Below, in pieces: positions 1-34,762 of a stretch of DNA of 34,762 nt (positions within the stretch are counted from its first letter, which is position 1; every line of letters starts with the position of its first letter). The notes below the pieces were generated by a model. The model was not told the origin of the DNA, ran no database searches, and worked only from the letters and a program-made list of their open reading frames with translations. This stretch comes from Clostridia bacterium (GTDB lineage: Bacteria; Bacillota; Clostridia; Christensenellales; CAG-138). The stretch is taken from NCBI GenBank assembly GCA_017554455.1, contig JAFZIH010000152.1, positions 1 to 34,762 of the forward strand, in the 5' to 3' direction. Position numbers and translations under genes: made by a program.

Positions 1-76
1 AAGCGGCGTTCGACCTGTGATCCGGTTCGGAATCAAAAACCGTGGCGTTCGGCTCATTACGGGAAAGGAAGGGTTT

Positions 77-637
77 ATGCTCTATCACGCATCACAGACG
101 CCGGGCATCCAAACGCTCGAGCCGCGGATCTCTAACGACGGTACGCCGCGTATCTATTTTTCGGACAAGCGCGAAAATGTGCTCGTGTATTTAAGCAACG
201 CCGTCGAAAAGACGTGCCGCGAGGACGGCTTCGCCCACACGGGGAAGTGGCAGAAATGGGCAAGCTACGGCTTTACAAAGGACGGACTGCTGCGCTTCGA
301 GGAGTATTACGAAAATGCGCTCGAGGAAACGTACAAGGGCGTTTCGGGCTATATCTATACCGCTGACGATTCCGAAACGGTCAAGTCCTATCCGAACATC
401 CGCAACGCGTTCTATGCCGAAACCCCGGTTCCGGCCGTTTCCTGCGAATTCGTTCCCGACGCGCTTGCCGAGATGCTGGAAGCCGAAAGACAGGGGAAGA
501 TCGTCATCCTGCGATATGCCGAGATGCCCGACAAGATGCGGGAATGGCTGTATCGGACGACCTTCGACGAGTATCGCGACGCGCCGCCTGACTACAGATA
601 CTTCCTCGAAAAGAAGTTCCCATATGTGAAAGCATAA
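77..637 (+). CDS. Conserved hypothetical protein, possibly ADP-ribosyltransferase-like fold
   Basis: Protein of 186 aa. I chose the ATG at 77 because GGAAAGGAAGGG lies just upstream; the frame is also open further upstream, with a GTG at 17, but that start has no ribosome binding site. The N-terminus reads MLYHAS and is followed by RIYFSDKRENVLVYLSNA. Such an early Tyr-His pair with a later aromatic-Ser strand resembles the first two motifs of small ADP-ribosyltransferase-like proteins, but I see no convincing catalytic Glu motif, so this is only a suggestion. The rest is soluble, mixed charge and rich in aromatic residues (KWQKWASYGF), with no signal peptide or membrane segment. It converges on the lipoprotein operon across a shared terminator. 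Existence of the gene is likely; function is unknown. Confidence 0.75.
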   Translation: MLYHASQTPGIQTLEPRISNDGTPRIYFSDKRENVLVYLSNAVEKTCREDGFAHTGKWQKWASYGFTKDGLLRFEEYYENALEETYKGVSGYIYTADDSETVKSYPNIRNAFYAETPVPAVSCEFVPDALAEMLEAERQGKIVILRYAEMPDKMREWLYRTTFDEYRDAPPDYRYFLEKKFPYVKA

Positions 638-638
638 G

Positions 639-668
639 AAAAACGATCCCCGCGCAGGGATCGTTTTT
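639..668. terminator. Bidirectional intrinsic terminator
   Basis: A perfect 12-bp stem, AAAAACGATCCC paired with GGGATCGTTTTT around a 6-nt loop, has A-rich and T-rich flanks, so it can end transcription from both sides. It starts 2 bp after the stop of the upstream plus-strand gene and about 12 bp from the stop of the minus-strand lipoprotein operon. Confidence 0.9.
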
Positions 669-679
669 GCATGTTTTGT

Positions 680-2140
680 TCAATACCCGAGCGCGGGATT
701 CAAAACGCTGCCGTCGATCGCGTTGATCTGCAGATAGCAGCCGCCCGGGACGTACCAGACAGCGTCGCCGTTTTCTTCGATGGTCCATTCTGCAAAGCGG
801 AGGTCGCCGAGGTTTTCCCCGTGCAGTACCAGGCGCCCGTAGAACGTCCACGTCGGCACAAGCAGGAAGGTTCCGGTCGCGCCCTCCTTGCGGATGCGTA
901 CGCTTTCGAGCGCGATCCGGTCGATGCAAAGCGTCGTGTCGGTGATCGTCATATTATCGCGCAGCCCCGCGTTCACGCGCGCCTCCTCAAGCGCGGGGAA
1001 CGCCTCCACGACGATCTGCTTGCGGAATGTTTCGAGGATCGTGTCAAACGGTACAAGCGCCACGTTTTCATTGACGATGCGGGTCACCGCCGAAGGCGCA
1101 ACCCAATCGAACCAGTTGACGCCGGAATCGCGGATCAGAAAATACGCATACTCCTGATCGCATGGTTCGCTGTATGCCCGATCGCCGCCGTTCTGCGAAT
1201 AGACGCCGTAAATATCCTGTTGGCTGTGCGCCATTGCGCCGGGCATATTGCCGACGGGCCGCGTAAACCAGATCGCATATGCATGCTCGTCGCGCGGATC
1301 ATCACCGTACCGCCGCCCGTTCGCATCCAATACAAGCACGGGTTCCAGTCCGGTTTCGCCGAGCTTTTGCAAAAACGACTTTGCGACCTCGATCGCCTCG
1401 GTTTCGGTCAGCGCCACACCGGGCAGAGGTCCGGTCACCGGCCCGTGCTGTTCGGTCTCCCCGTAGGTCATATCCATATTCATGAACGTAACCGTTCCGG
1501 TGCTGTACGCTTCGATCGGCGAGTGATAGGCGCGTTCCGGCCGCGTGCAGTCGATTTCCGCAGACATGCGTCCGAGCGCCTTGTATGCCGTATCGGAAAG
1601 ATCCGCTTCGATGCCGTCCGTGCTTTCCGGCGCTTCACGCCAGTAGGCCTGCCAAGCTTCCAATGATTCATTCAACTGCGCGCGCATCTCCGCCTGTTCC
1701 GATGCCGGAAGATTCCCGTAAAGCTCATCAAAGCTCTCCAGACTGTTCTGCACCGCCTGAATTTCACGCAAAATGCCCTCGCGCGTCATGTTCGACCCGG
1801 CTTCGCTTTCACGCACCAGCAGCATTTTCCCATCTGCGATCCCCGTCAGTATATCCCGCGCCCATGCCGCGCTGTAATCCTTCCGCACGACCTCCGCAAC
1901 CGGGTATCGATCACCTTTCGGCAATACGACCTCGGCAGCAAGCTCCACGGTCAGGTGATCCGCTTCGAGCGTCTCGTCCACGCGTGGCGGCGCTTCAAAC
2001 GCTTTTTCCGCAACGGGCTTTTGGGCGATCTTTTCCGTCAGCACGCCGTCGCCTTTATTCACGATAAACTCCTCCTCAGGCGTCGGCACGCAGGCCGCAA
2101 GCAGCGCAAGCGATAAAAGAAAAACAATCAATCGTTTCAT
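680..2140 (-). CDS. Paralogous lipoprotein, copy 1 (last gene of six-gene operon)
   Basis: 486 aa. The signal peptide MKRLIVFLLSLALLAAC ends in the lipobox LAAC, with the lipidated Cys at 17, followed by the family signature VPTPEEEFIVNKGD. The protein should therefore be anchored to the outer face of the membrane. The start is supported by AAAGGAGAACGAA before the ATG. The body has no membrane segments. It shares with its neighbours a helical EAIEVAKSFLQKLG stretch, the LVPFDTI segment, an IDRIALE strand, the LLVPTWTFYG motif and the C-terminal INAIDGSVLNPALGY. I think the family corresponds to an uncharacterised Clostridia lipoprotein family (possibly DUF6034), but this is from memory. It lies 16 bp after the stop of copy 2 and has its own ribosome binding site. 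Function unknown. Confidence 0.9.
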   Translation of the reverse strand: MKRLIVFLLSLALLAACVPTPEEEFIVNKGDGVLTEKIAQKPVAEKAFEAPPRVDETLEADHLTVELAAEVVLPKGDRYPVAEVVRKDYSAAWARDILTGIADGKMLLVRESEAGSNMTREGILREIQAVQNSLESFDELYGNLPASEQAEMRAQLNESLEAWQAYWREAPESTDGIEADLSDTAYKALGRMSAEIDCTRPERAYHSPIEAYSTGTVTFMNMDMTYGETEQHGPVTGPLPGVALTETEAIEVAKSFLQKLGETGLEPVLVLDANGRRYGDDPRDEHAYAIWFTRPVGNMPGAMAHSQQDIYGVYSQNGGDRAYSEPCDQEYAYFLIRDSGVNWFDWVAPSAVTRIVNENVALVPFDTILETFRKQIVVEAFPALEEARVNAGLRDNMTITDTTLCIDRIALESVRIRKEGATGTFLLVPTWTFYGRLVLHGENLGDLRFAEWTIEENGDAVWYVPGGCYLQINAIDGSVLNPALGY

Positions 2141-2156
2141 TTCGTTCTCCTTTCCT

Positions 2157-3488
2157 TTATCCGATAATACTGCCGTCGACCGCGTTCAGCACCAGCAGCA
2201 CGTTTTCCTGATCGTACCATTCATTGTCTGCATCCAGAATCAGCTGCGGATTGTCCTCCGGGGACCGGTATCGGATGACAAACCGTCCGATCACCGTACA
2301 GACGGGGACGAGCTGATACTGCCGCACGGCGCCGTAAACCGGAACGCGCTTCATGCCGATCTGCACGCGGCTGATCTCAATGCGCTGCGACTGCTCCGCT
2401 TCGTCGAGCGGCATGCTCCATTGGTAGGTCAGACCGTTCACGATCCTTTGCTTCAGATCCGAAAACGGCAGGATCGGGACGTCCTGCGTGGGTTGCCCGA
2501 CGTCCGATCTGGACAGCCATGTCACGCTCGCCACGCGCCCGCCCTTGCAGAAAAACGTAATGGACTCATCCATCCAGGCGGGCTCCGGAAAGAGCTCTCC
2601 GTCGTCATAATCCCGCCATTGCAGCGCGGTGATGCCGTATGCAGCCGCATAGGGAAGGGATCCCGCGCCGCGCGTATAGACAACCTCCCTTGAGGATGCT
2701 ATTTCGTTGAACGCAAAGCCGTCGACGCCTGCGGACGCCAAAAACGATTCGCAGATCGGGCAAACCGCATCCGCGTCCGGCCATTCAAGATCCCCGGGGA
2801 CCTCGTTTTCTTCCGTAAGACAGATCTCAAATAAACTCGCGCGCGGATCGCCCGCTTCGATCCCGCAGGTGATCTTTCCCTGCGCGACGGTTCGATCGGA
2901 AGCGTCGACGAGCCGGAAATCGACCTTGTCCCGCGCGGTCAGCGCGGCGGCGTCGACAAATTCGACGGTCACGTTCTCAAGATCGCGATACGCCTGCTGC
3001 ATCTCGGCCAAAAATTCCTGTTCTTCCCGAAGGTACTGCGCCTTGTCCGCCTCGGATTCAAACTCTTTTGTGTCGACATTGTTGATATGGTCCAGCGTCT
3101 CCGCAATCGCCTGTTCGACGTCCCGGAGCGTCATGGATCCGTCGCCGATTGAAATGCGCGTTTCCGGGGCGAACGCCGCGATCAGCCGTTCGACCGTTTC
3201 CGCATCGAAGGATACCGGCGTCAGCGGATAGACGGCGCAGGTCTGGATGTCCGCGTTTTCAAGCTCCGCCGCAAAGCGTATTTCGGCCAGAGCGCCCTTG
3301 TCGACCGGGATGCTTTCTTCATAATAGCTTGGCGCGGGTTCGGCGTCCGTTGCGGGCTCGGCGCTTTGCATCGCGTCCGCTTTTGTCGGTTCGATCGGTG
3401 TTTTTCCGACGATATATTCCTCCTCAGGCGTCGGCACGCAGGCGGCAAGCAGAATGAGGGACAACAATACAATGATGATTCGTTTCAT
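2157..3488 (-). CDS. Paralogous lipoprotein, copy 2
   Basis: 443 aa from the ATG at 3488. This start is preferred over the ATG at 3503 because AAAGGAAAATCT lies directly before it and because the protein then begins MKRIIIVLLSLILLAAC like its paralogs. The lipobox is LAAC with Cys at 17, followed by VPTPEEEYIVGK; the usual NKGD is replaced. The mature protein has an acidic linker and then the family body, including the ILPFSDLKQRI and VPVCTVIGRF segments. It ends in LNAVDGSIIG and so lacks the GY tail that closes most copies; this copy is diverged or slightly shortened at its C-terminus. The ribosome binding site overlaps the stop codon of copy 3 upstream, so translation is probably coupled. 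Function unknown. Confidence 0.88.
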   Translation of the reverse strand: MKRIIIVLLSLILLAACVPTPEEEYIVGKTPIEPTKADAMQSAEPATDAEPAPSYYEESIPVDKGALAEIRFAAELENADIQTCAVYPLTPVSFDAETVERLIAAFAPETRISIGDGSMTLRDVEQAIAETLDHINNVDTKEFESEADKAQYLREEQEFLAEMQQAYRDLENVTVEFVDAAALTARDKVDFRLVDASDRTVAQGKITCGIEAGDPRASLFEICLTEENEVPGDLEWPDADAVCPICESFLASAGVDGFAFNEIASSREVVYTRGAGSLPYAAAYGITALQWRDYDDGELFPEPAWMDESITFFCKGGRVASVTWLSRSDVGQPTQDVPILPFSDLKQRIVNGLTYQWSMPLDEAEQSQRIEISRVQIGMKRVPVYGAVRQYQLVPVCTVIGRFVIRYRSPEDNPQLILDADNEWYDQENVLLVLNAVDGSIIG

Positions 3489-3499
3489 AGATTTTCCTT

Positions 3500-4990
3500 T
3501 CAATATCCGACCCGCGGGTCGATCACGCTGCCGTCGATCGCGTTGATCGACAGGAACGGATTTGTCATCCGATCGTCGCGGACGATCGTTTTCTGCTCGC
3601 CGGTCGTCTTATGCGTGTCGATCGTGCGTTTCACGCCCCAGAAGTTCCAGACCGGGACGAGCATGCCGGAATCGAACCGGTTCGGCTCCATGACGCGCTG
3701 TAAAGAAAGCGTGATCCGCGTGATCTCGAAATCAAGCCCGGTGGTGCAGAAGCCCTGCTCGTCGCCGCCCGCCGACGCGAGATCGGTCACGATCCAGACG
3801 GCGTTTTCCGTCCACATCCGGCTCATGAACGTTTCGATTATTTTCTCAAACGGCAGCAGCTTCGTTGCGTCCTTCAGCGTTTCGGTCACACGGACCGGAT
3901 AGCCCCATGTAAAGCTGTAGACGCCCTGCGCATCGATATACAGCTCGATTTCCTCATAGTCCCATTCCGGGGCATAGCGTTCGTTCATGTCCAGATACGT
4001 CGCGGCATGCAGGGCGGTTCCGTTTATGCCGTCGAAGGCGCGCACGAAGTTGATCCGGTAGCCGAAGGCAGTCTGCGCACCGTCAAAGACCAACGCGATT
4101 GCATCCGGCGCGATATCGTTCTGCTCCACATCGGCAAGGAATTGCTTCGCGTCTTCGATCGCCTGCGAAGGCATATAGGTCACCTGCGGGTAATCGCCGA
4201 GCTCGGTCGGCTCGTCCGGGTTCCGGATCGCGATCCGCGATTGTCCGTCGCCGCCGTGCGCGCGGTTCCGATCATCCATAAAGCTCAGATACGAGCTTTT
4301 CTGTGCGTCTTTGCCGTTCTCGGTCGTGTTCGGGTTGTCCGGATCGGTGATGCGGACGTCGAAAAACAGAGGGGGAAGGTTGTCGCTTGTCTGCAGCCGC
4401 AGCCCGTACCGCAGAAATTCCGGCGAATCCGGATTGTCCCTGCACGGATAGGAGTACATCGTGCCGTCGGACGCGGTCAGCTCGTCCGCCGAATCCGGCG
4501 CGGTCGGAAACTGCTCCTTTAGCGAAGCGATCTGCGCTTCAAAGAATGCGCGGATATCGGCGTTGAGCGAGGGATCCTCCAGCGCCGTCTGAAGCTCCGT
4601 GATCCGTTCCGCGATCTGCGTCTTGGTCATGCTGCTGTCGCCGGAGCGATACAGCGTCCGTCCCGCACAGAGCCGGTTGAAGATCGCCGAGACCGTCTTT
4701 TGATCGACGACGTCGCGCTCGACGCGCAGGATCGGGATCGCGTTCGCGTCCGGGACCTCCACGCGCGCGTCGATGTGGATCGTAAACGCGCCGTCCGCAA
4801 AAACCGCCTCGTCCGTCAGCGTTTCCGGAATGTCGTACTGTTCTCGGATCGGCACAACCGGCACGTCGTCGACCGTTGCGTTTTCCAGCATTTCGTCGGC
4901 GTCCTTATGACTCACAAATTCCTCCTCCGGCGTCGGCACGCAGGCGCAAAGCAGCGCAAGCGATAAAAGGATAACAATCAATCGTTTCAT
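3500..4990 (-). CDS. Paralogous lipoprotein, copy 3
   Basis: 496 aa from the second of two adjacent ATG codons, because AAAGGAG then sits 6 nt away rather than 3. The signal peptide ends in LLCAC (Cys 17), followed by VPTPEEEFVSHKD. The N-terminal third contains the same 'dimension' of features as the two plus-strand copies (a VEVPDANAIPILRVERD strand and an SSMTKTQIAERI helix). The C-terminal half has LLPFEKIIETFMSRMW, an ITRITLSLQRV strand, LVPVWNFWG and the closing INAIDGSVIDPRVGY. There are no membrane segments beyond the signal peptide. It is cotranscribed with the other five copies (11 bp to copy 2, 18 bp from copy 4). A surface-exposed, lipid-anchored role is inferred; substrate or partner unknown. 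Confidence 0.9.
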   Translation of the reverse strand: MKRLIVILLSLALLCACVPTPEEEFVSHKDADEMLENATVDDVPVVPIREQYDIPETLTDEAVFADGAFTIHIDARVEVPDANAIPILRVERDVVDQKTVSAIFNRLCAGRTLYRSGDSSMTKTQIAERITELQTALEDPSLNADIRAFFEAQIASLKEQFPTAPDSADELTASDGTMYSYPCRDNPDSPEFLRYGLRLQTSDNLPPLFFDVRITDPDNPNTTENGKDAQKSSYLSFMDDRNRAHGGDGQSRIAIRNPDEPTELGDYPQVTYMPSQAIEDAKQFLADVEQNDIAPDAIALVFDGAQTAFGYRINFVRAFDGINGTALHAATYLDMNERYAPEWDYEEIELYIDAQGVYSFTWGYPVRVTETLKDATKLLPFEKIIETFMSRMWTENAVWIVTDLASAGGDEQGFCTTGLDFEITRITLSLQRVMEPNRFDSGMLVPVWNFWGVKRTIDTHKTTGEQKTIVRDDRMTNPFLSINAIDGSVIDPRVGY

Positions 4991-5008
4991 CATAGTCTCC
5001 TTTGAATC

Positions 5009-6334
5009 TCATCCGGCGTAAAGCATGGATCCGTCGATCCCGCTTAAGATCATCAGCACGCTGTTCGGGAGGTCGTTTGCGTCGTCAAACGGCTCTGCGC
5101 CGCCGTCGGCTTTTTCGCGGGTCGTTCGCGTGCCCTCAAACGTCCATGCGGGGATCATTTCGTATCGGTTCGGATGATCCTTCATCGGCACGCGAAAGTA
5201 TCCGAGCGAGATCCGGGAAACGGCGATCTCAGCGGAGACCGTGCTTTCGTCGAGCCATGAATAGGACGCCTTCATGCTTTTTTCAAACTGCGACTGTATG
5301 TCCGAAAACGGCAGCAGCGCCGCGCTGCCGAGCTCACCGACGATTTCCGATGGGCATACATAGCTTACGGTCGTTCTGCCGTCTCCTTTATAGAAGCAGA
5401 CAAGCAGCATTTCATTCGGCCACGGCGCGCTGTAGCTATTCACGTCGACCTCCGTTTCCGTAAAGGGCGACGACGCGATCCCGCAATATTGCGGCGCGTA
5501 ATAACAGCGGACCGTGTTGTGTCCGTCTATCACCGAAACGCAGGCGTAGCGGTCGGAAAGCCCGATTTCTTCGATCAACGCATCCGCGGCCGTTTTTGCC
5601 TCATCTGCGCTTTGAACGCCGTGATCCAAAAGACCGCAGGCGGGCGTTATGCTGTCGATGTGCAGAACGCTTTCGCGCTTGTCCTGCGTATCCATGGGCT
5701 GCGGCTTCCACATAAAGTTTGCGCACTCCAAGCCGTTTTCGTCCAGCACACGGCACTCCGTTGCGCCGTACCGACCGATCAGTTCGTATGCGTCGAGCGA
5801 CGTGACCGTTCCGGAAACCGCCGACTGCCGTATTTCAAACAGGCGTTCGAGCTCGGCGTTTTGGGTGTCGATGTAAGCGTCGCGATCCGCATCGGAATCA
5901 AACGACATCTCGCCTGTATGCGCAAGCTGCTGTTTGACCTCCTCGATCCATTGATCGACGTCCTCGACGGAATACGCCTGCCCGCCGTGATCGGAGATGC
6001 GGAGCGAACCGCCCGGGATCAGCTTGTACAGAAGCCGCGCCGCGATCTGCGGATCGATCGACGCGGGCTTCACCTCCACGATCGGGAAACGGAGGACATC
6101 CGGTACGGAGACTGTCGCCGAAACCGTCACTGAAACCGTCCCGTCCCGAAAAGAAAACGTATCGTTCCATTCCGCCGGGACCGTGTTCAGGATCTCCCGG
6201 ATCCTATCATCCGCTTCGCCCTGCTGCACGATCGGCGGCGTATCGCCCTTGTTCACGACAAATTCCTCATCGGGCGTCGGCACGCAGGCGAGGAGCAGGG
6301 CAAGTGATAAGCAAAGAATAATGATGCGTTTCAT
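5009..6334 (-). CDS. Paralogous lipoprotein, copy 4
   Basis: 441 aa from the ATG at 6334, chosen because GAGGAG lies 7 nt before it and the product then begins MKRIIILCLSLALLLAC; an upstream alternative at 6352 would add six residues overlapping copy 5. The lipobox is LLAC with Cys at 17, followed by VPTPDEEFVVNKGD. The body keeps the VSVPDVLRFPIVEVKP strand, an EAKTAADALIEEIGLSD helix, LLPFSDI and IPAWTFEG. The C-terminus, LSGIDGSMLYAG, is the most divergent of the family: INAV is changed to LSGI and the terminal GY is missing. This suggests relaxed constraint or a distinct partner. The gene is the third of the six-gene operon in transcription order. Confidence 0.88.
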   Translation of the reverse strand: MKRIIILCLSLALLLACVPTPDEEFVVNKGDTPPIVQQGEADDRIREILNTVPAEWNDTFSFRDGTVSVTVSATVSVPDVLRFPIVEVKPASIDPQIAARLLYKLIPGGSLRISDHGGQAYSVEDVDQWIEEVKQQLAHTGEMSFDSDADRDAYIDTQNAELERLFEIRQSAVSGTVTSLDAYELIGRYGATECRVLDENGLECANFMWKPQPMDTQDKRESVLHIDSITPACGLLDHGVQSADEAKTAADALIEEIGLSDRYACVSVIDGHNTVRCYYAPQYCGIASSPFTETEVDVNSYSAPWPNEMLLVCFYKGDGRTTVSYVCPSEIVGELGSAALLPFSDIQSQFEKSMKASYSWLDESTVSAEIAVSRISLGYFRVPMKDHPNRYEMIPAWTFEGTRTTREKADGGAEPFDDANDLPNSVLMILSGIDGSMLYAG

Positions 6335-6345
6335 AGTGCTTCTCC

Positions 6346-7806
6346 TCACCAACCGGAACCCGTATTCACGACGGACCCGTCGACGGCGTTGATGATCAGA
6401 AAATCGCCGTGCTGTCCCGGCTCGTTCCGAAACGCTTTGATTTCATCCCATGTACAATTCGGATTGGAGACATAGCTCAGTATATCAAAGTTCACGATCC
6501 AGCATGGCATTTCATAATAATCCGAGCTGTTTTTCTCCCGGATCGTAAATGCAGACAGGTACATATCGAAGATTTCCGCTTCGGCCGGACGCGGATCGAC
6601 CGAGGGATCCGTCGCCCATTTATCATACGGGAAGCAGACCGAAAGCGCATTTTTGATGCGCATCTGGATCTCGTCAAACGGCAGAAGCTCGACATTTGCA
6701 TTGACCAGTCCCGAGATCTCCTTCGGCCCCTGATATTCAAGGAATTGGATCCCGTCTTCGGAAACGAACAGGATGAACCGTTCTGTTTCGATCTTTTCAT
6801 TCATAAAGAACTCGTCGCCGCTGCCGTAGTACAGACTGCGCGATGCATAGACGCTGCCTGCGATCTGCGGATACCCGCCGTAGCTGCGCTTCAGAACGAG
6901 CGACCACCCGCCCGCAAGGCCGCGTTCCGATGCTCCGGAACAAACCAAAAGTGTTGCTGTGGAAGCGTCGGAGACGGCATATCCGGTGTAGCCGAGTCGT
7001 TCCAACTCCGAAAGCGCTATGCTTTCCGCCTGTTCGCGGCTGAGGTCGGTTTCGATCCAGTGCTGATAACTGCCTTCTTTCCATCGCAGGTCATCCTGAT
7101 AATCGGCATAATCATAGATGATCGGATGGGTTTTGCATCCCTTTGCGATCATATACTCGATTTTGTCAAAAGAAATCCATGCCACGTCGCCGGACGCCAG
7201 CGTAAACGACTGCGGTTTGTTCATTTCCAACCCGGAATAATCGTTGACCGCCTGCTCGGACAGCGAAGCCGGCGCATTGCGAATCTGCTCCATGTACCAG
7301 TTCGTCTGCGCCTCGAGTTCTTCCGGCGTTTCATTCAGGTCCATAACGTCCGTCCACCCATCGGGCTTGCCCGCTTTGGCCCATTCCTCGCTTTTCGCAA
7401 TCAGATCCAAATACGATTGCAGCGCCCGTCCCCAATCCTCTTTCGTCAAAAGCGCTTCCGACGAAGCCGTCGGCTTGTCCAGAAACTTGACCGCAACGTT
7501 TTCGACCATTTCTTTGGTGATCTCCGTGGGCCGCGTGCGATAGACGGGGTAAAGCCCGTCCGCCCGTACATGGATTTCCGTATTCGCCCGGACGATCAGC
7601 CGATCATTTTCAACGATCGGGTCCTCGTCCCAACGGTCGGGAAAGGTCTGACGCGCGGCGGTCGAACCGCTGTCCGGGTCCGGCGTTTCGTTCAGCTTCT
7701 GTTCTACAACATCGTCGCCCTTGTTGACGACAAACTCCTCCTTGGGCGTCGGCACGCATGCAAGAAGCAGAACAAGCGATAAGCAAAGAATGATGATTCG
7801 TTTCAT
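6346..7806 (-). CDS. Paralogous lipoprotein, copy 5
   Basis: 486 aa from the ATG at 7806; the open frame continues about 200 bp upstream, but that part is a shadow of copy 6. The start follows GAGAGGT, which overlaps the stop codon of copy 6. The signal peptide MKRIIILCLSLVLLLAC (Cys 17) is followed by VPTPKEEFVVNKGD. The next 40 residues, including VVEQKLNETPDPDSG and AARQTFPDRWD, are almost identical to copy 6, as is NWYMEQIRNAPASLSEQAV further on. The two are thus the most recent duplicates in the array. The body also has an EQAESIALSELERLGYTGY helix, LLPFDEIQMRI, CWIVNFDI and the ending INAVDGSVVNTGSGW, with Trp replacing the usual Tyr. Confidence 0.9.
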   Translation of the reverse strand: MKRIIILCLSLVLLLACVPTPKEEFVVNKGDDVVEQKLNETPDPDSGSTAARQTFPDRWDEDPIVENDRLIVRANTEIHVRADGLYPVYRTRPTEITKEMVENVAVKFLDKPTASSEALLTKEDWGRALQSYLDLIAKSEEWAKAGKPDGWTDVMDLNETPEELEAQTNWYMEQIRNAPASLSEQAVNDYSGLEMNKPQSFTLASGDVAWISFDKIEYMIAKGCKTHPIIYDYADYQDDLRWKEGSYQHWIETDLSREQAESIALSELERLGYTGYAVSDASTATLLVCSGASERGLAGGWSLVLKRSYGGYPQIAGSVYASRSLYYGSGDEFFMNEKIETERFILFVSEDGIQFLEYQGPKEISGLVNANVELLPFDEIQMRIKNALSVCFPYDKWATDPSVDPRPAEAEIFDMYLSAFTIREKNSSDYYEMPCWIVNFDILSYVSNPNCTWDEIKAFRNEPGQHGDFLIINAVDGSVVNTGSGW

Positions 7807-7819
7807 TGTCTGATACCTC

Positions 7820-9298
7820 TCAATATCCATAATCCGTATGAACGACGCTGCCGTCGACGGCGTTGATGACCAGCGCATCATGCGAGCAGTTCGCGTCGTA
7901 CAGTTCAAGCTCACGCAAGCTCTTTCTGTATTCCCAATCGTCGGCGCCGCGCACCGGATCGCAGCAGTCGTACGAGACGACCCAGCAGGGCATTTCGTAA
8001 TAGTCCGTATCATCCTTGATGTGCAGGGTATAGGTCGTCAGCATGATGTCATAGATCTCCACTTCCAGCCGCGGCGAGTTCTCATTGCGCTCAGCGGTCA
8101 TCTTCCCGTAGTTTTCGTAGGGGAAGCACATCAGCAGCGTGTTTGCAATGCGCTGCTTGACCTCGTCGAACGGCAGCAGCTTCACGTTCGCATTGACCAG
8201 CCCGGAAACGTCCTTCGGACTGTTGTAATCGATCATCTGAAGACCGTTTTCGGAGACGAACATGTGAAGCCGTTCCTGCGGAATATACGCATTGACCGCA
8301 AAGGCGTCGTCGCTGCCGTACTGAAGACTCTGCGACGCGTTGACATGGCTTGTAAGCTGCGGATATCCGTCAAAGCCGCGCTTCAGCGTCAGGTACCAGC
8401 CGCCGGCCACCGCGCGCGTTGAAGCTTCCTTGATGTCAAACAGCGTCGCTTCGCATGCGCCGGCGATCACAAAGCCGGAAAAGCCGAGCTTCTCCGCTTC
8501 TGCAAGACCAACGGCTTCCGCCTGCTCGCGGGTCAGATCCGATTCCATCCAGGATTTGTATTTGCCTTCTTTCCATCGAAGGTCCTCGCGGTATTGATAC
8601 ACGTCATAGACGTTGGGCAGATGCTTGCAGCCCTTTGCGATGGTGAAGCCCTCCCTGCCGTAAACAATGCTTGCAGTCTCACCCGAAGCGAGCTTGAAAG
8701 ACGTCGGCTGGCCGCTTTTCAGATCGGAATAGTCGTATACCGCCTGTTCGGACAGTGAAGCCGGCGCATTTCTGATCTGCTCCATGTACCAGTTCGTCTG
8801 TCGCTCGATCTCCTCGGGCGTCCATTCGTATTCGTCAACATCGGGCCAGTCGTTCGGCTTACCGGCTTGCACCCACGCGTCATAACGGGAGCGTATATCC
8901 AAAAACTCCTGCAGCGCCTGTCCCCAGTCGTTCTTGGTCATCAGCGATTCCGAAGAGACCGTCGGCTTGTCCAGAAACTTAACCGCCATATTGATGACCA
9001 TGTCCTTTGTGACGGCTGCGGATCGCGTGCGGTAGACCGGATATAGTCCGTCCGGCTTGGTACGGACGTCAGCCGCTGCACGAACAACAAGGTGCTCGCT
9101 TTCCGCGATCGGGTCCGCGTCCCAACGGTCGGGGAAGGTCTGCCGCGCGGCAGTCGAACCGCTGTCCGGGTCCGGCGTTTCGTTCAGCTTCTGTTCCACA
9201 ATATCGTCGCCCTTGTTCACGACAAATTCCTCCTCGGGCGTCGGCACGCAGGCGAGAAGCAAAAGCATCGCGAGAAAAATGACAAAAATACGTTTCAT
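7820..9298 (-). CDS. Paralogous lipoprotein, copy 6 (first gene of operon)
   Basis: 492 aa from the ATG at 9298; AAAGGAG is 7 nt away, while the alternative ATG at 9304 is too close to it. The signal peptide MKRIFVIFLAMLLLLAC (Cys 17) is followed by VPTPEEEFVVNKGD and by the block shared with copy 5. The body carries an EQAEAVGLAEAEKLGFSGF helix, LLPFDEVKQRIANTL, CWVVSYD and the closing INAVDGSVVHTDYGY. Repeated helices of the form A-x3-L-x2-LG recall YcdB/PepSY-type extracellular domains, but this is only an impression. This is the promoter-proximal gene of the operon: about 200 bp separate it from the divergent hydantoinase gene, and I could not find a consensus promoter for it there. Confidence 0.9.
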   Translation of the reverse strand: MKRIFVIFLAMLLLLACVPTPEEEFVVNKGDDIVEQKLNETPDPDSGSTAARQTFPDRWDADPIAESEHLVVRAAADVRTKPDGLYPVYRTRSAAVTKDMVINMAVKFLDKPTVSSESLMTKNDWGQALQEFLDIRSRYDAWVQAGKPNDWPDVDEYEWTPEEIERQTNWYMEQIRNAPASLSEQAVYDYSDLKSGQPTSFKLASGETASIVYGREGFTIAKGCKHLPNVYDVYQYREDLRWKEGKYKSWMESDLTREQAEAVGLAEAEKLGFSGFVIAGACEATLFDIKEASTRAVAGGWYLTLKRGFDGYPQLTSHVNASQSLQYGSDDAFAVNAYIPQERLHMFVSENGLQMIDYNSPKDVSGLVNANVKLLPFDEVKQRIANTLLMCFPYENYGKMTAERNENSPRLEVEIYDIMLTTYTLHIKDDTDYYEMPCWVVSYDCCDPVRGADDWEYRKSLRELELYDANCSHDALVINAVDGSVVHTDYGY

Positions 9299-9465
9299 GG
9301 GCATTCTCCTTTCATCCTTATTTCCATACTAATTGCCGAATTCGTCAAAAACGTCATAGAACTGTTAAAAAGATGCAACTTTGTTGTAAAATCTGCCATC
9401 GTTCGGAAAGATGGAACAGCGCACGGGACGGATTCGCTGTTGCGAAAACGCAGCGGGTGTGATAG

Positions 9466-9494
9466 TATAATATTTGTAAAAGTTTGTGCGGAGG
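9466..9494 (+). promoter_or_regulatory. -10 element and ribosome binding site of hydantoinase operon
   Basis: A perfect TATAAT lies at 9466-9471, 30 bp before the ATG, and GGAGG at 9490-9494 is the ribosome binding site. The best -35 candidate, TTGCGA at 9440, is 20 bp away, which is too long, so the promoter may depend on an activator. The rest of the 9299-9465 gap is AT-richer than the genes and holds nothing else I can assign. Confidence 0.5.
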
Positions 9495-9501
9495 CGAGAG
9501 T

Positions 9502-10872
9502 ATGCGGATCCTGATCAAAAACGGAACGGTCGTGAGATCGACCGGAAGAAAACAAGCGGACGTGCTCATTCAGGACGGAAAGATCGCGAAGATCGCGCCG
9601 GATATCGAAGCGGAGGCCGATCGCGTGATCGACGCGGCGGGCTGCTTTATCTTCGCCGGGTTTATCGACACGCACACGCATTTCGATCTCGATCTCGGCG
9701 TGACGGTCACGGCGGATGATTTCGAGACAGGCACAAAGGCGGCGGTCGTCGGCGGCACGACCACGGTGCTCGATTTCGCGACGCAGGATCACGGCATGAC
9801 GATGCACGACGCGCTTACGCTCTGGCACAAAAAAGCCGAAAAAAGCTCATGCAATTACGGTTTCCACATGGCGGTGTCCGAGTGGAACGACGCGCGCAAA
9901 GTCGAGGTTGACGATATGTTCCGCGCGGGTATATCCTCCTTCAAGATGTACATGGTCTACGACGCGATGAAGGTCACCGACGGACAGATCTACGACGCGC
10001 AGAAGTTCATCGGCGCGCGAGGCGGCGTGATCGGCGTGCATTGCGAAAACTACGACGTGCTGCAGGCGCGCATTGCGGAGGAAAAGGCAAAGGGACATAT
10101 GGACCCGACGGCGCATCCGGTCACAAGACCGCAGGCGGTGGAGGCCGAGGGTGTTGCGCGGCTCATGCGCATCGCGGAACTTTCCGGCTATCCCGCATGG
10201 GTGGTGCATCTTTCCACCGCGGACGGACTGGAGGAAGTCCGGCGTGCCAGAAAGCGCGGTGTGGAGGTCTACGCCGAAACGTGCCCGCAGTATATCACGC
10301 TCGACGTATCACAGTACGCCGAGCCGGACGGCGCGAAGTACGTGATGTCTCCGCCTTTGCGCGAGGCGCGCGACCGTGCGGCGATCCTCGACGGCATGAA
10401 GAAACGCGATATCGACTTTGTCGGCACGGACCATTGCTCGTTTACGATGGCGCAGAAAGCGCTTGGCAAGGACGATTTTTCAAAGATCCCGAACGGCGGC
10501 GCGGGCGTCCAGAACCGCGCGGAGCTCGTCTATACGTATGCGGTGAAAACCGGCGCGATCACGCCGGAGCAGATGGCGCTACTTCTCTCCGAACGTGCGG
10601 CGCGGCTGTTCGGCATGTTCCCGAAAAAGGGCGTGCTGCGGGTCGGCAGCGACGCGGATATCGTGATCTTCGATCCGAACGATCCGCACACGATCTCATG
10701 GAAGACGAACCTGCACGCCTGCGACAATTCGCCTTATGAAGGCGTGGAAGTTGCGGGACGTACGCGCGACGTGCTCCTGAACGGCGAGCTTGTCGTGGAG
10801 AACGGGAAGCTGATCAAACCCTATTGCGGACAATATGTGTTCCGCAAACCGTGCGAATGGTACAGAAAATGA
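9502..10872 (+). CDS. hydA: Dihydropyrimidinase / D-hydantoinase (cyclic amidase)
   Basis: 456 aa, normal for the family. The enzyme belongs to the amidohydrolase superfamily and opens cyclic diamides such as dihydropyrimidines, hydantoins or related purine breakdown intermediates in the cytoplasm. The binuclear metal site is complete: HTH with His58 and His60, Lys148 in SSFKMYM (the lysine that becomes carboxylated), His180, His236 in VVHLSTADG and Asp310 in GTDH. The start at 9502 is chosen because GGAGG lies 7 nt upstream. The stop overlaps the next ATG by 4 bp (ATGA), so the two are translationally coupled. The partner encodes a guanine deaminase fused to a molybdenum-cofactor-type nucleotidyltransferase, which fits a purine or pyrimidine degradation role like that of hyuA in E. 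coli-type purine clusters. The exact substrate cannot be told from sequence. Confidence 0.93.
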   Translation: MRILIKNGTVVRSTGRKQADVLIQDGKIAKIAPDIEAEADRVIDAAGCFIFAGFIDTHTHFDLDLGVTVTADDFETGTKAAVVGGTTTVLDFATQDHGMTMHDALTLWHKKAEKSSCNYGFHMAVSEWNDARKVEVDDMFRAGISSFKMYMVYDAMKVTDGQIYDAQKFIGARGGVIGVHCENYDVLQARIAEEKAKGHMDPTAHPVTRPQAVEAEGVARLMRIAELSGYPAWVVHLSTADGLEEVRRARKRGVEVYAETCPQYITLDVSQYAEPDGAKYVMSPPLREARDRAAILDGMKKRDIDFVGTDHCSFTMAQKALGKDDFSKIPNGGAGVQNRAELVYTYAVKTGAITPEQMALLLSERAARLFGMFPKKGVLRVGSDADIVIFDPNDPHTISWKTNLHACDNSPYEGVEVAGRTRDVLLNGELVVENGKLIKPYCGQYVFRKPCEWYRK

Positions 10873-12704
10873 GAATTGCTTTGGTATTGACGGCTGCCGG
10901 CAGCAGCAAGCGCTTCGGCAGCGACAAGCTTGCGTATCCGATCGACGGGAAGCCGATGCTTTTGCACGCGCTGGAACTCTATGAGCGGCTTTCCGACCGG
11001 TTCGTTTCGCGTACCGTCGTGCTGCGGGAAGGCGCGGAGGAGCGCCGCATGATCGCGGAGCGCATGGAGTATCGCGTGGCGGAGAACCCCGATCCCGAGC
11101 GCGGGATCGCTTCGAGCGTCGTGATCGGCACGGAGGACGCCGTAAAGAGTGATCCGGACGGCATCCTGTACGCGGTGGGGGATCAGCCCCGCGTGACCGA
11201 AACGACCGTTCTAAAGCTTCTGGAGACGTTTCAGAAGGACCCGACGCGCATCGTCGCGCCGATCGCAAGCGACAGACGCGGCAATCCGGTGCTGTTTCCG
11301 AAGGACCTTATCCCGGAGCTATTGTCGATCACGGGAGATATCGGCGGCAGTCAGGTGATCGCGCGGCATCCGGAACGGCTCGTGACCGTCAAGGTCCCGA
11401 TCGAGGAGCTTTTTGACATCGACACGCGTGCGCAAAGCGAGGATCGCTACTACGTGCTGCACGGCAATATCCTGACCGTGCCCACGCTCGGCAAGCTTGA
11501 AGCGGTGAAGGACGGATACATCGTTCTGAACGCCGACGGCGTGATCGAGGGCGTCTTCGAAACGCTGCCCGAGCGCTTCAAAAAGGGACAGCTTGCGGAC
11601 TACGGCGACGCGCTCATCATGCAGTCGTTCTGCGATATGCACCTGCACGCACCGCAGTATCCGATGCTCGGCATGGGCATGGACCTGCCGCTCTTGGACT
11701 GGCTCAACACCTACACGTTCCGCACCGAGGCGCGCTTTGCCGACACAGACTACGCGCGGATGCACTACCGGCAGTTCGCGGAACGGCTCGTCGGCTACGG
11801 CACGACGCGGGTGTGCATGTTCTCCTCGATCCATGCCGACGCGACGCTGGTGCTGATGGAGGAGCTCGAACGCGCGGGGATCTCGGGCTGCGTCGGCAAG
11901 GTCAATATGGACCGTAACAGCCCGGACTATTACTGCGAGACGGCGGAGGAGAGCAAGCGCGAAACGCTGCGCTGGCTCGACGCGTGCGGCCGGTTCACGC
12001 AGGTGAAGCCGATCATCACGCCGCGCTTTACGCCGTCCTGCTCGGACGGGTTGATGGAATGGCTCGGAAAGATCGCGAACGAACGGAACCTGCCGGTGCA
12101 GTCGCATCTAAGTGAAAATACGAGCGAGATCGAATGGGTGCGTTCGCTGCATCCGGACTGCGCGCAGTATTGGGAAACGTACGCAAAATACGGGCTATGG
12201 AAGAACGACACGCTGATGGCGCATTGCGTGCACAGCGACGAACGCGAGCGCGAAGCAATCAGGGAACACGGCGTGACCGTCGTGCACTGCGCGGATTCGA
12301 ATACGAATTTATCCAGCGGCGTCGCGCCGATCCGCACGATGCTCGACGAAGGGCTGAAGGTGGTCCTGGGCAGCGATATCGCGGGCGGAGCGCATCTTTC
12401 CATGCTGAACGTGATCCAGATGTCGATCCGCGCGTCCAAGTACAAGCGCATCGAAAGCGGCTGGCAGACGCCGTTCCTCTCCGTTGCGGAAGGGTACTAT
12501 CTCGGCACGACCGCAGGCGCGCTGTATTTCGGCGCAAGGCCGGGCTTTCAGAAGGGCGACAAGCTGCACGCCGTGGTCATCGACGACCGCGAATACCCGG
12601 ATACGGCGCGGCTTTCGCTGCGCGAACGGTTCGACCGCGCGGTCTATATCGCCGAGCCGAAGGACATCGTCGCGGTCTACGGCGAAGGCAAACGGTTAAA
12701 ATAA
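10869..12704 (+). CDS. Fusion: MocA/MobA-like nucleotidyltransferase + guanine deaminase
   Basis: 611 aa with two complete domains. Residues 1 to about 190 form a MobA-like NTP transferase: LTAAGSSKRFGSDK is the nucleotide-binding signature, VGDQP at 103-107 the metal-binding strand, and RGNPVLFP plus the GDIGG segment are typical of the MocA (molybdopterin cytidylyltransferase) branch. Residues 195-611 are a guanine deaminase: DMHLHAPQYP (His258, His260), SHLSEN (His413), MAHCVH (His452) and GSDIAGG (Asp503) supply the zinc site. The family converts guanine to xanthine. MocA proteins mature the cofactor of xanthine dehydrogenase-type enzymes, which would take xanthine onward; no such dehydrogenase is encoded in this window. 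The start is the ATG overlapping the hydA stop. In many genomes the two activities are separate neighbouring genes, so the fusion is notable. Confidence 0.93.
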   Translation: MRIALVLTAAGSSKRFGSDKLAYPIDGKPMLLHALELYERLSDRFVSRTVVLREGAEERRMIAERMEYRVAENPDPERGIASSVVIGTEDAVKSDPDGILYAVGDQPRVTETTVLKLLETFQKDPTRIVAPIASDRRGNPVLFPKDLIPELLSITGDIGGSQVIARHPERLVTVKVPIEELFDIDTRAQSEDRYYVLHGNILTVPTLGKLEAVKDGYIVLNADGVIEGVFETLPERFKKGQLADYGDALIMQSFCDMHLHAPQYPMLGMGMDLPLLDWLNTYTFRTEARFADTDYARMHYRQFAERLVGYGTTRVCMFSSIHADATLVLMEELERAGISGCVGKVNMDRNSPDYYCETAEESKRETLRWLDACGRFTQVKPIITPRFTPSCSDGLMEWLGKIANERNLPVQSHLSENTSEIEWVRSLHPDCAQYWETYAKYGLWKNDTLMAHCVHSDEREREAIREHGVTVVHCADSNTNLSSGVAPIRTMLDEGLKVVLGSDIAGGAHLSMLNVIQMSIRASKYKRIESGWQTPFLSVAEGYYLGTTAGALYFGARPGFQKGDKLHAVVIDDREYPDTARLSLRERFDRAVYIAEPKDIVAVYGEGKRLK

Positions 12705-12720
12705 CGCATGAAAACAGACG

Positions 12721-12760
12721 AAAATCACATCCTAACCGAAAAACGGTAGGATGTGATTTT
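12721..12760 (+). terminator. Intrinsic terminator after hydA operon; 3' arm holds next ribosome binding site
   Basis: A 14-bp outer stem (AAAATCACATCCTA with TAGGATGTGATTTT) extends inward by CCG/CGG with one bulged A and is followed by TTTTTA. It begins 16 bp after the stop codon. The only Shine-Dalgarno-like sequence of the following gene, TAGGAT, lies inside its 3' arm. Confidence 0.8.
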
Positions 12761-12761
12761 T

Positions 12762-13337
12762 ATGTGGACCGCAAGGATCCTGCTCCTGGTATTGCTGCTT
12801 CTCACGGGCGGCGGATGGTTCGATCTTACGTTGTTTCGGCGTGAAAAGATCGCGATTTTTTGCCTTGCTCCGGTGGTGTTCGGACTGAGCTTTCTTCCGA
12901 TATTTCGGACGCCCACCGTGCGGCTTTGCTTCGCGCCGTGCGCGTTTGCACTGCTGATCGCGGCGCTGTGTCCCACGGATCACCCGTTCGGCGCGCTGTT
13001 TTCCGCACTGCTCGGCGGGTTTCTCGGATGGAAGCTATGCGACGCGCTGCCGCTGTTCTTTGAGCAGGGCTTTTTGATCGCCGCGTCGACGCTCGTATTC
13101 TGCGCGCTTTTCTGCCGCGACGCAAACGCAAGGGCGCTCGCGATCGCCGCGGCGCCCTTTGTGATGTTGTTTTTTCAGATGGTCGGGGATTATATGCTGT
13201 TCAAAAGCACTGTGCTCGAGCTCGGCAGCTTCGACGCGTTCTGCGCGCAGTCAGCGGGACTGCTTGCGCTTCTTGTCGGCGGACTTTTGCGCGACCGGGT
13301 GAACGGGCTCAAGAGACGACTGCATGCGCCCGCATAG
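12762..13337 (+). CDS. Small multi-span membrane protein, unknown function
   Basis: 191 aa from the ATG at 12762; a GTG at 12753 would add three residues. The product is strongly hydrophobic, with about five or six predicted membrane segments: roughly residues 3-18, 27-45, 52-68, 75-92, 104-120 and 127-145, followed by a basic tail (RDRVNGLKRRLHAPA). I do not recognise the family. The start is unusual: the AGGA preceding it is in the 3' arm of the upstream terminator hairpin, so folding of that RNA would hide the ribosome binding site. The 3' end overlaps the convergent YibE/F gene by 87 bp. Length, membrane pattern and uninterrupted frame argue that it is real. Confidence 0.65.
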   Translation: MWTARILLLVLLLLTGGGWFDLTLFRREKIAIFCLAPVVFGLSFLPIFRTPTVRLCFAPCAFALLIAALCPTDHPFGALFSALLGGFLGWKLCDALPLFFEQGFLIAASTLVFCALFCRDANARALAIAAAPFVMLFFQMVGDYMLFKSTVLELGSFDAFCAQSAGLLALLVGGLLRDRVNGLKRRLHAPA

Positions 13338-14627
13338 CGCGGCGGCGATCAGCGCGGTCAGCGGCACGGCAAGGATCAGCCCGATGCTGCCGGAAATCCC
13401 CGTAATGACCTCGTGCGTGATATAGTCGCCCGACAGGATCGCTTTCATATCCCAGCTGTAATACTTGATGAGGAGCAGATTGACGAGCGCGCCGCCGGTG
13501 AACGCGAGGATCAGCGTGTTCGTCATTGTGCCGACCGCGTCGCGTCCGATGCGCATGCCGCTTTTGAACAGGGCGGAAAAGCCCATGTCCGGATTGACCG
13601 TTTTGAGCTCGTTGATCGAGGACGAAATGCTCATTGCAACGTCCATGACCGCGCCGAGCGCGGAGATGATGATGCCGGAAACGAACAGCCCGCGGATGTT
13701 GATCAGCGTGCCCTGATACTTCGCCTGGATGAGCGTGTCGGTCTCGGCGACGTTGTATTCGAGCCCGTCGAGATGCGCAAGCTTGCTTGCGAGCATGGCA
13801 AAGAGGCAGGCGACGCAGAATCCCGCGACGGTGCCGAGGATCGCGGAAAGCGTCTTGCGACTCAGTCCGTCGAGCAAAAGGAAGCAGACGACCGTCATCA
13901 GCACGCAGAGGATCAGCGTCAGCGGGATCGCGTAAAAGCCCTTCAGAAGCGCCGGAACGAGGAGGAAGACGACGGCGGCGAGCGTCAGCCCGAGCCCCAA
14001 AATGGACCGGAAGCCGACCTTTCCGCCGACGAGTACCGTCACGAGCAGAAAGATCGCGACAAGCCCAAAGAGCAGCCATTGCCGGTTGTAGTTCATGACC
14101 GAAACGGAAAGGGCAGGTTCCGGATCCGCCGCATTTTCGCGGGTCGCCAAAAGATACACAAGCAGCGACGTACCGACCTCGGCGTGCTTATCGAAGAGCT
14201 TGCTCATGTAGTTCGTGACCGTAAGCTGCCGCCCCTTGAATTCGCCGGTCGTGATCTCGACCAAAAGCGTCTGCGAACCGACGTGCACGTTCTCTGTCTG
14301 TTCGTCCTCATGCGAATCGTCCGAAAGCACCTTCAGCACCGTTGCATAGGCATAGGACGTCGTTTTCAGCAGCTCGTCGCTGTTCGAATAATCCTCCGGA
14401 AGCTCCCCGGTCTCAAAGAGAATGCGGTTGCTGTCCGCAGCAAGCGCAAGGTGCGAAAAATAGACCTGTGCTGCGTCGTCCCGGTCGGCGTTGTACTTTG
14501 CGATCGGACGCCGTAACCACAGCGCAAACAGCACGCCCGCGAGCAGAATGACCGCGACGATCGCGGCGGCGATCCATGTCTTCGGCTGTTTCATCTTTTC
14601 TTTCAGGTTTTGAAAGCGGTTTTTCAT
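13251..14627 (-). CDS. YibE/F family membrane protein
   Basis: 458 aa. One membrane segment near residues 18-38 is followed by an extracytoplasmic domain to about residue 180, then seven or eight membrane segments to the C-terminus. Signature stretches of the YibE/F family are visible: LLVYLLATRENA, VGGKVGFRSILGLGLT, LGAVMDVAMSISSSI and the MRIGRDAVGTMTNTLILAFTGG loop. The family is widespread in Bacillota; its transport substrate is not established. The ATG at 14627 lies only 7 nt downstream of a consensus -10, so the mRNA may be leaderless; otherwise Met12 is the start. The last 87 bp overlap the convergent membrane-protein gene; the overlapped residues form a basic tail (KSADKKRKQSR). Confidence 0.88.
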   Translation of the reverse strand: MKNRFQNLKEKMKQPKTWIAAAIVAVILLAGVLFALWLRRPIAKYNADRDDAAQVYFSHLALAADSNRILFETGELPEDYSNSDELLKTTSYAYATVLKVLSDDSHEDEQTENVHVGSQTLLVEITTGEFKGRQLTVTNYMSKLFDKHAEVGTSLLVYLLATRENAADPEPALSVSVMNYNRQWLLFGLVAIFLLVTVLVGGKVGFRSILGLGLTLAAVVFLLVPALLKGFYAIPLTLILCVLMTVVCFLLLDGLSRKTLSAILGTVAGFCVACLFAMLASKLAHLDGLEYNVAETDTLIQAKYQGTLINIRGLFVSGIIISALGAVMDVAMSISSSINELKTVNPDMGFSALFKSGMRIGRDAVGTMTNTLILAFTGGALVNLLLIKYYSWDMKAILSGDYITHEVITGISGSIGLILAVPLTALIAAALCGRMQSSLEPVHPVAQKSADKKRKQSR

Positions 14628-14634
14628 ATCCGTT

Positions 14635-14664
14635 ATTATACCGTCATTTGCCGTATTCCGTCAA
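14635..14664 (-). promoter_or_regulatory. Sigma-A promoter of YibE/F gene, possibly leaderless
   Basis: Reading the minus strand, TTGACG (14664-14659) and TATAAT (14640-14635) are 18 bp apart. The start codon follows after 7 nt, where transcription itself would be expected to begin. Confidence 0.75.
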
Positions 14665-14678
14665 GAAAAACGATTTGT

Positions 14679-14702
14679 AAAAAACCGCAAACCGAAGCGG
14701 TT
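14679..14702 (-). terminator. Intrinsic terminator of the ABC exporter operon
   Basis: On the minus strand AACCGC pairs with GCGGTT around an 8-nt loop (TTCGGTTT) and is followed by a T tract. It lies about 30 bp after the stop of the ABC ATPase gene. Confidence 0.7.
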
Positions 14703-14730
14703 CACGGCTTTTTCCATGGGAGTCTGCATA

Positions 14731-15381
14731 TCAGTCCGTCGATCGGATCAGCGTTCCGTTTTTGAGCTCCATCACGGAATCGGCTTCCTTTGCCGCTGCC
14801 GCGTCGTGCGTGATGAGAACGATCGCGCGTCCCTTTTTGTGCTCGCTGCGGAGCAGGGAAAAGATCACATCGCGATTCTTCGGATCAAGGTTGCCGGTCG
14901 GTTCGTCGGCAAGCAGCAGACATGGATCAAGGATCAGAGCGCGGGCGATCGCGACGCGCTGCTTTTCGCCGCCGGACAGGGTCGTGACGCTTTGATCGAG
15001 CAGCGGTTCGATGTCAAGCAGGGAAGCAAGCCGGTGAAGGTCTCGGCTTTGCACATGACCGTACAGCGTCGGCAGGAGGATATTTTCACGGCAGGTCAGC
15101 GTCGGGATCAGATTGTAACTTTGAAAAATAAAGCCGATGTTATGAAGCCGCAGCGCGTGATAATCGGTATCGTTCCGGATCGGTTTGCCGTTGAACCAAT
15201 ATTCGCCGGCGTCATAGCGCTCCAGGAGCCCGAGAATATTCAACAGCGTGGATTTGCCCGATCCGGATTTGCCGAGGATCGCAATAAAGCTGTCGTTGTC
15301 AATGTGCAAGGTTATGTCCTTCAGCACGGGACGATGATAGCTCTTTCTGACGTGAGACAGCTCAACGGAAAGCTCATTCAT
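14731..15381 (-). CDS. ABC transporter ATP-binding protein (MacB/LolD-type)
   Basis: 216 aa from the ATG at 15381 (MNELSVELSHVRKSY). The frame is open further upstream, but that part is a shadow of the adaptor gene. All nucleotide-binding motifs are present: Walker A GKSGSGKST, Q-loop FIFQSYNLIP, signature LSGGEKQR, Walker B LLLADEPTGNLD and the H-loop ITHD. The pattern of GNLDPKN and FQSYNLIP is typical of ATPases that work with FtsX/MacB-type permeases. The start overlaps the stop of the adaptor gene by 8 bp, so the two are coupled. The protein is expected to power the permease encoded two genes upstream, at the cytoplasmic face. Confidence 0.93.
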   Translation of the reverse strand: MNELSVELSHVRKSYHRPVLKDITLHIDNDSFIAILGKSGSGKSTLLNILGLLERYDAGEYWFNGKPIRNDTDYHALRLHNIGFIFQSYNLIPTLTCRENILLPTLYGHVQSRDLHRLASLLDIEPLLDQSVTTLSGGEKQRVAIARALILDPCLLLADEPTGNLDPKNRDVIFSLLRSEHKKGRAIVLITHDAAAAKEADSVMELKNGTLIRSTD

Positions 15382-16237
15382 ACGCGCCGCCTCCGACGAC
15401 CGCGCGATAGCCGGTATCGAAGCAATCGCCTTCGTTGACGCCGGAAATGCATACGTACGGATCGCTGCGATACCCGACCTCAACCTTCACTTCCTCTAAA
15501 AACGCGCCGTCCTCCGTAACGCGCCGTGCATACCATTCGCCCGAACCGATCTCTTTTTCATACAGGCATTTCGCATTGAGCACCAGCGCGCTCAAAAAAC
15601 GGTTGCCGGTGAAAAGCGAAAGCTCCTTGACCTCCGCTCCGAACGCATACGCATCCGAATCGACGCGCAGACGGATCTTTGTGCTTCCGTCGCCGTTCTT
15701 CGTCAGTGCAACATAGGTCAGCGATACCGCTTCACCCTCTTCGGTGCAAAGCGATTCGCGGCTGCGTTCCAGCGTTTTCAGCGTCTTTGCATCGACGTTG
15801 CATTCGATCTCGACCGGCTCCAAAAGCTGCACCTTGACGTATGGGGTCTTTGCATAGGCGTTGATCTCGCGAATGATCCCCGTTTGCTCTGAAAGAATTT
15901 CCTCGCCGTTCAGCAGCGCGATCGGCTGCCCTGCCTGCACCTCGTCGCCCTCGCGAATATACCACCGGGCATTCTGCAGATCGCGCTGACGGAGATCCGT
16001 ATAGACATAAGTATCGGATGTGCATACGCCCGAAAGAGTAACGGTTTCGCTGACGTCCATACGCTTTGCCCTGACAATCTCGCCGTACGCCGTTTCCCGA
16101 AAAACGGGGACGGGTTTTGGTTCGTACTGCTTCATCTCTTCGTTGGAGATCCGATAAATCAGATAGACCGGCGCGGTGAGCAGCGCGAGCACGACAAGCC
16201 AGAAAAGCCCTTTTCCGATTCCCTTCAATACCTTCAT
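15374..16237 (-). CDS. Membrane-anchored HlyD/MacA-like adaptor of ABC system
   Basis: 287 aa from the ATG at 16237, which follows the perfect site AAGGAGGATCGT; upstream in-frame codons belong to the neighbouring gene. One membrane anchor covers about residues 10-30 (LFWLVVLALLTAPVYLIY) and the remainder is extracytoplasmic. WYIREGDEVQAGQPIALLNG resembles a biotinyl/lipoyl-like hairpin of membrane fusion proteins, and ETVTLSGVC resembles the usual first beta-barrel strand. The long coiled-coil hairpin of Gram-negative MacA is absent, as expected for a Gram-positive envelope. The C-terminal GYRSDPYVCISGVNEGD matches the last membrane-proximal domain of such adaptors. It sits between the permease and ATPase genes in one operon. 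Confidence 0.8.
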   Translation of the reverse strand: MKVLKGIGKGLFWLVVLALLTAPVYLIYRISNEEMKQYEPKPVPVFRETAYGEIVRAKRMDVSETVTLSGVCTSDTYVYTDLRQRDLQNARWYIREGDEVQAGQPIALLNGEEILSEQTGIIREINAYAKTPYVKVQLLEPVEIECNVDAKTLKTLERSRESLCTEEGEAVSLTYVALTKNGDGSTKIRLRVDSDAYAFGAEVKELSLFTGNRFLSALVLNAKCLYEKEIGSGEWYARRVTEDGAFLEEVKVEVGYRSDPYVCISGVNEGDCFDTGYRAVVGGGAYE

Positions 16238-16247
16238 ACGATCCTCC

Positions 16248-17546
16248 TTACTCCGCTTTGAGCTGGTCTGCGATCTGCACCCGTGTGGAACGGTAGGCAA
16301 AGAGCAGACTGAATACGACGGTCAGCGCAACCGCACAGATCGCAAACATTGCGATCGAATACGACGAAACCCAGACCGTCCATTGGAAAAACTCACCAAA
16401 TTCGTTCGGCGTGCGTTCATAGATATATTTGTAGACAATAAACACGTCTGCGACGAACGCGACGGACAGTGCGATGTTCGCGAGCATAACGATCAGGCCC
16501 TCCAGAAAAAACTGCCGTACGATCCGAAAAGACGATGCGCCGATCGCCCGTTTCACGCCGATCTCGAATCTGCGGGCGTTCAGCGCGTTTTCGAAGCACG
16601 AATACAGATTGATGCCGAGCACGATCAGCATTACGCAGCAGATCAGCGCTTTTTGACGGTTTTCTGTCTTCATTGTTTCGTTTGCCCGGTCCTGCGCTTT
16701 ATACGCGCCGATCGCCGTATTGTTCGGGTTCATGGATTCGATCAGCTTTGCAACGGACTCCGGCTGATCGGTGACGAACGCGACGAGCGACGAACACGAA
16801 GCTGCCGGAAAATCGGAAACGCTTGCCGCTTCGGCGGAGAGGACCAGCATGGGCTGATATGCGCCGGAAAGCGTTGCCTTGCCTTCCATTGCGTCGCTTC
16901 CGATCTCAACGTTCAGCGTTCCCTTGCTTGGGACCATTCCGACGATCCGGTACGCGGCGTCAAGCAAAGGATGGAGGCCATCCTGCGAATACAGCATGAT
17001 ATGGAGCATGCCGCCGCTCACCTTGCCGACGGCGGCGTACAGCGCTTCGTCAACAAGGATCTCATCCCGCGCAAGGTGCATATCCGCATGTGATGTTCCG
17101 TCGAGCCATGTAACCGGGATTTCATCAAATGTGTAATTCTTGCTTGTTTCCGGTTCGTAGACGACCGGCGCATGCGGAGACAGCAGCAAAAGCGTCGGCG
17201 ATCCGAAGTCCATCATGCGCTCGCCGGGTTCCAATTCGACGTTCGGGATCGTAAGCCGAAGGCCGCGAACGGCATGGATCAGCAAACTTTTTGTCGTACC
17301 GATCCCGGACGCCTTTTCCCGCAGGATCCGGTCCCGATACGCGTCGGTATCGGCGACGGAGAACACCAGACTGCGATCCAGGGAGAATACCTCTTTATAG
17401 CGGTTATAGCTTGCGGAATCCACGAACGCAAGATAACCGAGCAGCAGAGAAAAGGAGAGGATGATCGTTACCGACAGCAGCCCGTAGCTTTTCAGATTGC
17501 GACGTACCATTCTGCATGCGTGCGCCGCGTCACGTAGCATTTTCAT
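16248..17546 (-). CDS. FtsX/MacB-type ABC permease
   Basis: 432 aa from the ATG at 17546 (MKMLRDAAHACRMVRRN); a possible site GGAGG is 13 nt away, so a TTG at 17552 or a later ATG (MLRDA) cannot be ruled out. The topology is that of the MacB permease group: an N-terminal membrane segment (LLSVTIILSFSLLLGYLAF), an extracytoplasmic domain of about 240 residues, then three membrane segments at the C-terminus. FEIGVKRAIGASSFRIVRQFF is the characteristic FtsX loop and the protein closes with ADQLKAE. MacB-type permeases are mechanotransmitters that drive export of peptides or substrates at the outer face rather than forming a channel. The next gene's ribosome binding site overlaps its stop. Confidence 0.88.
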   Translation of the reverse strand: MKMLRDAAHACRMVRRNLKSYGLLSVTIILSFSLLLGYLAFVDSASYNRYKEVFSLDRSLVFSVADTDAYRDRILREKASGIGTTKSLLIHAVRGLRLTIPNVELEPGERMMDFGSPTLLLLSPHAPVVYEPETSKNYTFDEIPVTWLDGTSHADMHLARDEILVDEALYAAVGKVSGGMLHIMLYSQDGLHPLLDAAYRIVGMVPSKGTLNVEIGSDAMEGKATLSGAYQPMLVLSAEAASVSDFPAASCSSLVAFVTDQPESVAKLIESMNPNNTAIGAYKAQDRANETMKTENRQKALICCVMLIVLGINLYSCFENALNARRFEIGVKRAIGASSFRIVRQFFLEGLIVMLANIALSVAFVADVFIVYKYIYERTPNEFGEFFQWTVWVSSYSIAMFAICAVALTVVFSLLFAYRSTRVQIADQLKAE

Positions 17547-17553
17547 AGGCAAT

Positions 17554-18873
17554 TCACCGCCTCCATGCATCAGGCAGGTTTTCGACCCAAGGATGTTCGC
17601 CGTGCAGATACGCGTCTGCCGCAGAGAGATCAAGCCCTTTGAACACCGCAAGGTACGTTTCCAACACGTCATTCGAGCGGTGCAGGGCGCACGGTACTGT
17701 CATTGCGTGCGGCCTTCCGTTGACCTCATATTCCATCGTCAGAAACAGCGAACCTTCAAATTCGTATTGCGTGAGGCGTTCGTGATACAGGATCACGTCG
17801 ATTTCGACTGACTGTCCCGCTTTAAAATCGAGCGGCGTATGCATATCCCAGTAATAATCCGAAACAGCTTCGCCGTTCGCATCGGGGATTTTGATGTGCG
17901 CGCCGACAATTTCACAGTCCGTGCCGTATCCATATGCGCCGGTCACGGTAACGTCGTCCAACCCTGCCGTAAACGAAAGTGCATCCGGCACAAGTCCGAA
18001 CCCGCCGTCAAGCCAGTTTCCCTCGACAACCATGACGCCGGGCGACGGTCGAAGTCCGTAGCTGTCGGCTTTCGGCATTTCTTCAGGCGCGTTCGGATGC
18101 AGACGCCATGTACCGAACGGAATATCGCTCTCTTTTTCGCCCAAAGTCAGCGTCAGCCGATCGACCTTTTCCTCTGTGTACGGTGTTTCAAAATGTATGT
18201 TCACATAGTACACATGGTATTCCGGAATATCCGCTTCCGTAAACTGCTCCCATGCGTCGCGGTAGGGCTGCAGGTATGCGTAGCCCTCGTCAAGCTTTTG
18301 ATTCATGGCGATCTCCTCCGGATCGGTGATCTCCCAGCTCGTTTCCCCGGCGTGATGCGCTGCGATCCAATCGGAGATCGCTGCTTCTTCGGCACGGATG
18401 TCGCCGAGCTTTTCCCAATCCGGGTTTTGCAGCATTAAAAATGTCTGGAATCCGAACATGCCGTAAACGCCATCCTTATTGAGCGCGCGGAATTCTTCGG
18501 TCACGTCGGTAACTTCGACTGTATACGCCGTGCGTATCGGGACGTTCACACGGATATTCTCTTTGCCGATCTCCTTTTCGGAAATGACCTTAAACGAAAC
18601 GCCGGACGTGATCGACGCACCGTCGTAAAAGTCGCAGTTCTGATTGGCAAGCGAAACGTACGCCTCGCCGTCTGACCAGCCGGGGGTGAAGGAGACGGGA
18701 GCAGAAGACGGACGCAGCGACGCAGCCGGGGAGGGCTCGACGGTTGATACGGGCGCAGCGGTCGGCAGCGGCTTCTCGGTAGCGCTCGTTTGCCCTGCAG
18801 GCGGCGTTTTGCAGCCGACCGAAAGGCAGAGCAGCAACAGCAGCATATAAGACGGGATCCGTTTCAAGCGCAT
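17554..18873 (-). CDS. Lipoprotein, first gene of ABC exporter operon
   Basis: 439 aa from the ATG at 18873; a TTG at 18867 has better spacing to AAAGGA and is an alternative. A basic N-terminus and hydrophobic stretch (YMLLLLLCLSVGC) end in the lipobox LSVGC, followed by a Pro/Thr/Ser/Ala-rich linker (about 40 residues) typical of a flexible surface tether. The folded part is rich in beta strands and aromatics, e.g. YAYLQPYRDAWEQFTEAD and HVYYVNIHFETPYTEEK. It does not share the PTPE start or the INAVDGS end of the eight-copy lipoprotein family. Being the first gene of the operon with permease, adaptor and ATPase, it may be a substrate receptor or envelope sensor. I do not recognise the family. 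Confidence 0.82.
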   Translation of the reverse strand: MRLKRIPSYMLLLLLCLSVGCKTPPAGQTSATEKPLPTAAPVSTVEPSPAASLRPSSAPVSFTPGWSDGEAYVSLANQNCDFYDGASITSGVSFKVISEKEIGKENIRVNVPIRTAYTVEVTDVTEEFRALNKDGVYGMFGFQTFLMLQNPDWEKLGDIRAEEAAISDWIAAHHAGETSWEITDPEEIAMNQKLDEGYAYLQPYRDAWEQFTEADIPEYHVYYVNIHFETPYTEEKVDRLTLTLGEKESDIPFGTWRLHPNAPEEMPKADSYGLRPSPGVMVVEGNWLDGGFGLVPDALSFTAGLDDVTVTGAYGYGTDCEIVGAHIKIPDANGEAVSDYYWDMHTPLDFKAGQSVEIDVILYHERLTQYEFEGSLFLTMEYEVNGRPHAMTVPCALHRSNDVLETYLAVFKGLDLSAADAYLHGEHPWVENLPDAWRR

Positions 18874-18904
18874 CATCCTTTCAAAACGGGATTTTGTTGA
18901 TCCT

Positions 18905-18933
18905 ACTGTACCAAATCCGATTTCGAAACGCAA
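18905..18933 (-). promoter_or_regulatory. Promoter of lipoprotein-ABC operon
   Basis: On the minus strand TTGCGT (18933-18928) and TACAGT (18910-18905) are 17 bp apart, about 32 bp before the start codon. Both boxes are imperfect, compatible with activation by the divergent response regulator. Confidence 0.6.
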
Positions 18934-18975
18934 TCCTGCCGTCGCAAGCGGTCGCCCTTTTGCCGTATGCGGCGC

Positions 18976-19005
18976 TTGTCAGAGATGCGCAAACTATGGT
19001 ATCAT
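18976..19005 (+). promoter_or_regulatory. Promoter of two-component genes
   Basis: TTGTCA (18976-18981) and TATCAT (19000-19005) are 18 bp apart. GGAGG at 19021-19025 precedes the ATG at 19031. Confidence 0.65.
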
Positions 19006-19030
19006 AAAAATGGACAGATAGGAGGTTTCC

Positions 19031-19711
19031 ATGCGGATCGCAGTCTGTGACGATGAACAACGGGATCTGGAGCAGCTTTGTGAACTGCTCATGCGGTACG
19101 ACAGCGCCTGTATGCCGGTGCGGTTCTTTGCGGCAAGGGAGCTGTTTGCATGCGCCGACCGGTTCGACGTCGTCTTTCTGGATATCGAAATGCAGGCGCC
19201 GAACGGGTACGAGGTCGCGCGGGAGCTCAGCGAACGCACGCGGCGCCCGCTGATCGTGTTTGTCACACATACGAGCGCATACGCCGTGCAGGGCTACGGG
19301 ATCGCGTTCCGGTATCTGCTGAAGCCGGTGACGGCGGACGCGCTGGCGGCGGTTCTCAAAGCAGTCGAAGCAGAACTCCGTGCAAACAACATCACACTTT
19401 TGATCGATGGGACCGAGCACGTTCTTGACGTCCGCGAGATATTGTACCTTGAGGTACAAAACCATACGGCGATCCTACACCTGCAGGACGGCATGTATAC
19501 CTTTCGCGCAACGCTCAAAGACCTTACGGCGCAGCTGCCAGAGCGGTATTTCTGCGCGCCGCAGCAGAGCTATCTGGTAAATATGCAGCATATTCGGTCC
19601 GCAGACGCGCTTTCCGTTGTGATGGTGAACGGTGACCGGATCCCTTTGAGCCGCAGAAAACGACAGGATTTTCAGCATCGGTTTCATAACTTTCTCGGAG
19701 GTACAACGTGA
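19031..19711 (+). CDS. LytTR-type response regulator (AgrA/LytR family)
   Basis: 226 aa. Residues 1-118 form a receiver domain: acidic pair Asp7-Asp8 in CDDE, phosphoacceptor Asp51 in FLDIEM, Thr79 and Lys98 in YLLKPV. Residues 125-222 match a LytTR DNA-binding domain: REILYLEVQNHTAILHL is the typical first strand pair, followed by LPERYFCAPQQSYLVNMQHI and IPLSRRKR. Such regulators bind imperfect direct repeats in promoters. The start has a good GGAGG site and is divergent from the lipoprotein-ABC operon, the most likely target. The gene overlaps the kinase gene by 4 bp (GTGA). Confidence 0.94.
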   Translation: MRIAVCDDEQRDLEQLCELLMRYDSACMPVRFFAARELFACADRFDVVFLDIEMQAPNGYEVARELSERTRRPLIVFVTHTSAYAVQGYGIAFRYLLKPVTADALAAVLKAVEAELRANNITLLIDGTEHVLDVREILYLEVQNHTAILHLQDGMYTFRATLKDLTAQLPERYFCAPQQSYLVNMQHIRSADALSVVMVNGDRIPLSRRKRQDFQHRFHNFLGGTT

Positions 19712-20601
19712 AATACGCATTGTTTGCCGCCATGACGCTGGACGTGGGCTGTCTTCTGTGCCTGCTGATCGTCGCGGTGCGGGAGCCGAGACGTATCAAC
19801 GGACGTGTCAGACTGCTTCTGCCGATCCCGCTGTGCTATCTTGCCGCCGCGATCTTCGGCTATGAGGTATTCCGCCGTTCCGATCCGGGACCGCTGTCCT
19901 TCTTTCTGCTGCTTTGGCTCGTCTATTGCGGCGCTGTGACGCTGATCACGGCGCAGCGATGCCGTCGCGCGCAGAACGCCGCGCAAAAACAAACGCAAAT
20001 CGAGCGGCATTACGCGCAGGAGGAAGAATATTACGAGCAACTGATCGAGAAGCAGGAGCAGACGCGCGCGCTTTGGCACGATATGGAAAAATACCTGCGC
20101 GCCGCCGAGGCAGAAGGAACCGACGCCGCAGAGCAAGCCCGGCTCACACTTAAAAAGGCGTCCGACGTACCGGATGTGGGCAATCGGGCCCTGAACGTGA
20201 TCCTGAACGAGTACCGCGCCCGCACAAGCGCATCGGGCATTCGGTTCGAATGGCAGGTACAGGTCCCGTCGAAGCTGTCGGTTTCGGTCGTCGATCTCTA
20301 TATCCTGCTCGGCAATACGATCGACAATGCGATCGAAGCGTGTATGGCGCTTCCGACGGAGGATCGCACGATCCGTTTGTCGTTGCAGCAAACGCACGAC
20401 GTTTTGTTTTATCGCTTGTCGAACCCGTATGCAGAGAGGACGGAGGGACAGAAGCCCGGGATTCACGGATACGGGCTCAGAAACGTCCGCGCCTGCGTGA
20501 AAAAGTACGGGGGAGCAACAGAAATCACACGGGAAAACGGATGGTTTTGCTTTTCTGCGCATATGAACGCGCCTGTACCGAACGAATGTTCCGACCGGTG
20601 A
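19708..20601 (+). CDS. GHKL-family sensor histidine kinase (AgrC-like)
   Basis: 297 aa, starting at a GTG that overlaps the regulator stop and follows GGAGGT. The N-terminal part holds about three membrane segments (residues 4-23, 36-52, 63-82) with almost no extracellular loop, so the signal is probably sensed within the membrane. A coiled coil (about 90-122) leads to the phosphoacceptor His124 in ALWHDMEKYL. The catalytic domain has the N box GNTIDNAIEAC (Asn203, Asn207) and the G box GIHGYGLRNV. The short N-terminus differs from the six- or seven-span AgrC type and fits sensors that work with ABC transporters. It should phosphorylate the coupled LytTR regulator. Confidence 0.9.
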   Translation: MKYALFAAMTLDVGCLLCLLIVAVREPRRINGRVRLLLPIPLCYLAAAIFGYEVFRRSDPGPLSFFLLLWLVYCGAVTLITAQRCRRAQNAAQKQTQIERHYAQEEEYYEQLIEKQEQTRALWHDMEKYLRAAEAEGTDAAEQARLTLKKASDVPDVGNRALNVILNEYRARTSASGIRFEWQVQVPSKLSVSVVDLYILLGNTIDNAIEACMALPTEDRTIRLSLQQTHDVLFYRLSNPYAERTEGQKPGIHGYGLRNVRACVKKYGGATEITRENGWFCFSAHMNAPVPNECSDR

Positions 20602-20632
20602 AAAGCGCGATACATTCCGACGATATGATAAA

Positions 20633-20693
20633 GGAGCGGTCCTGTTTGATCGCTCCGTCTCAATCGTATAAAAGGGCGGGACCCCTTATTTTT
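20633..20693. terminator. Hairpins between convergent kinase and alr genes
   Basis: A 9-bp stem with one G-T pair (20633-20641 with 20648-20656) is followed by a 5-bp stem, AAGGG with CCCTT, and then five T residues. The second hairpin overlaps the alr stop codon. It probably ends transcription of the two-component genes and perhaps of alr. Confidence 0.6.
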
Positions 20694-21801
20694 CGTAGAC
20701 GCGGGGGACGCGGTCATTGAAGGAGAGGAGGATCTCGTAGGAGATCGTATTCGCCTTATCCGCAAGCTCGTCCGCGGTGATGACCTCGTTTCCCTGACGG
20801 CCGATCAGCACCGCTTCGTCGCCGATCGCAACGCCCGGGACCTCGGACACGTCGACCATCATCTGGTCCATACAGATCGTGCCGATCTGCGGGCAGCGCA
20901 TGCCGCCGATCAGTACGTCGGTTTTGCCGGTCAGACAGCGCTTGTAGCCGTCGCCGTAGCCGATGGGCAGGGTCGCGACCTTGGTGGGACGGGACGCGAC
21001 GAACCGGAGCCCGTAGCTGACGCCTTCGCCCGCGGGGATGGTCTTGAGATTGCTGATGTAGGTGATCAGCGACATGACCGGCGTGAGCCCGCTGCCGGGG
21101 CTGCGCTTTGCGTCGGGATGATAGCCGTAGAGCGCGATGCCGAAACGGACCATGTCGTATTGCAGCTCGGGGAAATCGAGCGTCGCGGCGGAGTTTGCCG
21201 CGTGCACGATCGGATGATAGCCGCGCGCGCGGATCTTTGCGACGAACGCGTCGAACCGCTGCGCCTGCAGATGCGTGAATTCAGGATCGGCCTCGCTCTT
21301 TGCGAAGTGCGTGAATACGCCGTCCATCGAAACATGCGGGCAGGCGTCGAACGCGTCTAAAAGATCTTCGAGCATTGCATCGTCCGTGACGCCGATGCGG
21401 TGCATGCCGGTGTCGAGCTTGACGTGTACGTGCGCGGTCTTTTGGGATGCGACGGCGCAGCGCTCGAAGGCGTAGATCCGCTCGGGCAGAAAGACGGCGG
21501 CGGTCAGCTCGTTGCCGACGACGGCGGGGATGTGATCGGGATCGGTCACGCCGAGGATCAGGATCGGAAGCGTGACGCCGCTTGCGCGAAGCCGCACGCC
21601 CTCCTCGGGAATCGCGACGGCGAGCATGTCGACGAGGCCGGATTGCTCGAGATATTCGCCGACTGTGGTGATGCCGTGACCGTATGCGTTTGCCTTGATG
21701 ACGGCAAGAAATTTCGTTTCGGGTTTCAGCCGGCGTTTGGCAAGCCGGATGTTTTTCAGAAATGCGGGCAGATTGACGACCGCATGTGTGCTGCGAAGCA
21801 T
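20686..21801 (-). CDS. alr: Alanine racemase
   Basis: 371 aa, normal length. This cytoplasmic PLP enzyme interconverts L- and D-alanine for peptidoglycan. Lys36 in AVIKANAYGHG binds PLP; the second catalytic base is Tyr263 in VSYGLRF. MVRFGIALYGYHP, LPIGYGDGYKR and IGTICMDQMMVDV are standard family blocks. The start follows AGGGGGC, and a near-consensus promoter stands upstream. It is transcribed alone and lies divergent from rsmD. No sign of truncation. Confidence 0.97.
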   Translation of the reverse strand: MLRSTHAVVNLPAFLKNIRLAKRRLKPETKFLAVIKANAYGHGITTVGEYLEQSGLVDMLAVAIPEEGVRLRASGVTLPILILGVTDPDHIPAVVGNELTAAVFLPERIYAFERCAVASQKTAHVHVKLDTGMHRIGVTDDAMLEDLLDAFDACPHVSMDGVFTHFAKSEADPEFTHLQAQRFDAFVAKIRARGYHPIVHAANSAATLDFPELQYDMVRFGIALYGYHPDAKRSPGSGLTPVMSLITYISNLKTIPAGEGVSYGLRFVASRPTKVATLPIGYGDGYKRCLTGKTDVLIGGMRCPQIGTICMDQMMVDVSEVPGVAIGDEAVLIGRQGNEVITADELADKANTISYEILLSFNDRVPRVYEK

Positions 21802-21828
21802 AGTTTCGCCCCCTTTTTTCCGAAGGTA

Positions 21829-21857
21829 ATTCTACAAGAACACCATTAAAAAGTCAA
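21829..21857 (-). promoter_or_regulatory. Sigma-A promoter of alr
   Basis: On the minus strand TTGACT (21857-21852) and TAGAAT (21834-21829) are exactly 17 bp apart, 27 bp before the alr start. Confidence 0.85.
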
Positions 21858-21935
21858 TTCTTTTGGTCGGATTTGACCGAAATTTTACCCGGACATAATA
21901 TATCGAAAAAATATTAACAATTTGTTCAAAAACTA

Positions 21936-21964
21936 TTGCAATTTCTATACCTTGGTGCTAAAAT
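21936..21964 (+). promoter_or_regulatory. Sigma-A promoter of rsmD operon
   Basis: TTGCAA (21936-21941) and TAAAAT (21959-21964) are 17 bp apart, 31 bp before the rsmD ATG. The AT-rich tract at 21880-21935 could serve as an UP-like element. Confidence 0.75.
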
Positions 21965-21995
21965 GGGATACACAATACAAGATATAGGGGTTTCT

Positions 21996-22556
21996 ATGGT
22001 CAGAATCATTGCGGGCACGGCCCGCGGACGGAAGATCGAAACGCTCGAAGGCATGGAAACCCGACCGACGCTGGACCGCGTTAAGGAGGCCGTTTTCGGA
22101 TCCTTGCAGTTCCGTATCCCGTATGCAAGGGCGCTGGATCTGTTCGCGGGAAGCGGCAATCTCGGATTGGAGGCACTAAGCCGCGGGGCAAAGCGCGTCG
22201 TGCTGAACGACCGCAATCCGGCGTGTATCGAGATCATCCGGCGAAACATCGAAACGCTCGGGTTTTCGGATGCCGCAAGGACGATGAACCTCGACTATGC
22301 GGCGGCGATCGAGCGGCTTTCTTCGGAGGGCGAAGTGTTCGACCTGGCGTTTCTGGATCCGCCGTATCGGGAAGGACTTTCCGAGGATGCGGTGAAGCGG
22401 CTGTTCGAAGCGCACCTGATCCTGCCGGGCGGTACCGTGGTGCTGGAGCATGCGGCGGAGCTTCCGCCAAACGGCGTACCGGGCGTATACCGCGTCGTGC
22501 GGACCAAAAGGTTCGGCAAGTGCGGGTATTCATTGATCGAGGAGGACGGAGAATGA
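21996..22556 (+). CDS. rsmD: 16S rRNA (guanine(966)-N2)-methyltransferase
   Basis: 186 aa from the ATG at 21996, preceded by AGGGG; the earlier in-frame codons lie inside the promoter. RsmD methylates G966 of 16S rRNA using SAM. The N-terminus MVRIIAGTARGRKI and TRPTLDRVKEAVF are family hallmarks. DLFAGSGNLGLEALSRGA (48-65) binds SAM and DPPY (121-124) is the catalytic motif of N2-guanine methyltransferases. The stop overlaps the coaD start by 4 bp; the rsmD-coaD pair is a common arrangement in Bacillota. Confidence 0.96.
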   Translation: MVRIIAGTARGRKIETLEGMETRPTLDRVKEAVFGSLQFRIPYARALDLFAGSGNLGLEALSRGAKRVVLNDRNPACIEIIRRNIETLGFSDAARTMNLDYAAAIERLSSEGEVFDLAFLDPPYREGLSEDAVKRLFEAHLILPGGTVVLEHAAELPPNGVPGVYRVVRTKRFGKCGYSLIEEDGE

Positions 22557-23044
22557 AGATCGGCGTATATCCGGGAAGCTTCGATCCGTTTACGATCGGA
22601 CATCTCGACGTGCTGAAAAACGCCGCGGGGCTGTTCGATGTAGTCTATGTGGCGGTGCTGAACAACAGCGCGAAATCGCCGGTGTTTTCGGTGGAAGAGC
22701 GCGTGGAAATGCTCGACCGCATCATCGAATCGGAAGGGCTAAAAAACGTCCGGTCCGGTTCGTTCGGGGGACTGCTCGTCGACTACGCAAAGCAGATCGG
22801 CGCGCAGTACCTCATCAGAGGACTCCGGGCGATCACGGATTTCGAATACGAATTCCAGATCGACGCGGTGAACCGGCATCTGGATCCGGGCATCCGCACG
22901 GTGTACTTTATGGCAAATCCCGCACATTCGTTCCTTTCAAGCTCGAATGTGCGTGAGATCGGAGAAATGGGCGGTTCCATTGAGGGACTGGTACCGCATT
23001 GCAATTATCATTATTTACGGGAAAGGTTGGCAAGGCAGAAATGA
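22553..23044 (+). CDS. coaD: Phosphopantetheine adenylyltransferase
   Basis: 163 aa, normal length. It transfers AMP from ATP to 4'-phosphopantetheine, the fourth step of coenzyme A synthesis. YPGSFDPFTIGHLDV carries the TxGH nucleotide-binding motif (Thr14, His17). RGLRAITDFEYEFQ and FLSSSNVREI are the other conserved blocks, the latter matching the usual ISST-type phosphate-binding loop. The start overlaps the rsmD stop (ATGA), with GGAGG at 22541. Its stop in turn overlaps the next gene's start by 4 bp. Confidence 0.96.
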   Translation: MKIGVYPGSFDPFTIGHLDVLKNAAGLFDVVYVAVLNNSAKSPVFSVEERVEMLDRIIESEGLKNVRSGSFGGLLVDYAKQIGAQYLIRGLRAITDFEYEFQIDAVNRHLDPGIRTVYFMANPAHSFLSSSNVREIGEMGGSIEGLVPHCNYHYLRERLARQK

Positions 23045-23934
23045 ACGGCGTACAAACAATGAAGATCTTCAGTATTCTTTCGAAGATCGAACAACTCGTG
23101 GCGGACAGCCCGAAACCGAGATTCAATAACGGGGCAAACCGGCGCATCGTCGACGAGGAAGAGCTTTTGGCGCTCCTCGACGATCTCAAAGCGACGATTC
23201 CGGAGGATATCAGAAGAGCTTCCGGCATCATTGCGGAGAAGGAAAACACGCTTCGCGACGCAAATGAACAGGCGGATCAGATCGTTGCGGACGCGCAGAA
23301 AGACGCGGACGAGATGCGCAGTCAGGCGCAGCAGGCGGCGACGGACGTCTATAATCAGGCGGTCGCCGAGTATGAAGCGCTGATCACCGAAAACTCGGTC
23401 TATCAGGCGGCGGTACGCCGCGCGGACGATCTCCGTCAGGCGGCGGAGGAGAACGCGGACTCGATCTGCAGCGGCGCACGCGCCTATGCGGACGACATCC
23501 TTGCCGATGTGCAGCGGTATCTCAACGACTATATGAAGATGATCAACGGAAACCGCGAAGAGCTCGACGTCCGTCCGAGACCCGTCGCGCCGGATCTTGA
23601 GATCCCCGAACCCGCGCCTGCGCCGATCACCGTACCGGCGCCCGAACCGCGTCGTCAGGAACCCGCGAGAAAGCCGCAGGCGGAGCCGCAGCGTGCGCCG
23701 CAGAAGCCCGCACCGCGTCCCGAGCCCGAAGACGATGAGGACGGTTACGAGGAAGAGGAGCCGAAGAAGCAGCGCAAGAAGGGCTTCTTTGCCCGCATGC
23801 TCGGCATCGAGGAAGTCGAAGAGGACGAGGAAGAGTACGACGACGAAGAGGAAGAGGAGCGTCCTGCGCCCAAGAAGAAGCGCCGCAGCATCTTCTCCTT
23901 CGGTTCCGACGACGAGGACGAAGACGAAGAATAA
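23041..23934 (+). CDS. Coiled-coil protein with acidic/basic repeat tail, coaD-linked
   Basis: 297 aa from the ATG overlapping the coaD stop. Residues 1-50 contain a conserved-looking segment (KIFSILSKIEQLVADSPK, then IVDEEELLALLDDLK). Residues about 55-180 form a long Ala/Glu/Gln-rich coiled coil resembling V-ATPase subunit H/E-type stalk proteins and DivIVA-like proteins. A Pro-rich linker (about 190-240) follows. The C-terminus is a twofold module: a basic cluster and aromatic patch (KKQRKKGFFARMLG), an acidic run, then a second basic-aromatic patch (KKKRRSIFSFG) and an acidic end. The basic-aromatic patches could bind membrane or nucleic acid. Homologs next to coaD occur in other Clostridia, as far as I recall, but the role is not known to me. 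Confidence 0.85.
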   Translation: MNGVQTMKIFSILSKIEQLVADSPKPRFNNGANRRIVDEEELLALLDDLKATIPEDIRRASGIIAEKENTLRDANEQADQIVADAQKDADEMRSQAQQAATDVYNQAVAEYEALITENSVYQAAVRRADDLRQAAEENADSICSGARAYADDILADVQRYLNDYMKMINGNREELDVRPRPVAPDLEIPEPAPAPITVPAPEPRRQEPARKPQAEPQRAPQKPAPRPEPEDDEDGYEEEEPKKQRKKGFFARMLGIEEVEEDEEEYDDEEEEERPAPKKKRRSIFSFGSDDEDEDEE

Positions 23935-23951
23935 GCCATTTATCCGATATG

Positions 23952-23987
23952 ATCCGGGGGAGCAAGCTCTCCCGGATTTTCTTTTTC
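23952..23987 (+). terminator. Intrinsic terminator of rsmD-coaD operon
   Basis: An 11-bp stem with one G-T pair (23952-23962 with 23967-23977) and a CAAG loop is followed by TTTTCTTTTT. Confidence 0.92.
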
Positions 23988-24011
23988 CTGATTGCAGCAA
24001 AACGCGCCGTT

Positions 24012-24120
24012 CATCCGTGTTATGGGTGAGTGTTGAAACACGGATGACGCCGAAAGGGTCAGAGACAGGGAACCGCGGGCATGGCGCCTTCGACCGGCGA
24101 ACCCACTGACCTTTTCCGGC
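24012..24120 (+). promoter_or_regulatory. Structured 5' leader or operator of ECF sigma gene
   Basis: Two pairing blocks are visible. First, CATCCGTGTT (24012-24021) pairs perfectly with AACACGGATG (24037-24046) around 15 nt. Second, 24049-24062 (GCCGAAAGGGTCAG) pairs with 24106-24120 (CTGACCTTTTCCGGC) as a 14-bp stem with one G-T pair and one bulged C. It encloses 43 nt with an inner GGG/CCC pairing and a CGCC/GGCG hairpin. The long stem ends 4 nt before the AAAGGAG of the sigma gene. I could not match it to a known riboswitch. TGAAAC at 24034 with GGTC 17 bp on is a weak ECF-type promoter candidate, in which case the first inverted repeat would be DNA. Confidence 0.55.
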
Positions 24121-24136
24121 AGCGAAAGGAGAGAAT

Positions 24137-24643
24137 ATGGAGCAAAGAGACAAACAGGCGAAACGGGATCGCGAGATTGTGCGCATCGTCGAAACGTATT
24201 CCGACATGCTGCTGCGCATTGCCCTAAACCGCGTGAACAGCATCGCGGAAGCGGAGGACGTTGTGCAGAGCACATTCGAACGGTTGATCAGAAGACAGCC
24301 GCACTTTGCAGATCGCGAGCACGAAAAGGCATGGCTCATCAAGACGGCGATCCGCATCTGTATCGACGAGGCGAGAAAGACAAGCAAACGCGCGGAAGCG
24401 CCGCTGAACGAGGAGATCACGGCGGCGTATTCGGAGGAGAGCTATGAGCTTCTCGATACGATCCGTCGGCTCCCGGAACGGGACCGCGACGCCGTGTACC
24501 TCTATTACTATGAGGAATACGCGGTGAAAGACGTCGCAAAGCTGCTCGGCGAGCGCGAGGGCACGACACGGTCCCGGCTTTCCCGCGCAAGACAAAAACT
24601 CAAAGCAATCATGGAAGGAGAAAACAATGAACAGGTTTTATAA
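24137..24643 (+). CDS. ECF-type RNA polymerase sigma factor
   Basis: 168 aa with only the two regions of ECF sigma factors. Region 2 spans about residues 18-80 (YSDMLLRIALNRVNSIAEAEDVVQSTFERLIRR split across 21-53, then WLIKTAIRICIDEARK). Region 4 spans about 106-158, with LPERDRDAVYLYYYEEY and the helix-turn-helix VKDVAKLLGEREGTTRSRLSRARQ. AAAGGAGAGAAT precedes the ATG. The next gene, a membrane-anchored protein overlapping by 17 bp, is the probable anti-sigma factor. The target regulon is unknown; the two lipoprotein genes downstream are candidates. Confidence 0.93.
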   Translation: MEQRDKQAKRDREIVRIVETYSDMLLRIALNRVNSIAEAEDVVQSTFERLIRRQPHFADREHEKAWLIKTAIRICIDEARKTSKRAEAPLNEEITAAYSEESYELLDTIRRLPERDRDAVYLYYYEEYAVKDVAKLLGEREGTTRSRLSRARQKLKAIMEGENNEQVL

Positions 24644-26054
24644 GGGCTATGACGATATCACGGCGTCCGATACGTTCAAAAGCCGCATGGTGCGGACGCT
24701 GCAAAGCAAAACGAAAGAGGAGACCGCAGCGAAATCGGTGCGGCTCCCGATCAAGCGGCGCACGCTTGCGAACCTAATCGCGGCGGCAATCCTGGTGCTT
24801 GCGATCGGCACGGCGGCAGCGGCAACGATCATTGCGAAAAACTACTACTCGCCGGATATGTACATGATGCAGGACAAGGAGCAGCGCGAGCAGAACCAGA
24901 ACGCGATCCCGGACATTGAAAACGCGATCGCCTCCGCAAAGCCGGTCGGCGGCGAAACGAGCGTCGTGATGCTGCCGGAGATGGAGGACGCGGACGTGCT
25001 GAACGAGTGGCGGCAGAAGAAGGGCCAGCCGGTCTATTCCGAGGAGGACTGGGCTTGGATCCGCGAGATCCGCCCGGAAATCGAGGAGGTTTTGGTCGAC
25101 GGAAGCACGATCGTGTTCAACGTTCGTTTGAACACCGATCACGGCAAGAGCTTCGATGTGTGGAATGCAGCCGACGACGAACAGCAGATCGACGCGGCGT
25201 GCGACGAGGCGACGATCACATTTACGAAGGACGGACGGACGATTGACGAATTCGTTTCCGCCGGAACGGGGATCAATCCGGGTTCGATCAGCGAAGACGG
25301 CGCGACGCTGGGCAGCGAGATCGACATGTATGATCTGTCCGAGCCGCTTCCGACCGAAGGAACGGTCCATGTGGTCATGACGATCGGCGTCCGCGACGCC
25401 AAGGTGGACGACATGGCGGACATCGGACTGCTTGCGAAGATCACCTATTCCTTCGATTTCGACGCATCCGCAGGCGCGGACGTCGCCGCGCCGATCGTAA
25501 CGGAACGACCGCTGTCCGGGTCGGTCGTGCTGACGGGCAGGGCGAACGGGCGTGATTTCAACAAGCGCGTATCGCTCGACGGCGTGGTGCTCGAGGAAAC
25601 GCTGAATTTCCGAAAGACCGGTATCTATGTCACGTATCGCGTGAAGTCCGCGCCGGAGGAATGGTACCGTGCGCCGTACGAGCCGGAGCTGCCCGGAGAG
25701 TACGTTTCAATGTACAGGGATATGCTGCTCGACCAGGGCAGCGATTCCGGAAGCGTGCCCGGCTTCTACGTGACCTGCGTGCCGAAGGACAGCACGGACG
25801 GGGACGCGGTGATTGTCCCGGGCAAGGCGAACGCGATGGTTGCCGGCGAATACATCTGCATCCTGCCGTTCTTCCCGTCGGATTACGATGCGGTCAAGGC
25901 GACGGGCTATGAGATCCGGCTGTATTATCAATGCGTGTCCGAATTCAACGGCGAGCCGGTCGGCGAGGACTGGATCCTCCCCAAGGGCGCCGACGGTTAC
26001 GATCTGGATACGATCCGGCAGCCGATCGCGACGTTCGATCTCATCATGCCGTAA
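24627..26054 (+). CDS. Membrane-anchored probable anti-sigma factor (DUF4179-like)
   Basis: 475 aa. A cytoplasmic N-terminus of about 45 residues (with ASDTFKSRMVRTLQSKTKEE, the usual kind of sigma-contacting helix) leads to one membrane segment (about 48-70, LANLIAAAILVLAIGTAAAA) and a 400-residue extracytoplasmic region rich in beta strands. This layout, the 17-bp overlap with the sigma gene and GGAAGGAG upstream point to an anti-sigma factor of the kind often annotated DUF4179 in Clostridia; the domain name is from memory. The outer part has repeated strands of the pattern VHVVMTIGVRDAKV and GSVVLTGRANG, suggesting two Ig-like domains. No zinc-binding HxxxCxxC motif is present, so it is not a ZAS-type anti-sigma factor. 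Confidence 0.85.
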   Translation: MNRFYKGYDDITASDTFKSRMVRTLQSKTKEETAAKSVRLPIKRRTLANLIAAAILVLAIGTAAAATIIAKNYYSPDMYMMQDKEQREQNQNAIPDIENAIASAKPVGGETSVVMLPEMEDADVLNEWRQKKGQPVYSEEDWAWIREIRPEIEEVLVDGSTIVFNVRLNTDHGKSFDVWNAADDEQQIDAACDEATITFTKDGRTIDEFVSAGTGINPGSISEDGATLGSEIDMYDLSEPLPTEGTVHVVMTIGVRDAKVDDMADIGLLAKITYSFDFDASAGADVAAPIVTERPLSGSVVLTGRANGRDFNKRVSLDGVVLEETLNFRKTGIYVTYRVKSAPEEWYRAPYEPELPGEYVSMYRDMLLDQGSDSGSVPGFYVTCVPKDSTDGDAVIVPGKANAMVAGEYICILPFFPSDYDAVKATGYEIRLYYQCVSEFNGEPVGEDWILPKGADGYDLDTIRQPIATFDLIMP

Positions 26055-26076
26055 GATTGCGGTGCTTTGTAGCGTT

Positions 26077-26138
26077 GTAGGGACGACCATCGGTCGTCCG
26101 ATCCTCTGATGAGGCGGACGGGCAATGCCCGTCCCTAC
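26077..26138. repeat. Paired-hairpin GTAGGG element, 62 bp
   Basis: The ends GTAGGGACG and CGTCCCTAC are inverted. Within lie two hairpins, GGACGACC with GGTCGTCC and GGACGGGC with GCCCGTCC, so the element can fold as a double hairpin or a cruciform. A fragment of the right hairpin recurs at 26172-26193. It has no coding capacity. Confidence 0.85.
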
Positions 26139-26227
26139 ATATATTCCGCAGAACGACAAATTGTGAGATATGACGGGCATTGCGTCCGTCCCTTTGCGCA
26201 CCGTTACACAGTCCGATACAAAGAGGG

Positions 26228-26365
26228 GTGTGTGTATTGATGTATCATTTGTATAATTTGTATAATTTGTATAATTTGTATCATTTGTATTTTTAGAAGA
26301 CGAAAAACCATCTGAAAGAACACCTTATGATACAATTTATACAATTTATACATTGTTACACACAC
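26228..26365. repeat. Large imperfect inverted repeat, AT-rich
   Basis: The left arm (26228-26263, beginning GTGTGTGTA) and right arm (26330-26365, ending TACACACAC) are complementary at 30 of 36 positions, with a loop of 66 nt. The left arm contains the start of the 9-bp array and the right arm three copies of a related 9-mer in inverse orientation. A second, overlapping hairpin, GTTACACACAC with GTGTTTGTAAC (26356-26380), competes with the right arm. Confidence 0.75.
26241..26292 (+). repeat. 9-bp tandem array with repeated TATAAT hexamers
   Basis: About six copies of TTGTATAAT or TTGTATCAT stand in tandem. Perfect TATAAT hexamers start at 26252, 26261 and 26270. TTGATG at 26237 is 18 bp before the one at 26261, so this may be a promoter reading toward the lipoprotein gene at 26535. 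The rest of the 26055-26534 gap is described in the neighbouring repeat entries; I see no gene in it. Confidence 0.8.
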
Positions 26366-26449
26366 GGGGTGTTTGTAACGCCGACGTTTTTACAACTCTT
26401 TCATAGGAATGTGACATTTCGGACGAAACCGCATGATAGCATTGTTACG

Positions 26450-26511
26450 GTAGGGACGAGCATTGCTCGTCCGCGAACACAGAGGTTCGGATGGGCAATG
26501 CCCATCCCTGC
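26450..26511. repeat. Paired-hairpin GTAGGG element, second 62-bp copy
   Basis: Same length and layout as the copy at 26077: GGACGAGC with GCTCGTCC, a 16-nt linker, then GGATGGGC with GCCCATCC, ending CCCTGC. Stem sequences differ from the first copy, but pairing is kept. It ends 12 bp before the ribosome binding site of the next lipoprotein gene. Confidence 0.85.
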
Positions 26512-26534
26512 AGGAATCATAGGGAGAATACCAT

Positions 26535-28142
26535 ATGAAACGAATTTGTATCCTGTTGCTTGCGGTACTGATGCTTCTTGGCTGTCAACCGACGCCGGAG
26601 ACGGAATTTATCGTGAACAAGGGCGATCAAAGCGCCATGATCGACATGGCAAGAGGCGAGGACGTCGTGAGCGCCGCAGGCGGCAATGACGGAGCAGAAC
26701 CCGCGGCGCTTGATTACCGCGCGCTCTATGGGATCCCGGAACGGTTGACGGGAACCTTTTCCGACACGGAGGGCAAGGTCCTCGTGCACATCGACGCAGA
26801 GGTTGCGGTACCGGACGCGCCGCTGCCGATCGTCCGCGTGTTCAGTCGGGATTTCGATCAGCAGACGGTGACGCGCATCTGGAACGTGCTGGTAAAGGAT
26901 ACGCCGATGTTTGAGCTCGTCGACGAAACGAACCTGAATCGGAAAACACAGATCGAGGACGAACTGAAATTCTTTTACGCCATGCTGGACAATCCGGAAC
27001 TGATGCGGGAGCACCTCTATGATTCCGAAGCGGAAGTGATGGAGGAGATCGCATCCCTTCAAGCAGAGTATCAGAAGACCGTGGACGCCGAACCGAAGGA
27101 GAAGCGGCGTGTGGACAGCACCATGTGGCGGCGCAGCGTCGGCTTTGCCGACAAGCCGGACCTCACGCAGCAGGAGGGGCTTTGGGCGATCTCCGAGGAC
27201 GAGAGCATGCGCTTTACGGTGTACAACAGCACCGACAACGATGAGCCGATCTATGAAACGGTCGAGGGAGGCTGGAACGTGATCCAAAACAATAAGCACG
27301 CGTCTCTGAGCTTTCGCCGCGAATCCGATGTGACGGATATCGTATTTGGGAATCGTACGATCGGCGTTCCGTTCGGCACGATCATAAAGGAGGACGATCC
27401 GCTGCCGGAGCGCGCAAAGGGATCGCTTCCGTATACACCGAAGGAGGCGGCGGACAGGGTGCGCGCATTTCTCAAAGAGGCGGGGCTTTCGGACGAATCC
27501 ACGATCGCCTATCTCTCTCTCGACGACGACGCGGGCGTGTATGGCCGTGACGACGAGCGGGAGATGCTTCCGCATGAGCCGACGATGTTTTGTTACCACG
27601 CAGTGTGTGCGCGCAAGGTGAACGGCGCGCCGTGCTGCAACACGGAAATAAACGTATACGAGAGCCGCGGCGGCGAAAGCACCAAGACCGCGTACGCGCC
27701 GAGCTGGGCATATGAGCAGATGCACGTATACCTCGACGCCGACGGCATATTTCGGTTCGGATGGGGCACGCCGCTTTCCGTTTCCGATACGCTGACCGCG
27801 TTCAGCAAGCTGAAGCCGTTCGACGAGATCAGAACGATCGCGGAGAAGCGCTTCCCGCTGCAGTATCTGGAGGAGGCGAACCGGGCGACGGAAGTGTCGG
27901 ATCATCCGAATACGCAGCTTCCGATCACCGAGATCACGGTCGACCGCATCACGCTCGGGCTATGGCGCATTGCCGAGCAGGACAAGCTCGGGCAGGGGCT
28001 TCTCGTGCCCGCGTACTGCTTTTACGGCAATATGAAAAGCACATGGTATCAGGACGGTACGCCGCGCGTCGAATACAACGATCTGCTGTTTGTAATCAAC
28101 GCCGTCGACGGCAGCGTGATCGACCCCGCAAAGGGGTATTGA
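26535..28142 (+). CDS. Paralogous lipoprotein, copy 7
   Basis: 535 aa, the longest of the eight. The signal peptide MKRICILLLAVLMLLGC ends in lipobox LLGC (Cys 17), followed by QPTPETEFIVNKGD. After this comes MIDMARGEDVV and a LDYRALYGIPERL block shared with copy 8 but not with the minus-strand six. The middle has an LPIVRVFSRDF strand, long Glu-rich helices and an EAADRVRAFLKEAGLSDES helix. The C-terminal half has KLKPFDEIRTI, ITVDRITLGLWRI, LLVPAYCFYG and the closing INAVDGSVIDPAKGY. GGGAGA precedes the start. It lies downstream of the ECF sigma/anti-sigma pair, but 480 bp of repeat-rich DNA separate them, so it probably has its own promoter. Function unknown. Confidence 0.9.
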   Translation: MKRICILLLAVLMLLGCQPTPETEFIVNKGDQSAMIDMARGEDVVSAAGGNDGAEPAALDYRALYGIPERLTGTFSDTEGKVLVHIDAEVAVPDAPLPIVRVFSRDFDQQTVTRIWNVLVKDTPMFELVDETNLNRKTQIEDELKFFYAMLDNPELMREHLYDSEAEVMEEIASLQAEYQKTVDAEPKEKRRVDSTMWRRSVGFADKPDLTQQEGLWAISEDESMRFTVYNSTDNDEPIYETVEGGWNVIQNNKHASLSFRRESDVTDIVFGNRTIGVPFGTIIKEDDPLPERAKGSLPYTPKEAADRVRAFLKEAGLSDESTIAYLSLDDDAGVYGRDDEREMLPHEPTMFCYHAVCARKVNGAPCCNTEINVYESRGGESTKTAYAPSWAYEQMHVYLDADGIFRFGWGTPLSVSDTLTAFSKLKPFDEIRTIAEKRFPLQYLEEANRATEVSDHPNTQLPITEITVDRITLGLWRIAEQDKLGQGLLVPAYCFYGNMKSTWYQDGTPRVEYNDLLFVINAVDGSVIDPAKGY

Positions 28143-28168
28143 GCGGCTGATTCCGCGTGATGTGGAAA

Positions 28169-28347
28169 CGGGGCGTCGGGGTCGCACCACTTCGTTACAT
28201 AGGTGCCGTCGCGCGACACCACTTCGCGCCGTCTACCGCGTCGCCATTGCCCCCTACGATCGCTGTTAAGAATCTTGTGCTGCTGATCCGGAGAAGGACA
28301 TAACGCCGGGATAAATGTACTGTAGGGGGCGACGTCCTCGGCGCCCC
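28169..28347. repeat. Composite GTAGGGG element with 64-bp core, copy A
   Basis: The element begins GGGGCGTCGGGG and contains two CACCACTTCG direct repeats. The arm ends with CCCCCTAC at 28250-28257, a 64-bp core follows (28258-28321), and GTAGGGGGCG with a hairpin closes it at 28347. The first 30 bp of the core match the core of the element at 34080 at 23 positions. It fills the gap between copies 7 and 8 and ends just before the AAAGGAG of copy 8. Confidence 0.7.
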
Positions 28348-28367
28348 GGAGGAAAGGAGATTGGGAC

Positions 28368-29849
28368 ATGAAAAAGATACTTGTCATACTGCTTGCGGCG
28401 CTTTTACTTTGCGCCTGTCAGCCGACGCCGGAAACGGACGCCGTGCGGCAGAAGAATCAGGACGCCATGATCGAGATGGCGCGCGGAGAGGACGTTGTAC
28501 AAAATGCGAGCGGCGGGGAGGAAGACAAGGAGCTTCCGACGCTCGATTACCGTATCTTGTACGGTATTCCGGAGCATCTGACCGAAGAATTCCCGGGCCT
28601 CTCCGATAAGGTGAAAATCGTCGTCGACGCGGATATCAACGTGCCGGATCAGCCGCTGCCGATCGTGCGCGCCGTGCCGACGGACTTTTCGCAGGAGTTG
28701 GTCTATGACCTCTGGCACCGGCTTGTTGGGGATCGGAAAATGCTGATTGACGACGAGCGGGAAACCAAGGAGTCGATCAAGGCGCAGCTCGAATACTGGG
28801 TCAATGTTCTGAACAGCCCGGAGGTTCACGACTACGAGCCGGGCGAGGTCGAGCAAATGGTGAAGGACCTGCAGACACGCTTCAACGACGCGCCGGACGG
28901 CGAGCCGCCGAAGGAGGCGGACGGGACGCTTGTCATCGGCGAATTACGCGATTCGCACGGCAACGTCATTGCGCACCGCACGGAGCTGCAGGCGTATGAG
29001 GTCGGCGGCGTCAGCTTCAATCTACAGAACAGTTTTGACCTCAAGGAGACAGTGTATGAATCCGATGGTGCGTACTGTATGATGAACAATGCCGCCCTGA
29101 CCTATGCCACATCCGATCAGACGCCGCACGCACAGGATTCGAGCGGAACCCTTGCATCGTTCCATCTGAACCCGGGCGATCCGATCCCAGAACAGGCGAA
29201 GGCGTATATTCACTCGACGCCCGCCGAGATTCGGGCGCGTGCGGATGCATTGCTCGAACAGATGGGGATTTCGGACGAATACGCGGTGTCTGCGATCGAG
29301 CTGGAACCGGACGCCGATCCATATGAGCACGGAAAGCTGATCGGGTATGCGTATCGGGTCGATTGCGTGCGAACGGTTTACGGCGTTCCGGTCGGCAACG
29401 AGATGGCGCTCGGCATGAACCTGTATTGGCCGGAGGATATGATGGCGCCGGCATGGCTTTATGAGAATTTCTATATCTGGATGGACGACAGCGACGAAAT
29501 GCGCTTTTTCTGGAGCTCGCCGATCGAGACGCAGGACACGGTCCAGCCGAATTGTCATCTGCTACCGTTTTCGGAGATACAGAGCGTGATGGAATCGCGC
29601 TTGCCGATGCTACTGAACCGCAAGGCGTCGCAGGAGTATGTGAAAAGCTGCACCGCTTTGATCCACCGGATCGATCTCTGCCTCTGGCGCATTCGCGAAA
29701 AGAACACGGTCGAGACAGGACTTTTGGTTCCGGTGTATTGCTTATATATGGATATCCGCTACGAACAGGAATACAATCGAAATGAAGAGGATATTCTCAT
29801 CATCAACGCGGTCGACGGCACGGTCATCGACCCGTATAACGGATATTGA
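28368..29849 (+). CDS. Paralogous lipoprotein, copy 8
   Basis: 493 aa. The signal peptide MKKILVILLAALLLCAC (Cys 17) is followed by QPTPETDAVRQKNQDAMIEM; the NKGD of the other copies is lost. MARGEDVV and LDYRILYGIPEHLTEEF pair it with copy 7. Further shared blocks are an LPIVRAVPTDF strand, a RARADALLEQMGISDEY helix, LLPFSEIQSVM, LIHRIDLCLWRI, LLVPVYCLYM and the ending INAVDGTVIDPYNGY. AAAGGAG stands 9 nt before the ATG. A terminator follows the gene. A palindromic element lies between copies 7 and 8, so their cotranscription is uncertain. Function unknown. Confidence 0.9.
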   Translation: MKKILVILLAALLLCACQPTPETDAVRQKNQDAMIEMARGEDVVQNASGGEEDKELPTLDYRILYGIPEHLTEEFPGLSDKVKIVVDADINVPDQPLPIVRAVPTDFSQELVYDLWHRLVGDRKMLIDDERETKESIKAQLEYWVNVLNSPEVHDYEPGEVEQMVKDLQTRFNDAPDGEPPKEADGTLVIGELRDSHGNVIAHRTELQAYEVGGVSFNLQNSFDLKETVYESDGAYCMMNNAALTYATSDQTPHAQDSSGTLASFHLNPGDPIPEQAKAYIHSTPAEIRARADALLEQMGISDEYAVSAIELEPDADPYEHGKLIGYAYRVDCVRTVYGVPVGNEMALGMNLYWPEDMMAPAWLYENFYIWMDDSDEMRFFWSSPIETQDTVQPNCHLLPFSEIQSVMESRLPMLLNRKASQEYVKSCTALIHRIDLCLWRIREKNTVETGLLVPVYCLYMDIRYEQEYNRNEEDILIINAVDGTVIDPYNGY

Positions 29850-29857
29850 TAAACGAA

Positions 29858-29888
29858 CGCCGGAGGGAGCGATCCTTCCGGCGCTTTT
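29858..29888 (+). terminator. Intrinsic terminator after lipoprotein copy 8
   Basis: An 11-bp stem with one G-T pair (29858-29868 with 29873-29883), loop GCGA, is followed by CTTTTG and a later TTTT. It starts 9 bp after the stop codon. Confidence 0.85.
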
Positions 29889-29901
29889 GTATTTTGGTTC
29901 C

Positions 29902-29924
29902 GTAGGGGCGGATCGCATCCGCCC
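29902..29924. repeat. Single-hairpin GTAGGGG element
   Basis: GTAGG leads into GGGCGGAT with ATCCGCCC around CGC. It is half of the paired elements seen at 26077 and 26450. It lies directly after the MazG stop codon and may stabilise that transcript. Confidence 0.75.
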
Positions 29925-29928
29925 GGTA

Positions 29929-30264
29929 TCATTCGTCCCCGCTTTTGCGGTGCATGGAGCGATCCGCGGTAAAGCCCTCCGGATAGCGGGCTTTCAACTT
30001 GTCGATGTTTGCCTGCAGGATCGTTTCGAGATCATAGCCGATCGCGGTCGCGGTCTCGGCAAGGTACCACGCGACGTCGCCGAGCTCCTTTGCAAGATGC
30101 GCCTTATCAAGCTCATGTCCCTGCATCATCCACTTTTTGACGAGGTCGATCGCCTCACCCGATTCGCCGCAAAGTCCCATCACGCCGTTCAGAAGGACTT
30201 CCTTTTCGGAAAGCGCGGGGTTCAAGGTCGTCATGGCAAGCTTCTGGTATTCGTTGATCGTCAT
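29929..30264 (-). CDS. MazG-like nucleotide pyrophosphohydrolase
   Basis: 111 aa, one MazG domain. The family hydrolyses nucleoside triphosphates to monophosphates, often removing modified or non-canonical nucleotides. The metal-binding motifs are visible: GESGEAID with Glu34 and Glu37, and KELGDVAWYL with Glu61 and Asp64 (ExxE ... ExxD). TINEYQKLAMTTLN is the usual first helix. The start overlaps the stop of the LUD gene by 4 bp, so the two are made together. The substrate is not predictable. Confidence 0.88.
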   Translation of the reverse strand: MTINEYQKLAMTTLNPALSEKEVLLNGVMGLCGESGEAIDLVKKWMMQGHELDKAHLAKELGDVAWYLAETATAIGYDLETILQANIDKLKARYPEGFTADRSMHRKSGDE

Positions 30265-30872
30265 AAGCCCATGTCCTCGTCAATCAGTATGATGCGGAAC
30301 GCCTGATGGCGGCGGGAGGGGTACTCGGTAATCGCGGTCACATTGCACATGCGCACCGGCGGGCGGCAGTCGCGGCAGACGTTGTCGATCGAGCAGGGCG
30401 TCTGAAAGCCCTGTCTGCGGGCGTTCGGACCGCACGCGTCGCGCTTGATGCGCGCGATCGCTTCGTCGTAATCCTTCACGAGCTTGTTTCTGCCGACGGC
30501 GAGGATGACGGTCTTCGGTCCGTAGATCATGCCGGCGAGGCGGTTGCCCGTACCGTCGATGTTGACGAGCCGTCCGTCCGCGGTGATCGCGTTCGACGAG
30601 CACAGATACACATCCGCAGCGATCGCTTTGATGCGGGTTTCTTCGACCTTTGGCTTTTCGACCTTCCAGTGCCAGTAGACCGTGTTGCCGCGTTCGGTCA
30701 GCGCTTCATAGAGCCCGAGATCGCGCACGGTCGCTGAGCCCGCGATGCCGACGGAACGGTCGCCGATGTAGCCGAGGATCAGATTTTTCGCTGCCTCCGG
30801 CGTTTTCACGACGTCCGCGAGGAAGCCGCGCTCGTTGAGCCGCTTTGCAACGGTATTGAGATCAAATTCCAT
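30261..30872 (-). CDS. LUD-domain protein (LutC/YkgG-like, DUF162)
   Basis: 203 aa. The LUD domain is found in lactate-utilisation protein LutC and related proteins. SVGIAGSATVRDLGL, the middle segment TADGRLVNIDGTGNR and GPKTVILAVGRNKLV are typical blocks. CRDCRPPVRMCN near residue 168 is a Cys-rich motif seen in stand-alone LUD proteins of anaerobes, possibly metal-binding. No lutA or lutB partner is present here; instead it is coupled to a MazG-like gene. GGAGG stands 7 nt before the ATG. Metabolic role uncertain. Confidence 0.85.
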   Translation of the reverse strand: MEFDLNTVAKRLNERGFLADVVKTPEAAKNLILGYIGDRSVGIAGSATVRDLGLYEALTERGNTVYWHWKVEKPKVEETRIKAIAADVYLCSSNAITADGRLVNIDGTGNRLAGMIYGPKTVILAVGRNKLVKDYDEAIARIKRDACGPNARRQGFQTPCSIDNVCRDCRPPVRMCNVTAITEYPSRRHQAFRIILIDEDMGL

Positions 30873-30899
30873 GTGTCCACCTCCGTTTGAATTGCCTTG

Positions 30900-30929
30900 A
30901 TTGTATCACACTTCTTGCAATTTTGGCAA
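30900..30929 (-). promoter_or_regulatory. Promoter of LUD-MazG operon
   Basis: On the minus strand TTGCCA (30929-30924) and TACAAT (30905-30900) are 18 bp apart, with TG one base before the -10 (extended -10). It overlaps the lepA promoter. Confidence 0.75.
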
Positions 30930-30943
30930 CGATAATGTATCAT
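30915..30943 (+). promoter_or_regulatory. Promoter of lepA-hemW operon
   Basis: TTGCAA (30915-30920) and TATCAT (30938-30943) are 17 bp apart; GGAGG follows at 30956. Its -35 box lies within the spacer of the divergent LUD promoter. Confidence 0.75.
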
Positions 30944-30965
30944 GTTATTACTTATGGAGGCAGTT

Positions 30966-32771
30966 ATGAATTTCGATCCGAATCTCATTCGCAATTTTTC
31001 GATCATCGCGCACATCGATCACGGCAAGTCGACGCTTGCCGACCGCATGATGGAGCTGACCGACACCGTCGCGAAGCGCGACATGGAGGAGCAGCTTCTG
31101 GATTCCATGGACATTGAGCGCGAGCGCGGCATCACGATCAAGGCGTCCGCCGTGCGCATGTTCTATCATCACACCGACGGCAAGACCTACATGTTCAACC
31201 TGATCGACACGCCGGGTCACGTCGACTTTAACTACGAGGTCTCCCGCGCGCTTGCCGCGTGCGAAGGCGCGGTGCTGGTCGTGGACGCGACGCAGGGCAT
31301 CGAGGCGCAGACGCTTGCAAACGTGTACCTTGCCGTCGACAACGGGCTTGAGGTGCTGCCGGTCGTCAACAAGGTCGACCTGCCGAGCGCGGAGCCCGAG
31401 CGCGTGAAAAAGGAGATCGAGGACGTCATCGGCATTCCCGCCGAGGACGCGCCGTGCATTTCGGCAAAGACGGGGGAGAACGTTTCGGAAGTCCTTTCGC
31501 GCATCGTCGACACCGTCCCCGCGCCGACAGGCGATCCGGACGCGCCCTTGAAGGCGCTGATCTTCGACTGCCTCTACGACAACTACAAGGGCGCGCTGTC
31601 CTACGTGCGCGTGTTCGACGGCACGGTGAAAACCGGCACGCGCATCCGCATGATGGCGAGCGGCAGCGAGTTCGACGTCACCGAGGTCGGCGTGTTCGCG
31701 CCGACGTGGAAGCCGGTGGATTCTCTCACGGCGGGCGAGGTGGGCTATATCGCCGCGTCCATCAAGAGCGTCGCGGAAACGAAGGTCGGCGACACGATCA
31801 CCGAGGCGAGCCGCCCCGCAAAGGAAGCGCTGCCCGGCTATAAGCAGGCGAACTCGATGGTCTTCTGCGGCGTGTATCCCGCGGACGGCGCGCACTATGA
31901 CGATCTCAAGGAAGCGCTCGACAAGCTGAAACTGAACGACGCGTCTTTAAGCTACGAGCACGAAACGAGCGCGGCGCTCGGCTACGGCTTCCGCTGCGGA
32001 TTCCTGGGCTTATTGCACATGGAGATCATCACCGAGCGGCTCGAGCGCGAATTCGATCTCGACCTCGTCACCACCGCGCCGTCGGTCGTCTATCACGTCT
32101 ATACGCTCGACGGACAGAAGATCGTGATCGACAACCCGTCGAATCTGCCGAACGCGGCGGAGATCGACTACATGGAGGAGCCGATCGTGAAGGCGACGAT
32201 CATGACCCCGTCCGAGTACGTCGGTACGATCATGGAGCTCTGCCAGAACAACCGCGGCGTGTTCGTCGATATGCAGTATATCGAAGCCGACCGCGTGAAT
32301 CTGCATTACGTTCTGCCGCTGAACGAGATCATCTACGACTTCTTCGATAGCTTAAAGTCGCGTTCCCGCGGCTACGCTTCGTTCGATTACGAGCTGTCCG
32401 GCTACGCAAAGAGCGAGCTCGTCCGGCTCGATTTTCTGCTGAACGGCGAGATGTGCGACGCGCTCACCACGATCGTGCATAAGGACCGCGCGTATGCAAA
32501 GGGACGCGCCGTCGCCGAAAAGCTCAAGGACGTCATCCCGCGTCAGCAGTTTGAGATCCCGATCCAGGCGGCGATCGGCAGCAAGATCATCGCCCGCGAA
32601 ACGGTCAAGGCAGTCCGCAAGGACGTTCTGGCGAAGTGCTACGGCGGCGACATCACGCGGAAAAAGAAGCTTCTGGAAAAGCAGAAGGAAGGCAAGAAGC
32701 GCATGCGGCAGGTCGGCTCCGTCGCTGTGCCGAGCGACGCCTTCATGAGCGTGCTGCGCATCAACGGATGA
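30966..32771 (+). CDS. lepA: Elongation factor 4 (LepA), ribosomal back-translocase GTPase
   Basis: 601 aa, standard length. LepA is a translation GTPase that acts on stalled or mistranslocated ribosomes and affects initiation or biogenesis. The G-motifs are AHIDHGKST (15-23), RGITI (54-58), DTPGH (81-85) and NKVD (135-138). [14 protein letters not shown] is the conserved domain III/V block, and the C-terminus has the LepA-specific [27 protein letters not shown] region (split: [11 protein letters not shown] then [11 protein letters not shown]). The start at 30966 is fixed by GGAGG upstream; an earlier ATG at 30954 lies before that site. The stop overlaps the hemW start by 4 bp. Confidence 0.97.
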
Positions 32772-33934
32772 TCGGCGTCTACGTACATATCCCATATTGT
32801 CTCAGAAAATGCCGCTACTGCGATTTCTGTTCGGTCCCGATCGACGAAACCGCGGGGCGGTATCGCTCTGCCCTCATAAAGGAGATCGCGCTCGTCAAGG
32901 ACAAATATCCGGGCGAGCGCGTGAAAAGCGTGTTCTTCGGCGGCGGCACGCCGACCGCGCTGCCCGCGGAGGACCTATGTGCGATCCTTGACGCGATCCG
33001 CGACGCGTTTCCCCTTGAACCGGACGCGGAGATCTCGATCGAATGTAATCCCAAAGCGATCGGGCATGAGGGACTGAAACGCCTCTTTGAGGCGGGCTTC
33101 AACCGCCTTTCGATCGGTCTGCAGGCGACGCAAAACGAGCTTTTGCGCCGCATCGGGCGGGTGCATACGTTCGAGGAATTTTTTGCGACCTATCAAGCCG
33201 CGAGGGAAGCGGGCTTTACGAATATCAATATCGATCTGATGCACGGTCTGCCGGGGCAAACGCAGGACGATTATCTCGACACGATCCGAACCGTCGCCGC
33301 GCTCGGTCCCACGCATATCTCCGCGTATTCGCTGATCTTAGAGGAGGGTACGCCGCTTTATGACGACGTGATCGCAGGGCGTGAAACGCTGCCCGATCCG
33401 GATGCGGTCGCGGATATGGAGGACGCGGGGATGGACCTTCTGGAAGAGCTCGGCTACCTCCGCTATGAGGTCAGCAATTTTGCAAAGCCCGGCTTTGCGT
33501 GCCGCCATAATCTGATCTATTGGCATAACGAGCCGTATCTGGGCCTCGGCGTCGCCGCACATTCCTCGATGGTCGAGGACGGCTTCTGGGTGCGGTTCAG
33601 CAACGAAAGCAACATTCCCGCCTATCTAAAAAAGCTCGAAAAAGGGAAGCTTCCGCGCGCGGAGCGCATCCTTGTAAACACCTTCGAGCAGATGTTCGAA
33701 TCGGTCATGCTGGGGCTTCGCCTTGTGGAAGGCATTGACCGCGCCGCGTTTTCCGCCCGCTTTGGCTGCGACGTGATCGAAACCTACCTCGAAGCATATC
33801 AAAAGAACGACCGCTTCGGCTTCTGGGATCATTCGGATCCCGCTTATCTGCGCCTGAACCGCCTCGGCATGGACCATCTCGATTCTATCCTAAGGGATTT
33901 TCGCGAACGCAGGTTGATCGATTTTCTGCGGTGA
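32768..33934 (+). CDS. hemW: HemW, radical SAM heme chaperone-like protein
   Basis: 388 aa from the ATG overlapping the lepA stop. Family members were long called oxygen-independent coproporphyrinogen oxidases, but HemW binds heme and delivers it, without the oxidase activity of HemN. The radical SAM motif is at the N-terminus: Cys11, Cys15 and Cys18 in [14 protein letters not shown], with a further Cys21. [10 protein letters not shown] is the SAM-binding motif, [20 protein letters not shown] and [10 protein letters not shown] are typical blocks, and [28 protein letters not shown] (split: [20 protein letters not shown]) is the HemW C-terminal signature. The lepA-hemW pair is common in Bacillota. 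Confidence 0.95.
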
Positions 33935-33940
33935 CATTCT

Positions 33941-34051
33941 TCATGCGCCGCAGGCGCAATTCATGACCGCAAGGTCAATTCATGCGCATTTGCGCAATTC
34001 ATGACGAAGTCAATTCATGCCGTCAGTCAATTCGTGGTAAAGCCAATTCAT
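33941..34051. repeat. Array of mini-hairpins separated by AATTCATG
   Basis: Six units of 20, 19, 19, 16, 17 and 16 bp each begin TCATG (one TCGTG) and end CAAT. Stems differ between units but pairing is kept: GCGCC/GGCGC, TGACC/GGTCA, TGCGCA/TGCGCA, TGAC/GTCA; unit five is degenerate and unit six has TGG/CCA. The last TCATG runs into the palindrome at 34052. The array starts 7 bp after the hemW stop codon. Together with the elements below it accounts for the 333-bp gap to the next gene. Confidence 0.8.
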
Positions 34052-34255
34052 GCGGGGCGTCGAGGTCGACGCCCCCTACATTCGCTGTTAATAATCTTAT
34101 ACTGCTATTCTGCAACAGGTGTTCGAGTTTGTGCAGTCATCCGTAGGGGACGTCGACCCCGACGTCCCGCTGCAAAACATGTCATCGGTGTGGGAAGATA
34201 CGATCTTCCCCTACGGTTTGGTTTCCAATATGAGACGTCGACCCCGACGTCCCGC
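34052..34255. repeat. Composite GTAGGGG element, copy B, with paired hairpins
   Basis: A hairpin GCGGGGCGTCGA... ending CCCCCTAC (34052-34079) is followed by a 63-bp core (34080-34142) related to that at 28258. A paired-hairpin element then runs from GTAGGGG to CCCCTAC (34143-34214), with GGGAAGAT/ATCTTCCC as its second hairpin. The 22-bp hairpin unit at 34149-34170 (GACGTCGACC ... GTCCCGC) is repeated exactly at 34234-34255. No coding capacity. Confidence 0.8.
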
Positions 34256-34267
34256 ATCTAATATGAT

Positions 34268-34762
34268 CTATCCGTCAATCTCGTCGTTTCCTTCATATGA
34301 CGGAACCGAGTCACGATCGAAGCATTTTGCCGAGTGGACCATGGCATAAAAGCGCTCGGCGGTTTCCTGGTCCATTGCAGCGATATCCGTTTTCGCAAAC
34401 CGGTAGAGGATCGTGATCCCGTCGTTTTCGTAATAGATCATCGAGGATCTTGTCCCGTCGGTCTGCGGATCGCCGTAGAGAACCGTACCGTATTCGCGCA
34501 CGGTGATATGATCGCTGGTTATTGCTTTTATGAGAAGGGTATCGTCTGATTCCGCGTTATAAAAGACCGCCTGCAGCGTCCGATACTCTGCGTGAAGCGC
34601 GTCCGCGCTGTCGCTGTAAAGTGCGAATCCGTCCTCGTTCAGAACATATCCTTCCATGATCTCGGTCGGAAACAAGTATCCGAACGCGGCGTCGATTTCA
34701 TCATCCAACCAAGGAATCGGAACCTTGCTTTCGACGTCGTTTACCGGCGCGCCTTCGCTTAT
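34268..34762 (-). CDS. Unrecognised protein, 5' end outside the window
   Basis: The frame is open from the stop at 34268 to the window edge, giving at least 164 residues. A TTG at 34708 is not a convincing start: the 18 codons before it remain in frame (ISEGAPVNDVESKVPIPW) without a stop or ribosome binding site, so the gene begins beyond the window. The visible part is soluble and acidic, with EIMEGYVLNEDGFALYSDSA, LQAVFYNAESDDTLLIKAI and a C-terminal strand-helix DGITILYRF ... TAERFYAMVHSAKCFD. This recalls the extracytoplasmic DUF4367-type domains of anti-sigma-like proteins, but only weakly. The stop is followed closely by palindromic repeats. Confidence 0.75.
   Translation of the reverse strand: MSEGAPVNDVESKVPIPWLDDEIDAAFGYLFPTEIMEGYVLNEDGFALYSDSADALHAEYRTLQAVFYNAESDDTLLIKAITSDHITVREYGTVLYGDPQTDGTRSSMIYYENDGITILYRFAKTDIAAMDQETAERFYAMVHSAKCFDRDSVPSYEGNDEIDG

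Follow-up and report, generated by a model that had tools for sequence, protein, structure and literature searches.

The window, that is, the whole stretch of 34,762 nucleotides analysed here, is one contig of a 2.29 Mb genome. The region of interest centres on the gene of an ECF sigma factor of 168 aa (24137-24643), in which sigma factor domains 2 and 4 are both present (Pfam Sigma70_r2 and Sigma70_r4_2, exceeding the cut-off) and which also matches NCBIfam sigma70-ECF. The end of this gene is overlapped by an open reading frame at 24627-26054, whose product gave no family match in Pfam and NCBIfam searches and has a short N-terminal part, a hydrophobic stretch and a long C-terminal part. Judged by position and this layout, it is probably the cognate membrane anti-sigma factor. 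Two tandem DUF6034 lipoprotein-like genes (26535-28142 and 28368-29849) adjoin the operon. The terminator, the sigma operon and the leader features described below are all on the + strand.

The gene upstream is DivIVA-like and ends at 23934. Its predicted intrinsic terminator, a strong one at 23951-23978, splits it from the sigma operon, and the same-genus orthologs share a G+C-rich hairpin with a T-run at this position. The first-pass annotation had described two inverted repeats as filling the whole gap before the sigma gene. This does not hold, as the gap starts at 23935 and also contains the terminator and an ECF-type promoter at 23993-24021.

Several repeats lie in the intergenic space that separates the anti-sigma gene from the first of the DUF6034 genes. 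A palindromic repeat (GTAGGGACGA.CAT.G.TCGTCCG / CGGACGGGCAATGCCCGTCCCTACA) occurs there in two copies of opposite orientation, at 26076-26139 and 26450-26512, together with a 9-bp tandem array of TGTATAATT (5.6 copies, 26241-26290), the complement of which recurs downstream at 26327-26365 as a 39-nt inverted repeat of 82%.

The promoter and the first inverted repeat

The promoter consists of a -35 element TGCAGC (23993-23998), a 17-nt spacer and a -10 element CGTGTT (24016-24021). The arrangement TGCAGC, 17 nt, CGTnTT was found at the same position and spacing in 11/11 same-genus orthologs of the sigma gene, with the -35 element deviating in two of them (CGCAGC in one, TGCAAC in one), and in most of the relatives outside the genus but within the family a TGCA-type element and CGTATT or CGTTTT occupy the same position. 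In its own genome the promoter motif has exactly two copies, one ahead of the sigma gene and the other preceding a lipoprotein gene of contig C98, whose product starts much as the DUF6034 lipoproteins encoded next to the sigma gene do. Such a pattern is the hallmark of autoregulation by an ECF sigma factor, and is best explained if the sigma factor activates its own operon from this site. From the spacing that is usual between an ECF -10 element and the start site, transcription is predicted to begin at about 24028-24030. This is upstream of 24062, in line with the first-pass annotation, whose structured leader depended on a start no further downstream than that position.

The first of the two repeats had been reported as a perfect 10-bp inverted repeat, and is indeed perfect, with 11 bp and a 15-nt loop (24011-24021 and 24037-24047, together 24011-24047). 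Its left arm overlaps the -10 element, while the right arm is located in the inserted segment described below. Since the left arm lies upstream of the inferred start, it is very probably untranscribed, and the mRNA is not expected to contain the 11-bp hairpin. Transcripts reading through from the upstream gene could restore it, but the terminator at 23951-23978 opposes this. The first hairpin thus appears to be largely a promoter feature, explained by ordinary promoter logic. The match between the -10 element and the insert arm arises because the -10 element reads CGTG in the bearers of the insert: the fourth base is G in 5/5 of these, as compared to 0/6 of the same-genus species without the insert, which have CGTC, CGTT or CGTA. 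This coupling may represent a single event, the bearers seeming to share one origin. In G021 the left arm has an unmatched A (ACGTGTT), and the pairing is broken without compensation.

The inserted segment and its distribution

Between the promoter and the Shine-Dalgarno sequence lies an inserted segment of about 95 nt (24030-24124), which is absent from 6/11 same-genus orthologs. It is present in five species (the genome of the window, G006, G010, G012 and G021), where it measures 74-96 nt between GGTGA and AAAGGAG. In the six orthologs without it the promoter is directly followed by GGTGAAAGGAG, or a sequence very similar to it, and then the start codon, and nearly all examined relatives from other genera of the family likewise lack it, the promoter running straight into AAAGGAG. 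The predicted leader length is accordingly 12-14 nt in the six species without the insert versus about 86-108 nt in those with it. The relatives that share the leader are Clostridia metagenome assemblies; one is named from cattle omasum, and the remaining ones are classed as rumen type from their isolate names or by inference.

The insert starts with an invariant GTGTTGAAACACGGA, identical in the five species and containing a UGAA loop. This motif occurs once in each of the five bearers and in none of the rest of the 23 genomes of the genus. Within it, an invariant palindrome GTGTTGAAACAC at 24030-24041 would in RNA fold as GUGU-UGAA-ACAC, a hairpin of 4 bp located at the 5' end or close to it, and this hairpin is predicted to form in 5/5 leaders. 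The sequence GTGTTNNAACAC has no other occurrence in its own genome. A 19-mer scan of a genome collection, from which the genome of the window was possibly left out, returned four of the five bearer species and one unrelated record (Mariniphaga), which we take as a chance match. The same applies to the one further match, in another family, that was obtained from 396 sampled genomes of the order when two mismatches were allowed. Searching with a profile built from the insert gave no strong match elsewhere among the genus genomes, and the weak ones (E 0.017-0.09) were also ascribed to chance. A mobile element of the REP or MITE type was considered and rejected, as there is one insert copy per genome and the profile gave only these weak matches in the rest of the genus.

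While the first 19 nt of the insert are invariant, the remainder is 40-67% identical between species, and the sigma genes of the five species are 78-90% identical. On a tree built from the DNA of the sigma and anti-sigma genes (the protein tree was set aside since one row, L017, is truncated) the five bearers form one group with support 71/74, and a single gain of the insert would therefore be the simplest account, though not a firm one. It was also observed that the insert of G021 (L019) is the closest to that of the window (67%), while its sigma operon groups with that of G006 (99/99). The inserts of G021 and G006 are only 40% identical despite this grouping, a possible case of leader exchange between species.

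An encoded leader peptide was another candidate, starting from a GTG at 24026 in a frame that is open in all five leaders. It was discarded, as the length differences between the inserts are not multiples of three, the peptides are alike only over their first six residues and the sequence upstream leaves no space for a ribosome site.

The long stem and exposure of the Shine-Dalgarno sequence

The second repeat forms the long stem of the leader (24049-24120), in which 24049-24062 pairs with 24106-24120 around the enclosed 24063-24105. The first-pass annotation gave it as a 14-bp stem around 43 nt, ending 4 nt before the Shine-Dalgarno sequence, and the computed fold agrees: 14 pairs, including one G.U, and one bulged C, stopping 4 nt before that site. 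Its core, 24052-24062 with 24106-24116, is 11 nt long with 91% complementarity, the arms being 43 nt apart. A perfect repeat of at least 10 bp was found in 2/1000 shuffles of 24012-24136, a rarity to be read against the ten perfect repeats of at least 10 bp in the window as a whole. The folding energy of 23990-24150 is ordinary (z -0.89, with 32/200 shuffles as good), and the five inserts folded with z values from -0.4 to -2.2.

A column alignment of the five sequences contained no compensatory pair; such an alignment misplaces stem arms of unequal length. Two tests that are free of this misalignment both favour the native pairing. When the 5' and 3' arms were swapped between species, the native assignment was the best of 120 (it beats the 119 others), also after removal of the shared GCCG/CGGC base, and the summed native pairing energy was reached by 0/3000 shuffles. 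Most of the signal in the shuffle test comes from G000, G021 and G010, while G012 is borderline and G006 weak (p 0.12). These results favour maintenance of the long stem with new sequence in the related species, and in the predicted fold of all five inserts the stem ends just before the Shine-Dalgarno sequence. The earlier description of a highly structured leader is thereby upheld as regards a structured leader, presumably transcribed, with a stem remade in relatives, but not as regards the overall fold, which is no better than that of shuffled sequences. Similarly, the covariation looked for in related leaders is nil by columns, while the arm-swap and shuffle tests on the five sequences point to a kept stem.

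The Shine-Dalgarno sequence AAAGGAG (24125-24131) is predicted to be exposed. It was unpaired at 0.93-0.99 in 5/5 leaders folded alone (37 C), and with 60 nt of coding sequence added at 0.86-0.95 in 4/5 leaders, the value for G006 being 0.49. Masking by default is thus unlikely. In the window, 24110-24115 (CCUUUU) can pair with 24053-24058 or, alternatively, with GAAAGG (24124-24129) of the Shine-Dalgarno region, the two pairings being mutually exclusive; by inspection, the masking pairing is absent from the other four leaders. An RNA thermometer is characterised by a Shine-Dalgarno sequence or start codon that is paired at low temperature; in the five leaders the Shine-Dalgarno sequence is predicted to be unpaired at 37 C. 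Rfam scans gave no match in the window (gathering score), in the leader (E up to 10) or in the insert of any of the five species, and the lack of fit to known riboswitch patterns noted from the first is thus borne out. A weak L20_leader match in L068 (27.7 bits, gathering 58.7) was dismissed since it falls on the upstream gene end and the terminator. A ligand riboswitch or a thermosensor is possible, yet unsupported by these results.

Possible roles of the leader

The reading that we tentatively favour, with slightly less than even confidence, is that the insert provides an autoregulated ECF operon with a structured 5' UTR specific to this clade, the effect of which is passive, most likely on mRNA stability or on ribosome loading. 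In this scenario the sigma factor would switch on its own operon from 23993-24021, and in an ancestor of the five rumen Clostridia species about 75-95 nt would have come between the start region and the Shine-Dalgarno sequence. The leader would thereby have grown from about 13 nt, opening directly with the ribosome site, to about 86-108 nt, and the new transcript would carry a small 5'-terminal hairpin and then a long, fast-evolving stem stopping before an exposed Shine-Dalgarno sequence. Hairpin and stem might slow 5'-end-dependent decay and hold the ribosome site open, and the two effects together would set the yield of sigma factor per transcript. In Bacillus, long stretches of downstream mRNA are stabilised by a hairpin, a ribosome site or a bound protein located at the 5' end or close to it (PMC3997798), and it is because of such 5'-end hairpins, together with the exposed Shine-Dalgarno sequence, that the passive leader is favoured. 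The likeness to the 5'-terminal stabiliser hairpins of Bacillus lies in a small predicted hairpin within a few nt of the inferred 5' end and a Shine-Dalgarno sequence left exposed; the difference is that here a long second stem follows, the start is a predicted one and the effect on decay is putative. Against a passive leader stand the ordinary folding energy, the lack of a compensatory column pair, the small set of five sequences, and G006 with its weak stem and half-paired Shine-Dalgarno sequence. In the short-leader relatives, moreover, a 5'-terminal ribosome site is already present and can be stabilising by itself.

The insert could instead be neutral, a palindrome-rich segment tolerated without function between promoter and Shine-Dalgarno sequence. 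Its confinement to one species group, a body that evolves faster than coding sequence and the intergenic palindromic repeats common nearby (26076-26139, 26450-26512) are consistent with this, but we consider it rather unlikely in view of the 19 invariant nt in species whose sigma genes differ by 10-22%, stem arms that change together and the lack of a second insert copy in any genome of the genus. A true cis-regulatory switch (a ligand riboswitch, a thermosensor or an autogenous protein site), in which 24110-24115 would alternate between partners and turn translation on or off, appears improbable. Both alternative pairings can be written for the window, the stem adjoins the Shine-Dalgarno sequence and it is kept in relatives; however, the masking pairing is missing from the other four leaders, the Shine-Dalgarno sequence is predicted to be exposed in all five, and the RNA body, 40-67% identical, is without a large conserved ligand-binding core. 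With no Rfam match, nil column covariation and a distribution limited to five species of one genus, the translational switch of the first-pass annotation is not sustained. A structured leader that ends beside the Shine-Dalgarno sequence is a feature shared with translational riboswitches and RNA thermometers; the differences are that this one gave no Rfam match and shows no conserved masking pairing, no broad distribution and no large conserved core.

The element might also act as DNA, with GTGTTGAAACAC just past the start, perhaps together with the -10 arm CCGTGTT, bound by a repressor or another protein controlling the promoter. The palindrome is perfect and identical in 5/5 species, and the G of the -10 element that matches the insert arm in the five bearers is C, T or A in the six species without the insert. 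Such an operator is nevertheless very doubtful: GTGTTNNAACAC is found nowhere else in its own genome, which argues against a wider regulon, the left arm of G021 carries the unmatched A, and the kept stem would be left unexplained. There is an equally slim chance that a recently acquired, undescribed cis-regulatory RNA provides one rumen Clostridia lineage with a second, post-transcriptional layer of sensing (ligand, temperature or protein) over ECF autoregulation.

Our modest conclusion is that a lineage-specific structured insert explains the second repeat, the long stem, and that this is neither a known riboswitch nor a demonstrated new one. The operon resembles other autoregulated ECF sigma and anti-sigma operons in that the sigma gene has an ECF-type promoter of its own and is overlapped at its end by a membrane-protein gene, and differs in that five species have a structured segment of about 75-95 nt from promoter to Shine-Dalgarno sequence which is absent from their relatives. 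Among the titles and abstracts of the papers retrieved, we found none on an RNA leader of such kind ahead of an ECF sigma gene. The locus also illustrates that inverted repeats taken for RNA hairpins can in large part belong to a promoter. With the passive 5' UTR as the favoured reading, the genus offers a natural comparison in which the same self-activated sigma promoter is followed by a leader of about 13 nt or by a structured one of about 86-108 nt, and these relatives would allow a direct test of how a sigma circuit with positive feedback is affected when a 5' UTR is newly gained.
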